Assembly (NCBI RefSeq): GCF_030499515.1
Contig: NZ_JASTWJ010000001.1
Location: 5,808,001 to 5,872,000, forward strand
DNA: 64,000 nt
DNA from: Streptomyces sp. DT2A-34
GTDB lineage: Bacteria; Actinomycetota; Actinomycetes; Streptomycetales; Streptomycetaceae
Reading direction: 5' to 3'
The notes under the pieces are model-generated. The model did no database searches. It saw only the letters and a list, made by a program, of their open reading frames with translations, and had not been told where the DNA came from. This document shows positions 1-64,000 of the stretch, one piece after another (the stretch's first letter is position 1; every line of letters begins with the position of its first letter). The position numbers and the translations under genes are program-made.

Positions 1-108
1 GCGCGTCCCTGTCTCCTCCAGCACCGCATCCACCAGCTCGGTCGGGATGACCTGCGTCAATTCACCGACGTGTCCGGGCGCGAACACGTCATCGTTTCTG
101 TGCGTGAC
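1..108 (-). pseudogene. IS4-like transposase, N-terminal fragment cut by the left edge
   Basis: Reading leftward from base 108 the minus strand is open and encodes a segment with VFAPGHVGELTQ followed by PTELVDAVLEETGTR. This resembles the N-terminus of the Streptomyces IS4-family transposases that carry a VFAPGHLGELTQ block. The frame runs off the window edge. Upstream it closes at a TGA (136-138), and no ATG, GTG or TTG precedes the conserved block. The only start seen is a GTG inside it at 85-87, so the 5' end may be damaged, perhaps by the neighbouring IS5-like insertion. The family call rests on a short match. The rest of the gene is needed to tell an intact element from a remnant. Confidence 0.5.
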
Positions 109-113
109 AGACT

Positions 114-924
114 GTGTCGCAGGGCCTCTGCTCTCTCAGGAAGATCTTGGTCGATCCCCTGGATAGCAGAGGCACGTCTCACGTCGCGGTCGTGCTTGAC
201 ACCGTCAACTGGGCCTTAACTTCGTGGCATTGGATACTGAACGCGATCCGCTACCTGGTCGACAACGGCGTCAAGTGGCGCGCCATGCCGTGCGACTTCC
301 CGCCGTGGGACCGGGTGTACGCGTTCTACCGCCGCTGGCGCGACCACGGCCTGGCCAGGGAGTTCCACGACCGGCTGCGTGAGCGGGTCCGCGAGAAGCT
401 GGGCAAGGACACGGAGCCCACGGCCGGGGTGATCGACTCACAGTCGGTCAAGGCGGACGCCGTCGTCGGCGCGGACAGCCGCGGCTACGACGGCGCCAAG
501 CAGATCAACGGGTGTAAACGGCACGTCGTGGTCGACGCCCTCGGCCTGCTGCTCGGCGTGATGGTCACCAGCGCCGCTGTCGGCGACCGCACCGCCGCAG
601 GTCCTGTTGGTGCGGGTGGCCGATGCACGCCATCGCCTGGCCCTCGTCTGGGCCGACGGCGGCTACACCGGCAGCCTGGTCGAGCACTGCCTGGCCGCAT
701 TCGCGCTGGTGCTGGCGATCGTCAAACGCAGCGACGACCAGAAGGGGTTCGTGGTGCTGCCCAAGCGGTGGATCGTCGAGCGTCTCTTCGCCCACCTGAT
801 GCGAAGCCGCCGCCTGGCCCGCGACTACGAGCGCCGCACGACCAGTGCCGAGGCGATGATCCTGTGGTCGATGACCATGGTCATGACCCGCCGCCTGGCC
901 CGGCCACGCCCGGCGCGGGCGTGA
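114..924 (+). pseudogene. IS5-family transposase, frameshifted and 5'-degenerate
   Basis: From about base 230 the frame encodes a typical IS5-family DDE transposase: AIRYLVDNGVKWRAMP, then DFPPWDRVYAFYRRW, then the first catalytic region GVIDSQSVKADAV, and HVVVDALGLLLGV. At about 597 the match continues in another frame (598-924) with ALVWADGGYTGSLVEHCL (second Asp region) and KRWIVERLFAHLMRSRRLARDYERR (Glu region). The switch equals one extra or two missing bases. No A-rich slippery run is present, so disruption is likelier than programmed frameshifting. Residues before about 230 do not match the family, so the 5' end also appears lost. The gene is probably inactive. Confidence 0.8.
124..173. 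repeat. 9-bp inverted repeat between two IS remnants
   Basis: GCCTCTGCT (124-132) and AGCAGAGGC (165-173) are exact inverted copies around a 32-bp spacer that itself contains the palindrome AAGATCTT (141-148). They lie between the divergent IS4-like and IS5-like transposase remnants. They could be a relic of a terminal inverted repeat, or a hairpin that limits read-through. Confidence 0.4.
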
Positions 925-1432
925 ACCGGCCCGGCGCGGGCTCGGCCAGCCAGCCCCGGGCCACCAGGCGTTTCGCCTTCGACCGCAGCGCCTCCACCCT
1001 TGCTGGCACCACGTCCATGCCGAACACGGCGGCCATCCCCTGGCAGGTCACCGGCCCCTGCCCGAGCCGGGCCCGGTCCGCCCCCAACTGCAGGATGCGC
1101 TGGTAGTCCACCGACAGCGCCGACCAGGACAGCCCCTCACGCCACACGGGCACCTGCGACTTCGGCTTCACCGCCTCCGCCGACTGTGGGGCCGTTCCCG
1201 GCTGCCCTTCAGCGGCCGGCACCCTCTCATCAGCCCGGGCACGGTCGCGCCCGGTCTCCTCCTCCGGGGCCAGCACCTCGCCGACCTTCGAGCGGGCAAT
1301 CGTCCACTCCTGCCATTCCCGCTCGGCCACGGCCAGTTCGGCCTGGACACGGTCTGCTTCCTCCCGCAGCTCGTCCACCCGACGGCGAGCACCCAGCTCG
1401 CGCTGTTCCAGCAGCCCGACCACCGACGGCAT
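881..1432 (-). CDS. Coiled-coil, winged-helix-like hypothetical protein next to IS remnant
   Basis: The start is ATG 1432, giving 183 residues. Residues 5-60 are strongly helical and charged (LLEQRELGARRRVDELREE and on), suggesting a coiled coil. A Pro/Ala/Glu-rich linker follows. The C-terminal third (ILQLGADRARLGQGP ... VEALRSKAKRLVARGWL) reads like a winged-helix fold. I believe similar proteins occur beside transposases in Streptomyces, but their role is unknown to me. The last ~14 codons overlap the 3' end of the convergent IS5-like gene, so the natural C-terminus may have been replaced by IS sequence. An in-frame ATG at 1465 would add 11 unlikely residues. Confidence 0.55.
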   Translation of the reverse strand: MPSVVGLLEQRELGARRRVDELREEADRVQAELAVAEREWQEWTIARSKVGEVLAPEEETGRDRARADERVPAAEGQPGTAPQSAEAVKPKSQVPVWREGLSWSALSVDYQRILQLGADRARLGQGPVTCQGMAAVFGMDVVPARVEALRSKAKRLVARGWLAEPAPGRFTPAPGVAGPGGGS

Positions 1433-1553
1433 CCACGCCCCCCCACAGCAGCGACGACATGACAAGCCGTCACTCCCACGAGATTGCCGAACCTATGCCC
1501 CACCAGCGAAAACGCAGCCCTCACGTCCGGAACGACAACAGCTTCTTAAGCGA

Positions 1554-1593
1554 AGGGGCCACCCCACCGCGCTCATGCGGTGGGGTGGCCCCT
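1554..1593 (-). terminator. 17-bp perfect hairpin terminator
   Basis: Arms 1554-1570 and 1577-1593 are exact inverted copies (AGGGGCCACCCCACCGC and its complement) around a 6-base loop. The hairpin starts 15 bases past the stop of the minus-strand gene at 1609-1956 and has no T-run, as is common in Streptomyces. Confidence 0.75.
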
Positions 1594-1608
1594 TGCGTCT
1601 CCCTCTGA

Positions 1609-1956
1609 TCAGGTCAGTCGCGGCCGGCGGCTTTCCTCCCAGAACCGGTCCATCGCAGCAGCGGCCGCATCCCCGGCCAGCCGCTCGATCCTCTCGGGCA
1701 CCTCGCGCTCGTCGAGGACGAAGAGCCTCCCGCCGACGAGGTGCGTGGTTGTCTTCCAGCCGAGACGCCGTCCTGCCTCCCTGGCGGCACGCCGGACATC
1801 CTTGAGCTCGCCCATCTCCGCAAGATCGTCCGCGCCGAGGATCAGCTGCCCGTAGTAGCCCTCGTACTCGGGCTTCAGTGCGGCCCGCATCAGCGACTCG
1901 AGGCGGTCGACCAGCTTCTCGTGCCGGCGCCGAGCCGGCTCGTCCTTCGCGGGCAT
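1609..1956 (-). CDS. Hypothetical 115-residue protein downstream of tRNA-Arg
   Basis: The start is ATG 1956 with GGGAG upstream. The open frame extends further 5', but only through the tRNA gene, so the internal ATG is preferred. The protein is soluble and highly charged: an N-terminal helical stretch (RRRHEKLVDRLESLMRAAL), a central part with YEGYYGQLILGADDLAEM, then a basic-acidic C-terminus ending in a Trp-containing tail. I recognise no catalytic motif. It lies 113 bases past tRNA-Arg on the same strand and ends just before a strong hairpin, so it forms its own transcription unit or is read with the tRNA. Its function is unknown. Confidence 0.6.
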   Translation of the reverse strand: MPAKDEPARRRHEKLVDRLESLMRAALKPEYEGYYGQLILGADDLAEMGELKDVRRAAREAGRRLGWKTTTHLVGGRLFVLDEREVPERIERLAGDAAAAAMDRFWEESRRPRLT

Positions 1957-2069
1957 CTCGCACAGCTCCCCACCTCTGCCCGCAGCCGCATGTGTGCCAT
2001 ATGTGTGCTGCGAGTACGAAGGCCCTCCCGTCCGACGGACGGAAGGGCCTCTGACCAGGTGTTTCTCTG

Positions 2070-2142
2070 TGCCCCCGGCAGGATTCGAACCTGCGACACC
2101 CGCTTTAGGAGAGCGGTGCTCTATCCCCTGAGCTACGAAGGC
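2070..2142 (-). tRNA. tRNA-Arg (anticodon CCT)
   Basis: On the minus strand a 73-base cloverleaf can be folded. The acceptor stem GCCTTCG pairs with CGGGGGC (two G-U pairs), the anticodon loop reads CT-CCT-AA, and the T-arm is GCAGG-TTCGAAT-CCTGC with discriminator A. CCA is not encoded. It decodes AGG. IS debris lies on its downstream side, and tRNA-Arg genes are common integration targets, but I see no direct repeat of its 3' end nearby. Confidence 0.95.
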
Positions 2143-2249
2143 AGAAGGTGCCCTGACAGGGTAGCGGATCCGTCCCTCGGGGTTCGCGCCGGTTGTCGGT
2201 GATCGGTGACGCGCCTCGTCGATCTTCTTCGATCTGCTCCGGGGCGCGG

Positions 2250-2280
2250 TTGACCTCAAGCGAACTTGAGATTTTACGTT
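2250..2280 (+). promoter_or_regulatory. SoxR-like operator within a 19-bp-spacer promoter
   Basis: A -35-like TTGACC (2250-2255) and a -10-like TACGTT (2275-2280) are separated by 19 bases, the long spacer typical of MerR-family promoters. The spacer holds the dyad CTCAAG-cgaa-CTTGAG (2255-2260, 2265-2270). It matches the SoxR box as I know it (CCTCAAG...CTTGAGG). It lies 67 bases upstream of the FMN reductase start. No soxR gene is in this window, so the regulator would act in trans. Confidence 0.75.
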
Positions 2281-2346
2281 GCTTGCGCGGGCCCACCCAG
2301 GGCCGAATCACGGACTCTCCCGACCACCCGGAATCGAGGCACCCCC

Positions 2347-2958
2347 ATGTCCCAGTCCCCGCGCACCTCCACCTCCCACCCCCCGCTCAAGATCGGCGTC
2401 CTCATCGGCAGCGTCCGCCCCGGGCGTTTCGCCGACAAGGTCTCCCGTTGGTTCGTCTCCGAGGTCGGGCGGCGTGACGACATGGAGACGCATGTCATCG
2501 ACCTGTCCGAACCTGCTCTCGCCGATGAACTCAAGCTGACCCTGGAGCGGCCGGACGCCGAGGACGGCGCCCCGACGCTGGCCGAGCGCATCGGTGGGCT
2601 CGACGGGTTCGTCGTCGTCACGCCCGAGTACAACCATGGGTACCCCGCAGCGCTGAAGCTGGCCATCGACTACGTCTACCGGGAGTGGCGGGCCAAGCCG
2701 GTCGGCTTCGTCTCGTACGGCGGTATGGCCGGCGGACAGCGGGCGGTGGAGCAGCTGCGGCAGGTCTTCGCCGAGCTGCACGCCGTCACCCTGCGCGACA
2801 CGGTCAGCTTCCACATGGCCTGGGAGCGGTTCGACGACGAGGGGCGCCCGTACGACCAGGACGGCACCGCCAAGGCCGCCGCCGTGCTGCTGGACCAGCT
2901 CGCCTGGTGGGGGCTGACCCTGCGCGAGGGCCGTGCCGTCAGGCCGTACGACGGCTGA
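2347..2958 (+). CDS. NADPH-dependent FMN reductase, probable SoxR target
   Basis: 203 residues from ATG 2347; a longer frame from 2266 would overlap the promoter. It has a flavodoxin-like FMN_red fold: GVLIGSVRPGRFADKV at the N-terminus forms the phosphate-binding loop for FMN, and TPEYNHGYPAALKLAIDY is the family signature around the isoalloxazine. GFVSYGGMAGGQRAVEQLR follows. It is a cytosolic enzyme that reduces flavin or quinone with NAD(P)H. The SoxR-like promoter upstream suggests induction by redox-cycling metabolites. As I recall, S. coelicolor SoxR controls a reductase of this kind. It is monocistronic; a tandem-repeat spacer follows. Confidence 0.85.
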   Translation: MSQSPRTSTSHPPLKIGVLIGSVRPGRFADKVSRWFVSEVGRRDDMETHVIDLSEPALADELKLTLERPDAEDGAPTLAERIGGLDGFVVVTPEYNHGYPAALKLAIDYVYREWRAKPVGFVSYGGMAGGQRAVEQLRQVFAELHAVTLRDTVSFHMAWERFDDEGRPYDQDGTAKAAAVLLDQLAWWGLTLREGRAVRPYDG

Positions 2959-2978
2959 ACCTCGAATACGAACAGAAG

Positions 2979-3040
2979 AACCTCAAAGACGAACCTCAAA
3001 GACGAACCTCAAAGACGAATCTCAAAAACGAACCTCAAAA
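2979..3040. repeat. 13-bp tandem repeat, 4.8 copies
   Basis: The unit AACCTCAAAGACG is repeated at 2979, 2992 and 3005 exactly, at 3018 with two changes, and at 3031 as a truncated copy. It is AT-richer than its surroundings and fills the space between the convergent reductase and IclR genes. It has no coding potential. Confidence 0.85.
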
Positions 3041-3050
3041 AACAAAGGGG

Positions 3051-4733
3051 TCAGGACACCGCCACCCGAGCGAACCGCCCCGCCACCCGCAGATCACCCT
3101 CCACCCGCGCCGCCGTCTCCACCAGCTCCGGCAGCACCTCCCGCACGCACTCCTCCACCGACCGCCGCGCCGCATGCATCGCCACGTTCACCGCGGCGAC
3201 CACCCGGCCCGTCCGGTCGCGCACCGGTACCGCCACCGAGCGCAGGCCCTCCTCCAACTCCTCGTCGACCAGGGCGTATCCGCGCTCGCGGACGTCCTCC
3301 AGTACCGCTGCGAGAGTCGAGGGGTCCGTGATCGTACGAGGGGTCAGCGGGTGCAGCTCGGTCAGGGCGGCAGCCGACTGCCCTTCCCCGGGCCCGGTAT
3401 CCGCCAGCAGCACCCTGCCCAGGGACGTCGCATACGCCGGCAGCCGCGTGCCGATCGTGATGTTGACGCTCATCACGCGGCTGGTGGCGGCCCGGGCCGT
3501 GTACTGGATCTCCTCGCCCGACGGCGTCAGCACCGCCAGGGACGCCGACTCGTGGACGCGTTCGGCGAGTTCGGCCAGATGCGGGGTCGCGATCTGGGAG
3601 AGGGACGTGCGGGACAGGGGCGGGTAGCCCAGCGACAGTACGCGCGGGGTCAGTGTGAAGCCGCGGTTCCCCGACTGGCGTACCAGGCCCAGATGCTCGT
3701 ATGTGATCAGTGCCCTGCGTGCCGTGGCCCGGGCCAGGCCCGTCGCGCGGGCCACGTCCGTGAGGGTCAGCTCGGCCCGGCCCTCGCCGAAGGCGGTCAG
3801 TACGGTCAGCCCGCGCGCCAGCGACTCGACGAACTCCCGGCCCAGTTCCTGCTTGGAGGCGCCCGTCCAGATCGCCAGGCCCGCCGGTGCCGCCCCGGGC
3901 TTCGGCTGCGGTGCCTCGCGCAGCTCGCGCTCCATCTTCGTCACCGCCGCCCGCAGGCGGGGGAGGAGCGTGTCGCGCAGGTTCGCGGCGGTGTGGCGGC
4001 TCGTGTGGCTGACCACGCTCGCCACGCAGGCGATACGGCCGCCCGCGCGGGGATCCCGTACCGGTACGGACACGGCCACCAGACCCGGCTCGATCAACTG
4101 GTCGTCCAACGCCCAGCCGTCCTTGCGTGCCCGCTCCGCCCGGCGCTCGAAGTCCTCGTCGGGCGAGGCGTGTTCCCGGGGCGGTACGGCGGGAAAGCCC
4201 CGGTCCCGCGGGTCCGCCGCCCGGCGCTCGCGCCAGGCGTGCCACTCCGCGTCCGTCCACTCCGTCGCGAACAGCGGACCCGGTGCGGTGCGTTCGGCCG
4301 GGAGCAGGTCGCCGATGCGGAAGCTGAGGGACATCGCGCGGCGGCGGGTCGCCTGGTGGATGAAGCGGATGCCGTCGCGGTCGCCGACCGCCAGCGACAC
4401 CGACTCGTCCCACTCGTCGGCGAGCGCGTCCGCGTGGGAGGAGAGGAGGGCGGGCAGGCCCAGGGCGGCAAGGTAGGCGTTGCCCAGTTCCATCACCCGG
4501 GGCGCCAGGACGACGTCGCGGCCGTCGAGACGGACGTATCCCGTGCGCGCGAGCGTGGACGCGATCCGGTCCACCGTGGAGCGGGCCAGTCCCGTGGCCC
4601 GCTCCAGCCCGCTCGCGCTCAGCGTCCCGCCGGCCTCCGTCAGCTGCCGCAGCACCGCGACGCCACGGATCAACGGCGTCACCGCCTCCGCCGGTACGGC
4701 GGGGGCGGCGTCCATGGTCGTCTTCGCGGGCAT
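3051..4733 (-). CDS. Tandem (duplicated) IclR-family transcriptional regulator
   Basis: 560 residues from ATG 4733 with GGAGAG upstream; IclR proteins are usually 250-280. Two complete IclR modules are fused. Module 1 has an HTH (LSASGLERATGLARSTVDRIASTL) near residues 35-60 and an effector domain containing SLAVGDRDGIRFIHQATRRRAMSLSF. Module 2 has an HTH (LTLTDVARATGLARATARRALITYEHLGLV) near residues 325-355 and an effector domain with SVNITIGTRLPAYATSLGRVLLA. The second half looks like the PcaR/PobR type, which senses aromatic acids. No catabolic operon adjoins it. Twin 18-bp repeats upstream may be its own operator. The fusion may act as a covalent pseudo-dimer. Confidence 0.85.
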   Translation of the reverse strand: MPAKTTMDAAPAVPAEAVTPLIRGVAVLRQLTEAGGTLSASGLERATGLARSTVDRIASTLARTGYVRLDGRDVVLAPRVMELGNAYLAALGLPALLSSHADALADEWDESVSLAVGDRDGIRFIHQATRRRAMSLSFRIGDLLPAERTAPGPLFATEWTDAEWHAWRERRAADPRDRGFPAVPPREHASPDEDFERRAERARKDGWALDDQLIEPGLVAVSVPVRDPRAGGRIACVASVVSHTSRHTAANLRDTLLPRLRAAVTKMERELREAPQPKPGAAPAGLAIWTGASKQELGREFVESLARGLTVLTAFGEGRAELTLTDVARATGLARATARRALITYEHLGLVRQSGNRGFTLTPRVLSLGYPPLSRTSLSQIATPHLAELAERVHESASLAVLTPSGEEIQYTARAATSRVMSVNITIGTRLPAYATSLGRVLLADTGPGEGQSAAALTELHPLTPRTITDPSTLAAVLEDVRERGYALVDEELEEGLRSVAVPVRDRTGRVVAAVNVAMHAARRSVEECVREVLPELVETAARVEGDLRVAGRFARVAVS

Positions 4734-4777
4734 CGGCTCTCCGGTACGGCGGTCGCGGCAGGCTCTCACCGTAATGC

Positions 4778-4821
4778 GACCCACGCGCGCGTACGCCGAC
4801 GTGGACCCACGCGCGCGTACG
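4778..4821. promoter_or_regulatory. Twin 18-bp direct repeats upstream of the double IclR gene
   Basis: GACCCACGCGCGCGTACG occurs exactly at 4778-4795 and 4804-4821, 26 bases apart. Each copy contains the palindrome ACGCGCGCGT. They lie 45-88 bases upstream of the ATG at 4733, a plausible autoregulatory operator pair for a protein with two DNA-binding modules. Confidence 0.5.
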
Positions 4822-4866
4822 ACATCGCCGGGCATGCCATCCCCGTCACCGCCCCTACCCCTACCC

Positions 4867-6147
4867 CTACCTTCGCGACACCCGCACCCGATACTCACCC
4901 CCCACATCCGCCCCCACCACCGCGATCCGCACCCCCCGCTTCGTATCCCGGAATTCCTCCCCCAGCACGAACGTCGCGTCCGACAGCTCGGCGTGGACGT
5001 TCGGGCTGCGGGTGCAGCCGCCGCTGTCCTCGTGGGAGTCGTGGACCTTCACCGGGCCCATCCCGGTGTCCACGTCCGCGTCGACCTTGTAGATCAGGAC
5101 GCCGGGGCGGCACACGGTCTCGTCGTTGCCCTCGCGGGTGCGCAGTTCGACGGCGTAGCCGCTGCGGCGGTCCAGCGGTACGAACACCAGCTTCGGGCCG
5201 CCCTTGAGGGCCAGCGGGGTCAGGGCGTACTCGGTCGTCCCGGGGGCGGCCGCGCACCGTACCTGTGCCGCGTCCAGCCAGCCCAGCTTCCACTTGTGCC
5301 AGCCGAGCAGGTCGTTGTTGGCCCCCCAGTCCTCGCTCATGATGTCCCAGTGGCCGACCGCGCCCCCGCCCTCGGCGGTGTACAGGTCGGGCAGGCCGAA
5401 GACGTGGCCGTTCTCGTGGGGGAGGACCCGGTAGCCGGTGCGGTGGTAGGTGCCGGAGCCGTCGTCCTGGCGGGAGTAGACGAAGGAGGCGTTGGCCACC
5501 GAGACGCCGTCGGCGACCGGGGCCTCCATGTTGCCGGCGAAGGACACCGACAGGACCGTGTCCAGGGCCGAGGGGCCGGCGTTCGGCGTCACCAGCACGT
5601 TCAGGAAGTCGTACGACCGGAAGTCCACCTTGGGATCGGCCTCGGCCACGATGTCCTGGACCAGCTGCCGGTACCCGGGGTCGAAGGGCGCGCCGCGCTC
5701 TATGCCGTACGCGTGGAAGGACTTGGGCATGCGCAGCCAGCCGCGGATCGGGGTCCGGGCGTGGTAGTCGAGGCGGCCGTAGGAGCTGGTGCGGAACCAC
5801 TCCTGGGTCTTCGGGAAGAACTCCGCGAAACGGTCGAGCGCGCGGCCGGGACCGGGCGTGTCGGGGAAGTCGACCATCAGGGTGAGGGCGCGGACGGTGC
5901 CGGTGGAGCGGGCGTAGCCGCGCGCTGTCGGTATGCCCTCCGACATCTGGACCGTGGGGCGGCCGTTGATCATGCAGGGGCCGAGGGGGGAGGAGCGGGC
6001 CGGCGCGATCGGGCCCGCTCCGGTGGCCGTCGGGGTGCCCGCCGTGAGGTGCCCGGTGCCTGCCGAGGTGCTGACCGCCAGGGTCAGGGCGGTCACGGAG
6101 GCGAGGGCGGCCACACGGCGGGGGCGTATCCGACGGCTCAGCTGCAT
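4867..6147 (-). CDS. Secreted M6-type zinc metalloprotease
   Basis: 426 residues from ATG 6147 with a GAAGG ribosome site. A signal peptide (RRIRPRR then a hydrophobic stretch AALASVTALTLAVSTSAG, residues 5-30) directs export. The zinc motif HENGHVFGLPD spans residues 244-254, with H244, H248 and E245 as metal ligands and catalytic base; the downstream GHWDIMSEDWG contains a Met-turn-like segment. This matches the M6/immune-inhibitor-A-like domain found in short secreted actinobacterial proteins. It is shorter than full immune inhibitor A and lacks its C-terminal extensions. A CRP-like site lies 126 bases upstream. The neighbour upstream is a divergent TetR gene. Confidence 0.8.
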   Translation of the reverse strand: MQLSRRIRPRRVAALASVTALTLAVSTSAGTGHLTAGTPTATGAGPIAPARSSPLGPCMINGRPTVQMSEGIPTARGYARSTGTVRALTLMVDFPDTPGPGRALDRFAEFFPKTQEWFRTSSYGRLDYHARTPIRGWLRMPKSFHAYGIERGAPFDPGYRQLVQDIVAEADPKVDFRSYDFLNVLVTPNAGPSALDTVLSVSFAGNMEAPVADGVSVANASFVYSRQDDGSGTYHRTGYRVLPHENGHVFGLPDLYTAEGGGAVGHWDIMSEDWGANNDLLGWHKWKLGWLDAAQVRCAAAPGTTEYALTPLALKGGPKLVFVPLDRRSGYAVELRTREGNDETVCRPGVLIYKVDADVDTGMGPVKVHDSHEDSGGCTRSPNVHAELSDATFVLGEEFRDTKRGVRIAVVGADVGGEYRVRVSRR

Positions 6148-6272
6148 GCATGGGCCCTTCAGTCCAGGGCAGCCGCCCGTACTGCGCGCTGCACCCTCTC
6201 GATCACCCTGTGTCGAGGGGTGCGCCGGCGCGCGCTGGATGAGACCGAACGTGGGTACCTGGCACGCGAACT

Positions 6273-6288
6273 TGTGACTCAGGTCACA
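6273..6288. promoter_or_regulatory. CRP-like site TGTGActcaggTCACA
   Basis: A perfect 16-bp dyad equal to the classical CRP consensus TGTGA-N6-TCACA lies between the divergent protease (start 6147) and TetR (start 6421) genes. Streptomyces Crp recognises GTG-N6-CAC-type sites. Its distance from the protease start is compatible with activation or with repression of an upstream promoter. Confidence 0.55.
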
Positions 6289-6386
6289 TGAATCTTTTCG
6301 CGAGGCGGGAAATAACCGGGGAGGTCTTCCCCGTTTAGCCATGTGTCCGAGCGAAACGGGGACACCTTCCCCGGATCGCCTCACAC

Positions 6387-6400
6387 TGGAACTCGTTCCA
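6387..6400. promoter_or_regulatory. Palindrome TGGAACtcGTTCCA, likely TetR operator
   Basis: 6-bp perfect arms flank a 2-base centre. The left part is repeated directly as CTGGAACTC at 6401-6409, just before the AGGAG ribosome site (6410-6414). The position immediately 5' of the TetR start fits autorepression. Confidence 0.55.
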
Positions 6401-6420
6401 CTGGAACTCAGGAGTACGCC

Positions 6421-7065
6421 GTGCAGACCGCGACCCCCGTAGCGCGCAAGGCGACCCGGCCGCGCGCCGACGCCCTGCGCAACCGGGAGCGGATCGTCAC
6501 CGCCGCCCGGGAGATGTTCGTCGAGTTCGGCCCCGATGTGCCGCTCGACGAGATCGCCCGCCGGGCCGGCGTCGGCAATGCCACGGTGTACCGCAACTTC
6601 CCCGACCGCGACGCGCTGGTCCGCGAGGTCGTCTGCTCCGTCATGGACCGTACGGTGGCGGCGGTCGAACTGGCGCTCGCGCAGACCGGGGACGCCTTCG
6701 AGGCTCTGGAGCGTTTCGTGCACGCCGCCGCCGACGAGCGGATCAGCGCGCTGTGCCCGATGGTCCAGAGCGCCTTCGACAAGCATCATCCGGACCTGGA
6801 AGCCGCACGAGAGCGGTTCGAGCAGCTCGTCACGGAGGTCATGGACCGCGCCAGGGCGGCCGGCCAACTCCGCTCCGACGTGGAGGTCGGTGACCTGATG
6901 GTCGCCGTGGCCCAGCTCAGCCGGCCCCCGGCCGGAACCGGGTGCCAGAGCGTCGACCGCTTCGTCCACCGCCATCTGCAGCTGTTCCTGGACGGACTGC
7001 GGGCCCCGGCCCGTTCGGTCCTGCCGGGCACGGCGATGACCATGGAGGACCTGCGCCAGGCCTGA
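6421..7065 (+). CDS. TetR-family regulator of the adjacent MFS exporter
   Basis: 214 residues from GTG 6421, chosen because AGGAG sits 6 bases upstream; the in-frame codons further 5' run through the operator. The HTH at residues 20-65 includes REMFVEFGPDVPLDEIARRAGVGNATVYRNFPDRDALV. The C-terminal ligand domain contains CPMVQSAFDKHHPDLEAARERFEQL. It precedes an MFS exporter on the same strand, the usual arrangement for drug-responsive repression. The 3' intergenic region holds a 17-bp tandem repeat rather than an obvious terminator, so the two genes may be cotranscribed. Confidence 0.85.
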   Translation: MQTATPVARKATRPRADALRNRERIVTAAREMFVEFGPDVPLDEIARRAGVGNATVYRNFPDRDALVREVVCSVMDRTVAAVELALAQTGDAFEALERFVHAAADERISALCPMVQSAFDKHHPDLEAARERFEQLVTEVMDRARAAGQLRSDVEVGDLMVAVAQLSRPPAGTGCQSVDRFVHRHLQLFLDGLRAPARSVLPGTAMTMEDLRQA

Positions 7066-7084
7066 CCGATCAGTTCAGAGCGCG

Positions 7085-7146
7085 GCAGCAGTCGCTACTC
7101 AGCAGCAGTCGCTACTCGGCAGCAGTCACTACCTGGCAGAAGTCAC
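7085..7146. repeat. 17-bp tandem repeat, 3.6 copies
   Basis: GCAGCAGTCGCTACTCA (7085) is followed by near-identical units at 7102 and 7119 and a partial unit at 7136. It separates the TetR gene from the MFS gene. No reading frame uses it. The repeats could have arisen by slippage or could serve as protein-binding sites. Confidence 0.8.
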
Positions 7147-7236
7147 CACACCGAATCTCACCGGCCGTCACAGCCGACGAGCCGTCCCCTTTACCTTTCA
7201 CTTTTTCCGTCACGAAGTCCCGAAGTGGGTACCCCC

Positions 7237-8778
7237 ATGTCTGAAACGGCCGCAAAGGCCCCCGGCAGCACCCTCGGTGCCGCCGATTCCAACCGCTGGA
7301 AAGCGCTCGTCTTCATCGCGCTGGCCCAGCTCATGGTCGTCCTCGACGCGACCATCGTGAACATCGCCCTGCCCTCCGCCCAGCAGGACCTGGGCATCTC
7401 GGACGGCAACCGCCAGTGGGTCGTCACGGCCTACGCGCTCGCCTTCGGCGGTCTGCTGCTGTTCGGCGGCCGGATAGCCGACCTGTGGGGCCGCAAGAAC
7501 GCCTTCGTCGTCGGTCTCATCGGCTTCGCCGGTGCCTCCGCGCTCGGCGGTGCGGCCACCAACGAGGCGATGATGTTCGGCGCCCGCGCCCTGCAGGGTG
7601 TCTTCGGCGCGCTGCTCGCACCCGCCGCGCTCTCGCTGCTCGCCGTGATGTTCACGGACGCCAAGGAGCGCGCCAAGGCGTTCGGCATCTACGGTGCGAT
7701 CGCGGGTGGCGGCGGCGCCGTCGGCTTCATCCTCGGCGGTGTGCTGACCGAGTACATGGACTGGCGCTGGACGTTCTTCGTCAACATCCCGTTCGCGATC
7801 GCGGCCGCGGCCGGCGCGTACTTCGTCATCCGTGAGCCGGAGGGCGGCCGCAACCGCAACCCGCTCGACATCCCCGGCGTCCTGCTCTCCACCCTGGGCC
7901 TGGTCGCGCTGGTCTACGGCTTCACCCGCGCCGAGTCCGACGGCTGGGGCGACTCCGTGACCGTGGGCATGTTCGTCGCCTCCGTGGTCCTGCTGCTCGC
8001 CTTCGTCGTCACCGAGGCCAAGGTCAAGGCCCCGCTGCTGCCGCTGCGCGTCGTCACCGACCGCAACCGCGGCGGGATCTACCTCTCGCTCGGTATCGCG
8101 ATCATCGCGATGTTCGGCACGTTCCTGTTCCTGACCTACTACCTGCAGATCGTGAAGGGCTACTCGCCGATCAAGACCGGCTTCGCCTTCATGCCGATGA
8201 TCGTCGGCATGATGGTCGGCTCGACCCAGATCGGCACCCGTCTGATGACCCGCCTGCCGGCCCGCATGCTGATGGGCCCCGGCTTCCTGGTCGCCGCGGT
8301 GGGCATGCTGCTGATGACGCAGCTGGAGATCGGCTCGTCGTACGCCTCGATCATCCTGCCGGCGATGCTGCTGCTCGGTCTCGGCATGGGTACGGCGTTC
8401 ATGCCGGCCATGTCCCTGGCCACCCTGGGCGTCGAGCCCCGGGACTCGGGTGTCGCCTCCGCGATGGTCAACACCTCGCAGCAGGTGGGCGGCGCGATCG
8501 GCACGGCCCTGCTGAACACGATCGCGGCCTCGGCCACGACCTCCTACATCGCCGACCACATCGGCTCCGCGAGCTCCCGCTCCCAGCAGCAGCTGGTCCA
8601 GCTGGAGGGCATGGTGCACGGCTACACCAACGCGATCTGGTTCGCCGTCGGCATGCTGGTGCTCGCCGCGGTGATCGTCGTGACCTTCGTCAACGCCGGC
8701 CGCCCGGACGGTGCGACGGTGGCGTCCTCCGAGGAGGGCACCGAGGACGAGGTGCGGGTGCCGGTCGTCGCGCACTGA
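7237..8778 (+). CDS. DHA2-type MFS drug exporter, 14 TM
   Basis: 513 residues from ATG 7237; a GTG at 7225 is a possible alternative. The DHA2 signature is clear: LDATIVNIALPSAQQDLG in TM1, the motif A-like GGRIADLWGRKNAF between TM2 and TM3, and a motif C-like GAIAGGGGAVGFILGG in TM5. About 14 hydrophobic spans are seen. It is a proton-coupled exporter of hydrophobic drugs in the cytoplasmic membrane. It is paired with the TetR gene upstream and converges on a MarR gene, with a hairpin between. The substrate cannot be told from sequence. Confidence 0.9.
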   Translation: MSETAAKAPGSTLGAADSNRWKALVFIALAQLMVVLDATIVNIALPSAQQDLGISDGNRQWVVTAYALAFGGLLLFGGRIADLWGRKNAFVVGLIGFAGASALGGAATNEAMMFGARALQGVFGALLAPAALSLLAVMFTDAKERAKAFGIYGAIAGGGGAVGFILGGVLTEYMDWRWTFFVNIPFAIAAAAGAYFVIREPEGGRNRNPLDIPGVLLSTLGLVALVYGFTRAESDGWGDSVTVGMFVASVVLLLAFVVTEAKVKAPLLPLRVVTDRNRGGIYLSLGIAIIAMFGTFLFLTYYLQIVKGYSPIKTGFAFMPMIVGMMVGSTQIGTRLMTRLPARMLMGPGFLVAAVGMLLMTQLEIGSSYASIILPAMLLLGLGMGTAFMPAMSLATLGVEPRDSGVASAMVNTSQQVGGAIGTALLNTIAASATTSYIADHIGSASSRSQQQLVQLEGMVHGYTNAIWFAVGMLVLAAVIVVTFVNAGRPDGATVASSEEGTEDEVRVPVVAH

Positions 8779-8819
8779 GGCCGGCGACGACCGTACGGCC
8801 GTACCACTTCGGGACCAGG

Positions 8820-8854
8820 CGTACGTACGGGGATGGGGACGCTCCGTACGTACG
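8820..8854. terminator. Bidirectional hairpin between convergent genes
   Basis: Exact 11-bp arms, CGTACGTACGG (8820-8830) and CCGTACGTACG (8844-8854), flank a 13-base loop in the gap between the MFS (+) and MarR (-) stop codons. Confidence 0.6.
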
Positions 8855-8894
8855 ACCCCCAGGACCTGCCCCGGCTCGCCGCTGAATGAGCGGT

Positions 8895-9437
8895 TCAGCG
8901 GAGCCAGGGCAGGTCCGCACCCGCTTCACTGGGCTGCAGGCCCTCGGCGACGATCCGCATGATCTCGCCGAGGGCCTTTTGCTGTTCGGGGGTGAGCCGG
9001 TCGAACATCGCCTGGCGCACGGCCGCCACATGGCCCGGCGCGGTCTCCCGCAACACCTCCATGCCCGCGTCGGTCAGGACCGCGAACTGGCCCCGCTTGT
9101 CGTCGAGGCAGTCCTCGCGCCGGACCCAGCCGTTCTTCTCCAGCCGGGCGACGGCGTGCGAGAGACGGGAGCGGGTGATCTTGGCGTACATCGCCAGCTC
9201 GGTCATCCGCAGCCGGCGGCGCGGGGACTCGGCGAGCTTGACCAGCAGGCCGTAGTAGACGTGCGGCATCCCCGCGTCCCGCTGGAGCTGGCGGTCCAGG
9301 TGGTCCTCGAGCAGGGTGGTCGCGTCGATGTAGGAGCGCCAGACGTGCTGCTCCTCGTCGGTGAGCCAGCGCGGTTCCGCCGCGGATGCGGATGCGGGCG
9401 AGGGTGCGGAGGTCGGTGCCGTATTCATGTACTCCAC
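8895..9437 (-). CDS. MarR-family regulator
   Basis: About 180 residues. GTG 9437 (AAGGAG 12 bases upstream) or ATG 9428 may be the start; I give the longer form. The winged helix is recognisable in LLVKLAESPRRRLRMTELAMYAKITRSRLSHAVARLEKNGWVRRE, with the wing DDKRGQFAVLTDAGMEVL. It is divergent from the DODA-type dioxygenase gene, which is its likely target along with itself. The shared 112-bp gap holds ATTTG-aag-CAAAT and the palindrome GAGAGCTCTC (9443-9452). Such regulators usually respond to phenolic compounds or oxidants. Confidence 0.85.
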   Translation of the reverse strand: MEYMNTAPTSAPSPASASAAEPRWLTDEEQHVWRSYIDATTLLEDHLDRQLQRDAGMPHVYYGLLVKLAESPRRRLRMTELAMYAKITRSRLSHAVARLEKNGWVRREDCLDDKRGQFAVLTDAGMEVLRETAPGHVAAVRQAMFDRLTPEQQKALGEIMRIVAEGLQPSEAGADLPWLR

Positions 9438-9504
9438 TGTACGAGAGCTCTCCTTGAATTTTTAACTACTGCGGCGTACCGTCTTGTGAGCAGATAAGCT
9501 TTAG

Positions 9505-9517
9505 ATTTGAAGCAAAT
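9505..9517. promoter_or_regulatory. Palindrome ATTTG-aag-CAAAT, candidate MarR operator
   Basis: A 13-bp dyad in an AT-rich stretch 33 bases upstream of the dioxygenase start, in the region shared with the divergent MarR gene. MarR proteins often bind AT-rich palindromes of this size. Confidence 0.45.
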
Positions 9518-9549
9518 AACGCTTCAGGTCTCCGGAGGGAGTCGCCGCC

Positions 9550-10335
9550 ATGTCCGCCGCCACGCAGGAGCGCATGCCCGCTCTCTATCTCAGCCACGGC
9601 GCCCCGCCGCTCGCGGACGACCCGATCTGGCCCGGCGAGCTCGCCGCCTGGTCCGCCGGGCTGCCGCGCCCCAAGGCGATCCTCATGGTCTCCGCCCACT
9701 GGGAGGAGGCCCCGCTCGCCATCGGTGCCACCGAGACCGTTCCTCTCGTCTACGACTTCTGGGGATTTCCCGAGCACTACTACAAGGTGACGTACGCGGC
9801 CCCCGGCGCGCCCGAACTCGCCGAGTCCGTACGGAAACTGCTGCGCGCCCCCGGCACGCCCGTGCAGGACATCCCCGACCGCGGCCTCGACCACGGCGCC
9901 TACGTCCCGCTCGTCGAGATGTACCCCGAGGCGGACATCCCCGTCCTGCAGGTCTCCATGCCGACCCTCGACCCGGTGAGGCTCATGGAGATCGGCCGCA
10001 AGCTGGCGCCGCTGCGCGACGAGGGCGCACTGATCGTCGGCTCCGGCTTCTTCACCCACAACCTCGCCGCCCTGCGGCAGAGCGGCATCCCCGCCTGGTC
10101 CGTGGAGTTCGACGACTGGGGCCGCCGGGCGCTGGAGAGCGGCGACTGGGACGCCCTGCTGGACTTCCTCCACAAGACGCCGGCCGGCCGCTACGCCCAC
10201 CCGCGCACCGAGCACTTCGCCCCGCTGTTCGTGGCGATGGGTGCGGCGGACGCGGCCGGGGAGGCGACGGCGCAGAAGTCGGTGATCGACGGGTTCTGGC
10301 TGGGGCTGGCGAAGCGCTCGGTGCAGTTCGGCTGA
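9550..10335 (+). CDS. DODA-type class III extradiol dioxygenase (LigB superfamily)
   Basis: 261 residues from ATG 9550 with a strong GGAGGGAG ribosome site. LYLSHGAPPL (His16), MVSAHWEE (His50), LDHGAYVPL and FFTHNLAAL supply the conserved histidines for the active-site metal. This matches the 4,5-DOPA dioxygenase/YgiD family, which opens catechol rings next to the hydroxyls. The physiological substrate is not known for most bacterial members. It is divergent from MarR, suggesting induction by a phenolic ligand. A hairpin terminator follows. Confidence 0.85.
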   Translation: MSAATQERMPALYLSHGAPPLADDPIWPGELAAWSAGLPRPKAILMVSAHWEEAPLAIGATETVPLVYDFWGFPEHYYKVTYAAPGAPELAESVRKLLRAPGTPVQDIPDRGLDHGAYVPLVEMYPEADIPVLQVSMPTLDPVRLMEIGRKLAPLRDEGALIVGSGFFTHNLAALRQSGIPAWSVEFDDWGRRALESGDWDALLDFLHKTPAGRYAHPRTEHFAPLFVAMGAADAAGEATAQKSVIDGFWLGLAKRSVQFG

Positions 10336-10341
10336 GGGCCT

Positions 10342-10373
10342 CCCCGTCGGCGGGCGCCTCCTCGCCGACGGGG
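10342..10373. terminator. Bidirectional hairpin terminator
   Basis: CCCCGTCGGCG (10342-10352) and CGCCGACGGGG (10363-10373) are exact inverted copies with a 10-base loop. They lie between the convergent dioxygenase and GNAT genes. Confidence 0.75.
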
Positions 10374-10374
10374 C

Positions 10375-10905
10375 TCAGAGTTCCTTCTCGTGCCAGGCGA
10401 CGTCCCAGTACCGGCCGAACTTGCGGCCCACCTCGCGGTACGTGCCGACGTACCGGAAGCCGAACCGCTCGTGCAGACGCGTGGACGCCTCGTTCGGCAG
10501 GGCGATCCCGGCGTAGGCGCGGTGCAGGTCCTCGTCCGCCAGCGCCTCGAAGAGGGCCTTGTAGAGGAGGGTGCCGACGCCGCGCCGGCCGGCGTCCGGA
10601 GCGAGGTAGATCGTGACCTCGACGGAGGTCTCGTAGGCGGGCTTCGCCCGCAAGGCGCTGGATGTGGCGTAGCCAAGAATCCGCTGTGAGTCGTCCCCGG
10701 GCCCGTTCTCCTCGGCAACCATCAGCCGGTGCGGGCCGTCTTCAGGGTGGGAGAGCAGCCAAGGGCGGCGCTCTTCCGGCGTGAAGACCGCAGTATCGAA
10801 TGTGATGGGCGTCTCACGTACATAGTGGTTGTAGATGCTGGTGAGAGCTTCGAGGTCATCCTCGACTCCCGGCCTGACCTGCACCTCTGTACGTTCCGAC
10901 GGCAT
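10375..10905 (-). CDS. GNAT acetyltransferase, phosphinothricin-acetyltransferase-like
   Basis: 176 residues from ATG 10905 with an AGGAGG site. A GNAT fold is seen: the N-terminal VRPGVEDDLEALTSIYNHYVRETPITFDT resembles PAT/Bar proteins, VEVTIYLAPDAGRRGVGTLLYKAL carries the acetyl-CoA-binding Q/RxxGxG/A-like loop, and ASTRLHERFGFRYVGTYREVGRKFGRYWDV the C-terminal PAT signature. It acetylates a small amine such as phosphinothricin, methionine sulfoximine or another amino compound. The true substrate is unknown. It is divergent from hrdD, and the two share a 170-bp promoter region. Confidence 0.8.
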   Translation of the reverse strand: MPSERTEVQVRPGVEDDLEALTSIYNHYVRETPITFDTAVFTPEERRPWLLSHPEDGPHRLMVAEENGPGDDSQRILGYATSSALRAKPAYETSVEVTIYLAPDAGRRGVGTLLYKALFEALADEDLHRAYAGIALPNEASTRLHERFGFRYVGTYREVGRKFGRYWDVAWHEKEL

Positions 10906-10965
10906 CGTGCCTCCTCATGTGGCCGGACAGGGTACTGCAAGATCAGAAAAATAGGGGTGCGGGTT

Positions 10966-10992
10966 GGGAATTCTGTCCTGATTCCAGTCGTT
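10966..10992 (+). promoter_or_regulatory. SigR-type promoter of hrdD (GGGAAT-N18-GTT)
   Basis: GGGAAT (10966-10971) and GTT (10990-10992) with an 18-base spacer match the consensus of the thiol-stress sigma factor SigR of Streptomyces. hrdD is a published SigR target in S. coelicolor. It lies about 80 bases upstream of the hrdD start. Confidence 0.75.
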
Positions 10993-11074
10993 GTTTCCAT
11001 CGAACGGCGGGCACTCGAGAAGAGTCCCAAGCGTTCAAGAACCACCCGCCAGCCCACATCGCAAGGGAGCACGC

Positions 11075-12070
11075 ATGGCAACCCGTGCCGTCGCCCGTCG
11101 TCAGTCCGCCACCGGCGGGACCGCCGACGCGGCAAGCAGTCGCGCCCATGGCGGCGAGATCGCGGACCGCGACCTGGTCGGCATGTACCTCGACGAGATC
11201 GCGCGCACGCCGCTGCTCGACGCTGCCAAAGAGGTCGAGCTGTCGCAGATCATCGAGGCGGGTGTGTTCGCAAGGCAGGTCCTCGACGGGTGCGAGGAGG
11301 CCAGGGCGGACGCCACCCGTGAAGAGCTCGAGGCCCTGGTGGCCGAGGGCGAGCGGGCCAAGGACATCTTCATCCGCTCCAACCTCCGCCTGGTCGTCGC
11401 GGTGGCCCGCCGCTACCCCCGCAGCGGCCTGCCCCTGCTCGACCTGATCCAGGAGGGCAACGCCGGCCTGGTGCGCGCGGTGGAGAAGTTCGACTACCGC
11501 AAGGGCTTCAAGTTCTCGACGTACGCGACCTGGTGGATCCGCCAGGCCATCACGCGCTCGATAGCCGACCAGTCCCGCACCATCCGCCTCCCCGTCCACC
11601 TGGTGGAGGAGCTGGGCCGCATCCGCCGCGTCCAGCGCGAGTTCAACCGTGAGCACGGCCGTGACCCGGAGCCCGCGGAGATCGCCGCCGAGCTCGGCTC
11701 GAACCCGGACCGTGTGATCGACGTCCTGGACTGGGCCCGCGACCCGGTCTCGCTGAACATGGCGGTCGACGACGAGGGCGAGACCCAGTTCGGCGACCTC
11801 CTGGAGGACACCTCCGCGGTCTCCCCCGAGCAGTCGGTCCTCACCCTCCTGCGCAGCGAGGAACTGGACGACCTGATCGGCCGCCTCGACCAGCGCACGG
11901 CGTCCATCATCAAGATGCGGTACGGCATCGAGGACGGCCGCGAGCGCACCCTGACCGAGGTGGGCAAGGAGCACGGTCTGACGCGCGAGCGCATCCGCCA
12001 GATCGAGAAGCACGCCCTGCTGGAGTTGAAGAAGCTGGCCCGCAGCACCGGCTTCGACGCGGCCGCGTAG
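11075..12070 (+). CDS. hrdD: RNA polymerase principal-like sigma factor HrdD
   Basis: 331 residues from ATG 11075 with AAGGGAG upstream. It is a group 2 sigma-70. Region 1.2 contains DLVGMYLDEIARTPLLDAAKE, region 2 contains NLRLVVAVARRYPRSGLPLLD with FDYRKGFKFSTYATWWIRQA, region 3 contains RLPVHLVEELGRIRRVQRE, and region 4.2 ends with TLTEVGKEHGLTRERIRQIEK. The N-terminus MATRAVARRQSATGGTADAA is as in S. coelicolor HrdD, to which it is very close from memory. It is dispensable and overlaps in specificity with HrdB. The SigR-type promoter puts it in the thiol-oxidative stress response. Confidence 0.95.
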   Translation: MATRAVARRQSATGGTADAASSRAHGGEIADRDLVGMYLDEIARTPLLDAAKEVELSQIIEAGVFARQVLDGCEEARADATREELEALVAEGERAKDIFIRSNLRLVVAVARRYPRSGLPLLDLIQEGNAGLVRAVEKFDYRKGFKFSTYATWWIRQAITRSIADQSRTIRLPVHLVEELGRIRRVQREFNREHGRDPEPAEIAAELGSNPDRVIDVLDWARDPVSLNMAVDDEGETQFGDLLEDTSAVSPEQSVLTLLRSEELDDLIGRLDQRTASIIKMRYGIEDGRERTLTEVGKEHGLTRERIRQIEKHALLELKKLARSTGFDAAA

Positions 12071-12179
12071 CCCCTCCGGCCGACGGGGCGGGGGCGTACG
12101 ACCCGTGCCGCCGCGTACGCCGGGTGGCCAAAGACCGCGCAAACATGGCGATGTAACGCCGCTTCAATGCACGGGCCAC

Positions 12180-12368
12180 CGGGAACAAGACAACCGGGTA
12201 AGGGAGTTCGGGCCCTGAGGCGACCGCCCTCGGGCCCCCGGACAAAGACCACGGAGCCCCACGACCACCCACAGACCAAGTCCCGACGCACTCCCCCCGG
12301 CGCCGGGACTTTCCCCGAGCCGGGCTTCGGCGCCCATCCCCCCTGGGTGCCGGGGCCCGGCTCTTTTG
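12180..12368 (+). ncRNA. Candidate small RNA or structured hrdD 3' leader/trailer
   Basis: The region folds as consecutive stems and ends in a terminator-like hairpin. Outer arms GAGCCGGGC (12317-12325) and GCCCGGCTC (12355-12363) enclose CGGCGCCCA/TGGGTGCCG with a C-rich loop, then TTTTG. A T-run is unusual for this genome. I recall a published S. coelicolor small RNA named after this locus (scr3202), which would fit, but I cannot verify identity. The 5' end is a guess. It could also simply be the hrdD terminator region. Confidence 0.4.
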
Positions 12369-12389
12369 TGGGCCCGCAGGCAGAGGGGC

Positions 12390-12444
12390 GGGTCACCCCG
12401 TACCTGAACCACGGGGTGACCCACCCGAATGGCAGATTGTGCCA
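12390..12444. promoter_or_regulatory. Two dyads upstream of TetR: 12-bp inverted repeat and TGGCA-gattg-TGCCA
   Basis: GGGTCACCCCGT (12390-12401) and its exact complement (12411-12422) flank 9 bases. TGGCA-gattg-TGCCA lies at 12430-12444. The second ends 21 bases before the GTG at 12466 and would overlap a promoter whose -10-like TAGCCT is at 12453-12458. Either could be the TetR operator. Confidence 0.5.
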
Positions 12445-12465
12445 CACAGGCATAGCCTGCCGAAC

Positions 12466-13128
12466 GTGAGCAGCCCCATCCCCGCACACGCCCCCTCCCT
12501 CACGGAGCGACGCAAGGCAGCGACCCGCATGGAGATCGCCCGCGCCGCGGCCGCTCTCTTCGTGAAGCAGGGCCTACGGGCCACCCGGGCCGAGGACATC
12601 GCCCAGGCCGCCGGCATAGCGCCCCGCACCTTCTACCGCTACTTCGCCACCAAGGAGGAGGCGGTGGCCCCGCTCTACGCGGCCGGCGCCGACCGCTGGG
12701 CGGAAGCAGTCCGCACGGCCCCACCCGAACTGCCCCTACCCCAAGCCCTGGAACACGCGGCCCGCCGCACCCTCACCCCGGGCGCCGGAGTCTCCGCACC
12801 CTCCTGGGAGTGGATCCGCACCCTGGTCCGCCTGGCCGACACGAGCCCCGCCCTGCGCAAGGTGTGGGCGGAGGTATGCCATGAGGCGGAGACAAGGCTG
12901 GCGGAGGTACTGGCGACGAGGAGCAAGGCCGACGACAACGTTGCCGACACCCCCGCCCTCCACTTCGCCGCCGCAGTTGCCGCCGCCTCCGTACGCGTGG
13001 CCGTAGAAACCTGGGCAGCGGGAGACGCCCCCGCACAGGGCCCCCAGGGCCCGGCCGCCCTGGCGATGCGCAACTTGGCGGCGCTGAGGGACTTCCCGTG
13101 GGAGGACATGGCCGTACGCCCGGCGTGA
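12466..13128 (+). CDS. TetR-family regulator downstream of hrdD (SCO3201-like)
   Basis: 220 residues from GTG 12466. No ribosome site is seen, and a -10-like TAGCCT ends 8 bases before the start, so the mRNA may be leaderless. The HTH occupies residues 15-65 (RMEIARAAAALFVKQGLRATRAEDIAQAAGIAPRTFYRYFATKEE). The C-terminal half is Ala-rich and helical. By position after hrdD it corresponds to S. coelicolor SCO3201, whose overproduction, as I recall, blocks antibiotic production and differentiation. Orthology is inferred from position and family, not from alignment. Confidence 0.85.
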   Translation: MSSPIPAHAPSLTERRKAATRMEIARAAAALFVKQGLRATRAEDIAQAAGIAPRTFYRYFATKEEAVAPLYAAGADRWAEAVRTAPPELPLPQALEHAARRTLTPGAGVSAPSWEWIRTLVRLADTSPALRKVWAEVCHEAETRLAEVLATRSKADDNVADTPALHFAAAVAAASVRVAVETWAAGDAPAQGPQGPAALAMRNLAALRDFPWEDMAVRPA

Positions 13129-13177
13129 AGCCGAGGGGGATGGACGTACCCGCAGTCGCGTACGGCGGGAAGGGGAC

Positions 13178-13273
13178 GTGCCGGGGGGTGTCCGCCCGCA
13201 GAGTCCGGTGTCAAGAAACGGCACCTCTCGCCCAACGCCAACCACCGGACCGAGGACGGACACCCCCCGGCAC
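13178..13273. repeat. 96-bp inverted-repeat structure with 17-bp perfect arms
   Basis: GTGCCGGGGGGTGTCCG (13178-13194) and its exact complement (13257-13273) flank a nested 8-bp pair, GTCCGGTG (13203-13210) and CACCGGAC (13243-13250). The inner loop is not GC-extreme. It lies between convergent TetR and WYL genes and is longer and more regular than the other terminators here. It may be a mobile repeat or a two-stage terminator. Confidence 0.75.
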
Positions 13274-13384
13274 GGCCCCGACCCACCCCCCACCCGCAGG
13301 CGCTACGCGCACCCCCACTCACCCGCACAGGCCGCCGCAGGCACCCCCCGCCCACCCGCCGGAGGCACCCGCAGGCACCCTCGC

Positions 13385-14356
13385 CTAACCGCCGGAGGCA
13401 GCGGCCCGACTCAACCGCCCCCCCAACTCCCGCACACACCGCACCAGTTCCCCCGGCGACTCCACCACGAACTCGCAGTCCACCATCGCCAACCGCACCG
13501 CCATCCACTCCACGGAGTCCGCACCCGTACCCCGCAGCCGGCACCGTCGCCCGTCGATCGGCTTGGGCACCCCCAACCACCCCGGCAACCGAGCCGCGAC
13601 AAACTCCGCAGGCGCCTCGAAGGTCACCGAGAAGTCGTACGTCTCCTGCCGCCGCCACATCGACTGCCGCAGATACTCCGCCGCGCTCCCCGTCGGCAAC
13701 TCCCGCGGAGCGAACCGCGCCCCCGTCGCGAACGGCTCGCTCACCCGGTCCACCCGAAACGTCCGCCAGTCCTCCCGGTCGAGGTCGTACGCGACGAGGT
13801 ACCAACGCCGCCCCGTGGACACGAGCCGATACGGCTCGGTCAAGCGACGCGACTCCGTCCCGTCCCCCGCCCGGTACGCGAACCGCAACCGCTCCCGCCC
13901 CGCCACACACGAGGCCATCACGGTCAGCGTCTCGGGCGCGATACTCGCCCCGTCCCCACTGGTCAGCGGCGTGGTCGCGGCCTGAAGCGTCGTCACCCGG
14001 TGCCGCAGCCGCGCCGGCAGCACCTGCTCCAGTTTCGCCAGCGCCCGCACAGACGCCTCCTCCACCCCCTCGACCGCATGCCCGGCCCCGGCCCGCAGCC
14101 CGACCGCGATCGCCACGGCCTCCTCGTCGTCGAGGACGAGCGGCGGCATCGCCTTGCCCGCCACGAGCCGATAACCACCGTCGGCCCCCTTGGTCGCCTG
14201 CACGGGATACCCCAGCTCCCGCAGCCGGTCGATGTCCCGCCGCACCGTACGCCGGGACACCCCGAGCCGATCGGCGAGCTCACCGCCGGGCCATTCGCGG
14301 GGCGTCTGCAGAAGGGAGAGGAGCGTCAGGAGCCGTGCCGGAGTGTCCGTCGTCAT
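13385..14356 (-). CDS. HTH-WYL transcriptional regulator (YafY type)
   Basis: 323 residues from ATG 14356. The N-terminal HTH_11 (LLTLLSLLQTPREWPGGELADRLGVSRRTVRRDIDRLRELGYPV) is followed by the spacer domain and a WYL domain (ERLRFAYRAGDGTESRRLTEPYRLVSTGRRWYLVAYDLDREDWRTFRVDRV). The WYL pocket is thought to sense ligands or nucleic acids. It is divergent from a DHA2 exporter with only 62 bp between the starts, so it probably controls that gene. No clear ribosome site precedes either start, so both mRNAs may be nearly leaderless. Confidence 0.85.
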   Translation of the reverse strand: MTTDTPARLLTLLSLLQTPREWPGGELADRLGVSRRTVRRDIDRLRELGYPVQATKGADGGYRLVAGKAMPPLVLDDEEAVAIAVGLRAGAGHAVEGVEEASVRALAKLEQVLPARLRHRVTTLQAATTPLTSGDGASIAPETLTVMASCVAGRERLRFAYRAGDGTESRRLTEPYRLVSTGRRWYLVAYDLDREDWRTFRVDRVSEPFATGARFAPRELPTGSAAEYLRQSMWRRQETYDFSVTFEAPAEFVAARLPGWLGVPKPIDGRRCRLRGTGADSVEWMAVRLAMVDCEFVVESPGELVRCVRELGGRLSRAAASGG

Positions 14357-14398
14357 GAGTCCGAGGATGCCGCACAACTAGGACGTGATCTGACCTAA

Positions 14399-14414
14399 TG
14401 AAGCCATAGCTTCA
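14399..14414. promoter_or_regulatory. Palindrome TGAAGC-cata-GCTTCA before the MFS start
   Basis: A perfect 6+4+6 dyad ends 4 bases before the MFS ATG (14419), in the 62-bp gap shared with the WYL regulator. It occupies the place where a ribosome site would lie. It could act as an operator or as an mRNA hairpin. Confidence 0.5.
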
Positions 14415-14418
14415 ACCC

Positions 14419-16011
14419 ATGACCTCAAGGACCTCAGCCGAGACCGAACCATCACCCCGGCCCAACCGCGGCGCCCAGCCCGCCACAGCGGCCACAGCGG
14501 CCACAGCCGCGACAGCAGCCACAGCCGACCGCCGCCGATGGTTCGCCCTGGCCATCGTGATGACCGCGGCCTTCATGGACTTGGTCGACGTCACGATCGT
14601 CAACGTCGCGATCCCGTCGATCCAGCGGGAGGCAGGCGCGACTTTCAGCCAGATCCAGTGGATCACCGCCGGCTATGCCCTCGCCTTCGCCGCAGGCCTG
14701 ATCACCGGCGGCCGCCTGGGCGACATCCACGGCCGCAAACGGCTGTTCCTCATCGGCATCGGTGGCTTCACCCTCGCCTCCGCCCTGTGCGGCTTCGCCG
14801 CGAACCCGGAGATGCTGGTCGCCTCCCGCATCCTGCAGGGCGCGATGGCGGCGCTGATGGTCCCGCAGGTCCTGTCGATCGTGCACGCCACCTTCCCGGC
14901 GCACGAACGCGGCAAGGTCTTCGGCCTGTTCGGGGCCGTGGTCGGCCTCGGCGCGGTCACCGGCCCCCTCCTCGGCGCACTCCTGACGGAGTGGAACCTC
15001 TTCGGCCTCGAATGGCGCCCGATCTTCCTGATCAACCTCCCGGTCGGCATCGCGGGCCTGATCCTGGGCAGTCGCTTCATCACCGAGTCCAAGGCGCCGA
15101 AGGCGTTGAAGCTCGACCTCGTCGGCGTCTCGCTCGTCATCCTCGGCCTGCTGATGCTGCTCTACCCGCTGACCCGCGGCCGCGAGCTGGGCTGGCCGAC
15201 GTGGGGGTACGTGTCGATGGCCGGCGCCCTCGTCGTCCTCGGGGCGCTGGTGGCGTACGAGAGGCGGAAAGCGGCCCGCGACGGCTCCCCGCTCATCGAA
15301 CTGTCCCTGTTCAAGGTGAAGAGCTTCGCGGCCGGCATCGCCGTACAGACCGTCTTCGGCGTGGCACTCGGCATCTTCTTCCTGGTCTGGACGCTGTACA
15401 TGCAGTTCGGCCTGGGCTGGTCCCCCCTGAAGGCCGGCCTGACCGGGATCCCGTTCTCGATCGCCGTCTCGATGGCGGCCGGCCTGTCCGTGCAGAAGCT
15501 GGTCCCGCGCTTCGGCCGCAAGGTGCTCCAGGCGGGCGCGCTGGTGATGGCGATCGGCGTGCTGCTCTACATCTGGGAGTCCGGCCGCTACGGCCTGTCC
15601 ATCGCTCCCTGGCAGATGGCCCTGCCCCTGGTCGTCATGGGCGTCGGCATGGGCCTGATCGTGGCCCCGCTGACGGACGCGATCCTGTCGGAGGTGCCGC
15701 GCGAGCACGCGGGTTCGGCGTCGGGCCTGATCAGCACCGTCCAGCAGATGGGCAACGCGCTCGGCCTCGGCCTGGTCTCGGTGGTCTTCTTCGGGGTGGT
15801 CGACGACCGGCTGACCGAGGCCAGGGAGCGCACGGCGGCCGGCCCGGCCTTCGCGGACGGTTTCCAGCACGCGCTCGGGTGGGTGGCCGCGGTGATGGGC
15901 GTCATCTTCCTGCTGATGTTCGCGCTGCCGGGGCGTCCGGCGCAGCACCTCGAGGGAGCGGCCGAGGCGCCGTCGCCGACGACGGAGAAGGAGCCCGCGC
16001 TGGTGTCCTGA
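14419..16011 (+). CDS. DHA2-type MFS exporter with Ala-Thr-rich N-terminal tail
   Basis: 530 residues from ATG 14419. The N-terminal ~38 residues are a low-complexity tail with ATAATAATAATAA encoded by a 9-bp-periodic repeat. TM1 has FMDLVDVTIVNVAIPSIQRE, loop 2-3 has GGRLGDIHGRKRLFLIG, and TM5 has GAVVGLGAVTGPLLG; about 14 spans are present. It is a proton-driven efflux pump of unknown substrate, paired with the divergent WYL regulator. A UUCG-capped terminator follows. Confidence 0.9.
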   Translation: MTSRTSAETEPSPRPNRGAQPATAATAATAATAATADRRRWFALAIVMTAAFMDLVDVTIVNVAIPSIQREAGATFSQIQWITAGYALAFAAGLITGGRLGDIHGRKRLFLIGIGGFTLASALCGFAANPEMLVASRILQGAMAALMVPQVLSIVHATFPAHERGKVFGLFGAVVGLGAVTGPLLGALLTEWNLFGLEWRPIFLINLPVGIAGLILGSRFITESKAPKALKLDLVGVSLVILGLLMLLYPLTRGRELGWPTWGYVSMAGALVVLGALVAYERRKAARDGSPLIELSLFKVKSFAAGIAVQTVFGVALGIFFLVWTLYMQFGLGWSPLKAGLTGIPFSIAVSMAAGLSVQKLVPRFGRKVLQAGALVMAIGVLLYIWESGRYGLSIAPWQMALPLVVMGVGMGLIVAPLTDAILSEVPREHAGSASGLISTVQQMGNALGLGLVSVVFFGVVDDRLTEARERTAAGPAFADGFQHALGWVAAVMGVIFLLMFALPGRPAQHLEGAAEAPSPTTEKEPALVS

Positions 16012-16034
16012 GGGCGATGTCCAGAGAGCGGGGG

Positions 16035-16062
16035 AGGGCCCGGCGCTTCGGTGCCGGGCCCT
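16035..16062 (+). terminator. Hairpin terminator with cUUCGg tetraloop
   Basis: AGGGCCCGGC (16035-16044) pairs with GCCGGGCCCT (16053-16062); a G-U and a C-G pair extend the stem to a UUCG tetraloop. It follows the MFS stop by 23 bases. Confidence 0.8.
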
Positions 16063-16146
16063 TCGCCGTCCGTATCCCCCAGCTCGGATCCGTATCTCCC
16101 CAGCCCAGAAGCCCGTTCATGCCCGATTGCGCCCGAACCTGTTTAC

Positions 16147-16156
16147 TTTCCGGAAA
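16147..16156. promoter_or_regulatory. Palindrome TTTCCGGAAA upstream of fruR
   Basis: A perfect 10-bp palindrome lies 60 bases before the fruR ATG, in an AT-richer stretch, with a -10-like TAGCCT about 10 bases downstream. It is a candidate operator of the DeoR-type regulator on its own operon. Confidence 0.35.
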
Positions 16157-16215
16157 TCCCGGCGTAGCCTCCCAGCGAAACCACAAGCTCGGGCACAGTT
16201 CGGAGGCGAACGGAC

Positions 16216-16977
16216 ATGTATGCACCGGAGCGGCAGCAGGAAATCCTCCGGCTCGCCCGTGACGGCGGCCGAGTGGACGTCCTGTCGCTGGCCGAGGAGT
16301 TCCAGGTGACGGCGGAGACGATCCGCCGGGATCTGAAGGCCCTCGACCGCGCCGGGCTCCTGCGCCGGGTGCACGGCGGTGCGATCCCGGCCGGGCGCCT
16401 GGACTTCGAACCGGACCTCGCCGAGCGCGAGTCGACGGCGGCCGACGAGAAGGACCGCGTCGCGAAGGCGGCCCTCGCCGAACTGCCCACCGAGGGCACG
16501 ATGATCCTCGACGCCGGTACGACGGTGGCCCGCCTCGCCGCCGCGCTGCCGCTGGAGACGTCCCTCACCGTCGTCACGCACAGCCTGCCCATCGCGGCCC
16601 GCCTCGCCGACCACCCCGGCATCCAGCTCCACCTCATCGGGGGGCGCGTACGGCACCGTACGCGCGCCGCCGTGGATGCCTGGGCGCTGCGCGCGTACGG
16701 CGAGATCCGCGCCGACGTCCTGTTCGTCGCGGCCAACGGCTTCTCCGCCGAGCACGGTCTGACCACCCCCGACCTCGCCGAGGCCGCGGTCAAGCGCGCC
16801 GCCGTCGCCGCCGCCCGCCGTGTCGTCCTCCTCGCCGACTCCTCCAAGCACGGCCAGGAGCACTTCGCCCGCTTCGGTGACCTGAGCGACGTGGACCTGC
16901 TGATCACCGACAGCGGGCTGAGCCCCGAAGACGCCACCGCGATCGAGCGCGGCGGCACGGAAGTAGTGCGCGCATGA
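16216..16977 (+). CDS. fruR: DeoR-family repressor of the fructose PTS operon
   Basis: 253 residues from ATG 16216 with GGAGG upstream. The N-terminal DeoR HTH contains RQQEILRLARDGGRVDVLSLAEEFQVTAETIRRDLKALDRAGLLRRVHGGA. The C-terminal sugar-phosphate sensor domain has TMILDAGTTVARLAAAL and VVLLADSSKHGQEHFARFGDL. It probably senses fructose 1-phosphate or fructose 1,6-bisphosphate. The stop overlaps the fruK start as ATGA, so translation is coupled. The order fruR-fruK-fruA is the Streptomyces fructose operon. Confidence 0.92.
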   Translation: MYAPERQQEILRLARDGGRVDVLSLAEEFQVTAETIRRDLKALDRAGLLRRVHGGAIPAGRLDFEPDLAERESTAADEKDRVAKAALAELPTEGTMILDAGTTVARLAAALPLETSLTVVTHSLPIAARLADHPGIQLHLIGGRVRHRTRAAVDAWALRAYGEIRADVLFVAANGFSAEHGLTTPDLAEAAVKRAAVAAARRVVLLADSSKHGQEHFARFGDLSDVDLLITDSGLSPEDATAIERGGTEVVRA

Positions 16978-17921
16978 TCCTCACCGTCACCCCGAACCCG
17001 TCTCTGGACCGCACCTACGAGGTCCCCTCCCTCGACCGTGGCGAGGTCATACGCGCCACCGGCGAGCGCATGGACCCGGGCGGCAAGGGTGTGAACGTCT
17101 CGCGCGCCGTCGCGGCGGCCGGGCGGCGCACGGTCGCGGTACTGCCCCTGGGTGGTGCGCCCGGCGCGCTCGTCGCCGACCTGCTCGACGCGCAGGGCAT
17201 CGAGGTGGCGCCGGTCCCGGTCGCCGGGGCCACCCGCTCGAACATCGCGCTCGCGGAGTCGGACGGCGTACTGACGAAGATCAACGCGCCCGGTCCCGAG
17301 CTGTCCGCGGCCGAGCAGGAGCTGCTCCTGGAGACGGTCCGCGAGCAGTCGGGCGAAGCCGACTGGATCGCCTGCTGCGGGAGCCTGCCCCGGGGGCTCG
17401 CGCCGTCCTGGTACGCCGATGTGGTCGCCCGGGCGCACGCGGGCGGCGCGCGAATCGCACTGGACACCTCCGGGCGCGCCCTCCTCGAAGCCCTGCGCGC
17501 GCGGCCCGACGTGGTGAAGCCGAACGCCGAGGAGCTCGCGGAGGCCGTTGGGCGCCCCCTGGCCACCGTGGGCGATGCGGTGAAGGCGGCCGAGGAGTTG
17601 CGCGAGATGGGCGCGCGCGCCGTGCTCGCGAGCCTGGGCGCCGACGGGCAGCTGCTGGTGGACGACGCGGGCGCCTGGTTCGCCAGTGCGCGCGTCGACG
17701 TCGTACGCAGCAATGTCGGTGCCGGCGACTCCTCCCTCGCCGGTTTCCTGATCGCCGGCGGCAGCGGCCCGGAGGCCCTCGCCTCGGCGGTCGCCCATGG
17801 CGCGGCGGCCGTACAGCTCCCCGGCAGTGTGATGCCGTCCCCGGGTGACCTGGACATGGCCGCGGTGACGGTCACGGCCGAGGTGCCGGTGGATCGCGCA
17901 CTGAAGGAGCCGGTGTCATGA
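16974..17921 (+). CDS. fruK: 1-phosphofructokinase
   Basis: 315 residues, starting in the ATGA overlap with fruR. It is a PfkB/ribokinase-family kinase: MILTVTPNPSLDRTYEV at the N-terminus, MDPGGKGVNVSRAVAAAG (sugar-binding signature 1), and SNVGAGDSSLAGF (residues 247-258) containing the catalytic base D252 and the anion hole. It phosphorylates fructose 1-phosphate, made by FruA during uptake, to fructose 1,6-bisphosphate with ATP. A 247-bp gap separates it from fruA, which is long for an operon and holds no convincing gene. Confidence 0.93.
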   Translation: MILTVTPNPSLDRTYEVPSLDRGEVIRATGERMDPGGKGVNVSRAVAAAGRRTVAVLPLGGAPGALVADLLDAQGIEVAPVPVAGATRSNIALAESDGVLTKINAPGPELSAAEQELLLETVREQSGEADWIACCGSLPRGLAPSWYADVVARAHAGGARIALDTSGRALLEALRARPDVVKPNAEELAEAVGRPLATVGDAVKAAEELREMGARAVLASLGADGQLLVDDAGAWFASARVDVVRSNVGAGDSSLAGFLIAGGSGPEALASAVAHGAAAVQLPGSVMPSPGDLDMAAVTVTAEVPVDRALKEPVS

Positions 17922-18168
17922 CGAATGTCGTGGTTGTCACAGTTCTTGCCGATCCGGCCCGTAAGCGGCGAAGCTCGGCGTTACTCACGCCCGCCGACGG
18001 ACGGCAGGGCCTCCTGAGCCGCTCTGCCGCCCGGGGGAGGCGGGTTTTCCCCGACCTCGCCTCCCCCACCCCCACCACCCCCCACCTTCACGCCGCCCCC
18101 CACGGCACCCCCGTCCCCTTCACCGCCCACCAGACTCCCCGGGCGATACGCGTGCGAAGGAGCCCGCG

Positions 18169-20241
18169 ATGAGCGACATGATCACCGCGGACCTGGTCGA
18201 TCTCGACCTGTCCGCCGACACCAAGGAAGCGGCGGCGCGTGCCCTCGCCGAGCGCATGGTGGCCCTGGGCCGGGTGACCGACCTCGACGGCTTCCTCGCC
18301 GACGTGGCCGCGCGCGAGGCACAGATGCCCACCGGCCTCGACGGCGGCATCGGCATCCCGCACTGCCGCAGCGAGCACGTCACCGAGCCGACGCTCGCCT
18401 TCGGGCGCAGCGCCGCCGGTATCGACTTCGGCGCGGCGGACGGTCCTGCCGACCTGATCTTCCTGATCGCCGCCCCGGCCGGCGCGGACGACGCCCACCT
18501 GACGATCCTGTCGTCGCTGGCCCGCCAGCTGATGAACGCCGAGTTCACGGACGCGCTGCGGTCGGCGGGCGACGCGGCGTCGGCGGCGGCGCTGATCCGG
18601 GGCGAGGAGCCCCCGGCGGCCGACGCCGCCGATGCCTCCGACGCGTCCGGTTCCGAAGACTCCGTGGCGTCGTCGGTGGCGGCCTCCGCCGACGCCGCCA
18701 CGGGCACCACCTCCGAGGCCCCCGCCGAGACGGCCGGCGAGCGCCCCTTCCGTATCGTCGCCGTCACCTCCTGCCCGACCGGCATCGCCCACACGTACAT
18801 GGCGGCCGAGTCGCTGGAGAACGCGGGCCGCGAGGCGGGCGTCGAGCTCGTCGTCGAGACGCAGGGCTCGGCCGGCTTCACCCGGCTCGACCCGGCCGTC
18901 ATCGCGGCGGCGGACGGCGTGATCTTCGCCCACGACGTGTCCGTACGGGAGAAGGACCGGTTCGCGGGCAAGCCGACCGTCGACGTCGGCGTGAAGGCGG
19001 GCATCAACCGTCCCGCCGAACTCATCGCCGAGGTGCGCGAGAAGGCGGCCCGCGGTGAGGTCACGGCGGCGGCCAGGCCCGGCGGCGGCACCCCCGTCGA
19101 GCGCGCCGGCGAGCCCGGCGAGGGCTACGGCACCAAGCTGCGCAAGTGGCTGATGTCCGGCGTGAGTTACATGGTCCCGTTCGTCGCGGCGGGCGGTCTG
19201 CTGATCGCGCTCGGGTTCGCGATCGGCGGCTGGGACATCACGGAGGCCAAGCCGGTCACCGAGCACTTCGACTGGATCCAGATCGACAGCTGGGCGGCGT
19301 TGCTGTTCCAGATCGGTGGCGTGGCCTTCGGCTTCCTGATCCCGGTCCTCGCCGGATACATCGCGTACGGCATGGCGGACCGCCCCGGTCTCGTCCCCGG
19401 TTTCGTCGGCGGAATGATCGCTTCCAACATCGCCGCCGGCTTCCTCGGTGGTCTGGCCGCCGGTCTGCTGGCCGGCGCGGTCGTCCTCGGCATCCAGCGG
19501 ATCAAGATTCCTCCGGTGCTGCGCGGCATCATGCCGGTGGTCGTGATCCCGCTGTTCTCCTCGATCGTCGTCGGCTTCCTGATGTTCGTCGTCATCGGCA
19601 AGCCCATCGCCGAGGCGCAGAAGGGCATGACCGACTGGCTCAGCGGCCTCTCCGGCACCAACGCGGTCCTGCTCGGCATCCTGCTCGGCCTGATGATGTG
19701 CTTCGACCTGGGCGGACCGGTCAACAAGGTCGCGTACGCCTTCGCCACCGGCGGTATCGCCGTGCAGTCCCCCAGCGACTCCGCGATGAAGATCATGGCC
19801 GCCGTGATGGCCGCCGGCATGGTCCCGCCGCTGGGCATGGCCCTGGCCACCGTGGTCCGCAAGAAGCTGTTCACCACGGCCGAGCGCGAGAACGGCAAGG
19901 CGGCCTGGGTGCTGGGCGCCTCCTTCATCTCCGAGGGCGCGATCCCGTTCGCCGCGGCCGACCCGCTGCGCGTCATCCCCGCCTCCATGGCGGGCGGCGC
20001 GGTGACCGGCGCGCTGACCATGGCGTTCGGCTCGACCCTGCGCGCCCCGCACGGCGGCATCTGGGTCACCTTCCTGATCGGCAAGCCGTTCCTCTACCTG
20101 CTGGCCATCGCGATCGGTACGGCGATCACGGCCGGCCTGGTCATCGTCCTGAAGGGCATGCGCAAGACGGCGCCGGAGGCCTCGACGGCCGAGTCTCCGG
20201 CGGCCGCGACCACGGAGGCGAAGCAGCCGGTGGCGGCGTAA
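18169..20241 (+). CDS. fruA: Fructose-specific PTS enzyme IIABC
   Basis: 690 residues from ATG 18169 with GAAGGAG upstream. Three PTS domains lie in one chain: EIIA (residues 1-145) with phosphorylated His65 in GIGIPHCRSEH, an Ala/Ser-rich linker (146-190), EIIB (194-290) with Cys202 in TSCPTGIAHTYMAAE, and a membrane EIIC (about 325-670) with GLMMCFDLGGPVNKVAYAFA and FISEGAIPFAAADPLRVIP. It imports fructose and delivers fructose 1-phosphate to FruK. HPr and enzyme I are encoded elsewhere. The poly-Ala tail after EIIC is ordinary for this genus. Confidence 0.95.
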   Translation: MSDMITADLVDLDLSADTKEAAARALAERMVALGRVTDLDGFLADVAAREAQMPTGLDGGIGIPHCRSEHVTEPTLAFGRSAAGIDFGAADGPADLIFLIAAPAGADDAHLTILSSLARQLMNAEFTDALRSAGDAASAAALIRGEEPPAADAADASDASGSEDSVASSVAASADAATGTTSEAPAETAGERPFRIVAVTSCPTGIAHTYMAAESLENAGREAGVELVVETQGSAGFTRLDPAVIAAADGVIFAHDVSVREKDRFAGKPTVDVGVKAGINRPAELIAEVREKAARGEVTAAARPGGGTPVERAGEPGEGYGTKLRKWLMSGVSYMVPFVAAGGLLIALGFAIGGWDITEAKPVTEHFDWIQIDSWAALLFQIGGVAFGFLIPVLAGYIAYGMADRPGLVPGFVGGMIASNIAAGFLGGLAAGLLAGAVVLGIQRIKIPPVLRGIMPVVVIPLFSSIVVGFLMFVVIGKPIAEAQKGMTDWLSGLSGTNAVLLGILLGLMMCFDLGGPVNKVAYAFATGGIAVQSPSDSAMKIMAAVMAAGMVPPLGMALATVVRKKLFTTAERENGKAAWVLGASFISEGAIPFAAADPLRVIPASMAGGAVTGALTMAFGSTLRAPHGGIWVTFLIGKPFLYLLAIAIGTAITAGLVIVLKGMRKTAPEASTAESPAAATTEAKQPVAA

Positions 20242-20314
20242 GCCTCCGCCGGGCAAGCCTCCCGCTTGTCCCTTTGGGGCGCTGTGAGTTGTTCACGGCA
20301 CCTGCGAGATACGT

Positions 20315-20344
20315 CACGGTCCGGGCCCAAAGGCCCGGACCGTG
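20315..20344 (+). terminator. 13-bp perfect hairpin after fruA
   Basis: CACGGTCCGGGCC (20315-20327) and GGCCCGGACCGTG (20332-20344) flank the loop CAAA. It ends the fru operon and lies just upstream of a small membrane-protein gene. Confidence 0.85.
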
Positions 20345-20360
20345 GTGTCTACTGGGGTGT

Positions 20361-20615
20361 ATGCCTGAGCATGTCTCGTTCCTCCAGCTGCTGGGGCCGG
20401 TCGTCCTCGCGCTGGCGGCCGTGCTCTGGGTGATCGGCCTGACCCGCGTCCTGCGCCGTGCCCGCACCGAGTCATCGCCGTGGCGCACGGGCCCGGCTCT
20501 CTCCGCGCTCCCGCAGCAGCGGCAGCCCGCCCCCGAGTTGGAGGCCGTGGAGCTCACCCCGGCGGAACGGGACGCGTTCGCGGGACTCGTACGCCAGCTC
20601 GGCGACGGTCGCTGA
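20361..20615 (+). CDS. Small single-span membrane protein
   Basis: 84 residues from ATG 20361. One transmembrane helix (LLGPVVLALAAVLWVIGLTRVL, residues 10-31) is followed by a basic cytoplasmic segment, a Pro/Gln-rich linker and an acidic-helical end (ELTPAERDAFAGLVRQLGDG). I recognise no family. It looks like a Streptomyces-conserved small protein, since the C-terminal helix reads like an ordered element. Only 16 bases separate it from the fru terminator, so its promoter overlaps that hairpin or it depends on read-through. Confidence 0.6.
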   Translation: MPEHVSFLQLLGPVVLALAAVLWVIGLTRVLRRARTESSPWRTGPALSALPQQRQPAPELEAVELTPAERDAFAGLVRQLGDGR

Positions 20616-20663
20616 ACGGAGGACCCGGCGGCACAGCACCTGCGCTCAGCGGTGGAGCCGGTG

Positions 20664-21410
20664 TTACGACACCTGCGCCGCCCGTCGCTCCATCGCATCC
20701 CGTGCCGCGTCCTCGCTGACGTACACCTCGCACATGTGCCGCCCGTCCGGTGTGGCCGTGTGCTCGACCTCCCAGAGGGAGACCTCCTTGCCGTCGTGCA
20801 GCAAGAAGGCGTGCTCGTAGAGCGAGAAGGACAAGCCGGCGCGCCCGGTGCGGCTCGGGCGCCCGAACGCCTGCGTGATCCGGTGCGCGAACGCCGTGGC
20901 CAGCAGGGCGGCCGTCGCCGCGTCCGGCCGGTCGTGGTTCTCCGCCCGGCGCAGCAGCCGGCGCGCGTGGTCGGCCGAGTCGTCCGGCACATACGCGTGC
21001 CGAGGCGCGGGTATCGGCGACAGCTGTACCGTCACCGGCAGTTCGAAGTCCGGAGCGTCCGGCGGCAGTGGCAGCCGCGCGGTCGCGGCGCGCAGCTCCT
21101 CCTCGTCGACGTACACCTCGTGCTGCGGGGCGCGGCCCCGCGCGGTGTTGTGTACGAGCTCCCACAGTGTGAGCGCCGAGCCGTCGGCGAGCAGCCAGGT
21201 GTGCCGGTACGTCTCGCGGTGCAGCCCCGCGCTGTGGTGCGCGGAGTGCAGTGAGCCATCATGGGCCAGCGCACAGTCCAGCAGCCGTATCGTCTCGTCG
21301 GGCAGCTCGAAGGAGTTCAGGGCGCGGCCGAGGAGTCGCGCGAGGTGCTCCTCCGGAGACTCCGGAGACTCGGGTGGTTCGTACGCTGCCGTCTCGTACG
21401 GAACGCTCAA
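20664..21410 (-). CDS. DUF6227-like hypothetical protein, TTG start
   Basis: 248 residues. The first codon is TTG (21408-21410) with GGGAG 6 bases upstream; no ATG or GTG is better placed. The protein has an internal duplication: two domains each contain H-x-(7-8)-W/F-LLxDGxxxxLWExxH (residues ~57-87 and ~205-222) and a following VYV segment (HEVYVDEEE, CEVYVSEDA). I recognise it as the Streptomyces DUF6227 type, function unknown. An acidic PESPESPEE stretch near the N-terminus is a small repeat. It converges on the small membrane-protein gene. Confidence 0.7.
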   Translation of the reverse strand: MSVPYETAAYEPPESPESPEEHLARLLGRALNSFELPDETIRLLDCALAHDGSLHSAHHSAGLHRETYRHTWLLADGSALTLWELVHNTARGRAPQHEVYVDEEELRAATARLPLPPDAPDFELPVTVQLSPIPAPRHAYVPDDSADHARRLLRRAENHDRPDAATAALLATAFAHRITQAFGRPSRTGRAGLSFSLYEHAFLLHDGKEVSLWEVEHTATPDGRHMCEVYVSEDAARDAMERRAAQVS

Positions 21411-21588
21411 GGTTTCTCCCGGCGTTGCTGCATGTCACCTTGTGGGTGCATACCGTAGCCCCTCGGGCGGACATCATGTCCGGGAACCGAGAAAACGTAC
21501 GTCCGGTAAAACGCACGGGCCGCGCGAGAAGTTCCCGCGCGGCCCGACGAACTGTCAAAAATCCCTGCCGGGACGGTATTTCCCTGGG

Positions 21589-22806
21589 TCACACGGCGCT
21601 GCCCGCGACCCACTCGTTCCACGACATGTTCCAGCCGTTGAGCCCGTTGTCCGGCGCCACGGTCTTGTCGGGGGAGTTCTTGACGATCACCACGTCGCCG
21701 AGGAGCGAGTCGTCGTAGAACCACTTGGCGGGCGTGTCGCCCTGCCCGCCCTGCACGTCCCGCAGTCCGACGCAGCCGTGGCTGGTGCCCTGGCTGCCGA
21801 ACGGCGGGTTGCCCTTGTTGTACCAGTAGTTGCCGTGCAGGAAGGTTCCCGACTGCGTCAGCCGCATCGCGTGCGGCACATCCGGGATGTTGTACGCGTT
21901 GTCGAGGCCGACGGTCCTGCTGTCCATCCGCAGCTTCGTGAACTTCTCGGAGATCACCATCTGCCCGTTGTACGTGGTGAACTCGGAGCTGCCCGCCGAG
22001 ATCGGAACGGACTTGACGGTCCTGCCGTCGCGCACGACCGTCATGGTCTGCGTGTTGACGTCGACGGTGGACACCTGCGAGCGGCCGATGGTGAAGGTGA
22101 CCGTCTTCTTCTGCACCCCGCGCACGCCGTTCGCGCCCTCGACGCCGTCCAGGTCGATCTTCATCGTGACCTTGGAGCCGGCCTTCCAGTACTCCTCGGG
22201 CCGGAAGTCGAGCCGCTGCGTACCGAACCAGTGCCCGACCACCTTCTGCCCACTGCTGGAGGTGACCTTGATGTGCGACTGCACGGCCTTCTGGTCGCTG
22301 ATCGCCTTGTCGAAGTTGAACGACACCGGCATGCCGACACCGACCGTGGTGCCGTCGTCGGGGGTGTACGTCCCGATGAAGCTGTCGGCCGAAGTGACCG
22401 TGGTGAAGTGGGAGTCGGCGGCGGCCGTACGCCCGTCGGCATCCTTCGCGGTGGCCGATATCTGATACTTCGTCCCCCGCTCCAGCTGCTCCTTCGGCTG
22501 CCAGCTGCCCCCGTCGGCGGAGAGCGAACCCGGCACGGCCTGCCCGGTCCCCGCCACCGTCATCTTCACGTCGGTCAGCTTGCCGTCGCTGACCTTCACG
22601 CCGGTCGTGTTGATCGACGCGCCGGTCGAGCCGTCCTTCGCCGAGATCGCGATCTTCGCGGCGGACGTCTTGGAGGAGTCGCTGCCCCCCTTGTCGTCGT
22701 GGTCGGCGTTGGCGCTCCCACCACAGGCGGTGAGGGTCAGGGCGCCGATCATCAGGGCGGCACAGGCCCCCAGTGCGCGCCGCGCTGCTATGTCCGGCGT
22801 TGTCAC
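21589..22806 (-). CDS. L,D-transpeptidase lipoprotein (YkuD)
   Basis: 405 residues from GTG 22806, chosen because GGAG lies 7 bases upstream and a signal peptide follows. The lipobox LTAC with Cys28 marks a lipoprotein. Two Ig-like domains (about residues 50-240) precede the YkuD domain, whose catalytic motif is HGN...SHGCVGLRDVQGG. The enzyme forms 3-3 crosslinks in peptidoglycan on the outer face of the membrane and can attach proteins. The layout matches actinobacterial LdtMt2-type enzymes. It ends next to the DUF6227 gene with no strong hairpin seen. Confidence 0.9.
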   Translation of the reverse strand: MTTPDIAARRALGACAALMIGALTLTACGGSANADHDDKGGSDSSKTSAAKIAISAKDGSTGASINTTGVKVSDGKLTDVKMTVAGTGQAVPGSLSADGGSWQPKEQLERGTKYQISATAKDADGRTAAADSHFTTVTSADSFIGTYTPDDGTTVGVGMPVSFNFDKAISDQKAVQSHIKVTSSSGQKVVGHWFGTQRLDFRPEEYWKAGSKVTMKIDLDGVEGANGVRGVQKKTVTFTIGRSQVSTVDVNTQTMTVVRDGRTVKSVPISAGSSEFTTYNGQMVISEKFTKLRMDSRTVGLDNAYNIPDVPHAMRLTQSGTFLHGNYWYNKGNPPFGSQGTSHGCVGLRDVQGGQGDTPAKWFYDDSLLGDVVIVKNSPDKTVAPDNGLNGWNMSWNEWVAGSAV

Positions 22807-22973
22807 GAGCTGCTCCAGTTCTTGCGATCTGCGGGATCCGTTCCGTTCCACGGTGGAAGAGCCACCGTCACCGGGCCGGGTTCCCGTCGTTCGCGGTGAA
22901 TGCCATCACGTGACACAACCGCGACAATCGCCCGCGCGGAGCAGGCGTCACCCCTCAGTGTCGCTCCCAGTCG

Positions 22974-24002
22974 TCACGGCTCCCCGTACAACTCCCCGTA
23001 CGACGGCCACACTCCACCCGGTCCGTCCACCGACTCGGCCGCGCGCACGGCACGCACGATCGCCCGCGTCACCGCGTCCGCGCCCGCCGCGAGAAGCTCG
23101 TTCAGCGCGAGCGGGTGCCCGGCGCCGAGCGGACGGTCCCCGGTGGCCAGCGCGAACACGGTGTCCCCGTCGTTGAGCAGATGCACCGGCCGCACGGCGC
23201 GTGCGATGCCGTCGTGCGCTGTGCCGGCCAGCTTCTGCGCCTGCGCCTTCGACAGGTCCGCGTCGGTGGCGACCACCGCGAGCGTGGTGTTCAGCGGAGG
23301 CGGCGCGTTCTTCGCGGCGATCTCCGTGAGGCGCAGGCGCGCGGCCTCATGGACCTGCTCCTGCGGATACTCCACCCGCCCCTGGAACAACTCCCCGTAC
23401 AGCACTCCCGTCTCCGGGTCCACCGCCGCCCCCGCCGCGTTGGCCACCACGAGCGCGGCCACCGTGATCCCCGAGTCGAGAACGACGCTCGCCGTGCCGA
23501 CCCCGCCCTTCACCGCCCCGACCGTCGCCCCCGTACCAGCGCCCACGCACCCCTGCCGCACGGGCGCCCCCGTCTCGCTCGCCGCGGCCGCCTCGACCGC
23601 CGCCCGCCCGGTGGCCGCGTCCGGCCTCGCCCGGAAGTCGCCGCCCCGGCCCAGATCGAAGACGCAGGCCGCGGGCACCACCGGCACGACATGCGCCGGA
23701 TCCACCCCGACGCGCACCCCCCGCCCCCGCTCCTCCAGCCACGCCATCACCCCCGACGCCGCGTCGAGCCCGTACGCGCTGCCGCCCGTCAGCACGATCG
23801 CCTCGACCTTCTGCACGACGTTGCGCGGATCGAGGGCGTCGGTCTCCTTGGTGCCGGGACCGCCGCCGCGTACGTCCACGGCTGCGACGGCCCCGCCCTC
23901 GGGTGCGAGGACGACCGTGGTGCCGGTGAGCCAACCGTCGCCGATGCGCGTCGCGTGCCCCACCCGCAGCCCGGCGACATCTGTCAGAGCGTCAACTGTC
24001 AT
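22974..24002 (-). CDS. P1 (S58/DmpA) family aminopeptidase
   Basis: 342 residues from ATG 24002. It is an Ntn-type autoprocessing peptidase: VGHATRIGDGWLTGTTVVL, DVRGGGPGTKETDALDPRN, VLTGGSAYGLDAASGVMAWLEE and VGAGTGATVGAVKGG are family landmarks. The segment PPPLNTTLAVVATDADL holds the expected cleavage/nucleophile region, with Thr rather than the Ser of DmpA. It probably hydrolyses N-terminal residues or small amides in the cytosol. It stands alone between the transpeptidase and the split ltrA gene. Confidence 0.8.
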   Translation of the reverse strand: MTVDALTDVAGLRVGHATRIGDGWLTGTTVVLAPEGGAVAAVDVRGGGPGTKETDALDPRNVVQKVEAIVLTGGSAYGLDAASGVMAWLEERGRGVRVGVDPAHVVPVVPAACVFDLGRGGDFRARPDAATGRAAVEAAAASETGAPVRQGCVGAGTGATVGAVKGGVGTASVVLDSGITVAALVVANAAGAAVDPETGVLYGELFQGRVEYPQEQVHEAARLRLTEIAAKNAPPPLNTTLAVVATDADLSKAQAQKLAGTAHDGIARAVRPVHLLNDGDTVFALATGDRPLGAGHPLALNELLAAGADAVTRAIVRAVRAAESVDGPGGVWPSYGELYGEP

Positions 24003-24088
24003 GCGCCCAGTCTCGTCCAGTCACCGGCGCGGGCCCGCGATGTCCGGCCATGTAGGGCCGGTCAGGCGTCCGGGCCATGCGGGACCGG

Positions 24089-25072
24089 TCAGGCGACCGG
24101 CGCCCGCGCCGCCGTCCCACGCTCCCGGGGCGTCCCGCGTGCCGACAGCGTCTCCCCGGTCGCCACCGCCCCCGCCGAGACGAGGCCGGCCGCGAGCACC
24201 GCCCAGTCGCCCAGGAACGTGCAGCAGATCACCAGCAGGGCCGTGGTCGGCAGCACCAGCTGCTGGGCGATGCCCACCTTGAAGTAACGCGAGTGCAGCG
24301 CCCAGACGGTGAGCAGGTAGAGCGCCGTGGGCAGGGTCACCGCCGCCGCCGCGGCCAGCGTCGAGATGTGCGCCTTGCCGACGACCTGCTCGACCGCCAC
24401 CTCCAGGCCCGCGCCGATCGCCGCCGCCGAGGCGAAGACCAGGTAGTGGCCGTAACCCCACAGGAACGCCTGCTTGTTGGAGCGCAGGTGGCCATGGATC
24501 GGCACCACGAAGTAGATCCACCAGGCGGCGAAGATGATCAACAGCCCGCCCGCGGCGATCGGCAGCAGATCGCCCAGCGCGTCGTTCTCGTCGATGCCGG
24601 TCTTCACGCCGACCGTGGCCGCGGCGATGGTCTCGCCGAGCACGATGATCGTGAACAGCCCGTACCGCTCGGCGATGTGACGCGGATGCCAGGACGTGGG
24701 GTGGTCCTTCTCCGCGTACGGCGGCACGCACATCTCGAGGATCGCCATCACCAGGAACACCCAGCCCCTGGCGTCCTCGGGCGCGACCACCAGGCCGACC
24801 CATCCGATCTGGCACAGCAGCACCCCGCCGGCGTACCGCAGGGCCATCGTCCGTTCCGGCCCCGCACTTGTCCTGGCCGCGCGCAGCCACTGCGTCACCA
24901 GGGCGAGCCGCATGATCACATAGCCCACCAGCACCGCTTGGTACTCGTGACCCTCGAACGCCCGCGAGACCCCGGCCGCCAGCACCAGCACACCGGCGAT
25001 CTGGATCAGGGTGACGACCCGGTAGAGCACGTCGTCGTTGTCGTACGCCGAGGCGAACCAGGTGAAGTTCAT
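24089..25072 (-). pseudogene. ltrA: 3' part of ltrA, separated from its 5' part by the integrative element
   Basis: 327 residues from ATG 25072. The frame continues to the attL core as TGG and GCC codons before it. Many hydrophobic spans, RLALVTQWLRA, WHPRHIAERYGLFTIIVLGETIAAATVG and LWGYGHYLVFASAAAIGAGLE identify the low-temperature-requirement A (LtrA) family of membrane proteins. The family N-terminus with LELFFDLCFVVAIAQ is missing here and is found on the same strand at 34,639-34,889. Joining the two parts at the shared 7-bp core restores a 412-codon ORF. The fragment could still be translated from ATG 25072, but it lacks the first spans. Confidence 0.93.
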
Positions 25073-25102
25073 CCAGGCCCACCCGTGAGCTAAGGGTGCA
25101 AC
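25061..25102. other. attL of the integrative element
   Basis: The core GCCCACC (25077-25083) joins the chromosomal half-site (25061-25076, ltrA sequence) to the element half-site GTGAGCTAAGGGTGCAAC (25085-25102). The integrase gene starts 30 bases further in, as usual for serine-integrase elements. Confidence 0.85.
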
Positions 25103-25132
25103 ACTGCTCTGACCTGCGAACGACGGAGAGAC

Positions 25133-26824
25133 ATGGAACGGGACGACCTACCCACCCTGCGCGCGCTGGGGTTCAAGGACGAAGAGCTTCGCGCGCTCGG
25201 ACTCTGGGAGCCAGCAACCGGCGACCCTGCCTCGCTGGCAGACGCCTATATCCGGCGCAGTAAGAAGCGCGACGACCTTGCCACCCTCCGGGCCCATGTC
25301 CGGGATGTCTGCCGGGCTGCCGCCGCTGACGGCGTGCGCATTCGGCGAATCTGGTTCGAGCAGCTCAGCGCGAGCAAGGCGTATGTTCGGCGTGAGGAGT
25401 TCGACAACTGCATTCGTGCTGTGCTGGTCGGGCTCTCCAAGGCTCTCTATGTCTGGAAAACCGACCGGCTTTCGCGCCGAGGCATGGGCCAGGTGGGTCT
25501 GTTGCTCGACGATTTCGATAAGCGGTCTGCGCGACTGGTCAGCGTGACTGAGGGACTGGATTCATCCAAGGGTTCGCGCATGGTGTTCGCCATTCTCAGT
25601 GAGCGCGCTCGGGAAGAAGCCAAGGACATTGCGCTTCGGACGAAGGCAGGTGGCGACGCGCACAAGCGTGAGGGACGTTGGCCAGGGGGAGTGGTGCCCT
25701 ACGGTCTGCGCTGCCCCAAGGGAACGGGGAAGCTGGAGCACGATCCCGCCGAATATCCGACTGCCCGCCGTATCGCTGAGGCGTTGTTGGACGGTAAAAC
25801 CCCAGCGGCCATCGCGGAGGAACTCAACAGTAAGCGGGTACGCACCCGTAAGGGCAAGCAATGGCGCGCACAGACCGTAATTCACCTGGCGCAGTCGCCG
25901 AGTTGGGCGGGCCTCGTCCCTGTACGCGAGCGCGCTGTAAAGGTCTACGAGGATGGAACCCGTGAAACGCTGGACAAGTGGCACCGTGGCGGCACTCCGC
26001 TGATGGGGCCGGACGGGCACCCAATCCAGTGCGGGCAGGGTGTTGTTACCTTCGCCGAGCGTGAGGCAATTCTGGCTAAGTTCGCAGCGCGCAGTCGTCC
26101 CGGCACAGCGATTGGCGACCGGACGCGCGGTAAGCGCAAGGCAGCGACGATACTTACGGGCGTTCTGCGCTGTCCGCGCTGTAAGGGGCCGATGGGGAAT
26201 GGCGGGCGCAACTACCGCTGTCTGGCCCGTATCAATCAGGGGCCGTCCGTGTGCAAGGGAATTGCCACCCTGCGCGAGCGCGCTGACGAAGCGGTTGCCG
26301 TTCTGTGGATCAACCACGTGCTTGCGCTGCCGCCCGAGTCTCCGACCATCCACGCTATTGCCCGCCGCTGGCTGTCGTACAACGACCCTGCCAAGGAAAC
26401 TCGGAAGCGTGGCGTAAGTGCAGCACTGGACAATGCGGCAGCGCGTGAGCTTCGCCTGCAAAAGGAGTTCTTCATCGGCGGGAGCATGGCCGAGGCGCAG
26501 TACGAATCGCTTCGCGCTGAGCTGTCCGCGCAGATTGCAGGGCTGAAAGCCGAGTTGGCCGAGCTGTCACAAGAGGCAGACCTCACCCCGCTGATGGATC
26601 CCTTCTCGCTGGCAGAGATGTGGGAGGACGCCGGAATCGACGGACAGCGCGCGCTACTGCAAGCTGCACTGAAGCGCGTCACCCTGTCGGCGCCGAAATC
26701 CGTGGGGGACCGTACGCCCATTCTCGATCGGCTAGAGCCCGAATGGCACGACGACAGCATGAACCCAGCGGTAGAGGCCGCGTGGGATGGCTGGGAAGCT
26801 CGGCGCTCGCAACCCGCAGTCTGA
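25133..26824 (+). CDS. int: Large serine recombinase (integrase) of the element
   Basis: 563 residues from ATG 25133 with GGAGAG upstream. The N-terminal resolvase domain contains AYIRRSKKRDD with likely catalytic Ser43 and VWKTDRLSRRGMGQVGLLLDDF. The recombinase domain (about 180-310) has GGVVPYGLRC and SPSWAGLVPVRERAV. A zinc ribbon, CPRCKGPMGNGG...YRCLA...SVCKG, follows near 345-375, then a helical coiled-coil part typical of the synapsis-control region. It integrates DNA unidirectionally between attP and attB and needs a separate directionality factor to excise. The attachment sites found at the element ends agree with this enzyme class. Confidence 0.95.
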   Translation: MERDDLPTLRALGFKDEELRALGLWEPATGDPASLADAYIRRSKKRDDLATLRAHVRDVCRAAAADGVRIRRIWFEQLSASKAYVRREEFDNCIRAVLVGLSKALYVWKTDRLSRRGMGQVGLLLDDFDKRSARLVSVTEGLDSSKGSRMVFAILSERAREEAKDIALRTKAGGDAHKREGRWPGGVVPYGLRCPKGTGKLEHDPAEYPTARRIAEALLDGKTPAAIAEELNSKRVRTRKGKQWRAQTVIHLAQSPSWAGLVPVRERAVKVYEDGTRETLDKWHRGGTPLMGPDGHPIQCGQGVVTFAEREAILAKFAARSRPGTAIGDRTRGKRKAATILTGVLRCPRCKGPMGNGGRNYRCLARINQGPSVCKGIATLRERADEAVAVLWINHVLALPPESPTIHAIARRWLSYNDPAKETRKRGVSAALDNAAARELRLQKEFFIGGSMAEAQYESLRAELSAQIAGLKAELAELSQEADLTPLMDPFSLAEMWEDAGIDGQRALLQAALKRVTLSAPKSVGDRTPILDRLEPEWHDDSMNPAVEAAWDGWEARRSQPAV

Positions 26825-26842
26825 TGGAGCAGTAACCAATGG

Positions 26843-26889
26843 CACGGGCCCGGCAACATCAACTTGGCGGTAGATCAGCCGGGCCCGTG
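26843..26889 (+). terminator. 12-bp inverted repeat after the integrase
   Basis: CACGGGCCCGGC (26843-26854) and GCCGGGCCCGTG (26878-26889) are exact complements with a 23-base loop. They lie 19 bases past the integrase stop and just upstream of the next small gene. Confidence 0.65.
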
Positions 26890-26914
26890 TTCCTCATCGA
26901 GGAAGGGCAATCCT

Positions 26915-27244
26915 ATGTCTGAGAATGTCTGCGGTGCACGTCGGCTGGTCTTTTCCCGGCGTCCGCCGATCGGCCCGACGCATTTCCCCTGCACGCTGGC
27001 AGCCGGTCATCAGGACGACCACATCGACGACACGGGCGGCACCTGGTCCGGCGACGCTGTCCGACACATGGGCGATGCCGAACTGGAGCTGACCTACCAG
27101 TGGAAAACGATCGCCCGGCGTCTCGAAGCTCTGGAGGCAGCCCAGCGCGCTGGGGACAGATCGATGTACCTGGCGAGCCGCATAGCCAGACTTGAGTGCC
27201 TCCAGCAGGCGCTGTTGGGTAACCCGTCGGCGCTGGCCGCATAG
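26915..27244 (+). CDS. Element-encoded hypothetical protein, 109 residues
   Basis: ATG 26915 with GAAGG upstream. The N-terminal part has Cys and His residues (VCGARRLVF, THFPCTLAAGHQDDHIDDTGG) arranged like a small zinc-binding domain; a C-H-H set around CTLAAGHQDDH is typical of phage proteins of unknown role. The C-terminal half is a long helix (ELELTYQWKTIARRLEALEAAQRAG...IARLECLQQALL). It lies between the integrase terminator and the iteron-like region. I cannot name a function. Confidence 0.6.
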   Translation: MSENVCGARRLVFSRRPPIGPTHFPCTLAAGHQDDHIDDTGGTWSGDAVRHMGDAELELTYQWKTIARRLEALEAAQRAGDRSMYLASRIARLECLQQALLGNPSALAA

Positions 27245-27276
27245 ACGCCGCTACGCGCCCCGCTAAGAACCTCTGA

Positions 27277-27307
27277 GCCCCGTCCGGCCCCTGTGGTCGG
27301 GCGGGGT
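27277..27307 (+). terminator. Imperfect GC hairpin after the 109-residue gene
   Basis: CCCCG (27278-27282) pairs with CGGGG (27302-27306), extended by further C-G and G-U pairs around a CCTGT loop and followed by TTCTG. It lies 33 bases past the stop. Confidence 0.5.
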
Positions 27308-27344
27308 TCTGCTGTGCGCTCTGACGGCTGCGTGGCGCCCCAGC

Positions 27345-27455
27345 TAACCGACTCGACAGATACCCATAGAGCGGGGCAGGTGACCGACTCGCTAGCTACT
27401 CAGTAGAGCGGGACACGGCGGCAGGTAACCGACTCGCTAGTTACTCAGCAGAGGA
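27345..27455. repeat. Three imperfect ~32-bp direct repeats, iteron-like
   Basis: Copies begin at 27345 (TAACCGACTCGACAGATACC), 27381 (TGACCGACTCGCTAGCTACT) and 27426 (TAACCGACTCGCTAGTTACT), each continuing to a GAGCGGG- or GAGGA-type end. The middle copy contains the palindrome CTACT-c-AGTAG. Start-to-start spacings are 36 and 45 bases. They sit in a 335-bp gene-free region upstream of the replication-type genes and could be a replication origin or operator array. Confidence 0.7.
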
Positions 27456-27504
27456 CAGCGCACAGCGCCTCACACAGCTTCCGCCTTGGCCGGTGGGAGG
27501 GCAG

Positions 27505-27533
27505 AGCCTCAGTCATTACGACTGGGGCTTTTC
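27505..27533 (+). terminator. Rho-independent terminator with T-run
   Basis: AGCCTCAGTC (27505-27514) pairs with GACTGGGGCT (27520-27529), with one G-T wobble and an ATTAC loop, followed by TTTCC. It lies directly upstream of the small HTH gene at 27580, so it may also work as an attenuator. Confidence 0.65.
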
Positions 27534-27579
27534 CTTTGCCCTTCTGCCTGCCCCAATCACCGCTAGGAGGTGAGTCCAC

Positions 27580-27771
27580 ATGGACGAAATCACACAGCGC
27601 GTACGGTCCATCGGCGCCCGCCGAAAGCGACTGCGCGACGAACTGACAAGCGCTGACGCCGAACTGCGCAAACTGATGCCCAGCGCAAAGGCAATGCTCA
27701 CGCAGGAGGAAATCCGCGCGTTCACCGGCCTGAGCATCCAAACCATTCGCACATACACAGCACGCGGCTAA
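27580..27771 (+). CDS. Small HTH protein (63 residues) of the element
   Basis: ATG 27580 has the strongest ribosome site in the element (AGGAGGTGAG). Residues 1-40 form a charged amphipathic helix (VRSIGARRKRLRDELTSADAELRKL); residues 42-62 (LTQEEIRAFTGLSIQTIRTYTAR) look like a helix-turn-helix. It could be a regulator of the downstream replication genes or the recombination directionality factor of the serine integrase. Small basic or HTH proteins have this role in related systems. The size and position favour a regulator, but neither role is shown. Confidence 0.65.
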   Translation: MDEITQRVRSIGARRKRLRDELTSADAELRKLMPSAKAMLTQEEIRAFTGLSIQTIRTYTARG

Positions 27772-27809
27772 GCCAGCGCGCACCGGCCAAGGAAGGAAGG
27801 GCGTAGCCC

Positions 27810-28103
27810 ATGAACGGAATCGACCACTACAAGCGCGCTGAAGAACTCATGGCTGAAGCCACACGGACCAGGGTCAACAGCCTTTCGGGCCATGAGTTCT
27901 GCGAAGCTTCCCCCGAGGAACAAGAGCGGCTCACTCGTCTGGCAAGCGTTCACGCCACGCTAGCTCTGGCGGCTGCCACTGCTGATGCAACGGCATTCAA
28001 GCGGGAGCTATACCGGGCCAATGGCGAGGAGCTTCCAGCTGTAAAGCGGGCCGAATCCAAGACCGCCCGTGACGCGGCTGCTGCCGCTGCTTTCCTCGAC
28101 TAA
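27810..28103 (+). CDS. Element-encoded hypothetical protein, 97 residues
   Basis: ATG 27810 with AAGGAAGG upstream. It is all-helical and Ala-rich: HYKRAEELMAEATRTR, EEQERLTRLASVHATLALAAATADATAF, then a C-terminal basic-acidic segment (KRAESKTARDAAAAAAFLD). Proteins with this AEELMAEA...ASVHATLALAAATA pattern are common in actinophages and Streptomyces mobile elements, usually of unknown function. It lies 9 bases upstream of the helicase gene, so the two are probably cotranscribed and may act together. Confidence 0.65.
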   Translation: MNGIDHYKRAEELMAEATRTRVNSLSGHEFCEASPEEQERLTRLASVHATLALAAATADATAFKRELYRANGEELPAVKRAESKTARDAAAAAAFLD

Positions 28104-28112
28104 GGGACTCCG

Positions 28113-29552
28113 ATGAATTTCGATGAGGACTACTGGACCAAGCAGCGCGCCCGGCTCGATGTCAGCGACGAAGTAAGGCACGTGCACTTCGCCAAGTTCG
28201 TTGCAGATCATTGCGCCGACCGGCTGAAGCACGTGGAAAACGTCGGCTGGTACCGCTGGAATGGTGTTGTCTGGGAAGCGACCGGCAACGATGGCGCCGC
28301 AATGCAGGCCATTACAGACGCCGTTGCTGTACTGGCTCAGCGCATAGTCGATGCTCCGGGCGACACTTCGTGGGCCTCCGCTGCCATGTCCAAGATGCTA
28401 GTCAACTTCCAACGGCGCGCGATCGTCGCTGAAATGAGCGTGCTGCGCGAGTTCCGTGTGAACGTGGATGAAATCGACGCAGCCCGCCATCTGCTGAGCT
28501 TCCGCAACGGCACGGTAGACCTGCGCACGGGCGAAATGCGCGAGCACAATCCAGCGGACATGCTGACCCAGTGCGCCCGAGTGGCGTATCGCCCGGAGGC
28601 TTCCGCACCTCGCTGGCTGCAATTCGTTGACGAAGTCTTCCCGGGCGACAGCGAACTACAGCGGTACTACCAAACCTTCCTGGGCTACGCGATTACCGGC
28701 GAAGTGCGCGAGCATGCCCTAGGGGTTTGGTGGGGCGCACATGGGCGCAATGGCAAGGGCACCACGGTGCGCACCATGCAAGCCGTATTCGGCCATGACA
28801 TCGTGCGGGAAGTCGAGTTCAGCATCTTCGAGAATGTGCGCGGGCAGGCACCTCACACTGAGCACATCGCCGGAATGAGAGGCGCCCGAATGGTTGTCGC
28901 GCAGGAAGGTAACCAGGGCACCCCGATGAACACGGCGCTACTCAAGAACCTCAGCGGAGGAGACCGAGTCAGCACGCGCCATCTGATGGGCCGTACGTTC
29001 TCGTATGAGCCGACATTCACCATCGTGCTGGCCACTAACCATCTGCCTGAGTTCTCGTCCGGCGGAGCAGCGCTGTGGGCCCGTACGAAGGCAATTCTGT
29101 TCGGACAGAGCTTCGCTGATCGGCGCGACCCGGAGCTAGAACCCACCATTCAGGGGCCGGAGGCTGAGGGCGTGGCAGCGTGGATCGTGGCTGGCGCCGT
29201 CCGGTACTACGCCGAAGGGCTACACGACCCGCTGAGCGTCATTGCTGCGACCGAACACCACAAGGACTCTGTAGACCCGCTGAAGGACCTTGTGGGCGAA
29301 CTCTTCGACTATGACGAGAACGGCTCTGTCCAGCGCTCCACGTTCAACCGTGAGTTGAAGGAATGGCGCGAGACGAACGGCGACAAGTCGGCGAAGTACA
29401 GCCCGAGTAGCGTGAAGCGGCATCTAATCGACAGCGGGAAGGTCGAGGAGTACCGGAACAAAACCGAGGGCTGGAAGTACCGGGGGATTCGCCTGATGAG
29501 TGACCCCCAGGGTTCCGCCCCGGGCATCTTCGACCGCGCAGATTCCGCCTGA
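28113..29552 (+). CDS. Phage/plasmid primase-helicase of the P4/D5 family (SF3 helicase)
   Basis: 479 residues from ATG 28113. The N-terminal D5_N-type region includes FAKFVADHCADRLKHVENVGWYRWNG and LLSFRNGTVDLRTGEMREHNPADMLTQ. The SF3 ATPase core has Walker A WGAHGRNGKGTT (G208-T217), Walker B region RMVVAQEGNQG and sensor-1 Asn in PTFTIVLATNHLPEF. A C-terminal winged helix (SPSSVKRHLIDSGKVEEYRN) follows. It lacks the N-terminal primase domain of full-length P4 alpha, so it is likely helicase only. It would unwind the element's origin for replication, probably at the iteron-like repeats upstream. Confidence 0.9.
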   Translation: MNFDEDYWTKQRARLDVSDEVRHVHFAKFVADHCADRLKHVENVGWYRWNGVVWEATGNDGAAMQAITDAVAVLAQRIVDAPGDTSWASAAMSKMLVNFQRRAIVAEMSVLREFRVNVDEIDAARHLLSFRNGTVDLRTGEMREHNPADMLTQCARVAYRPEASAPRWLQFVDEVFPGDSELQRYYQTFLGYAITGEVREHALGVWWGAHGRNGKGTTVRTMQAVFGHDIVREVEFSIFENVRGQAPHTEHIAGMRGARMVVAQEGNQGTPMNTALLKNLSGGDRVSTRHLMGRTFSYEPTFTIVLATNHLPEFSSGGAALWARTKAILFGQSFADRRDPELEPTIQGPEAEGVAAWIVAGAVRYYAEGLHDPLSVIAATEHHKDSVDPLKDLVGELFDYDENGSVQRSTFNRELKEWRETNGDKSAKYSPSSVKRHLIDSGKVEEYRNKTEGWKYRGIRLMSDPQGSAPGIFDRADSA

Positions 29553-29578
29553 TTCCACAGCGGACAGGGTCGCGTAAG

Positions 29579-29670
29579 CGGATGGGTGTTCAAAAAGTTG
29601 GCATCTGTAGAGACCTCTTATACGCGTATGAGAGGAGTACTCAGGTGCACAAAATCTTGTCACCCATCCG
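29579..29670 (+). promoter_or_regulatory. Nested inverted repeats enclosing a ribosome site
   Basis: Outer arms CGGATGGGTG (29579-29588) and CACCCATCCG (29661-29670) enclose an inner 22-base dyad (29614-29635: CCTCT-t-ATACGCGTAT-g-AGAGG). In RNA the inner stem is 9 bp with a CGCG loop, and its 3' arm contains the AGAGG part of an AGAGGAG site that precedes GTG 29645. It could hide that site, or as DNA act as an operator. Confidence 0.55.
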
Positions 29671-29791
29671 ATTGCGGGCCCTGCCTCGCTGTGCTGCCGC
29701 GAATCACTCGCCTGCCATCACCCATGCCGCTGACCTGCGGCTATCCCCGAGCCGGCTGAGGGTGGCCATTTTCGAAGGGAAATCACGATGA
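29645..29791 (+). CDS. Possible 48-residue protein coupled to the next gene
   Basis: GTG 29645 lies 8 bases after AGGAG, and its stop overlaps the next start as ATGA (29788-29791), which argues for a real gene. The product is basic and Leu/Ala-rich (VHKILSPIRLRALPRCAAANHSPAITHAADLR...) with no recognisable family. A longer version from ATG 29582 would read through the hairpin region and has no ribosome site. It may be a coupling leader rather than a functional protein. Confidence 0.35.
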   Translation: MHKILSPIRLRALPRCAAANHSPAITHAADLRLSPSRLRVAIFEGKSR

Positions 29792-30093
29792 CCGACCCTG
29801 TTCCCAGCACCATTCCCGCTGACGACATAGCCCGTGCACTGAGCGCTGTACTCGTACCGGCGCCCGGAAAGTGGCTGCAAATCCCCGCCGTCCATAGCGC
29901 TGTGCTTGCCCACCTGGGTGTGCGCAACGGCGCTTCCTACAAGGACATCAAGAACGTCCTTCGGGGCGCTGGCGTGCTTGTGGCCAATTACGGGCCCGAG
30001 CACTGCGCCCGTGACGTTGCGCTGGCCTCTGGCGTGACTGTCCGCGACCTCGAAAAGAAGCTGCGCAACCTGCGCCGCCGCTCCGCTAAGTAA
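29788..30093 (+). CDS. Element-encoded hypothetical protein, 101 residues
   Basis: ATG 29788 with GAAGGGA upstream. A central part (DIARALSAVLVPAPGKWLQIPAVHSAVLAHLGVRNGASYKDIKNVLRGAGVLVANYG) has the spacing of a winged-helix domain, and the tail is very basic (LEKKLRNLRRRSAK). It is likely a DNA-binding accessory protein. It follows the helicase gene after a 235-bp structured gap, so it probably belongs to a second transcription unit together with the 259-residue protein downstream. Confidence 0.6.
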   Translation: MTDPVPSTIPADDIARALSAVLVPAPGKWLQIPAVHSAVLAHLGVRNGASYKDIKNVLRGAGVLVANYGPEHCARDVALASGVTVRDLEKKLRNLRRRSAK

Positions 30094-30119
30094 CAAAAAC
30101 AACGAAAAGGATCAAACTC

Positions 30120-30899
30120 ATGTCTGAGGACCCCATTCAGTACACCGGCACTGGTTCCGAGACCGATCCGATTACGGTTTCTACTCGCCAGCCCGCCCCC
30201 GATCAGGTTGACGTCGCTGTCGCTGGTCTGGCCCGTACCGCCAGGGCTCACGCGGCTGCATTCAGCGACACAGCCGACATGAGCAGCAACCTTCCCGCTG
30301 ACCTACGGGACATCGTGCGGGATGCGTCTATGGCGATCACTGGCACGCTGAACACCGCCATGGAGGCACAGCGCAAGGCGCACAGCTTCCGAAATGACCT
30401 CACGCTGTACCCCCAGGGGCGCGAAATGCTCGCGGGGGAAGCCATCAAGACGGCTGCCGATAAGGTCACGCAGTCGTTCGAGCAGGCTGATACTCAAATT
30501 GAGGTCGCCACGGCACTGAGCTATGAGGCTGCTCGCCCGCGAATTGCGCCGGACGATGCCATGCCCGCTCGCGCTGATTTGGTCATGCTGACGCAGCGCA
30601 ACGCCAACGACACCGGAGCCCTGGTCAACACCATGAAGCGGCTTGCCCAGCGGAATGACGGGGTCGGCGCGCTGGTTGCCGATCAGGGTTTCCTTGCGGA
30701 TTTCATCGACGCGCATGGGATTGACCCGCAGATGCGTGCGGCGATTCTGACGATGGTGAGCGCTGAGGTAGTTCAGGCTGCTGCGAAGAGCGGCGATCCG
30801 AGGCGTTCTGCTGCTGCTCGCACGAATCTGGCGCTGATAGAGCTGCGTAAGGCTCGAATTGCTGCCGATTCCTACACTCGGCACGTTCTTCAGCGCTGA
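30120..30899 (+). CDS. Helical 259-residue protein of the element
   Basis: ATG 30120 with AAAGGATC upstream. The N-terminus is polar and unstructured (SEDPIQYTGTGSETDPITVSTRQPAPD), then long amphipathic helices run from about 45 to the end (LARTARAHAAAFSDTADMSSNL, ITGTLNTAMEAQRKAHSFRNDLTLYP, EVVQAAAKSGDPRRSAAARTNLALIELRKARIAADSYTRHVL). There is no enzyme motif and no membrane span. It could be a scaffold-like or capsid-interacting protein, which would fit a satellite, or a DNA-organising protein. I have no family match. A hairpin terminator follows. Confidence 0.6.
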   Translation: MSEDPIQYTGTGSETDPITVSTRQPAPDQVDVAVAGLARTARAHAAAFSDTADMSSNLPADLRDIVRDASMAITGTLNTAMEAQRKAHSFRNDLTLYPQGREMLAGEAIKTAADKVTQSFEQADTQIEVATALSYEAARPRIAPDDAMPARADLVMLTQRNANDTGALVNTMKRLAQRNDGVGALVADQGFLADFIDAHGIDPQMRAAILTMVSAEVVQAAAKSGDPRRSAAARTNLALIELRKARIAADSYTRHVLQR

Positions 30900-30923
30900 T
30901 CACCTACGGAAAGTCGCATGTGG

Positions 30924-30951
30924 GGGCCCCTGGCTGCTGCGCTAGGGGCCC
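30924..30951 (+). terminator. Hairpin after the 259-residue gene
   Basis: GGGCCCCT (30924-30931) and AGGGGCCC (30944-30951) are exact complements with a 12-base loop, 25 bases past the stop. Confidence 0.7.
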
Positions 30952-31052
30952 TCTGCGGAGGGAGAGTGGTCAGGGTGAGCAACTCATGACTACGACTGAG
31001 ACTCTCGCTCTGCATTACGCGAATGCACGCGCTGAGTGACCATCCCTACCCC

Positions 31053-31086
31053 ACCCCCTGGGGGATGACCCCTTGACCCCCTGGGG
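31053..31086. promoter_or_regulatory. Twin ACCCCCTGGGG boxes
   Basis: ACCCCCTGGGG occurs at 31053-31063 and 31076-31086, 23 bases apart. Each is nearly palindromic. They lie in the 296-bp gap upstream of the terminase-like gene, where no convincing gene is seen. Phase and symmetry suggest binding of a dimeric regulator. Confidence 0.5.
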
Positions 31087-31195
31087 ACGTTGAGCGCGGG
31101 GGAGCGCGCTGTCAGGTCGGCTCGGGCGGAAATACGGAGCGTGTTCAAAAACCGCCGTTCGCAATCAATCCGTAACCAATCAGAGGTAACTCACC

Positions 31196-31537
31196 GTGAA
31201 TAACGAGAACCTACGCCGTGGCCGTTCGCGCCCCGGCCTTCAGCGTACGGTACTGCCCGCCGAATGCGACCTGCCAACCCCGGTTCCACCTGCCCGCGCT
31301 GAGTCCTGGTCCGATGACCAGATAGCCCGATGGGTCGAGTTGTGGCATGGCCCGAGCGCCAATCTGTGGGACGACTCAGCGCGCGGAATGGTCGCCCTGC
31401 TGGTCGAGCTTGAGGCGCTCGGGACGAACGTGAATGCCGCCCAGCTCACTGAAGTTCGGCGTATCAGCGAAACACTGCTACTCACTCCCGGCTCGCTGTC
31501 TGCCGCTGGCTATGCCCTCCCTGGCTGGCCGACATGA
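31196..31537 (+). CDS. Terminase small subunit-like protein of the element
   Basis: 113 residues from GTG 31196 with AGAGG upstream. The order of features matches actinophage small terminases: a basic N-terminus (RRGRSRPGLQRTVLPAECDLP), a Pro-rich link, then W-x3-LWHGPSANLWDDSARGMVALLVELEAL, an AAQLTEVRRISETLLLTP segment where family members have AEIRxLExxLGLTP, and a short tail. In phage satellites of the PICI type a small terminase redirects packaging of the helper phage to satellite DNA. No large subunit is encoded here. The assignment is by pattern only and needs a profile search. Confidence 0.5.
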   Translation: MNNENLRRGRSRPGLQRTVLPAECDLPTPVPPARAESWSDDQIARWVELWHGPSANLWDDSARGMVALLVELEALGTNVNAAQLTEVRRISETLLLTPGSLSAAGYALPGWPT

Positions 31538-31821
31538 GCGCACGCCGCCGAGCAATCGCAGCGCGAAATGCAGGCACGTACGAGGATTCTGGACTCATCC
31601 CGTTCCCATCGACATCTAGATACGCCGACAAGGTGGCAGCAATCGAGGATTACGCCCGCTGGCGTGAATCTCAGAAGCCATTTTCACTCTTCTTCCTTGG
31701 TCTTGACTGGCGTACCTGGGACGGGCCGGTGCCGCCTAACCGATGGGTTGACGGCGTGCATTACGTGACCATCGACGGCGAGGAACGACCGGTGAACATG
31801 AACCGGTGCGAACGCCGCTGA
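31534..31821 (+). CDS. Hypothetical protein coupled to the terminase-like gene
   Basis: 95 residues; ATG 31534 overlaps the previous stop as ATGA, so translation is coupled. The N-terminus is basic (SARRRAIAARNAG); the rest has aromatic-rich segments (KVAAIEDYARWRESQKPFSLFFLGLDWRTWDGPVPPNRWVDGVHYVTIDGEERPV). No family is recognised. Its coupling suggests it works with the terminase-like protein, for example as a packaging or capsid-remodelling partner, but this is inference only. Confidence 0.6.
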   Translation: MSARRRAIAARNAGTYEDSGLIPFPSTSRYADKVAAIEDYARWRESQKPFSLFFLGLDWRTWDGPVPPNRWVDGVHYVTIDGEERPVNMNRCERR

Positions 31822-31842
31822 CAAAACCCCACATACCAAGTC

Positions 31843-31876
31843 GCCCTCGATTCTCTCGCTGGAGTCGGGGGCTTTC
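31843..31876 (+). terminator. Hairpin with GT wobbles followed by TTTC
   Basis: GCCCTCGATTC (31843-31853) pairs with GAGTCGGGGGC (31862-31872), including wobbles. GGAGTCGGGGGCTTTC recurs at 32730-32745 in the same orientation downstream of the RHH domain. Confidence 0.6.
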
Positions 31877-31897
31877 TCGTACCTGAAAGAGCGTCAG

Positions 31898-32509
31898 ATG
31901 ACCGTTGCCAACCTCGCCCGCTATGCCGCCTTGCTCGCTGCCATGTTCATCAGCTTCAGCACGCAGCAGCAGCTAGCCGTTTCGCACGGAGTGCCTGAGT
32001 GGCCGTCATACGCCGTGCCCGTGGCCATCGACCTGTTCCTAGTCTGGGCTGTCCGGTCACGCCGTGACATTGCGCTGGCCGTGTCCGTAGCCGTGTCCGC
32101 GAACGTGGCTGGTGTCCTTTCCAGCGAAAGCCTGCACGCCGTAGGCACTTGGGTGTCCGCAGCGCTGCACGCCGTATTCCCACTGACCGTCTGGCGAATG
32201 CACCGACCAGCGAAGCCGCGTACGCCCGCTGAGGCCCCTGAAGGCGAGCCGCTGGCCATTCCCTTGCCCGAGCCCGCGCTAGCGCTTCCTGTGCCCGCCG
32301 AGAGCCTGCCGGACAGCTGGCCGGACGATGACCTGTGGGCGGACTTTGAAGCGGTCAGCGAGACGGCCACCCCGCCGGAGCCTGATGAAGTCCGGGCGGT
32401 CATCGCTGAGTTGAAGTCCACGCATGGCCGTGCAACCGGTCAGATGCTGGCCGACCACTACGGCGTGAGTCCGCGTACTGGCCGCCGCTATTTGACGCTG
32501 GCCGGTTGA
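31898..32509 (+). CDS. DUF2637-like membrane protein with C-terminal HTH
   Basis: 203 residues from ATG 31898. The N-terminal ~105 residues contain about four short hydrophobic spans (YAALLAAMFISFSTQQQLAV, YAVPVAIDLFLVWAVRS, IALAVSVAVSANVAGVL, WVSAALHAVFPLTVW), typical of the DUF2637/Spd-like proteins of actinobacterial plasmids and phages. A Pro/Glu-rich linker leads to a C-terminal HTH (EVRAVIAELKSTHGRATGQMLADHYGVSPRTGRRYLTLAG). Such proteins accompany plasmid spread or phage regulation. A membrane-tethered DNA-binding role is plausible here. Confidence 0.7.
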   Translation: MTVANLARYAALLAAMFISFSTQQQLAVSHGVPEWPSYAVPVAIDLFLVWAVRSRRDIALAVSVAVSANVAGVLSSESLHAVGTWVSAALHAVFPLTVWRMHRPAKPRTPAEAPEGEPLAIPLPEPALALPVPAESLPDSWPDDDLWADFEAVSETATPPEPDEVRAVIAELKSTHGRATGQMLADHYGVSPRTGRRYLTLAG

Positions 32510-32530
32510 CCAACCCACTAAGGAGAACCC

Positions 32531-32815
32531 GTGACCATCCGCCGTATCCGAGTCCGACTCTGGGAATCCGAGTTCGAGACCCTTGCCCGCCTCGCCGAGG
32601 AATCCGGCCGGACCTTCAATGACGTAATGCGCGATGCGCTCCGCCAGCACGCTGAGGAGTACGACAGCGACGAGAGCGCCCAGCACATGGCCCCTGGCTT
32701 CGCCGACCCTGGATCACTCAGGGAGACGCGGAGTCGGGGGCTTTCGTATTCAACGTGCCGCCTGTGCCCGTTTCAGCGCGTCACGGTGTTCCCATGTCCA
32801 AGGAGCGTCACGTAG
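32531..32815 (+). CDS. Ribbon-helix-helix (Arc/CopG-like) protein
   Basis: ATG 32531 with AGGAG upstream. Residues 1-50 (TIRRIRVRLWESEFETLARLAEESGRTFNDVMRDALRQHAEEY) fit an RHH fold: a beta-strand of alternating residues, then two helices. The C-terminal ~35 residues (SRGLSYSTCRLCPFQRV...) look non-native and lie across a hairpin and the 3' end of the opposing XRE gene, overlapping it by 66 bases. The functional part is probably the first ~60 residues. It may be a second repressor or the directionality factor for the integrase. Confidence 0.65.
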   Translation: MTIRRIRVRLWESEFETLARLAEESGRTFNDVMRDALRQHAEEYDSDESAQHMAPGFADPGSLRETRSRGLSYSTCRLCPFQRVTVFPCPRSVT

Positions 32816-33721
32816 CTCCGCAGGAAGCCCGGCAAGTCCCGCCGTGATGTGGTCGGCGGCATCCGCATACCGTCCGAGTCCAAGGTTCGCGAGACCCATA
32901 TTCAGCCGGTTGAACTCAGGCGTAAGCCAGTACGCCGTTTCCGGGGGAGGAATCGCCGCCGCTTTGTCGGTCAGTCGCTCCGCGTTTTCAACCATGCGCA
33001 GCGCATCGTCATGCGCCCCCAGTTCGGCCATGCCTGCGGCAGCCTGCAACATGTCGCCGAGTCGTTGCGCGGGATGAGCCCCTGGCGTGAATGCTGCTGC
33101 CGCGTACCAGCGTGCTACTCCGTCCGGCCTTGCCTGCTGTCGCGCGAGGTATCCCCGGAAGTTCAGTGCTTGCGCTGCCAGCGTGCCATTCCCGATTTCG
33201 TCGGCCAACTCCACAGCTTCGTTCAGCAGTCGCACGGCTTCGGTGTCTTGCCGATCCTGCGCCAACAGCCATCCGCCGAACTGAACGTATTCCGATGCAA
33301 CTTCCGCGAGCCTGTCACGCTGCGGTCCCCTGGCGCCTTTCAGTAGCCGGAGTACTTCGTTCATTTGCGCTGTCGTCGCTGGAATAACGCTGCGAGGCTG
33401 CGCCGTGTCATCGAGTCGGCGGTAGGCGGCGAGCACACCAGCCAGCGCGTCAACGGTCCCGGCGTCCAAACGCGACGGATTCGCGGCACTTCGCTTCACG
33501 CGCTCGCTGTCGTCGTCATCAAGCACTGTTGCAGCAAGCGCGCCGTCTGCCCCTACAAGGGAATCCAGCGAGGATGCCAATTTTGCCGACGGCTTCTGTT
33601 TTCCGTTGAACACTCGGGATAGGTAGGCCACGTCGTAATTCATGGCGCGAGCGGCAGCCTTCATCGAATATCCGCTGTCCCGTAGCGCCCGGCGGGCAAG
33701 ATCAGCAAAGTTGTCACGCAT
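32750..33721 (-). CDS. XRE-family regulator with TPR-like C-terminus, likely master repressor of the element
   Basis: 323 residues from ATG 33721, preferred over upstream ATGs because GAGG lies 7 bases before it. The N-terminal HTH is LARRALRDSGYSMKAAARAMNYDVAYLSRVFNGKQKPSAKLASSLDSLV. The remaining helices (RDRLAEVASEYVQFGGWLLAQDRQDTEAVRLLNEAVELADEIGNGTLAAQALNFRGYLARQQ...) are TPR-like, as in Streptomyces Xre-TPR regulators that sense peptides or small ligands. It is the only long minus-strand gene in the element and is divergent from the small right-end genes. It probably controls the lysogenic state. A palindromic operator lies just upstream. Confidence 0.85.
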   Translation of the reverse strand: MRDNFADLARRALRDSGYSMKAAARAMNYDVAYLSRVFNGKQKPSAKLASSLDSLVGADGALAATVLDDDDSERVKRSAANPSRLDAGTVDALAGVLAAYRRLDDTAQPRSVIPATTAQMNEVLRLLKGARGPQRDRLAEVASEYVQFGGWLLAQDRQDTEAVRLLNEAVELADEIGNGTLAAQALNFRGYLARQQARPDGVARWYAAAAFTPGAHPAQRLGDMLQAAAGMAELGAHDDALRMVENAERLTDKAAAIPPPETAYWLTPEFNRLNMGLANLGLGRYADAADHITAGLAGLPAELRDAPWTWEHRDALKRAQAAR

Positions 33722-33734
33722 CGTGAACCTCGGC

Positions 33735-33769
33735 GGGTTGACTGGTGTTACTCCCATGGTAGTCAACCC
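33735..33769. promoter_or_regulatory. Operator: GGGTTGACT/AGTCAACCC inverted repeat
   Basis: Exact 9-bp arms at 33735-33743 and 33761-33769, with a third half-site GGTCAAC at 33771-33777. It lies 14-48 bases upstream of the XRE start, in the divergent promoter region shared with the right-end genes. It is well placed for autorepression. Confidence 0.65.
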
Positions 33770-33842
33770 TGGTCAACTCCCGCGTAGCGCTTGCAGGTCG
33801 AAGCATGGACGTATGACGGGAGCCGACGAGGGGACAGCGACC

Positions 33843-34022
33843 ATGGCGAGCCAAACCACGGCGGATACGGACGCGCGACGGCATGAGTACACGACGTACA
33901 GCCCGCCCGGCGAGAAGTGCCGGAAGTGCCTTAAGCCGTTCAAGACGCTGGAGACGTGCCGCCGCGTGGCCAACGGTGGGTCGAATGCCGACCGGTACGA
34001 ACACCGCGAGTGCCCGGCATGA
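33843..34022 (+). CDS. Small Cys-rich protein of the element
   Basis: 59 residues from ATG 33843, chosen for the GAGGGGAC ribosome site; ATG 33813 would add ten residues. It has a CRKC pair, then C-x3 and a terminal H-x2-C (KCRKCLKPFKTLETCRRVANGG...YEHREC), a likely zinc-binding fold. It is first of three genes joined by stop-start overlaps (ATGA at 34019 and GTGA at 34258). Such short zinc-finger-like proteins are frequent at the right end of actinobacterial elements. The function is unknown. Confidence 0.6.
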   Translation: MASQTTADTDARRHEYTTYSPPGEKCRKCLKPFKTLETCRRVANGGSNADRYEHRECPA

Positions 34023-34261
34023 CCGCTCCCGCAAAACGCCGCTACGTCCGAGTGAGCGCCTTACCGGACCCGGAGCTAGTGAGCCTCATAGATGAGTCGC
34101 CGTACGCGGATTCACCGGAAGGCTGGTGGACGGAACACGGCGGAGCGCTGGACACGCGTTCAGGGGTCGTCTATTTCCCGCCCGGTTCGAACCGGCCGCC
34201 GAGTCCGTTTCCCTGCCGTCTCTGCGACCGGTCGCGCCGTGCGAGAGAAGGTAAGGCGTGA
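34019..34261 (+). CDS. Hypothetical protein, second of the coupled right-end genes
   Basis: 80 residues, starting in the ATGA overlap. Basic N-terminus (TAPAKRRYVRVSALPDPELVSLIDESP), an aromatic middle (EGWWTEHGGALDTRSGVVYFPPG) and a C-terminal CRLC pair (FPCRLCDRSRRAREGKA) that may bind metal with partners. No known family is recognised. Its coupling to both neighbours suggests a small complex made in equal amounts. Confidence 0.6.
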   Translation: MTAPAKRRYVRVSALPDPELVSLIDESPYADSPEGWWTEHGGALDTRSGVVYFPPGSNRPPSPFPCRLCDRSRRAREGKA

Positions 34262-34485
34262 TGCTGCCTGAGCCGCCCGTAGAGGCATTGATGATCCCGG
34301 ACCTACGGACTCCCCGTGATGGTCCCGTAGACCCGGAAACCTGCCCCACATGCGCCACGCTCAAGGGTCGCCTTGCAGCTGCGCTTGACTCCCACCGTTC
34401 CAGGCAGGCATCCCACGTCATCCGCGCTATGTACGTGCACATGAGGCAAGGGCACCCGCACGACAGCCGCAACGTAACTCTCTGA
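34258..34485 (+). CDS. Hypothetical Cys-pair protein, third of the coupled right-end genes
   Basis: 75 residues from GTG 34258 (overlapping the previous stop) or ATG 34261. It contains CPTCATLKGRLAAALDSHRSRQASHVIRAMYVHMRQGHPH, a CxxC followed by helix and clustered histidines, consistent with a small zinc finger that has a basic helix. It is the last gene before attR. A hairpin terminator follows at 34532. Confidence 0.6.
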   Translation: MMLPEPPVEALMIPDLRTPRDGPVDPETCPTCATLKGRLAAALDSHRSRQASHVIRAMYVHMRQGHPHDSRNVTL

Positions 34486-34531
34486 CCCCGGCTCGCTGAG
34501 GACGGCCCGAGAAGGGCTCAGCGCGTCGGCT

Positions 34532-34573
34532 GCCCCCGTCTGTGTGCCTTCCCCCGTGGCGCCGGACGGGGGC
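34532..34573 (+). terminator. Hairpin terminator near the right end of the element
   Basis: GCCCCCGTC (34532-34540) and GACGGGGGC (34565-34573) are exact complements with a 24-base loop, then TTCC. It would insulate ltrA from element transcription. Confidence 0.65.
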
Positions 34574-34620
34574 TTCCTGCTGCCCAGCCATAGCCGCTGG
34601 TCAGAGGTTCGCGGTATGGT

Positions 34621-34661
34621 GTTGCTCCGTTGGTTCACGCCCACCAGATGGCGAAGAACAC
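34621..34661. other. attR of the integrative element
   Basis: The core GCCCACC (34639-34645) joins the element half-site (34621-34638, GTTGCTCCGTTGGTTCAC) to chromosomal ltrA sequence (34646 on). The element half-sites from attL and attR form an imperfect 18-bp inverted repeat around the core (14 of 18 positions match), as expected for a serine-integrase attP. Confidence 0.85.
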
Positions 34662-34889
34662 CATCGCGTAGTTGAGGATCCCCTCGCCCGGGTGCCCCTC
34701 GGCGACGGCGTGCACCAGCTGCACGCCCGCCTGGGCGATGGCCACGACGAAGCACAGGTCGAAGAAGAGCTCCAGCGGGGTGGCGGCCCGGTGTGCCTCA
34801 CCCCGGCCACGGGCCGTGAGCCTGCGCAGCGGGCGGTGGGTTCCCGGCGGGCGGGAGGAGTCCGGCGCGGGAGTCGAACTGGACGTCAT
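34635..34889 (-). pseudogene. ltrA: 5' part of ltrA, ended by a stop codon brought in by attR
   Basis: 84 residues from ATG 34889 (GTG 34901 is an alternative). Encodes the family N-terminus with RAATPLELFFDLCFVVAIAQAG and NYAMVFFAIWWA, the first membrane spans. At the attR core the reading frame passes from TGG TGG GC- into element sequence and meets TGA at once (34635-34637). The missing continuation, TGG ATG AAC..., is at 25,075 leftward. The native ltrA promoter therefore stays with this short fragment. LtrA function is poorly known; it was first linked to low-temperature growth in Listeria. Confidence 0.93.
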
Positions 34890-35015
34890 GGGATCAAGCA
34901 CAGCAGATGGGGCGGGGAATTTCTTGCGAAGGGATCACAAGCGCGCGAGTGCCGGGACCGTCGCCGGGAGGGCTGTCGCCGTGGAGGGCCGCCGTGCGGG
35001 CCGTACCCTGGACGC

Positions 35016-35198
35016 ATGAGTAACGCCCCCGCCCCCGAGCCGCGCGAGCCGAAGCCCGCGCTGATCTTCGACGACCCGCTGGACCAGCAGTCCTCGGACG
35101 ACACGGACCGCGGGTGGGGCGAGCGGCCCGGCGGTGAGGGCGACAGCGCCGCCGACCTGAAGCGCTTCCTCGACGAGAAGCCGCCCCACCACCTCTGA
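35016..35198 (+). CDS. Small acidic hypothetical protein, probably leaderless
   Basis: 60 residues from ATG 35016. A -10-like TACCCT (35004-35009) ends 6 bases before the ATG and there is no ribosome site, so the transcript may begin at the start codon. The protein is acidic and disordered (EPREPKPALIFDDPLDQQSSDDTDRGWGERPGGEGDSAADLKRFLDEKPPHHL), with a short motif LIFDDPLDQQSSDDTDRGWG that looks conserved. I recall similar proteins beside mscL in Streptomyces. The function is unknown. It converges on mscL with a 4-base gap. Confidence 0.6.
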   Translation: MSNAPAPEPREPKPALIFDDPLDQQSSDDTDRGWGERPGGEGDSAADLKRFLDEKPPHHL

Positions 35199-35202
35199 GC
35201 CG

Positions 35203-35661
35203 CTATCGCTCGTCGTGCCCCGAACCGCGCTGCGCCACCAGTGCGTCGCGGATCTCCTTGAGCACCTCCAGCTCGGTCACCTCGATGACCTCGTGGGCGC
35301 CCTCCTTCGCCTTCCTGCGGGCCTCGACCCGGGCCAGGTACTTCGCCATCGGCAGCACCATCAGGAAGTAGACGACGGCCGCGGTGATCACGAAGCTGAG
35401 GGTCGCGCCGAGGACCGAGCCCCACAGGATCGTGATCCCCTGCTCGCCCTCGCACTTCGAGCTCAGGCACGAGCTGTAGTGATCGAGGTTCTTGGTGCCG
35501 ATCGCGCCGACCAGCGGGTTGATGATCCCCTTCACCACCGCGTTGACGATGTTGGTGAACGCGGCGCCGATGACCACCGCCACAGCCAGATCGACGACGT
35601 TGCCGCGCATCAGGAAGGCCTTGAAGCCCTCCCAGACGCCCGGATCCTTCTTCTCGCTCAC
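35203..35661 (-). CDS. mscL: Large-conductance mechanosensitive channel
   Basis: 152 residues from GTG 35661 with GGGGTGG upstream. TM1 includes FKAFLMRGNVVDLAVAVVIGAAFTNIVNAVVKGIINPLVGAI, the MscL signature with the pore-lining helix. A short periplasmic loop with two Cys follows, and TM2 is LSFVITAAVVYFLMVLPMAKYL. A C-terminal cytoplasmic helix (VIEVTELEVLKEIRDAL) closes the bundle. It forms a pentamer in the cytoplasmic membrane that opens under osmotic downshock. It is monocistronic. Confidence 0.95.
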   Translation of the reverse strand: MSEKKDPGVWEGFKAFLMRGNVVDLAVAVVIGAAFTNIVNAVVKGIINPLVGAIGTKNLDHYSSCLSSKCEGEQGITILWGSVLGATLSFVITAAVVYFLMVLPMAKYLARVEARRKAKEGAHEVIEVTELEVLKEIRDALVAQRGSGHDER

Positions 35662-35748
35662 TTCGCAGCCACCCCTCGGACACACACGTTGTGGAACAGA
35701 CCGCTCCGCAACCTACGTCAGGGCTACGCCATCCTGTCCAATCGCGGC

Positions 35749-36318
35749 TCAGCACAGCGTCACCGCCAGCCGTGCCGTAGCACTCGCCCCCGCGAGGCGG
35801 GCCGCGGTGGCACGCGGCACCGAGAGCACGACCAGCGCCCCGCTCTCGGCCGCGGCGTCCAGCGGCTCCGGCACCTCCGTCACCCGCGCCCCGCGCGCGA
35901 CCACATGGGCGTCGCCGCCCGTCGCGGTGTCCTCAGCGGCGATCACGTCGACCCGGTCGCCGGGGCGCAGCAGCCGCACGGTGGCCCCGTCGGCGATCCG
36001 CACGGGCGCGGCCACCGCCTCGACGGCACGGTGTTTCCGCACGGGCTCCACCACCGGATGCCCACGCGTCCGGTCGGCATCGCCGGGGCCCGCCGCCACG
36101 AGCGCGGCCGCGGTCACGGCGAGCCCGGCTGCCGCGGCCCGCCTCCGGTGCCGTAGGAGCCGGCGCAGCTGATACCGCCCGCCGCGCACGCGGACCGGGG
36201 CGAAGTGCGGCACCTCGCATGTGGCGGGGGCGTCCGTGCCCAGCGGGCGCGGAGCAACCGGGGAGGAAGGCAAGGAAGGCGAGGAAGGCGACGAAAAGGA
36301 AGACGGAGCGAAGGACAT
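35749..36318 (-). CDS. SAF-domain (CpaB/RcpC-like) membrane protein
   Basis: 189 residues from ATG 36318 with GGTGG upstream. The N-terminal 65 residues are Ser/Pro-rich and basic; one membrane helix (AAAAGLAVTAAALVAAGPG) follows; then a SAF domain (EAVAAPVRIADGATVRLLRPGDRVDVIAAED). In Flp/Tad pilus systems such proteins (CpaB/RcpC) act in the outer part of the secretion machine. No other tad gene is here, so the role is unclear. It is possibly a cell-surface accessory. The short gap to mscL suggests a separate promoter. Confidence 0.7.
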   Translation of the reverse strand: MSFAPSSFSSPSSPSLPSSPVAPRPLGTDAPATCEVPHFAPVRVRGGRYQLRRLLRHRRRAAAAGLAVTAAALVAAGPGDADRTRGHPVVEPVRKHRAVEAVAAPVRIADGATVRLLRPGDRVDVIAAEDTATGGDAHVVARGARVTEVPEPLDAAAESGALVVLSVPRATAARLAGASATARLAVTLC

Positions 36319-36484
36319 GCGGACCACCACCTGCGACGACGAATCGGCTTGTCAGGCCACGATGAGCCATCGCGCCGCCGCCCGCTGAGGCCCGTGGACT
36401 ACCGACGGGTTGTGGACAACTCCCTCACCCGAACGGGACGTTCCGCCCCCACGCCCCGCCCCCATGCCCCGCCCCGCGCTCCCG

Positions 36485-37327
36485 CTACGGCAGCTCGAAC
36501 CCCGGATCCATCCCGCCCAGCGCCTTCGTGCACAGACAGTCCCGCTCCTCGTTCGCCGGCAGCGCGGCCACCGCGTCGAAGAGCACGCCCCGCAGTCGGC
36601 CCACGTTCGCCGCGAACACCCGCAGTACCTCGTCGTGTGAGACGCCCTCGCCGGTCTCGGCGCCCGCGTCGAGGTCGGTGACCAGGGCCAACGCGCTGTA
36701 GCAGAGCTCGAGTTCACGGGCGAGCGCCGCCTCGGGGTGGCCGGTCATGCCCACCACCGACCAGCCCTGGGCCCGGTGCCACAACGATTCGGCACGGGTC
36801 GAGAAGCGCGGCCCCTCTATGACCACCAGCGTGCCGCCGTCCACCGGCTCCCAGTCCCGTCCGCGCGCCGCCTTCAGCGCGACCGCGCGCCCGGCGGGGC
36901 AGTAGGGGTCGGCCAGGGAGACGTGCACCACGTTCGGCACGGTGCCGTCGGGCAGCGGCAGCCCGTCGAAGTACGTGCCCGCCCGGGACTTCGTACGGTC
37001 GACCAGCTGGTCCGGCACGAGCAGGGTGCCCGGCCCGTACTCGGGCTGCAGACCGCCCACCGCGCAGGGGGCGAGGACCTGGCGCACACCGAGCGAGCGC
37101 AGCGCCCAGAGGTTGGCCCGGTAGTTGATCCGGTGCGGCGGCAGATGGTGGCCGCGTCCGTGCCGGGGCAGGAAGGCGACCCGTCGGCCGGCGATCTCGC
37201 CGAGGAAGAGGGAGTCGCTGGGCGGCCCGTACGGGGTGTCCACCTGTATTTCGGTCACGTCGTCGAGGAACGAGTAGAAGCCGGAGCCGCCGATCACGCC
37301 GAGTTCAGCGTTCGCCTTGTTCGCCAT
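36485..37327 (-). CDS. mtnP: S-methyl-5'-thioadenosine phosphorylase
   Basis: 280 residues from ATG 37327. PNP/MTAP superfamily: ELGVIGGSGFYSFLDD, FLPRHGRGHHLPPHRINYRANLWALRSLGV (phosphate and base site), DPYCPAGRAVALKAA, and VIEGPRFSTRAESLWHRAQGWSVVGMTGHPEAALARELELCYSALALVTDLDAG (ribose and purine site). It cleaves methylthioadenosine with phosphate to adenine and methylthioribose-1-phosphate, starting methionine salvage. It may accept methylthioinosine as well. It is next to the fmdB gene on the same strand. Confidence 0.9.
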   Translation of the reverse strand: MANKANAELGVIGGSGFYSFLDDVTEIQVDTPYGPPSDSLFLGEIAGRRVAFLPRHGRGHHLPPHRINYRANLWALRSLGVRQVLAPCAVGGLQPEYGPGTLLVPDQLVDRTKSRAGTYFDGLPLPDGTVPNVVHVSLADPYCPAGRAVALKAARGRDWEPVDGGTLVVIEGPRFSTRAESLWHRAQGWSVVGMTGHPEAALARELELCYSALALVTDLDAGAETGEGVSHDEVLRVFAANVGRLRGVLFDAVAALPANEERDCLCTKALGGMDPGFELP

Positions 37328-37359
37328 GCCCGCACCCTAACGGCACTCGCAGAAGCCGA

Positions 37360-37389
37360 GGACCCCGTCGCCGGAAGACGACAGGGTCC
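37360..37389. terminator. Hairpin between fmdB and mtnP
   Basis: GGACCC (37360-37365) pairs with GGGTCC (37384-37389), and the inner GTCG pairs with CGAC, separated by one mismatch, around a CCGGAAGA loop. It follows the fmdB stop by about 20 bases. Confidence 0.6.
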
Positions 37390-37408
37390 CGTAAGAAGCA
37401 GCGGGTGC

Positions 37409-37741
37409 TTACGCGGCGGAGCTGCTGGAGGAGGTGCCCGCGCTCGACGACTTCGAGTCCGAGGACGACGAAGAAGACGTCGAGGACGACGAAGACGAAG
37501 AGGACGAGTCGGACGAGGAGGACGTCGACGACTTCGACGATGCCGGCGAGCTGCTCGACGAGGAGCCGCGGCTGTCGTTGCGGTAGAAGCCGGAGCCCTT
37601 GAAGACGATGCCGACCGCGGAGAACACCTTCTTGAGGCGGCCCTGGCAGCTGGGGCACTCGGTCAGGGCGTCGTCGGTGAACTTCTGCACCGCCTCGAGA
37701 CCCTCGCCGCACTCGGTGCACTGGTACTGATAGGTGGGCAC
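37409..37741 (-). CDS. FmdB-family zinc ribbon protein with poly-Ser tail
   Basis: 110 residues from ATG 37741. Residues 1-53 form the FmdB-type zinc ribbon (PTYQYQCTECGEGLEAVQ...LTECPSCQGRLKKVFSAVGIVFKGSGFYRND) with CxxC pairs at 8/11 and about 29/32. The remaining ~50 residues are almost pure serine, with scattered Asp, Lys and Thr, encoded by a TCG/TCC/GAC-rich low-complexity stretch. FmdB proteins were linked to formamidase gene expression; the function is unclear. The tail is unusually long and may vary in length by slippage. Confidence 0.85.
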   Translation of the reverse strand: MPTYQYQCTECGEGLEAVQKFTDDALTECPSCQGRLKKVFSAVGIVFKGSGFYRNDSRGSSSSSSPASSKSSTSSSSDSSSSSSSSSTSSSSSSDSKSSSAGTSSSSSAA

Positions 37742-37808
37742 TGTCTTCCTCCTGGCACTCTCACTCGATGAGTGCTAACGACGAACCATAGTGACGTATT
37801 CCAGCCGC

Positions 37809-39101
37809 TCAGTCCACTGCCACCGGCACGCGGTGACCGACGCCACGTGCGACGGTACGGCCGCCGGGCCGCGCCGCCAGCCGCGAGCGCAGCGCCATCA
37901 GGGTCGCGAGCGCGAGCATCGTCCCGCCCATCGGCACCAGGAACCCGGCGCCGCCCCAGAAGCGGTCCTCCAGCTGTCCGGCGACCGTGACGGCGGCGGC
38001 CTGGCCGAGCGCCACCGCGCCCGTGAGCCAGGTGAAGGCCTCGGTGCGGGCACCTGCCGGGACCAGGTCCTCGACCAGCGTGTACCCGGTGATCAGCGCG
38101 GGCGCGATGCACATGCCGACGAGCAGCCCGAGGCCGGCCAGGACGAGTACCGAGTGGGCGGCCCACAGTCCGGACGCGGCCAGCGCGAGGGCGGCGTACC
38201 CGAGGACGAGGCGGCGCTGCGGGGCCACCTTCCACGCGATGGCGCCGCAGGCGATGCCGGAGAGCATGTTGCCCGCCGCGAAGGTGCCGTACAGGACGCC
38301 ATTGAGTCCGGGTTCGCCGATCGACTCGGTGAAGGCGGCCAGCGAGACCTGCATGCCGCCGAAGACGGAACCGATGCCGAGGAAGGTCACGATCAGCACG
38401 CGCACGCCGGGGACGCGCAGCGCGGAGGTGTGCTCCACGCGTGCGTGCCCGGCGACGGTGACCGAGGGCTGGGTGCTCTTCTGCGCGGCGAACAGCAGGC
38501 CGCCCAGCAGGGTGAGCGCGGCCTCCGTGACCAGGCCCGCGGCCGGGTCGACGGCGGTGCACAGGGCGGTGGCCAGCAGCGGGCCGACGACGAAGGTCAG
38601 CTCGTCCGTGACGGACTCGAAGGCCGCCGCGGTCGTCATCAGGGGCGAGCCCTGGAGCTTCACGCCCCAGCGGGCCCGCACCATGGGACCGATCTGCGGC
38701 ACCGAGGCACCGGTCGGCACGGCCGCCACGAACAGCGCCCACAAGGGGGCGTGGTTCAGGGCGAGCGCCGTCAGGGTCAGGCCGGACAGCGTGTGCACCA
38801 GCACGCCGGGGACCAGCACGACGCGCTGCCCGTAGCGGTCGGCGAGGCGGCCGCTGTAGGGCGCGAACAGCGCCATGGAGACGCCGGTGACGGCCGCGGC
38901 GGCGCCCGCCGCGCCGTAGGAGCCGGTGGTGTGCTGCACGAGCAGCACGATGGAGATGGTCAGCATCGCGAACGGCTGGCGTGCCGCGAAGCCGGGCAGC
39001 AGGAACGTCCAGGCGCCGCGGGTGCGCAGCAGCTGTCCGTATCCCGGGCGGGAGGGAGCCGACGAGTCCTTCGACGGCTCGATGGTGACCGTGGACGCCA
39101 C
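37809..39101 (-). CDS. MFS transporter, 12 TM
   Basis: 430 residues from GTG 39101 (AAAGG 8 bases upstream). The upstream frame extends far but is not protein-like. TM1 begins near residue 38 (LLPGFAARQPFAMLTISIVLLVQHTTGSYGAAG), followed by the loop 2-3 motif APYSGRLADRYGQRVVLVPG. About 12 spans follow. It belongs to the general MFS exporter class, perhaps for sugars or drugs. The substrate is not deducible. It lies downstream of the antiporter on the same strand with a hairpin between, so it has its own promoter. Confidence 0.85.
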   Translation of the reverse strand: MASTVTIEPSKDSSAPSRPGYGQLLRTRGAWTFLLPGFAARQPFAMLTISIVLLVQHTTGSYGAAGAAAAVTGVSMALFAPYSGRLADRYGQRVVLVPGVLVHTLSGLTLTALALNHAPLWALFVAAVPTGASVPQIGPMVRARWGVKLQGSPLMTTAAAFESVTDELTFVVGPLLATALCTAVDPAAGLVTEAALTLLGGLLFAAQKSTQPSVTVAGHARVEHTSALRVPGVRVLIVTFLGIGSVFGGMQVSLAAFTESIGEPGLNGVLYGTFAAGNMLSGIACGAIAWKVAPQRRLVLGYAALALAASGLWAAHSVLVLAGLGLLVGMCIAPALITGYTLVEDLVPAGARTEAFTWLTGAVALGQAAAVTVAGQLEDRFWGGAGFLVPMGGTMLALATLMALRSRLAARPGGRTVARGVGHRVPVAVD

Positions 39102-39290
39102 GGCCCGTGCCTTTCTGCCGCCTGGTAGCGCGACCCCGTCGGGTGGGGGGCGGCGCCGAGAGCTGTCCTGTCGCGCGGAACTGCGGTAGATACCGGCGCC
39201 CACTGAAGGAGGGGCATCCCGGCCGCCATACGGTCGCGCCAGCTCTGCGTCAGGCAGAGTTGGTTTGATCGGGGTTACGCCTGCATAGTA

Positions 39291-39315
39291 CAGGGGACAG
39301 CGCCTGTTGCCCCTG
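39291..39315 (-). terminator. Hairpin after the antiporter gene
   Basis: CAGGGG (39291-39296) pairs with CCCCTG (39310-39315), extended by ACAG/CTGT around CGC. It begins about 25 bases past the antiporter stop on the minus strand. A separate CTCTG...CAGAG dyad at 39243-39259 lies nearer the MFS promoter. Confidence 0.55.
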
Positions 39316-39339
39316 TGAAAATGAGCACTGTCCGGTGCT

Positions 39340-40860
39340 TCACCTGCGATTGGGTCGCCTGGTTCCGGTCGCCCCGTTCGTTCCCAGCCACCCGGCCAGC
39401 TTGCCTCCGGCCCCCACGGCGCGCAGTCGGCGCTCCGCGGCGTCCCGGACCGGATCCGTGGCGACCACGAGCAGTTCGTCGCCGAGCCGCAGCACCGTCG
39501 TCGGCAGCGGGACGAACGATTTTCCGTCACGGACGACGAGGGTGACGGCGGCTCCGGCGGGCAGCCGCAGCTCGTTGACCTCGACGCCGTGCATCTTCGA
39601 GCCCTCGGGGATCGCGACGGACAGCAGATGTCCGCGCAGCCGCTCCAGCGGCGCCGACTCGATGCCGAGGTCGGCGGCCTCGGGGCCCTGCCCGAGGTGC
39701 AGCTTGCGGGCGAGCCAGGGCAGCGTCGGTCCCTGGAGCAGGGTGTAGACGACGACCAGGACGAAGACGATGTTGAAGATGCGGCGGCTGTCCTCGACGC
39801 CGCCCACCATGGGGATCGTCGCGAGGACGATGGGCACGGCGCCGCGCAGTCCCGCCCAGGACATCAGCGCCTGCTCCCGCCAGGGGACCCGGAACGGCAC
39901 CAGACATGCCACGACGCTCAGCGGGCGCGCCACCATGGTCAGCACCAGCCCGATGGCCAGCGCGGGCAGGATGTCGTCGCCCAGCTCGTGCGGGGTGACC
40001 AGCAGGCCGAGCAGGACGAACATGCCGATCTGGGCGATCCAGCCGAGCCCGTCGGCGAACCCGCGGGTGGCGGGCCAGTGCGGCAGCCGTGCGTTGCCCA
40101 TCACCATCGAGGCCAGGTACACCGCCAGGAAGCCGCTGCCGTGCACCGAGGCGCCCGCCGCGTACGCGGTGACGGCGATGGCCATGACGGCGATCGGGTA
40201 GAGGCCGGAGGCGGGCAGCGCCACGTGCCTGAGGCCCCAGGCGCCCAGCCAGCCCACCGCGATACCGATGGCCGCGCCGATGGCCAGCTCCAGGGTTATC
40301 TTGCCCAGCAGCGCGTACCAGTGCTCGATCGGGCCGGACTGGGAGAAGGCGACGACCAGGATGACCACGGGGGCGTCGTTGAAGCCGGACTCGGCCTCCA
40401 GGGTGCCCGTCACGCGCGAGGGGAGAGGGATCTTCCGCAGCACGGAGAAGACCGCGGCGGCGTCGGTCGAGGAGACCACCGCCCCGATGATGAGCGCCTG
40501 CCGCCACTCCAGCCCGACCAGGTAGTGCGCGGCCGTCGCCGTGACCCCGACGCTCACCGAGACCCCGACCAGGGCCAGCCCGGAGGCGGCCGGAAGCGCC
40601 GGCCTGATCTCCTTCCACTTCGTGCCGAGACCACCTTCGGCCAGGATCACGACCAGCGCCGCATACCCGATGACCTGCGTCAGCTCGGCATCGTCGAAGC
40701 GGATGCCGCCGATGCCGTCCTGGCCCATGAGCACGCCGATGCCCAGGTACACGAGCAGGCTGGGGAGCCCGCTGCGCGAGGAGATCCGGACCGCTGCGAC
40801 GGCGACGAGCAGGACGAGCGAGCAGACGAGCAGGAGCTGGTTGAGGTCGTGGACAGTCAG
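39340..40860 (-). CDS. K+/H+ antiporter (CPA family, NhaP2/CvrA-like) with TrkA-C domain
   Basis: 506 residues if translation starts at CTG 40860. The frame has no ATG, GTG or TTG between the upstream in-frame TGA and GTG 40752, which is inside the first membrane helix. AGGGAAAGGGA precedes the CTG. Hydrophobic spans 1-12 include LGIGVLMGQDGIGG, VVSSTDAAAVFSVLRK and ESGFNDAPVVILVVAF, the antiporter core with the ND-type motif. The C-terminal TrkA-C domain (LERLRGHLLSVAIPEGSKMHGVEVNELRLPAGAAVTLVVRDG...LLVVATD) binds regulatory ligands such as nucleotides. It exchanges cytoplasmic K+ or Na+ for protons. Confidence 0.85.
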   Translation of the reverse strand: MTVHDLNQLLLVCSLVLLVAVAAVRISSRSGLPSLLVYLGIGVLMGQDGIGGIRFDDAELTQVIGYAALVVILAEGGLGTKWKEIRPALPAASGLALVGVSVSVGVTATAAHYLVGLEWRQALIIGAVVSSTDAAAVFSVLRKIPLPSRVTGTLEAESGFNDAPVVILVVAFSQSGPIEHWYALLGKITLELAIGAAIGIAVGWLGAWGLRHVALPASGLYPIAVMAIAVTAYAAGASVHGSGFLAVYLASMVMGNARLPHWPATRGFADGLGWIAQIGMFVLLGLLVTPHELGDDILPALAIGLVLTMVARPLSVVACLVPFRVPWREQALMSWAGLRGAVPIVLATIPMVGGVEDSRRIFNIVFVLVVVYTLLQGPTLPWLARKLHLGQGPEAADLGIESAPLERLRGHLLSVAIPEGSKMHGVEVNELRLPAGAAVTLVVRDGKSFVPLPTTVLRLGDELLVVATDPVRDAAERRLRAVGAGGKLAGWLGTNGATGTRRPNRR

Positions 40861-41115
40861 CGGCCATTCCCTTTCCCTGGCCCACGCGCGCGCGTGGGCT
40901 CACGTACATAGGACACGAAGTGGCGGTTCTCCGCACCCAACTACTTCGTTACCTTACCTAACTCTTGACGATTTCTTGACACTCGGACGGGCGTGATCGA
41001 ACGTCCGTCCGTGCTGGTTCCCCACTCCGAGTCAAGTGGGACCAGGCCCTGCGCCTATGGTTGCTCCAGCACTCCAGGACCGCCTGCCGCTCGCGTTAGG
41101 ACAGCAAGGACAGCG

Positions 41116-43884
41116 ATGCCCCCCAACACCACCGCCTCCACGGGTCAGCAGCCCGGCAAGTCCGGCAGGAAGAAGGGGCGCAGAGCCCGCCTGATCGTTC
41201 TCGTGCTGGTGCTGGCCCTCGTCGGAGGCGTCACCGGCGGGGCGTACTGGTCCGTCAGTACCGTCCGAGCCTCCTTCCCGCAGACGAAGGGCTCCCTCAC
41301 GCTCGCGGGCCTGTCCGGGCCCGTCGACGTGAAGCGCGACGACTACGGCATCCCGCAGATCTACGCCTCCTCCGACGCGGACCTGTTCATGGCGCAGGGC
41401 TACGTCCAGGCGCAGGACCGGTTCTACGAGATGGACGTACGCCGCCACATGACGTCCGGGCGCCTGTCGGAGATGTTCGGCAAGAGCCAGGTCGACAACG
41501 ACGAGTTCCTGCGGACCCTGGGCTGGGAGCGGATCGCCGAGGAGGAGTACGACAAGACGCTGTCGGCCTCCACCAAGAAGTACCTCCAGGCCTACGCCAA
41601 GGGTGTCAACGCCTACCTGGACGGCAAGGACGGCAAGGACATCTCCCTGGAGTACGCGGCGCTCGGGTTCACCAACGACTACAAGCCCGAGAAGTGGACC
41701 CCGGTCGACTCGATCTCCTGGCTGAAGGCGATGGCCTGGGACCTGCGCGGCAACATGCAGGACGAGATCGACCGCGCCCTCATGACCAGCCGCCTCGGCC
41801 CCAAGCAGATCGCGGACCTGTACCCGGACTACCCGTACAGCCGCAACAAGACGATCGTCCAGTCGGGCCAGTACGACGAGGTCACCAAGACGTTCGAGCA
41901 GAGCGGCGCCACGTCCTCCGCGGGTTCGTCCACGGCGTCCACGAGCGGCACGACGGGCACGGCTCCCAGCTCGGGCACCGCCGGCCTGCAGAGCCAGCTG
42001 TCCGGCCTGCAGAACGTCCTGGACGACCTCCCCACGGCCGTCGGCGTGAACGGCAACGGCATCGGCTCCAACTCCTGGGTGGTCCGCGGGAAGTACACCA
42101 TCACCGGCAAGCCGCTGCTGGCCAACGACCCACACCTGTCGGCCTCGCTGCCGTCCGTCTGGTACCAGATGGGCCTGCACTGCCGCTCGGTCTCCAGCAC
42201 GTGCCAGTACGACGTCAGCGGCTACACCTTCGCGGGCATGCCCGGCGTGGTCATCGGCCACAACCAGAACATCGCCTGGGGCATGACCAACTCCGGCGTC
42301 GACGTCACCGACCTCTACCTGGAGAAGCTCTCCGGCGACGGCTACCTGTACGACGGCAAGACGGTGCCCTTCACCGCGCGCGAGGAGACCATCAAGGTCG
42401 CCGGCGCCGCCGCCAAGAAGATCGTCGTCCGTGAGACCAACAACGGGCCCCTGCTGTCCGACCGCAGCTCCGAACTCGTGAAGGTCGGCAGGAAGGCCAC
42501 CGTCGACACCGCCGCCCCCGACCGCGGCGACGGCTACGGCATCGCGCTGCGCTGGACCGCGCTGAGCCCGGGCACCACCATGGACGCCGTCTTCGCCATG
42601 GACAAGGCGACGAACTGGAGCGACTTCCGCGCCGCGGCCGCCCTGTTCGACGTGCCCTCGCAGAACCTGATCTACGCCGACACCAAGGACAACATCGGCT
42701 ACACGCTGCCCGGAAAGATCCCCACGCGCGCGCAGGGCTACGACGGCTCCGTCCCGGCGCCGGGCTGGGACGCCAAGTCCCGCTGGACCGGCTACATCGA
42801 CCAGGACGAGCTGCCGTACGAGTACAACCCGTCGCGCGGCTACATCGTCACCGCCAACCAGGCCGTGGTCGACCAGTCCAAGTACCCGTACACGCTCACC
42901 ACGGACTGGGGTTACGGCGCCCGCAGCCAGCGCATCACCGACCTGATCCAGTCGAAGATCGACGACGGCGGCAAGATCTCCACCGACGACATGCGTCAGA
43001 TGCAGCTGGACAACAGCAGCGAGATCGCCAAGCTGCTCGTGCCCAAGCTGCTGAAGATCGACATCGAGGACAAGGACGTCCGCCAGGCGCAGAAGCTCCT
43101 GGAGGGCTGGGACTACACCCAGGACGCCGACTCGGCGGCGGCCGCCTACTTCAACTCGGTCTGGCGCAACATCCTCAAGCTCGCCTTCGGCAACAAGCTG
43201 CCCAAGGAGCTGCGCGTCCAGGGTCAGTGCCTGTGGGTCGATCCCGTCAACACCACCGGCCCCGCGGACGAGACGGAGAAGGTGCGCGAGTGCGGTGAGC
43301 GCGAGGCCGACCAGGCGCAGCCGGACGGCGGCGACCGCTGGTTCGAGGTCGTGCGCACCCTCATGGACGACCCGGAGAGCGACTGGTGGACCACACCCAA
43401 GTCGCTCACCCGGCCGGGCGCGGCGCACAACCGGGACGACCTGTTCAAGCGCGCCATGATCGACGCCCGCTGGGAGCTGACCGCCAAGCTCGGCAAGGAC
43501 ATCGACACCTGGAGCTGGGGGCGGCTGCACCGCCTGTTCCTGAAGAACCAGACTCTCGGCACCGACGGCCCGAGCTTCCTGCAGTACGTCCTCAACCGAG
43601 GCCCCTGGAAGCTCAGTGGCGGCGAGGCCACGGTCAACGCCTCGGGCTGGAACGCCGCCGGCGGCTACGGCGTCGTCTGGGTGCCGTCGATGCGGATGGT
43701 GGCCAACCTCGGCGACCTCGACAAGTCGAAGTGGATCAACCTCACCGGTGCCTCCGGGCACGCCTACAGCGCCCACTACACCGACCAGACGGACAAGTGG
43801 GCCGACGGCGAACTGCTCGACTGGTCCTTCTCGGACGACGCGGTCGACGAGAGCACGAGCGACACCCTGGTGCTCAGGCCATGA
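41116..43884 (+). CDS. Penicillin acylase-family Ntn hydrolase
   Basis: 922 residues from ATG 41116 with AAGGAC upstream. A basic N-terminus and one hydrophobic helix (RLIVLVLVLALVGGVTGGAYWSV, 25-47) anchor or export it. The alpha-chain region runs to Gly317; the Ser/Thr/Gly-rich spacer (263-290) is removed in maturation; the beta chain would begin at the nucleophile Ser318 in NGIGSNSWVVRG. The beta region also has LLANDPHLSASLPSVWYQMGLHC and GMTNSGVDVTDLY. Such enzymes cleave acyl amides (penicillins, acyl-homoserine lactones, lipopeptide acyl chains) outside the membrane. The substrate is unknown. It is divergent from the antiporter. Confidence 0.9.
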   Translation: MPPNTTASTGQQPGKSGRKKGRRARLIVLVLVLALVGGVTGGAYWSVSTVRASFPQTKGSLTLAGLSGPVDVKRDDYGIPQIYASSDADLFMAQGYVQAQDRFYEMDVRRHMTSGRLSEMFGKSQVDNDEFLRTLGWERIAEEEYDKTLSASTKKYLQAYAKGVNAYLDGKDGKDISLEYAALGFTNDYKPEKWTPVDSISWLKAMAWDLRGNMQDEIDRALMTSRLGPKQIADLYPDYPYSRNKTIVQSGQYDEVTKTFEQSGATSSAGSSTASTSGTTGTAPSSGTAGLQSQLSGLQNVLDDLPTAVGVNGNGIGSNSWVVRGKYTITGKPLLANDPHLSASLPSVWYQMGLHCRSVSSTCQYDVSGYTFAGMPGVVIGHNQNIAWGMTNSGVDVTDLYLEKLSGDGYLYDGKTVPFTAREETIKVAGAAAKKIVVRETNNGPLLSDRSSELVKVGRKATVDTAAPDRGDGYGIALRWTALSPGTTMDAVFAMDKATNWSDFRAAAALFDVPSQNLIYADTKDNIGYTLPGKIPTRAQGYDGSVPAPGWDAKSRWTGYIDQDELPYEYNPSRGYIVTANQAVVDQSKYPYTLTTDWGYGARSQRITDLIQSKIDDGGKISTDDMRQMQLDNSSEIAKLLVPKLLKIDIEDKDVRQAQKLLEGWDYTQDADSAAAAYFNSVWRNILKLAFGNKLPKELRVQGQCLWVDPVNTTGPADETEKVRECGEREADQAQPDGGDRWFEVVRTLMDDPESDWWTTPKSLTRPGAAHNRDDLFKRAMIDARWELTAKLGKDIDTWSWGRLHRLFLKNQTLGTDGPSFLQYVLNRGPWKLSGGEATVNASGWNAAGGYGVVWVPSMRMVANLGDLDKSKWINLTGASGHAYSAHYTDQTDKWADGELLDWSFSDDAVDESTSDTLVLRP

Positions 43885-43904
43885 CCCACTGACGGTCGAA
43901 CGAC

Positions 43905-43942
43905 CGAAGGGGCCCTCCACGCGCGCGTGGAGGGCCCCTTCG
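43905..43942. terminator. 38-bp perfect palindrome, bidirectional terminator
   Basis: The 19-base halves from CGAAGGGGCCCTCCACGCG are exact complements. It lies between the convergent acylase and cyclo-ligase genes. Confidence 0.85.
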
Positions 43943-43957
43943 CATGCGGAGCGCGGC

Positions 43958-44578
43958 TCAGGCCTCCCGGAAGCGGCGCGTGCCCGACGGCGTCACCACC
44001 GCGTGCACCGGCCGGTCGTGCGGCTCCTCGGGGACTCGCTCGACGACCTCGGAGTCGTACAGCAGCACCACCAGGGCGGGATGGACCCCCGCGCGTTCCA
44101 GCCGGGCGAGGACGCGGTCGTACGACCCCCCGCCGCGCCCCAGACGCATCCCGCGCGCGTCGACCGCGAGGCCCGGCAGCAGCACGACGTCGGCGTCGGT
44201 CACGGCGTCCGGGCCGAGGCGTTCGCCGGTGGGCTCGAAGAGGGCCGTCTTTCCGCCGTGTTGGACGCGGGCGAGGGAGCCCTCTCCCGTGTACGCGCCC
44301 CAGTCGAGATCGTTGTCCGGCAGCAGCGCGGGCAGCAGGACGCGCACACCCCGCGCGCGCAGCGCGTCCAGCAGCGCGAGCGTGCCGGGTTCACTCCCCA
44401 CGGAGACGTACGCCGCCACCGTGCGCGCATGCGCCAGCTCGGGCAGCTCCAGCGCCCGCCCGGCCAGCGCGGCCGCCGATGTCCGCAGGTCATCGGCTGT
44501 CAACCTGTTCCTCACCGAGACGAACTCTCGCCGCAACATTCGCTTGTCAGTCTCGGCCGGACGTCCGATGTGACTCAC
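43958..44578 (-). CDS. 5-formyltetrahydrofolate cyclo-ligase
   Basis: 206 residues from GTG 44578; the frame is open further 5' but homologues start near this residue. DKRMLRREFVSVRNRL is the N-terminal substrate-binding stretch; LLPGLAVDARGMRLGRGGGSYDRVLARL carries the ATP/Mg2+ motif GRGGGxYD; PEEPHDRPVHAVVTPSGTRRF closes the fold. It converts 5-formyl-THF to 5,10-methenyl-THF with ATP, in folate salvage. It is divergent from galU; their starts are 94 bases apart, with AT-rich promoter DNA between. Confidence 0.9.
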   Translation of the reverse strand: MSHIGRPAETDKRMLRREFVSVRNRLTADDLRTSAAALAGRALELPELAHARTVAAYVSVGSEPGTLALLDALRARGVRVLLPALLPDNDLDWGAYTGEGSLARVQHGGKTALFEPTGERLGPDAVTDADVVLLPGLAVDARGMRLGRGGGSYDRVLARLERAGVHPALVVLLYDSEVVERVPEEPHDRPVHAVVTPSGTRRFREA

Positions 44579-44672
44579 TGGTCGTTCCCGAACCCTTCCT
44601 AATGCGCTCATATGAGAGCCAATTAACCGGAGCCTCAGATTCCCTGCAAAGGCACCGGATATGGTGGCGGGC

Positions 44673-45575
44673 ATGACTCAGTCGCACCCTCGGATCAGCA
44701 AGGCTGTCATCCCCGCAGCGGGCCTCGGTACCCGCTTCCTGCCGGCCACCAAAGCCACTCCCAAGGAGATGCTGCCGGTCGTCGACAAGCCGGCGATCCA
44801 GTACGTGGTCGAGGAGGCCGTCTCCGCCGGTCTCGATGACGTCCTCATGATCACGGGCCGCAACAAGCGTCCCCTGGAGGACCACTTCGACCGCAACTAC
44901 GAGCTGGAATCGGCCCTTCAGAAGAAGGGCGACGCCGGCCGGCTCGCGAAGGTGCAGGAGTCCAGCGACCTCGCCACCATGCACTACGTCCGCCAGGGCG
45001 ACCCCAAGGGCCTCGGCCACGCCGTCCTGTGCGCCGCCCCGCACGTCGGCCGCGAGCCCTTCGCCGTCCTGCTCGGCGACGACCTGATCGACCCGCGCGA
45101 CCCGCTGCTCAAGCGGATGGTCGAGGTGCAGGAGCAGCGCGGCGGCAGCGTCATCGCGCTCATGGAGGTCGCCCCCGAGCAGATCCACCTCTACGGTTGT
45201 GCGGCCGTGGACCCCACCGAGGACAGCGACGTGGTCAAGGTGCACGACCTCGTCGAGAAGCCCGCCGCGGCCGACGCCCCGTCGAACTACGCGATCATCG
45301 GCCGTTACGTCCTCGACCCGCACATCTTCGACATACTGCGCAAGACCGAGCCGGGCCGCGGCGGCGAGATCCAGCTCACCGACGCCCTCCAGCAGCTCGC
45401 CGCGGACGAGAAGGTCGGCGGCCCCGTGCACGGCGTCGTGTTCAAGGGCCGCCGTTATGACACCGGTGACCGCGGCGACTATCTGCGTGCCATTGTCAGA
45501 CTCGCATGCGAACGTGAAGACCTGGGCCCGGACTTCCGGACCTGGCTTCGCAGTTACGTAGCCGAGGAGATGTAG
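44673..45575 (+). CDS. galU: UTP-glucose-1-phosphate uridylyltransferase
   Basis: 300 residues from ATG 44673; ATG 44661 is part of a -10-like TATGGT hexamer, so the downstream ATG fits a leaderless transcript. The nucleotidyltransferase signature AVIPAAGLGTRFLPATKATPKEMLPVVDKPAIQYVVEEA is intact, followed by GLGHAVLCAAPHVG, FAVLLGDDLID, EKPAAADAPSNYAIIGRYVL and GEIQLTDALQQLA. It makes UDP-glucose for glycan and wall polymers. It is first in a co-directional set with moeA/glp, moaC, mog, the GNAT and sepX. Confidence 0.95.
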   Translation: MTQSHPRISKAVIPAAGLGTRFLPATKATPKEMLPVVDKPAIQYVVEEAVSAGLDDVLMITGRNKRPLEDHFDRNYELESALQKKGDAGRLAKVQESSDLATMHYVRQGDPKGLGHAVLCAAPHVGREPFAVLLGDDLIDPRDPLLKRMVEVQEQRGGSVIALMEVAPEQIHLYGCAAVDPTEDSDVVKVHDLVEKPAAADAPSNYAIIGRYVLDPHIFDILRKTEPGRGGEIQLTDALQQLAADEKVGGPVHGVVFKGRRYDTGDRGDYLRAIVRLACEREDLGPDFRTWLRSYVAEEM

Positions 45576-45579
45576 GGAT

Positions 45580-46902
45580 TTGAGCACCGCCGCGACCCGC
45601 CCCGCCGACCAGGACCACCTCTGGTCGGTGGACGAACACTTGGAGGACATCCTCGCGACCGTCCGCCCCCTCGAACCCATCGAGCTGCAACTGCTCGACG
45701 CCCAGGGCTGCGTCCTGGTCGAGGACGTCACGGTGCCGGTCTCCCTGCCGCCGTTCGACAACAGCTCCATGGACGGGTACGCGGTGCGGGTCGCGGATGT
45801 CGCGGGCGCGAGCGAGGAGTTCCCCGCCGCCCTGGAGGTCGTCGGGGACGTCGCGGCGGGCCAGGCCGACCTGCTCCAGGTGGGCCCCGGCCAGGCCGCC
45901 CGCATCATGACCGGCGCCCCGCTGCCGCCCGGCGCCGAAACCGTCGTACCGGTGGAGTGGACCGACGGCGGCCTCGGCGAGGGCCCGGTGACCGGGATGC
46001 GCGCCCGCAGCCTCGCCCCCGAGGGCGCCCAGGGCCAGGTGCACGTCTACCGGCCGGCCGAGGCACGCGCACACGTACGCGCCAAGGGCAGCGACGTGAA
46101 GTCCGGCGACCGCGCCCTCGAAGCCGGCACCGTCCTCGGCCCGCCGCAGATCGCGCTGCTCGCCGCGATCGGCCGCGGCACGGTACGCGTGCGCCCGCGC
46201 CCACGCGTGGTCGTCATGTCCACCGGCAGCGAACTCGTCCAGCCCGACGAGGACCTGGGCCCCGGCCAGATCTACGACTCCAACAGCTTCGCCCTCACCG
46301 CCGCCGCCCGTGACGCCGGCGCCATCGCCTACCGGGTGGGTGCCGTCGTCGACGACGCCGAGACCCTGCGCTCCACCATCGAGGACCAGCTCGTCCGCGC
46401 CGACCTCATGGTCACGACCGGCGGCGTGAGCGTCGGGGCGTACGACGTCGTCAAGGAGGCCCTGTCCCACGTCGGCGACGAGGACGAGGCCGGCAGCGGC
46501 GTCGAGTTCCGCAAGCTCGCCATGCAGCCCGGCAAGCCCCAGGGCTTCGGCTCCATCGGCCCCGACCACACCCCGCTGCTCGCGCTCCCGGGCAACCCGG
46601 TGTCGTCGTACGTCTCCTTCGAACTGTTCGTGCGCCCCGCGATCCGCACCCTGATGGGCCTGGAGGACGTCCACCGCCCGCGGACGACCGCGACCCTGGC
46701 GGTGGACGAGGCGCTGACCTCGCCGAAGGGGCGCAGACAGTTCCTGCGCGGGACGTTGGCCGACGGTGCGGTGCGGCCGGTCGGCGGCGCCGGATCCCAC
46801 CTGATCGCGGCCCTCGCGCACGCGGACGCGCTGATCGTCGTCCCCGAGGACGTGGAGAGCGTCGAGCCCGGCAGCGAGGTCGAGGTGGTCCTGCTCGGCT
46901 GA
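45580..46902 (+). CDS. moeA: MoeA-family protein, possibly the gephyrin-like divisome protein Glp
   Basis: 440 residues from TTG 45580, with GAGGAG 10 bases upstream inside the end of galU. Domains: [18 protein letters not shown] (MoeA N-terminal), [20 protein letters not shown], the MPT-binding core [29 protein letters not shown] with [13 protein letters not shown] and [18 protein letters not shown], then domain IV. It inserts molybdate into adenylylated molybdopterin in classical MoeA. In corynebacteria a MoeA-like protein (Glp) in the same genomic context binds FtsZ and the membrane protein GlpR. This copy has that context. Confidence 0.9.
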
Positions 46903-46988
46903 GAGGCCCTGCTTGGCGGTACCGTGTCGCGCACAGCAGGCCCGTGCGCCGCACCGCGACGGGCCCGGACCGGGAGCGCCACACAAGC

Positions 46989-47483
46989 ATGAGCACGCAG
47001 GACCCACCCCCGCAGGACCGACTGACGCACATCGACGACGCGGGCGCGGCCCGCATGGTCGACGTCTCCGGCAAGGACGTGACCGCGCGCACCGCCCGTG
47101 CCAGCGGCAGGGTCCTCGTCTCACCCCGCGTGATCGAGTTGCTGCGCGGGGAGGGCGTGCCGAAGGGCGACGCCCTGGCCACCGCGCGTATCGCGGGCAT
47201 CATGGGCGCCAAACGCACCCCGGACCTGATCCCGCTGTGCCACCCGTTGTCGGTGTCCGGTGTGAAACTGGATCTGTCGGTCGCGGACGACGCCGTGGAG
47301 ATCGTGGCCACCGTGAAGACCACGGACCGCACGGGCGTCGAGATGGAGGCCCTCACCGCGGTCTCCGTCGCCGCGCTCACCGTGATCGACATGGTGAAGG
47401 CGGTCGACAAGGGAGCGGTCATCACGGACGTACGGGTCGAGGAGAAGACGGGCGGCAAGTCGGGCGACTGGAGCCGGGCATGA
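46989..47483 (+). CDS. moaC: Cyclic pyranopterin monophosphate synthase
   Basis: 164 residues from ATG 46989. Clear MoaC motifs: [29 protein letters not shown], then [27 protein letters not shown] with substrate-binding residues, and [33 protein letters not shown]. With MoaA it converts GTP to cyclic pyranopterin monophosphate in molybdenum-cofactor synthesis. Its stop overlaps the next start as ATGA, so MoaC and the Mog-like protein are made together. Confidence 0.95.
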
Positions 47484-48025
47484 CTTCCGACGCTTCGGTG
47501 GGCGGTGTGCTGTTCGCGCTCACCGCGCCGTACGCCGCACTGGTCGTCACCGCCTCCAACCGGGCCGCCGCCGGGGTCTACGAGGACAAGGGCGGCCCGT
47601 TGATCGCCGACGGCCTCAGGCGCTTCGGCTTCGCGGTCGACGGACCGCAGGTCGTCCCGGACGGCGACCCCGTCGAGGCCGCCCTGCGTGCGGGCGTCGA
47701 CGCCGGCTACGACGTCATCGTCACCACCGGCGGCACCGGCATCTCGCCCACCGACCGCACGCCGGAGGCGACCCGCGCGGTGATCGAACACGAGGTACCG
47801 GGCATCGCGGAGGCCATCAGGGCGTTCGGCCGGGACAAGGTGCCGACGGCCGCGCTCTCCCGGGGCCTGGCCGGAGTGGCGAGGGGCACCCTGATCGTGA
47901 ATCTGCCCGGTTCCAGCGGCGGGGTGAAGGACGGCCTGGCCGTCCTGGAGCCCCTCCTGATCCACGCCGTCGACCAGATCCGCGGCGGCGATCACCCCAG
48001 ACCCAGCAGCGGGGGTGCGAGCTGA
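47480..48025 (+). CDS. mog: MogA/MoaB-family molybdopterin adenylyltransferase
   Basis: 181 residues from the ATGA overlap. [33 protein letters not shown] is the N-terminal MoaB/Mog signature. [39 protein letters not shown] binds molybdopterin, and [24 protein letters not shown] closes the site. It adenylylates molybdopterin before MoeA inserts Mo. Its last codons overlap the next gene as CTGA, mirroring the ATGA overlap upstream. Confidence 0.92.
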
Positions 48026-48681
48026 ACAGCCCATCCTGGCCCGTCGTGCTGGGGGACGGCGATGTCGTCCTCCGGCCGATAAAGATGCGCGACCAACGGG
48101 TCTGGCGCGAGGTCAACCGGCGCAACCGGGACTGGCTGCGCCCCTGGGAGGCGACGATTCCGCCGCCCACGCCCACCGGGCCGATCGCGCACCGGCCCAC
48201 CTACCGCCAGATGGTCCGGCACCTGCGGTCCGAGGCGAACTCGGGCCGGATGCTGCCGTTCGTCATCGAGTACCAGGGGCGGCTGGTCGGGCAGTTGACG
48301 GTCGCCGGGATCACCTGGGGCTCGATGTGTTCGGGGCACATCGGTTACTGGGTGGACGAGGCGGTGGCGGGCCGCGGGGTGATGCCGACCGCCGTGGCGC
48401 TGGTCGCGGACCACTGTTTCCGCACCGTCGGGCTGCACCGCATCGAGGTCTGCATTCGCCCCGAGAACCGCCCGAGCCGCCGGGTCGTGGAGAAACTCGG
48501 ATTCCGCGAGGAGGGGATGCGTCCGCGATATCTCCACATCGACGGAGCCTGGCGGGACCATCTCGTCTTCGCGCTCACGGCGGAAGAGGTGCCGGAGGGG
48601 TTGCTGGGCGGCTGGCACCGGGCACGCTCACAGGAGACACCGCACACGAACCCGCAGAACAGCCGGGGCAATCCCGCGTAG
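48022..48681 (+). CDS. RimJ/RimL-like GNAT acetyltransferase, possible CTG start
   Basis: 219 residues from CTG 48022, which overlaps the preceding stop as CTGA and has GGGGG 6 bases upstream; the first listed start is GTG 48046 with no ribosome site. The upstream codons encode NSPSWPVVL, which reads like the conserved N-terminus of this family. The GNAT core includes GQLTVAGITWGSMCSGHIGYWVDEAVAGRGVMPTAVALVADHCF (acetyl-CoA loop) and RPENRPSRRVVEKLGFREEG. It may N-acetylate a ribosomal or other protein. A rimJ-like gene accompanies glp and glpR in corynebacteria. Confidence 0.8.
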   Translation: MNSPSWPVVLGDGDVVLRPIKMRDQRVWREVNRRNRDWLRPWEATIPPPTPTGPIAHRPTYRQMVRHLRSEANSGRMLPFVIEYQGRLVGQLTVAGITWGSMCSGHIGYWVDEAVAGRGVMPTAVALVADHCFRTVGLHRIEVCIRPENRPSRRVVEKLGFREEGMRPRYLHIDGAWRDHLVFALTAEEVPEGLLGGWHRARSQETPHTNPQNSRGNPA

Positions 48682-48876
48682 CCGGGAAGCGGCCCCCGGA
48701 AATTGAATAAGTGTTCGAAATTGACGTCGGATGACCGCCTCGGGGCATTAAATTCGCGCCTGGGCGGGCTGCTGATCGCATCGGTCACAAAAAAAGTTCG
48801 AAATATCAGCCAGATCGTGCGACACACCGGCTCAATTGGCAGATGGCCTCACGCAAACCCCTCTACCGTGTGAGGC

Positions 48877-50172
48877 GTGAGCAGCAGCGGCCTCATCTAC
48901 GCAGTCATTGTCGGGGCCTGGGCCGCCTACTTGGTGCCGATGTGGCTCCGTAGGCAGGACGAGCTGAACGAGGCCCGTCCGACGGAACGCTTCAGCACAG
49001 CCATCCGGTTGCTGTCCGGACGGGCGGGGATGGAGCGCCGGTACGCCAAGGACCTGCGCGCGCGCTCCACCGACGAGGGGGAGCCCAGCGCCGATGACCC
49101 GGGCGACGTCACCGAGTCGGTGGACGTCCGGGCCTTCGCCATGCTTCCGACCCGTCCGCAGACCCAGGCGGCGGTCCAGGCCCAGGCACCGGAGCGCCCG
49201 GAGCCGGCGCGTGAATCCGCACGGGAACAGGGAGGCAAGGCGGCACCCGAACACGGGTCCAGGCCGGCCCCCGAACGTGCCAACGCGCCCGCGGCCGAAG
49301 CGGGCTCCGGCCCGACGTCCCAGGCGCGCAAACGGGTGCCCGCACCCCGGCGAGCACCCTCGGACGAGGCGGCCGCGGCACGTGCCAGACGCCTCAAGGT
49401 GCTCGCGCGCCGACGGCGCACCACCGTGATGCTCTTCCTCGCCTTCACGCTCGGCGCGATCGTCGCCGCGGTCGGCGGGCTCGCCTTCCTGTGGGCGCCC
49501 GGCGTTCCCGCCGTGATGCTCAGCGGGTACATCGCGTATCTGCGCTCCCAGGAGCGCCGTCGCTTCGCCTACCAGATGGACCGGCGCAGCGCCGAGGCCG
49601 CCGCGCAGCGGCTTCGCGAGCATGCGCGCCAGTCGCGCCGGCGCGGTGCCCCCGACTCCGGTGCCGGTCTCGACGAGGCCGACGAGGGGCCCGAACCAGG
49701 CACCGACCCCGGCCTGTCCGCCCTCGCCGCGGACCGGCGCGCCCTCGTCGAGCAGACCGATCACGCCGAGTGGGTCGACCAGCAGCGTGAGCGCCGGCGC
49801 AGGCCGGGGCACGGCGACAGCTGGGACCCGGTTCCGGTGCCGCTGCCGACGTACGTGACCGCGCCGGTCGCGCCGCGGGCCACTCCCGACGTGGACCTCG
49901 GCGCGCCGGACGCGTGGAGCTCGGCGCGGTCCAGCCCCGTCGGCCGGGACCGGGACGCGGGCGGCGATGCCGGGGACGGTTCCGCGCGGGGCGCGGAGCC
50001 GGGAGCGTCGGGCGAGTCGGGAGACGAGGCTCGCGGTGAGGAGAAGGCCGAGGAGGGCGGGCGGAGCGACGCCCGCCGGGCCGCTTCCGCCCGCCGGGCG
50101 CGCGAGCGGGGCCGTACGCCGCTGTTCGACCAGTACGAGGACGGCGACCGGCCGCGCGCGGCGAACGAGTAG
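48877..50172 (+). CDS. sepX: SepX/GlpR-like divisome membrane protein
   Basis: 431 residues from GTG 48877; a -10-like TACCGT ends 8 bases before it, so the mRNA may be leaderless. One N-terminal helix (SGLIYAVIVGAWAAYLVPMWLRR) and a pair of helices near 185-225 (VMLFLAFTLGAIVAAVGGLAFLW, PAVMLSGYIAYLRSQERRR) flank a large disordered Pro/Ala/Glu linker; the C-terminus is charged, with SARRARERGRTPLFDQYEDGDRPRA. This matches the Streptomyces septation protein SepX and corynebacterial GlpR, receptor of the MoeA-like Glp. The location after galU-moeA-GNAT strongly supports the identity. Confidence 0.8.
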   Translation: MSSSGLIYAVIVGAWAAYLVPMWLRRQDELNEARPTERFSTAIRLLSGRAGMERRYAKDLRARSTDEGEPSADDPGDVTESVDVRAFAMLPTRPQTQAAVQAQAPERPEPARESAREQGGKAAPEHGSRPAPERANAPAAEAGSGPTSQARKRVPAPRRAPSDEAAAARARRLKVLARRRRTTVMLFLAFTLGAIVAAVGGLAFLWAPGVPAVMLSGYIAYLRSQERRRFAYQMDRRSAEAAAQRLREHARQSRRRGAPDSGAGLDEADEGPEPGTDPGLSALAADRRALVEQTDHAEWVDQQRERRRRPGHGDSWDPVPVPLPTYVTAPVAPRATPDVDLGAPDAWSSARSSPVGRDRDAGGDAGDGSARGAEPGASGESGDEARGEEKAEEGGRSDARRAASARRARERGRTPLFDQYEDGDRPRAANE

Positions 50173-50241
50173 TGCCCGGCCGGGGCCGGGAACGGATTTC
50201 CAAGCAGGCCGATCGGGGTGCTAAAGTTTCACTCGTTGCAA

Positions 50242-50315
50242 GGGCCTGTGGCGCAGTCCGGTAGCGCACCTCGTTCGCATCGAGGGGGCCAGGGGTTCGA
50301 ATCCCCTCAGGTCCA
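50242..50315 (+). tRNA. tRNA-Ala (anticodon CGC)
   Basis: A 74-base cloverleaf: acceptor GGGCCTG with CAGGTCC, D-arm, anticodon stem CCTCG/CGAGG around TT-CGC-AT, and T-arm AGGGG-TTCGAAT-CCCCT, discriminator A. CCA is not encoded. A terminator follows at 50350. Downstream sequence shows no duplicated 3' end, so no element has used it. Confidence 0.95.
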
Positions 50316-50349
50316 CCGCAACAACTTTCCAAGGGAACTTGGGAGTTGA

Positions 50350-50385
50350 AAGATCCCGTCCGATCGGTTGATCGGGCGGGATCTT
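50350..50385 (+). terminator. 15-bp hairpin terminator of tRNA-Ala
   Basis: AAGATCCCGTCCGAT (50350-50364) pairs with ATCGGGCGGGATCTT (50371-50385) with a single G-T wobble and a 6-base loop, followed by TGTT. Confidence 0.85.
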
Positions 50386-50394
50386 TGTTATGTC

Positions 50395-50425
50395 CAAGCT
50401 TCGGTGTGTTCAAGCTTCGGTGTGT
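50395..50425. repeat. Two tandem copies of CAAGCTTCGGTGTGT
   Basis: Exact 15-bp copies at 50395-50409 and 50411-50425. They lie between the tRNA terminator and the next MFS start, ending 12 bases before it, and could be an operator pair or a slippage repeat. Confidence 0.8.
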
Positions 50426-50437
50426 CCGAGGGGGAGC

Positions 50438-51658
50438 GTGGAGAAGGCCGCCGCACGGTTACCGGCGACGCCGCTGCGGAACGCGGCCTTTCGGCGGTTC
50501 GTGACCGCCAGTTGGATCTCCGCCACCGGATCCGCGATGGCGCCCCTCGCGCTCGCCTACTCCGTGATCGAACAGGGCGGAGGAGCCGGGGCCCTCGGTG
50601 TGGTGCTCGCCACGAACACCGTGCCGACCATCGTCTTCCTCCTCATGGGCGGAGTGCTCGCGGACCGTATGTCCCGCAGCCGGCTGCTCTTCCTCGGCAA
50701 TCTGCTGGCGGCCGCCGCCCAGGGGGCCCTGGCGGCCGTCGTCGCCACCGGGCACGCCACGACCGGCTCCATCGCGGTCTGCGGCTTCGCCTCCGGGACG
50801 GCGGTGGCCTTCACCGTGCCCGCCGCTCAGGGAGCCGTGGCCCAGATCGTGCCCGCGGAGCAGTTGCAGCGGGCCAACGCCCTGCTCAGGCTGCCGAGCA
50901 ACGCGGTCAAGGTGCTCGGACCGGCGATCGGCGGGGTTGTCGTCGCGGTCAGCAGCCCGGCCTGGGCGTTGGCCTGGGACGCGCTCACCTTCGCCGTCGC
51001 CGCCCTTCTGCTGCTCGGGCTGCGCCTGGACGCGCCGGTCACCGGCACCGGCGTGCTGAGCGATCTGCGGGAGGGATGGGCCGGCTTCTGGTCGCGGACC
51101 TGGCTGTGGACGTACACGGTCGCGGGGACCGTCCTCGTCGCCGCGTGGCTGGCGGGGTTCCAACTGCTGGGGCCGGTCGTCGCGGCGGAGCGGTACGGCG
51201 GGGCGCGTGACTGGGGGCTCGTCCAGGGGGCGTTCGCGGCGGGGCTGCTGGCCGGGACGGTGGTGTGTCTGCGCTGGCGGCCGTACCGGTTGCTCGTGGT
51301 GGCTGTCGCGGCCTGCCTGCCCATGGCCATCCCCCTGCTCGTCATGGGCTGGGGGCTGCCGCTGCCCTGGCTGCTGTTGACCGCCCTGCTCGCGGGCGTC
51401 GGGCTGGACGTGGCGATCGTCGCGTGGACCACCGCCTTCCAACGGCATGTGCCGCAGGGCGAGTTGGGGCGCATGAGCGCGTTCAACAGTGTTGGGGAGC
51501 GGCTGGCGATTCCGCTCGGCTATCTGCTGACCGCTCTCGCGGCCGGCATCTGGGACAACCGGACGGTGTTGGTGGCGTGTGCCGGGCTCGTCGTCGCCTC
51601 CGCCGTTCTCAACCTCTGCGTGCGGGACGTCTACCGCGTCAACGCCGCACGGGACTGA
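50438..51658 (+). CDS. MFS transporter (EntS/YfiS-like)
   Basis: 406 residues from GTG 50438 with GGGGGAG just upstream. TM1 begins near residue 15 (AFRRFVTASWISATGSAMAPLALAYSVIEQGGGAGALGVVLATNTVPTIVFLLMGGVLADRMSRSRLLFLGNLLAA), including the loop 2-3 motif GGVLADRMSRSR. The paired Asn/Pro motif ANALLRLPSNAVKVLGPAIGG is typical of EntS-like exporters. About 11-12 spans are seen. It could export a siderophore or drug. It is read with no close partner; a GNAT gene converges on it. Confidence 0.85.
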   Translation: MEKAAARLPATPLRNAAFRRFVTASWISATGSAMAPLALAYSVIEQGGGAGALGVVLATNTVPTIVFLLMGGVLADRMSRSRLLFLGNLLAAAAQGALAAVVATGHATTGSIAVCGFASGTAVAFTVPAAQGAVAQIVPAEQLQRANALLRLPSNAVKVLGPAIGGVVVAVSSPAWALAWDALTFAVAALLLLGLRLDAPVTGTGVLSDLREGWAGFWSRTWLWTYTVAGTVLVAAWLAGFQLLGPVVAAERYGGARDWGLVQGAFAAGLLAGTVVCLRWRPYRLLVVAVAACLPMAIPLLVMGWGLPLPWLLLTALLAGVGLDVAIVAWTTAFQRHVPQGELGRMSAFNSVGERLAIPLGYLLTALAAGIWDNRTVLVACAGLVVASAVLNLCVRDVYRVNAARD

Positions 51659-51662
51659 CCGC

Positions 51663-52139
51663 TCACAGCGCCTTGGCGTAGCACAGGCTCAGCTCGTGGA
51701 AGCGGTAGTAGCCGAACTTCGCGCACGGCTCGTACCCGCTGGACGTGTACAGGGCCACCGCCTCCGGCTGCTTGGCGCCGGTCTCCAGCACCATGCGGGT
51801 GCGGCCCGCCGCCCGCGCGTCCTCCTCCAGCGCGGCCAGGATGCGTCTCGCCAGGCCCTGCCCGCGCATCCGCTCGACGACGTACATCCGCTTGAGCTCG
51901 GCGTCCCCGTCCGCGTTGCCCTCGCCGTTCTCGTCCTGGGCGCGCCAGCCGCCGGAGGCGACGGGGGTGCCGAGCTCGTCGTAGGCGATCAGGTAGAGGC
52001 CGTCCGGCGGCTCGAAGTCCGTCGGCGCGAGGGGCGTGGCGTCCCCGTCGTCGCCGTAGCGGACGCCGTACTCGGCCTGCACCTGGTCGTTGAGCTTGAC
52101 GGCGTCGGGGTGGTCGAAGGAGGCGCGATGTATATGCAT
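51663..52139 (-). CDS. GNAT acetyltransferase
   Basis: 158 residues from ATG 52139. A GNAT core is seen: LIAYDELGTPVASGGWRAQD, ELKRMYVVERMRGQGLARRILAALEEDARAAG (acetyl-CoA loop RGQGLA), MVLETGAKQPEAVALYTSSGYEPCAKFGYYRF. No ribosome site is seen; TATACG (-10-like) lies just upstream of the ATG with a TTGACC 19 bases before it, so the transcript may be leaderless. The substrate is unknown. Confidence 0.85.
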   Translation of the reverse strand: MHIHRASFDHPDAVKLNDQVQAEYGVRYGDDGDATPLAPTDFEPPDGLYLIAYDELGTPVASGGWRAQDENGEGNADGDAELKRMYVVERMRGQGLARRILAALEEDARAAGRTRMVLETGAKQPEAVALYTSSGYEPCAKFGYYRFHELSLCYAKAL

Positions 52140-52727
52140 GCTATGTACCGTATATCAATTCAAGATCAAGAGTGGTCAATAGGTTCCAGAATCGGACGAC
52201 GTCCAGTGTGCCGGTAGGGCGCCGGGGTGCCCACTGTGACCTCGGTCAATGTGCGTAAGGCCCGGGGTGGGAGCCGAGCGGGTCCGCTCGAACGCGGGGG
52301 TACATGCTTCGGTGTTCGCAGGGCCGCAGTCGCCCGGGCGTACGCAGCGCCGGGGGCGGGCGGGCGCGGTCGCTGAGAGTTACGTCCATGTCTTGACTCG
52401 TCCCGCGTGACAGCCTCCGTCGTCTTCGCCGTGTGGCCGAGGTTGAAGGACTCCGCTAGGTGCCGCAGTGTGCGGAGTCGGTCGAACCGGCTCGCGCCCT
52501 TGCTGTGTTGATCAACAGGATTCCTGACTAACCGCCAGTTATTTGAACTTTCACAAAGCCTCCTCAGGTACTCATCAGTAGGGGTCCGCTATCACTTGAT
52601 CGGCCCTGTACGTTGCAGGCTCAAGCGTTGGGCGCCTCAAGTTTCCGCAAAGCGTCTGACCTTGGGTGCTGCTCCCCTTCTGGGACAGCGCGGAATGCTT
52701 CCCCTGCGCATACCGGAGAGACGAACC
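52140..52727. other. 588-bp intergenic region, no gene seen
   Basis: No frame has codon bias. It holds the promoter of the minus-strand GNAT gene, a TGTGA-cctcgg-TCAAT dyad (52235-52250, one mismatch from a CRP-type site) and an AT-rich stretch (52500-52590) that probably carries the promoter of the SodC-like gene. Confidence 0.6.
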
Positions 52728-53351
52728 ATGCCCAGACATAAATACAACGCCCTGAACAAAGGCGTCCTGATCGCGGCCGCCGGCATTCTGGCGGTCGCCG
52801 CCGGAGCCAGTGTGATGACGATCGCGGGTGCCGCCGAGCCGCAGAGCACGAACGCCCCGATCCCGAAGATGGTCATCGGAACGGTGTTCGCCCCGGTGGA
52901 CGCGGCTCCCTGGGCGCAGGCGGTGACCTACAACACCCAGCAGGTGCCGGTGGGCAGCAGGGTCCAGGTCAAGGAGGAACTGCGCCGCAGCGGCGGGACA
53001 CGTATCGAGCTGCGCCTGCGGGACCTCGGGGCCGATCGGGTCTACGGCGCTCATGTCCACACCAAGCCGTGCGGCAAGCTGCCCACGGACGCCGGACCGC
53101 ACTACCAGAACCTGCTGGACCCGACGCAGCCCTCGGTCGACCCCGCGTTCGCCAACCCGGACAACAAGGTGTGGCTGGACCTGACCACCAACAAGGACGG
53201 CTCCGCCCGCTCCATAGCCACCGTGGACTGGCGCTTCCGCGAGGGCGGGGCTCGTTCAGTGGTGCTGCACGAGATGGCCACCGCCACGCACGCCGGTCAC
53301 GCCGGAACAGCCGGTGCGCGGCTTGCCTGTGTGAACGTGCCGTTCATGTAA
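52728..53351 (+). CDS. Secreted Cu/Zn superoxide dismutase-like protein with altered metal site
   Basis: 207 residues from ATG 52728 with CCGGAGAG upstream. A signal peptide (KYNALNKGVLIAAAGILAVAAGASVMTIAGAAE, residues 4-36) directs export. The SOD_Cu fold is suggested by YGAHVHTKPCGK (His-x-His), GPHYQN (His), and the C-terminal THAGHAGTAGARLACVNVPF. The usual HxGDLGN segment is replaced by FANPDNKVWLDLTTNKDG, so one copper or zinc ligand is missing. It may be a copper-binding or stress protein rather than a dismutase. Confidence 0.75.
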   Translation: MPRHKYNALNKGVLIAAAGILAVAAGASVMTIAGAAEPQSTNAPIPKMVIGTVFAPVDAAPWAQAVTYNTQQVPVGSRVQVKEELRRSGGTRIELRLRDLGADRVYGAHVHTKPCGKLPTDAGPHYQNLLDPTQPSVDPAFANPDNKVWLDLTTNKDGSARSIATVDWRFREGGARSVVLHEMATATHAGHAGTAGARLACVNVPFM

Positions 53352-53377
53352 CCCCCATCGTTCCGGGTGGGGGTTAC
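53348..53377 (+). terminator. 10-bp hairpin overlapping the stop codon
   Basis: GTAACCCCCA (53348-53357) and TGGGGGTTAC (53368-53377) are exact complements. The left arm includes the TAA stop of the SodC-like gene. Confidence 0.75.
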
Positions 53378-53538
53378 GTCTGCCGGAGGCTGACCAAGGG
53401 GGCGTCCGTGTCCGGGGTTCCCATTTCCTTGCCCACGGGGTGGGAACCGGACCCTTGGGCGCCCTCACGGGCGAGGTCATGGACAGAGGCAGGGAGGTCG
53501 CCCAGTAACGTACGCCTCCTCTTGTCTAGGAGAGTGTT

Positions 53539-54342
53539 TTGCTGACTGTGACCTCTGTGAATGTGAACGGGCTGCGGGCCGCCGCGAAGAAGGGCTTCGT
53601 GGAGTGGCTCGCCGGCACCGAAGCCGATGTGCTGTGCCTGCAGGAGGTGCGCGCGGAGCCGCAGCAGCTGCCCGAGCACGTCCGCACGCCCGACGGCTGG
53701 CACGTCGTGCACGCGCCCGCGGCTGCCAAGGGGCGCGCCGGTGTCTCCCTCTACACCCGCCGTGAGCCCGACCGCATCCAGGTCGGCTTCGGGTCGAGTG
53801 AGTTCGACGACAGCGGCCGCTACGTCGAGGCCGACCTGCCCGGTGTGACGGTCGCCTCCCTCTACCTCCCCTCCGGCGAGGTCGGCACTGAGCGGCAGGA
53901 CGAGAAGGTCCGCTTCATGGGCGAGTTCCTCGCCTACCTGAAGGACCTGCGCGAGCGTGCCGCCGCCGACGGTCGTGAAGTGCTGGTCTGCGGCGACTGG
54001 AACATCGCCCACCAGCAGGCCGACCTGAAGAACTGGCGCGGCAACACCAAGAACTCCGGCTTCCTGCCGGAGGAGCGGGAGTGGCTCGGCCAGGTGTTGG
54101 ACCTCGGTGCCGGCGGTTACGTCGATGTCGTGCGGTCGCTGCATCCGGACACCGAGGGGCCGTACTCGTGGTGGTCGTACCGCGGGCGGGCCTTCGACAA
54201 CGACACCGGCTGGCGCATCGACTACCACGTGGCGACGCCGGGGCTCGCCGCCAAGGCGCTCAAGGGGTACGTCGAGCGGGCGGCGACGCATGGCGAGCGG
54301 TGGTCGGATCATGCGCCGGTGACGGTGGTCTACGACCGTTAG
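53539..54342 (+). CDS. xth: Exodeoxyribonuclease III (AP endonuclease)
   Basis: 267 residues from TTG 53539 with AGGAGAG 5 bases upstream. LTVTSVNVNGLRAAAKKGFVEWL, LCLQEVRAE (catalytic Glu), GDWNIAHQQADLKNWRGN (Asp-x-Asn) and RIDYHVATPGL with SDHAPV (Asp-His) are the metal and catalytic motifs of the xth family. It removes 3' blocks and cuts abasic sites in base-excision repair. Its TAG stop overlaps the TAA of the convergent MerR gene by sharing TTAG (54339-54342). Confidence 0.92.
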   Translation: MLTVTSVNVNGLRAAAKKGFVEWLAGTEADVLCLQEVRAEPQQLPEHVRTPDGWHVVHAPAAAKGRAGVSLYTRREPDRIQVGFGSSEFDDSGRYVEADLPGVTVASLYLPSGEVGTERQDEKVRFMGEFLAYLKDLRERAAADGREVLVCGDWNIAHQQADLKNWRGNTKNSGFLPEEREWLGQVLDLGAGGYVDVVRSLHPDTEGPYSWWSYRGRAFDNDTGWRIDYHVATPGLAAKALKGYVERAATHGERWSDHAPVTVVYDR

Positions 54343-55013
54343 GCCTGCTCGGCGCCTCGTCGGTCCCCCTCGTTCTGCTTCCGCAGCCTCCGGTCCAGCG
54401 CCAGTGACAGTTCCGCCTCCACCACGCTGCGGGCGAGGGGGCGCAGGCGCTGGAAGTCGCCGTCGTGGGTGTGGCGCAGTACCAGGTCGGCGAACATCTC
54501 CGCGAGGTCGTCGACGTGTTCGCGGACCCGCTTGCCCGCCGCCAGGACCTCCGAGAGAGGGATGCCCTCGCGGACCAGGGCCGAGGAGACGTCCAGCAGG
54601 CTGCGGCTGACGTGGACGATCTCGTCGCCGTCGGTGCCGAGGTAGCCGAGGTCCAGGGCGAGGGCGAGGTTCTCCGGGGTGACCTGGCCCTCGAAGCGGG
54701 CGGCGAGTTCCTCGGGAGTGAGGTGGACCGGCTTCTCCTCGGTGGGGGTGGCGACGCCGAGGAGGTCGGCGACGTCGCGGCCGTGGTCGAGGGCCTCGGC
54801 GAGTTCCGCGATGCCGGTGAGGGTGTGGCCGCGCTCCAGGAGGGCGGCGATCGTGCGCAGGCGGGCCAGGTGGTGATCGTCGTACCAGGCGATGCGGCCT
54901 TCGCGGCGGGGCGGCGGTATCAGCTTGCGTTCGCGGTAGAAGCGCAGGGTGCGCACCGTGATGCCGGCCAGGCGGGCCAGCTCCTCCACGCGGTATTCAC
55001 GCTTCTCGGTCAC
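54339..55013 (-). CDS. MerR-family transcriptional regulator
   Basis: 224 residues from ATG 55013. N-terminal MerR HTH (REYRVEELARLAGITVRTLRFYRERKLIPPPRREGRIAWYDDHHLARLRTIAALLERGHTLTGIAEL). The long C-terminal part lacks the Cys cluster of SoxR or metal sensors, so it probably binds a drug or another organic ligand. It is divergent from the monooxygenase operon; the 173-bp gap contains three dyads. It could control that operon or only itself. Confidence 0.88.
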   Translation of the reverse strand: MTEKREYRVEELARLAGITVRTLRFYRERKLIPPPRREGRIAWYDDHHLARLRTIAALLERGHTLTGIAELAEALDHGRDVADLLGVATPTEEKPVHLTPEELAARFEGQVTPENLALALDLGYLGTDGDEIVHVSRSLLDVSSALVREGIPLSEVLAAGKRVREHVDDLAEMFADLVLRHTHDGDFQRLRPLARSVVEAELSLALDRRLRKQNEGDRRGAEQA

Positions 55014-55030
55014 CTGGGAACCTTAAGTCG

Positions 55031-55124
55031 TACCGGCGGTAACTTTCCTCGGTGGTTTTCTGGACCGACCCCTACCGGTCGGTAGAGTCCTCCTCTACTC
55101 TCCCATTGCGCCAGTGTTCACTGG
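55031..55124. promoter_or_regulatory. Three palindromes in the MerR/monooxygenase gap
   Basis: TACCG-g-CGGTA (55031-55041), CTACCG-gt-CGGTAG (55072-55085) and CCAGTG-tt-CACTGG (55111-55124). The second also sits inside ACCGACC (55064-55070)...GGTCGGT (55077-55083). Sites of the CTACCGxxCGGTAG type are typical TetR operators; no TetR gene is adjacent. Confidence 0.55.
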
Positions 55125-55186
55125 CACGGTTCCGGTTCCAGTTCCGGTTCCGGGTGACGTTCCCGGTGAGGCATGGAGGCAAAGGC

Positions 55187-56731
55187 ATGGCCGAACGCGA
55201 ACATGTGCGGGTCGCGGTGGTCGGGTCCGGGTTCGGCGGGCTGGGGGCCGCCGTACGGCTGCGACGCGAGGGCGTCACCGACTTCGTCGTCCTGGAGCGG
55301 GCCGACAGCGTCGGCGGCACCTGGCGGGACAACAGCTATCCCGGGTGCGCGTGCGACGTGCCGTCCCATCTGTATTCGTTCTCCTTCGCGCCCAACCCCG
55401 ACTGGCCGCGCACCTTCTCCGGGCAGGAGCACATACGCGCCTACCTGGAGCACGTCACGGACGTCTTCCGGCTGCGCCCCCACATCCGCTTCAACTCGGA
55501 GGTGCGGCGGATGACCTGGAACGGGGAGCGGCTGTGCTGGGACATCGAGACCACCAGTGGGAATCTGTCGGCCGATTTCGTCGTCTCCGCCACCGGGCCG
55601 CTGTCCGATCCGAAGGTCCCGGACATCCCGGGGCTGGACTCCTTCCCGGGCAGGGTCTTCCATTCCGCCCGCTGGGACCACGACTTCGACCTGCGCGGCA
55701 AGCGCGTCGCCATGGTCGGCACCGGCGCCTCCGCCATCCAGATCGTGCCGGCCATCCAGCCCGAGGTCGAGCGGCTCACGCTCTTCCAGCGCACCCCGCC
55801 CTGGGTCATGCCCCGCATGGACCGCGCCATCAGCGGCGCCGAACGCTCCCTGCACCGGGCCCTGCCCTTCACCGCGCAGCTGCGGCGCGGGCTGCTGTGG
55901 GGCCTCCGGGAGCTCCAGGTCCAGGCGTTCACCAAGCACCCGGGCGAGCTGGGCATGATCGAGCAGTTGGCCAAGCGCAACATGGGCCGCTCCATCAAGG
56001 ACCCCGCCCTGCGCGCCAAGCTGACCCCCGACTACCGCATCGGCTGCAAGCGGATCCTGCTGAGCAGTGAGTACTATCCGGCGCTCGCCCAGCCCAATGT
56101 GGATGTGGTGGCCGGCGGGCTGAGCGAGATCCGCGGTTCGACCGTCGTGGCCGCCGACGGGAGCGAGGCCGAGGTCGACGCGATCGTGTTCGGGACGGGG
56201 TTCCGTGTCACCGACATGCCCATCGCGGAGCGGGTGGTGGGGGCGGAGGGCAGGACCCTCGCCGAGGCGTGGAAGGGCGGGATGGAGGCGCTGCGTGGCG
56301 CGTCGGCCGCCGGGTTCCCCAACTGGGTGACCATCATCGGGCCCAACACGGGGCTCGGGAACTCCTCGATGATCCTGATGATCGAGTCCCAGCTGAACTA
56401 CATGGCCGACTTCGTACGGCAGTTGAACGTCCTCGGCGGCCGGGTGGCTCTCGACGCGCGGCCGAGCGCCGTGGCCGCCTGGAACCGGCGGGTGCAGGAC
56501 CGGATGAGGCGGACGGTGTGGAACACCGGCGGCTGCACCAGCTGGTACCTCGACGCCAACGGCCGTAACACCACCATCTGGCCAGGTACGACGACCGAGT
56601 TCCGGCGGGCCACACGGCGGGTGGATCTCGCCGAGTACGTCGTCGTCCGGTCGTCCGTCAAGGAAGACAAGAAAGCTGAGAGAGACAGGAAAGACAAGGA
56701 AGGCAAGGAAAGCGCCGAGGTGACCGCGTGA
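55187..56731 (+). CDS. Flavin-containing Baeyer-Villiger monooxygenase
   Basis: 514 residues from ATG 55187 with GGAGG upstream. First Rossmann fold VVGSGFGGLGAAVRL (FAD), the BVMO fingerprint FPGRVFHSARWD (F153-G155-H159-W163), second Rossmann fold VAMVGTGASAIQIVPAI (NADPH), and GFRVTD near the C-terminus. It inserts oxygen next to a ketone or hydroxylates at N or S with NADPH and O2. The last ~30 residues are a Lys/Glu-rich tail. The stop overlaps the next start (GTGA at 56728), so it leads a three-gene operon. Confidence 0.92.
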   Translation: MAEREHVRVAVVGSGFGGLGAAVRLRREGVTDFVVLERADSVGGTWRDNSYPGCACDVPSHLYSFSFAPNPDWPRTFSGQEHIRAYLEHVTDVFRLRPHIRFNSEVRRMTWNGERLCWDIETTSGNLSADFVVSATGPLSDPKVPDIPGLDSFPGRVFHSARWDHDFDLRGKRVAMVGTGASAIQIVPAIQPEVERLTLFQRTPPWVMPRMDRAISGAERSLHRALPFTAQLRRGLLWGLRELQVQAFTKHPGELGMIEQLAKRNMGRSIKDPALRAKLTPDYRIGCKRILLSSEYYPALAQPNVDVVAGGLSEIRGSTVVAADGSEAEVDAIVFGTGFRVTDMPIAERVVGAEGRTLAEAWKGGMEALRGASAAGFPNWVTIIGPNTGLGNSSMILMIESQLNYMADFVRQLNVLGGRVALDARPSAVAAWNRRVQDRMRRTVWNTGGCTSWYLDANGRNTTIWPGTTTEFRRATRRVDLAEYVVVRSSVKEDKKAERDRKDKEGKESAEVTA

Positions 56732-57690
56732 GCCGTCTCATGCATGTGGAGTCCGGGCCGTACGCCCCGCCCGCCCCCGCCCGCGAGCTCATCGCCGTCT
56801 CCGCCGACGGCGCCCGGCTGCACATAGAGGTGCACGGCCCCGTCGACGACCCTGCCGCGCCCGCCGTCGTCCTCGCCCACGGCTGGACCTGCTCGACCGC
56901 CTTCTGGGCGGCGCAGATCCGGGAGCTGGCCGCCGACCACCGGGTCATCGCCTACGACCAGCGCGGCCACGGACGCAGCCCGGCGAGCCCGGCGTGCAGC
57001 ACCGACGCCCTCGCCGACGACCTCGAAGCCGTACTGAAGGCGACGCTCGCACCCGGTGAGAAGGCCGTGATCGCCGGGCACTCCATGGGCGGCATGACGG
57101 TGCTGGCCGCCGCCACCCGCCCGGGGTTCCGGGAGCATGCGGCCGCCGTCCTGCTGTGCAGTACGGGATCGTCGCGGCTGGTCGCCGAGTCCACCGTCGT
57201 ACCGATACGTCCCGGGCGTCTGCGTACCTGGCTGACCAAGCACATACTCGGCTCCCGGGCACCGCTCGGACCGGTGACGCCGATCGCCAGGGCGATCCTC
57301 AAGTACGGGACGATGGGCCCCGGTTCGGCCCCGCACATGGTCGAGGCATGCGCGCGGATAGTCCACGCGTGCCCGCGCAAGGTGCGGCACGCCTGGTCGC
57401 ACGTGCTCGACCTGCTCGATCTCGACCACGGCGTACGGGAGTTGGCGGCGCCGACCGCGGTGGTCGTCGGTACGGCCGACCGCCTGACCCCGCCGGTGCA
57501 CGCCCGCTCGCTGGCCGCCGCGCTGCCGAACTGTCTCGGCGTCACCGAGCTGCCCGGCCTCGGGCACATGACGCCGGTGGAGGCGCCCGAGCTGGTGACC
57601 AGGAAGATACGGGAGCTCGTCACGACGTACGCGCAGGACCGGACGTACCCGCAGGCCGACACGTACACGCAGGTCAAGGAGGGCGCATGA
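56728..57690 (+). CDS. Alpha/beta hydrolase of the monooxygenase operon
   Basis: 320 residues from GTG 56728 in a GTGA overlap. Nucleophile elbow AGHSMGGM (Ser119), oxyanion region VVLAHGWTCSTAFW, acid residue in VVVGTADRLTPP and His in GLGHMTPVE make a complete triad. It likely hydrolyses the ester or lactone formed by the upstream Baeyer-Villiger enzyme. The C-terminus ends in a Tyr/Thr/Gln-rich tail (TTYAQDRTYPQADTYTQV), probably encoded by a short repeat. It is coupled to the next gene by ATGA. Confidence 0.88.
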   Translation: MSRLMHVESGPYAPPAPARELIAVSADGARLHIEVHGPVDDPAAPAVVLAHGWTCSTAFWAAQIRELAADHRVIAYDQRGHGRSPASPACSTDALADDLEAVLKATLAPGEKAVIAGHSMGGMTVLAAATRPGFREHAAAVLLCSTGSSRLVAESTVVPIRPGRLRTWLTKHILGSRAPLGPVTPIARAILKYGTMGPGSAPHMVEACARIVHACPRKVRHAWSHVLDLLDLDHGVRELAAPTAVVVGTADRLTPPVHARSLAAALPNCLGVTELPGLGHMTPVEAPELVTRKIRELVTTYAQDRTYPQADTYTQVKEGA

Positions 57691-58580
57691 GCAGGGTGAG
57701 CCTCGAAGGACAGGTCGCCGTCGTCACCGGGGCGGCGCGGGGCGTCGGTGAGCTGCTCGCCCGCAAGCTCTCCGCGCGCGGCGCGAGCGTGGCGCTCGTC
57801 GGGCTGGAGCCGGACGCGCTCAAGCAGGTCTGCGAACGGCTGCACGGCGACAGCGACCACTGGTACGCCGATGTGACGGACCACGAGGCGATGGCCCAGG
57901 TGGCGCGGGAGGTGAAGGAGCGGTTCGGGAAGGTCGACATCGTGGTGGCCAACGCCGGTGTCGCCACCGGGGGGCCGTTCGTGGACTCCGACCCGGAGGC
58001 GTGGCGGCGGGTCATCGAGGTCAATCTCATCGGGTCGGCGGTGACCGCGCGGGCGTTTCTGCCGGTGCTGATGGAGAGCCGGGGGTATCTGCTGCAGATC
58101 GCCTCGCTGGCGGCGATCACTCCGGCGCCGATGATGACCGCGTACTGCGCGTCCAAGTCGGGTGTGGAGGCGTATGCGCACAGTCTGCGGGCCGAAGTCG
58201 GTTACCAGGGCGTGCGGGTGGGGGTCGGGTATCTGTCCTGGACCGACACCGACATGGTGCGCGGGGCCGATCAGGACGACGTCATGCGGGAGTTGAGGAA
58301 GCGGCTGCCCTGGCCGTCCAACAAGACCTATCCGCTGGGGCCGGCGGTCGACCGGATCGTGGCCGGCATCGAGCGGCGGTCGAGCCATGTGTACGGGCAG
58401 TGGTGGCTGCGCGGGATGCAGGGTGTGCGCGGGTATCTGCCGGGGATCATCGGGTCCGTGGGGCAGCGGGAGATGCGGCGGTTCGCCGGGCGGCTGGAGG
58501 GGATGCGTACGGGGCTGGTCGGGGCGGGGGGCGCGGCCGATGAGCGGGAGCGAACTGCGCGGATTACGGGGCGTGACTGA
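57687..58580 (+). CDS. Short-chain dehydrogenase/reductase of the monooxygenase operon
   Basis: 297 residues from ATG 57687 in an ATGA overlap. VAVVTGAARGVGELLARKLS binds NAD(P); the NAG motif is VVANAGVATGGP; catalytic Ser140, Tyr153 and Lys157 lie in IASLAAI and AYCASKSG. It interconverts an alcohol and a ketone. With the monooxygenase and the hydrolase it forms a pathway: alcohol to ketone to ester to acid plus alcohol. The gene order resembles the mymA operon of mycobacteria (monooxygenase, LipR, SDR), where it affects cell-envelope lipids. Confidence 0.9.
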   Translation: MSRVSLEGQVAVVTGAARGVGELLARKLSARGASVALVGLEPDALKQVCERLHGDSDHWYADVTDHEAMAQVAREVKERFGKVDIVVANAGVATGGPFVDSDPEAWRRVIEVNLIGSAVTARAFLPVLMESRGYLLQIASLAAITPAPMMTAYCASKSGVEAYAHSLRAEVGYQGVRVGVGYLSWTDTDMVRGADQDDVMRELRKRLPWPSNKTYPLGPAVDRIVAGIERRSSHVYGQWWLRGMQGVRGYLPGIIGSVGQREMRRFAGRLEGMRTGLVGAGGAADERERTARITGRD

Positions 58581-58668
58581 TCGACATGCGCAGGGTTGTC
58601 GGCCGTGTGAATCTGGTCGAGGCCCCAGCGAGGGGCCAACCCCCCACCCACCATGGGAGTGAACCCAC

Positions 58669-58854
58669 ATGGGCATGAAGGACCAGTTCCAGGAGAAGTC
58701 CGAGAAGCTGCAGGAGCAGGCTCGCCAGAAGGCGCAGCAGGCGCGGGAGCAGGCTCAGCAGAAGGGTCGTCAGCGCCCGCAGCGGGACGAGGAGTCCGAG
58801 CGGATGCGGGAGCGTGAGGACGAGGAGCGCTTCGACCAGGACTTCGACCGGTAG
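58669..58854 (+). CDS. Small charged coiled-coil protein
   Basis: 61 residues from ATG 58669 with GGAGTGA upstream. The whole chain is charged and helical: KDQFQEKSEKLQEQARQKAQQAREQAQQKGRQRPQRDEESERMREREDEERFDQDFDR. It has no hydrophobic core, and heptad-like Gln/Ala spacing suggests a coiled coil. I recall similar tiny proteins across Streptomyces, function unknown. It might be a stress-related or disordered nucleic-acid-associated protein. It is monocistronic, between the SDR and the tricorn genes. Confidence 0.7.
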   Translation: MGMKDQFQEKSEKLQEQARQKAQQAREQAQQKGRQRPQRDEESERMREREDEERFDQDFDR

Positions 58855-58929
58855 TCGTCGCGCTCGATGAACGTGGGGTGCCCCCTGCTTTTTTTGGGGG
58901 TGCCCCGCGTTTGTGTCGGTACAGGATTT

Positions 58930-61900
58930 TCAGGACGGCCGCCGGCTCGCCTCGCTGGAACGCGGCGGAAGCTTCGGCCTCGACCGGTCCGGGACGTGCG
59001 AGTAGTCCGGAGGAGTTGCCGGGGGGTTGTCCTCCAGCATTTTCAGGGCCAGTTCCACCGCGTCCGTCAGCTGTGCGTGTCTGCCCTCCGCCCAGTCCAG
59101 GGGGGTGCGCAGGGCCTCCACGTCCGGGGTTACGCCCTTGTTCTCGATGGACCAGCCGTACGCGTCGAACCATGCCGCGTTCATCGGCACCGTGATCACC
59201 GTGCCGTCGCCGAGGCGGTGGCGGCCGGTCATGCCGACGACTCCGCCCCAGGTGCGTTGGCCGACGACCGGGCCCAGCCTGAGGAGTTTGAAGGCGGCCG
59301 TGATCATGTCGCCGTCCGAGGAGGTCGCCTCGTCCGCGAGGGCGACCACCGGGCCGCGCGGGGCGTTGGACGCGTACGACACCGGCTGGGCGTTTCTCGT
59401 CAGGTCCCAGCCCAGGATCGTGCGGGTCAGCTTCTCCACGACCAGCTCGCTGATGTGGCCGCCCGCGTTGCCGCGTACGTCGACGATCAGTGCGGGGCGT
59501 GACATCTCCATCCGCAGGTCCCGGTTGAACTGGGCCCAGCCCGAGCCGCCCATGTCCGGGATGTGCAGGTAGCCGCAGCGTCCGCCGCTCAACTCCCGTA
59601 CGACGGCGCGGCGTTTGGCGACCCAGTCCTGGTAGCGGAGCGGGCGCTCGTCGATCAGGGGGACCACCGCCACCCGCCGCGCGCGGCCCGCCTCGCCCTC
59701 CGCCGGAGTGTCCGCCGGAGTGAAGGTCAGCTCCACCGTCGTGCCGCCGGAGCCGGCCAGGAGGGGGTAGGGGCCCGCGGTCGGGTCCACCGGGCGTCCG
59801 TCGACGTGGGTGAGCAGCGCGCCTTCCCGGATTCCGGTGCCCGCCAGCGGGGAGCGGGCCTTGGAGTCGGACGACTCGCCGGGGAGGATGCGCCTGACCA
59901 TCCAGCCCTCGTCCCTGCGGACGAAGTTGGCGCCCAGCAGGCCCTGCCAGCGCTGGTAGTGCGCCGGGCCCTCGTTGCGGCGGGCAGCCGCGACGTACGC
60001 GTGTGAGGTGCCCAGTTCGCCCAGGACCTCGCGGAGCAGATCCGCGAACTCGTCGGGGGAGGCGACGCGTTCGACCAGGGGGCGGTACTGGTCGAGGACC
60101 GCGTCCCAGTCGATGCCGCACATGTCCGGCTCCCAGAAGTACGCCCTGATCAGCCGGCCCGCCTCCGCGTAGGACTGCCTCCACTCCGCGGCCGGGTCCA
60201 CCTCGTGCAGGATGCGGCGCAGGTCGATCCAGACCGTCGAGTCGCTGTCGCCGGACTCGGACGCGGGCACCGCCCGCAGCTCGCCCTCGTCGACCAGGAC
60301 CAGGCGGGATCCGTCGCCGCTGATCGCGAACCAGTCCAGGTGGTCGACGAGTTCGGCCTTCTTCGCCTTGCTGATGTTGAAGTGTTCGAGGGTCGGCCGC
60401 CCGGTCATGTCGTCCGGGTTGGCGAAGGTCTCGCCCAGCGCGCCCGAGATCGGCCACCGCAGCCAGACCAGTCCGCCGCCCGCGACCGGGTGCAGCGCGG
60501 AGTACTTGGAGGCGGCGACCGGGAAGGGGGTGACCCTGCTCTCCAGGCCCTCCACCTCGACGGTCGTCGTACCGGCGTCCCCGCCCTCCTCGTCCTCCAC
60601 GGGGTCCAGGCCGCCGGCGGCAGGGCGGCCCTCGGGGTTCAGGGCGAAGGGGGACGGGGTCGCGGAGGACAGGGGCACCAGGTAGGGGCGGCAGCCGAGC
60701 GGGAAGGACAGGTCGCCGGTGTGGACGTCGTACACCGGGTCGAAGCCCCGCCAGGAGAGGAAGGCCAGGTAGCGGCCGTCCCGGGTGAACACCGGGTTCT
60801 CGTCCTCGAAGCGGCCGTTGGTGACGTCGACGATCAGGCTGTCCTTGATGCGGGCCAGTTTGATCTGGCGCAGGGAGCGGCCGATCCCGGGGTGCGACCA
60901 CGTCAGCCAGGTCCCGTCCGGGGAGAAGGCCAGGTCCCGTACCGGGCCGTTGATCGACCGGATCAGCTCGGTGACCTCGCCGTTCGAGTCCTCGGTCCCC
61001 GCGGCGGCAGCCGCCTCGTCGGGCACAGTGATGAGCAGCAGCCGTCCGTCGTGCGCGGCGATCGCGAGGCGCTCGCCCTTCGGGTCGGCGACCATCTCCA
61101 GGACCCGGCCCAGCTCGCCCGAGGCCAGCCGGCGCGGTTCGCGGTCACCCGTCGCCCGCGGCAGATACGCGATCTCGATGGCGTCCTCGCCCTCCGCGTC
61201 CGTCACATACGCGACCTGGCCGACCGAACCGAGCATCTCCGGGAGCCGGACCCGTACGCCGGGGGTGTCGGTCATCGTGCGGGCCGGGCCGTCCCGGTGG
61301 GTCAGCCAGTACAGGCTGCCCCGTACGACGACGGCGCTCGCGCGGCCCGTCTCGTCCACGGAGATGCCGTCGACGTGCTGGGCGGCGGGCACCTGGTACG
61401 TACGGCGGCCCGCGCGCGGCCCGCTCAGCCGCACGTCGAGCTTGCGCGGCTCGCTGTCGGAGGCGAGGTCGTCCACGATCCACAGATCGCCCGCGCACTG
61501 GTACACCACACGGGTGCCGTCACTGGACGCGTGCCGGGCGTAGAAGGCGTCGTGGTCGGTGTGGCGGCGCACGTCGGAGCCGTCGTAGGCGCACGAGTAG
61601 AGGTTGCCGACGCCCTCGTGGTCGCAGAGGAAGGCGATACGGCCGCCGACGAACATGGGGGAGTGGAGGTGGCCGCCGATGTCCGCCAGCAGGCGTTCGC
61701 CGTGCAGCCAGAGGCGGCCCGTGGCCCCGCCCCGGTAGCGCTTCCAGGCGGCCGGCTCGTGCGGTGGGGTGCCGGTCAGGAGCAGGGTCTTGCGCTCGCC
61801 GTCGAGGTCGGCGACCTGGATGTCGGAGCACGGTCCCCAGGGGAGTTTGCGGCCGGGGTCGCCGCCGAGGCTGACCTTGTAGGCCCAGGTGAAGTGGGAG

Positions 61901-62226
61901 AACGGCTCACCGTGGGAGGCGACGGCGAGGATGATCCCGTCGGGTGTCCAGCCGCACACCTGGGTGTCCGCCGACCCCCAGTGGGTGAGCTGTCCGCCCG
62001 GGCCGCCGTCCACCGGGACCAGGTGGATCTCGGGGACCAGGCTGCGCCAGCTCGTGTACGCGATGTGGCGGCCGTCGGGGGAGAAGCGGGGGTGGCCGGT
62101 CTTGGTGCGGTCCACGGTGAGCCGCCAGGCGCGGCCCGGGCCGTCGAGGGGGGCCAGCCAAAGGTCGTCCTTGGCCACGAAGCACAGCAGATCGCCGCTC
62201 AGATGCGGTAGGCGCAGGTAGCTCAC
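58930..62226 (-). CDS. tri: Tricorn protease homologue
   Basis: 1098 residues from GTG 62226. N-terminal beta-propeller repeats (SYLRLPHLSGDLLCFVAKDDLWLAPLDG; HPRFSPDGRHIAYTSWR; SPMFVGGRIAFLCDHEGVGNLYS) make the six- and seven-bladed propellers. A PDZ-like domain (REGALLTHVDGRPVDPT) and a C-terminal S41-type catalytic domain follow, with GGRCGYLHIPDMGGSGWAQFNRDL, PALIVDVRGNAGGHISELVVEKL and the nucleophile region LADEATSSDGDMITAAF. It degrades peptides released by the proteasome in the cytosol. The length matches the known S. coelicolor enzyme. GGGGAG lies directly before the GTG. Confidence 0.93.
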   Translation of the reverse strand: MSYLRLPHLSGDLLCFVAKDDLWLAPLDGPGRAWRLTVDRTKTGHPRFSPDGRHIAYTSWRSLVPEIHLVPVDGGPGGQLTHWGSADTQVCGWTPDGIILAVASHGEPFSHFTWAYKVSLGGDPGRKLPWGPCSDIQVADLDGERKTLLLTGTPPHEPAAWKRYRGGATGRLWLHGERLLADIGGHLHSPMFVGGRIAFLCDHEGVGNLYSCAYDGSDVRRHTDHDAFYARHASSDGTRVVYQCAGDLWIVDDLASDSEPRKLDVRLSGPRAGRRTYQVPAAQHVDGISVDETGRASAVVVRGSLYWLTHRDGPARTMTDTPGVRVRLPEMLGSVGQVAYVTDAEGEDAIEIAYLPRATGDREPRRLASGELGRVLEMVADPKGERLAIAAHDGRLLLITVPDEAAAAAGTEDSNGEVTELIRSINGPVRDLAFSPDGTWLTWSHPGIGRSLRQIKLARIKDSLIVDVTNGRFEDENPVFTRDGRYLAFLSWRGFDPVYDVHTGDLSFPLGCRPYLVPLSSATPSPFALNPEGRPAAGGLDPVEDEEGGDAGTTTVEVEGLESRVTPFPVAASKYSALHPVAGGGLVWLRWPISGALGETFANPDDMTGRPTLEHFNISKAKKAELVDHLDWFAISGDGSRLVLVDEGELRAVPASESGDSDSTVWIDLRRILHEVDPAAEWRQSYAEAGRLIRAYFWEPDMCGIDWDAVLDQYRPLVERVASPDEFADLLREVLGELGTSHAYVAAARRNEGPAHYQRWQGLLGANFVRRDEGWMVRRILPGESSDSKARSPLAGTGIREGALLTHVDGRPVDPTAGPYPLLAGSGGTTVELTFTPADTPAEGEAGRARRVAVVPLIDERPLRYQDWVAKRRAVVRELSGGRCGYLHIPDMGGSGWAQFNRDLRMEMSRPALIVDVRGNAGGHISELVVEKLTRTILGWDLTRNAQPVSYASNAPRGPVVALADEATSSDGDMITAAFKLLRLGPVVGQRTWGGVVGMTGRHRLGDGTVITVPMNAAWFDAYGWSIENKGVTPDVEALRTPLDWAEGRHAQLTDAVELALKMLEDNPPATPPDYSHVPDRSRPKLPPRSSEASRRPS

Positions 62227-62307
62227 CTCCCCATGCTTTTCCTGTGGACGTACCGGGGCAACTCGTGACACAAGGACTCGCGTGACCCAGAACACAAGCG
62301 GGAGGCG

Positions 62308-62370
62308 AACGAAACCGTTTCGTTTCGGTGAGGGATGGGGTACCTTCGTGGTGTACGAAACCGTGTCGTT
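62308..62370. promoter_or_regulatory. Twin TetR operators: AACGAAACcGTTTCGTT and a near copy
   Basis: A perfect 17-bp dyad (62308-62324) is followed 47 bases later by ACGAAAC-c-GTGTCGT (62355-62369) with one mismatch. Both lie between the divergent tricorn and TetR starts (62226, 62393). Confidence 0.7.
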
Positions 62371-62392
62371 CGGAAGTGGGAAGGTGAGAACG

Positions 62393-62998
62393 GTGACCGA
62401 GGCCGCAACCGCGCGTCGCAGCCGCATCACCCCTGAGCGCGAGGCCGAGTTGTACGAGGCCGTGCTCGACCTGCTCCGGGAGGTCGGCTACGACGCCCTC
62501 ACCATGGACGCCGTGGCGGCCCGCACCCGGTCCAGCAAGGCGACGCTCTACCGCCAGTGGGGCGGCAAGCCGGAGCTGGTGGCCAAGGCGGTCCGGCACA
62601 GCAAGCCGGGCGGCATCGGCCTCGGCGGCATCGACACCGGATCGCTGAAGGGCGACCTGCACGCTCTCACCATGCGCTCGGACGACTGCGAGATGGAGCA
62701 GACCTCCGCCCTGATGCGGGGTCTGGCCATGGCCGTGCACAGCAACCCGGACCTCCTGCGGGCGTTCCGGGAGCACCTCATCGATCCGGAGATGGCGGAG
62801 TTCCGTCGCTTGGTGCAGCGGGCGATCGACCGGGGCGAGGTCCGTGCGGACAACCCGGCGATCGACTACATGACGCACATGATGCTGGGCGGGTTCGCCG
62901 CCCGCACGATGCTCGACGAGCTGCCGCCGACCCAGGCCTTCCTCATCTCGTACATCGACGCCGTGGTCCTCCCCGCCCTCGGCGTTTCCACCGACTGA
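62393..62998 (+). CDS. TetR-family regulator, probable repressor of the MMPL transporter
   Basis: 201 residues from GTG 62393 with GAAGGTGAG upstream. N-terminal HTH: ELYEAVLDLLREVGYDALTMDAVAARTRSSKATLYRQWGGKPELVAKAV. C-terminal TetR_C-type domain with SALMRGLAMAVHSNPDLLRAFREHLIDPEMAEFRRLVQRAIDRGEVRADNP. Twin operators lie upstream. The next gene, after a 164-bp inverted-repeat element, is an MMPL transporter, the usual partner of this regulator class; the inserted element may affect their coupling. Confidence 0.88.
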   Translation: MTEAATARRSRITPEREAELYEAVLDLLREVGYDALTMDAVAARTRSSKATLYRQWGGKPELVAKAVRHSKPGGIGLGGIDTGSLKGDLHALTMRSDDCEMEQTSALMRGLAMAVHSNPDLLRAFREHLIDPEMAEFRRLVQRAIDRGEVRADNPAIDYMTHMMLGGFAARTMLDELPPTQAFLISYIDAVVLPALGVSTD

Positions 62999-63066
62999 CC
63001 CCTTCCCTGAGCAAGCCCTCCACCTGACGTAACCGCTCACGTCGTCGGGCTGATCACCCCTGCCCT

Positions 63067-63230
63067 GGGGCCTGTGTCGGAACCCCGGCCGGGCGCACGT
63101 CGTCTGGCACGCACGCTCGCCGCGTTGCCGAACCGCCCACGTGGCTCCGCCACGAGGGCGCTCCGGCGCCTTGCGATCGCACGCACCAGACGACGTGCGC
63201 TGATCCGGCCGGGATTCCGATACAGGCCCC
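63067..63230. mobile_element. 164-bp MITE-like inverted-repeat element
   Basis: Terminal 26-bp arms (63067-63092 and 63205-63230) match at 24 of 26 positions as inverted copies, beginning GGGGCCTGTGTCGGAA and ending TTCCGATACAGGCCCC. A second inner pair, GCGCACGTCGTCTGG (63093-63107) and its exact complement (63186-63200), follows at once. The core has a smaller hairpin (63137-63170). There is no coding capacity. I believe similar units occur in other Streptomyces intergenic regions. No clear target duplication is seen. Confidence 0.7.
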
Positions 63231-63262
63231 CCGACCCCACGACCTGACCGGGAGACGCCCCC

Positions 63263-64000
63263 GTGGCCACGTTCCTGTACAAACTCGGCCGACTCGCCTT
63301 CAGGCGACGGCACTTCGTCGCCCTCATATGGGTCGCGCTGCTCGCCCTCGCGGGCGTCGGCGCGGCCACTGCCCCCAGCGCCGGATCCAGCTCCTTCTCC
63401 ATCCCCGGCACCGAGGCCCAGAAGGCCTTCGACCTGCTCGAACAGCGCTTCCCGGGCAGCAGCGCGGACGGCGGCACAGCCCGTGTCGTCTTCAAGGCAC
63501 CCGACGGCGAGAAGATGACGGACGCCGCCCACAAGGCGACCGTCGAGCAGACCGTGAAGGAGCTGTCCGACGGCTCCGAGGTCGTCTCCGTCGCCGACCC
63601 CTACAAGGCGCACGCCGTCAGCAAGGACGGCACCATCGCGTACGCCTCGGTGCGGTACGAGGTGCCGGGCATGGAGTTGAAGGACGCCAGCCGGGAGGCA
63701 CTCGAAGACGCCGGGCAGCAGGCGCGGGACGCCGGACTGACCGTGGAGATCGGCGGTGACGCGCTCCAGGCGGCACCCGAGGCCGCCTCCTCCGAGATCA
63801 TCGGCCTCGCGGTCGCCGCGGTGGTCCTCGTCATCACCTTCGGCTCGCTGATCGCGGCCGGTCTGCCGCTGCTCACCGCGCTGATCGGCGTCGGCATCGG
63901 CGTCTCGGCGATCACCGCGCTGGCCAACGCCCTCGACCTGGGCTCCACCACCTCCACCCTGGCCATGATGATCGGCCTCGCCGTCGGCATCGACTACGCC
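63263..64000 (+). CDS. MMPL/RND-family transporter, truncated by the right edge
   Basis: 246 codons from GTG 63263 with GGGAG about 8 bases upstream. The N-terminal membrane helix (HFVALIWVALLALAGVGAATAPSAGSSSFSIPGTEAQKAFDLLEQRFPG) is followed by the periplasmic porter segment. The next helices are EIIGLAVAAVVLVITFGSLIAAGLPLLTALIGVGIGVS and STLAMMIGLAVGIDYA, the latter with the MMPL Asp-Tyr motif needed for proton flow. It exports lipids, siderophores or drugs. The C-terminal half is outside the window. It is likely controlled by the TetR upstream. Confidence 0.9.
   Translation, partial: MATFLYKLGRLAFRRRHFVALIWVALLALAGVGAATAPSAGSSSFSIPGTEAQKAFDLLEQRFPGSSADGGTARVVFKAPDGEKMTDAAHKATVEQTVKELSDGSEVVSVADPYKAHAVSKDGTIAYASVRYEVPGMELKDASREALEDAGQQARDAGLTVEIGGDALQAAPEAASSEIIGLAVAAVVLVITFGSLIAAGLPLLTALIGVGIGVSAITALANALDLGSTTSTLAMMIGLAVGIDYA

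Follow-up and report, generated by a model that had tools for sequence, protein, structure and literature searches.

A serine-integrase element that splits ltrA in a Streptomyces chromosome, and the recurrent use of its landing site

We found that the window, by which we mean the whole 64,000-nucleotide stretch of Streptomyces DNA under analysis, contains an integrative element of 9,562 bp (25080..34641) that splits the membrane-protein gene ltrA in a Streptomyces-type chromosome. The element is real and largely conventional as mobile elements go; what is new is its landing site. We found no description of ltrA as an attB in the open-access literature, and the initial annotation, which knew of no described element using this gene as its target, holds on that point within the same literature. 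We consider it very probable that this is a small integrative element of phage- or plasmid-like type whose serine integrase placed attP into an attB in ltrA, and that the same site is reused in Streptomyces. These findings add a conserved landing site for one serine-integrase branch in the genus. The integrase is also a candidate integration tool for Streptomyces, because a 17-bp stretch of attB, counted irrespective of gene, was found in 243 of 392 sampled same-genus genomes.

Ends of the element and empty sites

The features that define the insertion are as follows.

24089..25072, minus strand: ltrA 3' part, codons 86-412 counted from the ATG, frame open to its own stop
25077..25083: attL, 7-bp run in common with attR (GCCCACC), predicted crossover dinucleotide CA at 25080-25081
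34639..34645: attR, 7-bp run in common with attL (GCCCACC), predicted crossover dinucleotide CA at 34642-34643
34638..34889, minus strand: ltrA 5' part, 84 codons ending in W-W-A, ATG at 34889, frame closed by an element-derived TGA at 34637-34635

The earlier claims that an element with GCCCACC at both ends splits ltrA, and that an 84-codon fragment is left in the integrated state, are borne out by these positions. Joining the flanks at the core gave the single 412-codon LtrA frame that had been proposed (...FFAIWWA-WMNFTWFASAY...). Seven matching base pairs would carry little weight by themselves; the arrangement amounts to more than chance because the frame is restored, attP is palindromic and related elements exist. 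A PF06772 profile search of the two-contig genome matched the two complementary ltrA pieces only, which rules out a second ltrA copy as the explanation of the fragments. The same assembly contains neither a free attP (up to 2 mismatches) nor an empty attB (up to 3 mismatches).

Empty sites were found in other genomes. The joined flanks gave a single unbroken alignment over the junction with each of three intact loci, at 94.1% over 3,616 bp (L053), 91.9% over 4,267 bp (L054) and 91.4% over 4,265 bp (L055); small gaps occurred elsewhere in these alignments, and none inside the 57-bp attB stretch. Intact ltrA homologues are thus continuous across the core, a check that the initial annotation had put forward. 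Together with the joined frame, this unbroken alignment predicts, in silico, that excision would restore ltrA exactly, as had been claimed. The 57-bp stretch was identical in 6 of 30 intact loci and showed no more than four differences in any of them, these loci being the best 30 of the ltrA matches among the 392 same-genus genomes. Across that sample, ltrA was matched at E <= 0.001 in 311 genomes and had no match in 81. A search by sequence found no solved structure for LtrA at E <= 0.1.

Integrase and attachment sites

The integrase gene starts 50 bp from the core, beside attL, and is flanked by one of the two attP arms.

25082..25106: attP right arm, 17 of 25 positions pairing with the left arm
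25133..26824, plus strand: 563-aa large serine integrase, with Resolvase (PF00239) and Recombinase (PF07508) domains that both score above cut-off, phrog_95 integrase
34617..34641: attP left arm, partner of the right arm

A protein of more than 500 aa with Resolvase and Recombinase domains beside an attachment site is what is expected of a large serine integrase; the zinc ribbon (PF13408) scored below cut-off. Residues Y39, R41, R42 and S43 were invariant in all five aligned integrases. In a midpoint-rooted tree, the integrases of elements in ltrA and in a DsbA-family gene (dsbA) formed one branch of 14 rows with support of 100/100. Matches in 33 plasmid records all fell below 60% identity, and IMG/VR held a single relative (66%), on a 7.3-kb contig (L116).

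The window attP is palindromic and centred on CA. Similarly, in all nine elements tested the best of 13 centres was the same dinucleotide, with arms matching at 17-20 of 25 positions; the symmetry of attB was low (6-8 of 26 positions in six elements). When the runs common to attL and attR were compared across nine elements (GCCCACC, CACCAG, GGGCA and TG), their intersection was CA/TG only. This comparison places the predicted crossover at the CA/TG dinucleotide. The proposed 7-bp core therefore stands as the identity between attL and attR and not as the crossover itself. Features of serine-integrase sites seen here are the size of attP (about 50 bp), its imperfect inverted repeats on either side of a central dinucleotide, and the short run that is all attL and attR have in common.

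From this architecture, we infer that an active serine integrase recombined attP, which lies beside int, with an attB roughly covering ltrA codons 75-92, and that strand exchange would have taken place at the TG within codon Trp83, which reads CA on the integrase strand. The outcome of integration would be the 84-codon 5' fragment with a stop supplied by attP, and a 3' part of ltrA separated from its own promoter. LtrA function is presumably lost.

Related elements at ltrA and elsewhere

The suggested search of genomes for ltrA split by serine-integrase elements yielded six distinct elements at the same codon: that of the window, L033, L035, L039 (the same as L088; S. smyrnaeus), L083 (S. scabichelini) and L106 (S. 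tendae). The integrases of the others are 60-80% identical to that of the window. In the six elements, which all retain both ltrA halves, each half was matched as far as the core without a change of frame. The S. tendae element encodes a capsid-family protein by Pfam (PF05065, Phage_capsid; E 1.8e-6); PHROGs gave no match for this protein or for three others. Gene calls in the relatives' loci were simple ones. These data suggest that the same integrase branch repeatedly uses the ltrA site in Streptomyces, with variable cargo between the ends.

Within the 392 genomes, a ltrA-inserted element of this kind was present in four (G000, G269, G298 and G348). The exact attR pattern was found in these four genomes and in G045. 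Allowing one mismatch raised the count to 56 of 392; these matches were discarded as chance because a reversed control pattern also matches dozens of genomes. Three of the one-mismatch matches (G087, G095 and G125) are found immediately downstream of ltrA matches and, judged by their codons, were taken as belonging to the next gene.

The target gene was assigned in 10 of 33 relative loci. Four relatives (L086 and L089-L091) are inserted in the DsbA-family gene instead of ltrA, and the branch thus displays, in natural genomes, a switch of target between the two genes. One of the four, L086, has a central TG and is inverted in the same dsbA site as the other three; L089 and L090 have CA. This natural comparison, with its one case of orientation and central dinucleotide inverted together, is as serine-integrase polarity predicts and suggests that the central dinucleotide sets orientation.

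In three further species the locus has kept only the integrase (L084, L085 and L087), ltrA and all other parts of the element having been lost; GCC-CA is absent at the expected place in their attL-like ends. Among 61 relatives of G079 we found no further close integrase-only relative, the best other match being at 48%. The integrase dN/dS was 0.23 between S. tailanensis and S. sp. GQFP, and 0.11 to S. sp. AC512_CC834. A bold reading would be that S. tailanensis and S. sp. GQFP have kept the integrase gene for a host purpose after deletion of ltrA and the remainder of the element. Such loci offer a view of how these elements decay, or are partly kept.

Gene content, alternative readings and known systems

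The other recognisable genes of the element are listed here.

26864..27244, plus strand: small ORF directly downstream of int, no family match, weak relatives at the same place in L033, L083 and L116
28113..29552, plus strand: P4-type phage/plasmid primase-helicase, D5_N PF08706, TIGR01613 above cut-off, phrog_6088
31898..32509, plus strand: 203-aa protein, no family match, relative in L039 (58%)
32531..32815, plus strand: ribbon-helix-helix protein, PF01402
32750..33766, minus strand: helix-turn-helix regulator, PF13560/PF01381, NsdA-family regulator NF053720 above cut-off

Two of the five other ltrA elements (L035 and L039) have relatives of the primase-helicase. For this protein Pfam gives only D5_N and a sub-cut-off DUF5906, and in PHROGs it matches the C-terminal region of families that bear the name primase or polymerase/primase. 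Homologues of the helix-turn-helix regulator, at 75% identity, occur in two of the loci at the dsbA site, L090 and L091. No Rfam family reached gathering score in 24000-35500, and no PADLOC defence family was found in six element proteins. We scanned 12 different ORFs of the element (10 each by Pfam, PHROGs and NCBIfam) and recognised no gene for a known excision factor, a relaxase, an FtsK-type transfer protein or a phage structural protein; autonomy of the element is doubtful for this reason. Excision would be expected to need a directionality factor, for which the small ORF at 26864..27244 is a candidate.

The lack of recognised transfer or packaging genes, and the existence of integrase-only loci, could also mean that the insertion is dead, no longer able to excise or move and heading toward the integrase-only state. 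We regard this as unlikely: the integrase frame is open and conserved, and attL and attR are complete and resemble those of five other elements. Less likely still, and improbable in our estimation, is a reversible LtrA switch, in which signal-controlled excision (by cold, sporulation or another cue) restores ltrA at times of need, to the benefit of host or element, and re-integration follows. Precedents for regulated gene integrity are discussed in PMC10111431, and both the exactly restorable frame and the open halves in six elements would fit; however, a recent insertion accounts for open halves just as well. The C half of ltrA carries private codon changes, 8 non-synonymous and 9 synonymous in the window versus 2 and 9 in L053 (small numbers, with no significance figure). 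Moreover, ltrA looks dispensable, because it has no match in 81 of the 392 genomes and the integrase-only loci of three species have lost it for good. The earlier proposal that ltrA integrity is controlled by the state of the element consequently lacks positive evidence. An artefact of assembly, or a pair of unrelated ltrA copies, can be set aside, given the two complementary PF06772 pieces, the same architecture in other assemblies and the continuous alignment with empty sites.

The reading we favour, an integrative element at a reused ltrA site, invites comparison with several known systems. SPbeta, a complete prophage, excises developmentally from the host gene that it interrupts, with YotN as excision factor. 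By sequence, the nearest solved structure is its integrase YokA (PDB 9dxh and 9dxd; E 5.2e-7), also solved fused to YotN; it is distant, and the match covers only part of the window integrase (residues 81-275). Among 416 records with a match, the best phage relative is the integrase of Streptomyces phage Rowa (43.9% identity over 95%), which, unlike the window element, belongs to a 42.9-kb phage. Phage satellites of the PICI-like type, which a helper phage induces and packages, are defined by carrying an integrase, a regulator and a primase but no set of structural genes, and the window element has this gene content.

Actinomycete integrative and conjugative elements (AICEs), as far as they are described in PMC3218068, share with the window element an actinobacterial host and site-specific integration, and some of them use serine recombinases and integrate in protein-coding genes. 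In contrast to AICEs, the window element showed no FtsK/SpoIIIE-type Tra in the 12 ORFs scanned (Pfam, PHROGs and NCBIfam), nor did the 10 scanned by Pfam contain a RepSA, RepAM or Prim-Pol domain. A close parallel in architecture comes from the phiJoe/SCO2603 family of Streptomyces serine-integrase elements, in the features set out in PMC5311408: the serine integrase lies beside attP, attP is at most 50 bp long, its imperfect inverted repeats surrounding a central dinucleotide, and a single chromosomal target is used in many strains with very variable cargo, even in versions with recombination genes only. The two differ in their targets: that of phiJoe/SCO2603 lies 74 bp from the end of a radical-SAM gene, whereas the window target is codon 83 of 412 of ltrA, where insertion disrupts the gene.

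The split ltrA gene and its restored frame

In the initial annotation, an element was proposed to split ltrA at a 7-bp core shared by both of its ends, such that excision would restore the gene. We found that both ltrA pieces in this 10.3-Mb, two-contig genome indeed meet the element at GCCCACC:

34889-34638, minus strand: ltrA 5' piece, codons 1-84
25072-24089, minus strand: ltrA 3' piece, codons 86-412

Joining the flanks at this core yields a 412-codon LtrA in which the motif FFAIWWAWMNFTWFASAY is unbroken. PF06772 matched these two pieces and nothing else in the genome, leaving no second ltrA. Furthermore, the joined flanks formed a single alignment through the junction with intact loci of relatives lacking the element: L053 (94.1%, 3,616 bp), L054 (91.9%, 4,267 bp) and L055 (91.4%, 4,265 bp). 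From the restored frame, the two PF06772 pieces and these continuous alignments, we conclude that the proposed split is confirmed.

Of the 30 intact loci examined, 6 match the 57-bp attB stretch exactly and none departs from it at more than four positions. In a set of 392 genomes of the genus that includes the window's, 311 had an LtrA match (E <= 0.001), and 243 contained the exact stretch TTCATCCASGCCCACCA, counted anywhere in the genome; the window's genome lacks this stretch, which fits an occupied site.

Both ltrA halves of the window are open. The N half carries no private codon changes, and the C half carries 9 synonymous and 8 non-synonymous ones, versus 9 and 2 in L053 (small numbers). 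This pattern could fit a recent insertion and, perhaps, relaxed constraint. It is possible that ltrA serves as a switch through excision of the element, the argument for this being purely anatomical.

The first gene within the element, whose start lies 50 bp from the core, codes for a large serine integrase of 563 aa that contains Resolvase and Recombinase domains. The remaining recognised genes specify a P4-type phage/plasmid primase-helicase, an NsdA-family helix-turn-helix regulator and a ribbon-helix-helix protein; the 12 ORFs scanned yielded no recognisable relaxase, FtsK-type transfer protein, terminase, portal or capsid. A second serine integrase of this genome (contig C1, 9025361-9026836) is distant, at 29% identity.

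Relatives at the same codon and integrase-only loci

Among the 392 genomes, relatives of the integrase occurred in G348 (81% identity), G269 (76%), G079 (70%) and G298 (62%). An integrase-alignment scan of a genome collection that the tool describes as covering 84,980 species with one genome each gave 33 named loci. Together with the window's own element (9,562 bp), the following bring to six the distinct serine-integrase elements that split ltrA at one codon:

L033, genome G348: element of 10,605 bp
L035, genome G269: element of 12,925 bp
L039/L088 (one place, fetched twice), S. smyrnaeus: element of 10,438 bp
L083, S. scabichelini: element of 10,673 bp
L106, S. tendae JCM 4610: element of 9,092 bp

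An element occupies ltrA in 4/392 genomes, and an integrase-only form is present in one (G079); a serine-integrase element at ltrA recurs within the genus. By our own simple gene calls, in which absences are soft, the integrase alone is common to all six. Primase relatives occur in three (window, L035 and L039), and a radical-SAM/SPASM protein, 82% identical between the two, in L033 (9098-10114) and L083 (9270-10172, both in element coordinates). The 9.1-kb S. tendae element encodes a capsid-family protein (L106:14387-15550; PF05065, E 1.8e-6), which suggests a satellite-like element. In the G269 element, a DDE transposase (PF13546; L035:2566-3849) lies between attL, one element-chromosome junction, and the integrase.

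Three loci retain a lone serine integrase with an open frame:

L084:10001-11698, S. tailanensis: 565 aa
L085:10001-11698 (L085 = L037), S. sp. GQFP: 565 aa
L087:5686-7350, S. sp. AC512_CC834: 554 aa

Their shared gene order is S58-family peptidase, integrase, mscL and a phosphorylase-family gene, the neighbours being named from the window's copies. Missing from all three are ltrA and the remaining element, apart from a 14-codon ltrA remnant in GQFP; by eye, L084 and L087 keep only a short stretch like the left half of attB beside the integrase gene, and GCC-CA was at the expected place in none of the three. Integrase dN/dS was 0.23 for the L084-L085 pair and 0.11 when either was compared with L087, a constraint that may partly predate the deletion. 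Integrase dS (0.32) was below the 0.44-0.72 of neighbouring genes, so that simple vertical inheritance from the time the species diverged cannot be assumed. A search of 61 G079 relatives returned no other close copies of the lone integrase.

L106 (S. tendae) and L087 (S. sp. AC512_CC834) have closely similar host genes (mtap, 94% nucleotide identity), but their integrases are 63% identical, which on these sequence comparisons suggests that the two were acquired independently at a single site.

Predicted crossover dinucleotide and target switching

The run shared by attL and attR is GCCCACC in five of the six ltrA elements and CACCAG in L106. The related elements L086 (Kitasatospora sp. GP82), L089, L090 and L091 are inserted at the CPWC codons of a DsbA-family gene, which PF01323 identified in L090 and L091. 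L089 and L090 share GGGCA, and L086 shares TG only. The shared runs intersect in CA, or TG on the opposite strand, and in 9/9 elements tested the best centre of attP (the joined element ends) coincides with this dinucleotide. Read along the sense strand of ltrA, this predicted crossover point is TG within codon Trp83; in the DsbA-family gene it is TG within the codon for the first Cys of CPWC.

The window's attP is an imperfect palindrome (17/25 arm positions matching), with CA the best of 13 centres. By eye, GGTCAGAG-like and GTTCGC motifs flank it at 25100-25130 and 34600-34620 with order and strand swapped; lying outside the palindrome, they are perhaps further protein-binding sites.

In serine integrases, orientation is set by the central dinucleotide. 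L086 carries TG in place of the others' CA and lies in the opposite orientation to L089-L091 within their common site, in agreement with this rule; its centre was picked by eye at first, then checked by the palindrome and the restored frame MKVEIFSDIACPWCFIGK.

In a midpoint-rooted tree of 25 integrases, the ltrA/dsbA group (14 members) is recovered as a single branch (support 100/100). L088 (ltrA) adjoins L089-L091 (dsbA), and L086 (dsbA) stands apart. Mapping the dsbA label onto this branch requires two changes, each imposed by branches with good support, indicating that the integration target switched.

Comparison with described elements

The window element is a real serine-integrase element of known type, at a site for which we saw no description in searches of open-access papers. 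In PMC7563491, the name ltrA is given to a cargo gene of Streptococcus elements. The nearest described pattern is the phiJoe/SCO2603 family (PMC5311408), which combines a single site with variable cargo and includes some versions with recombination genes only.
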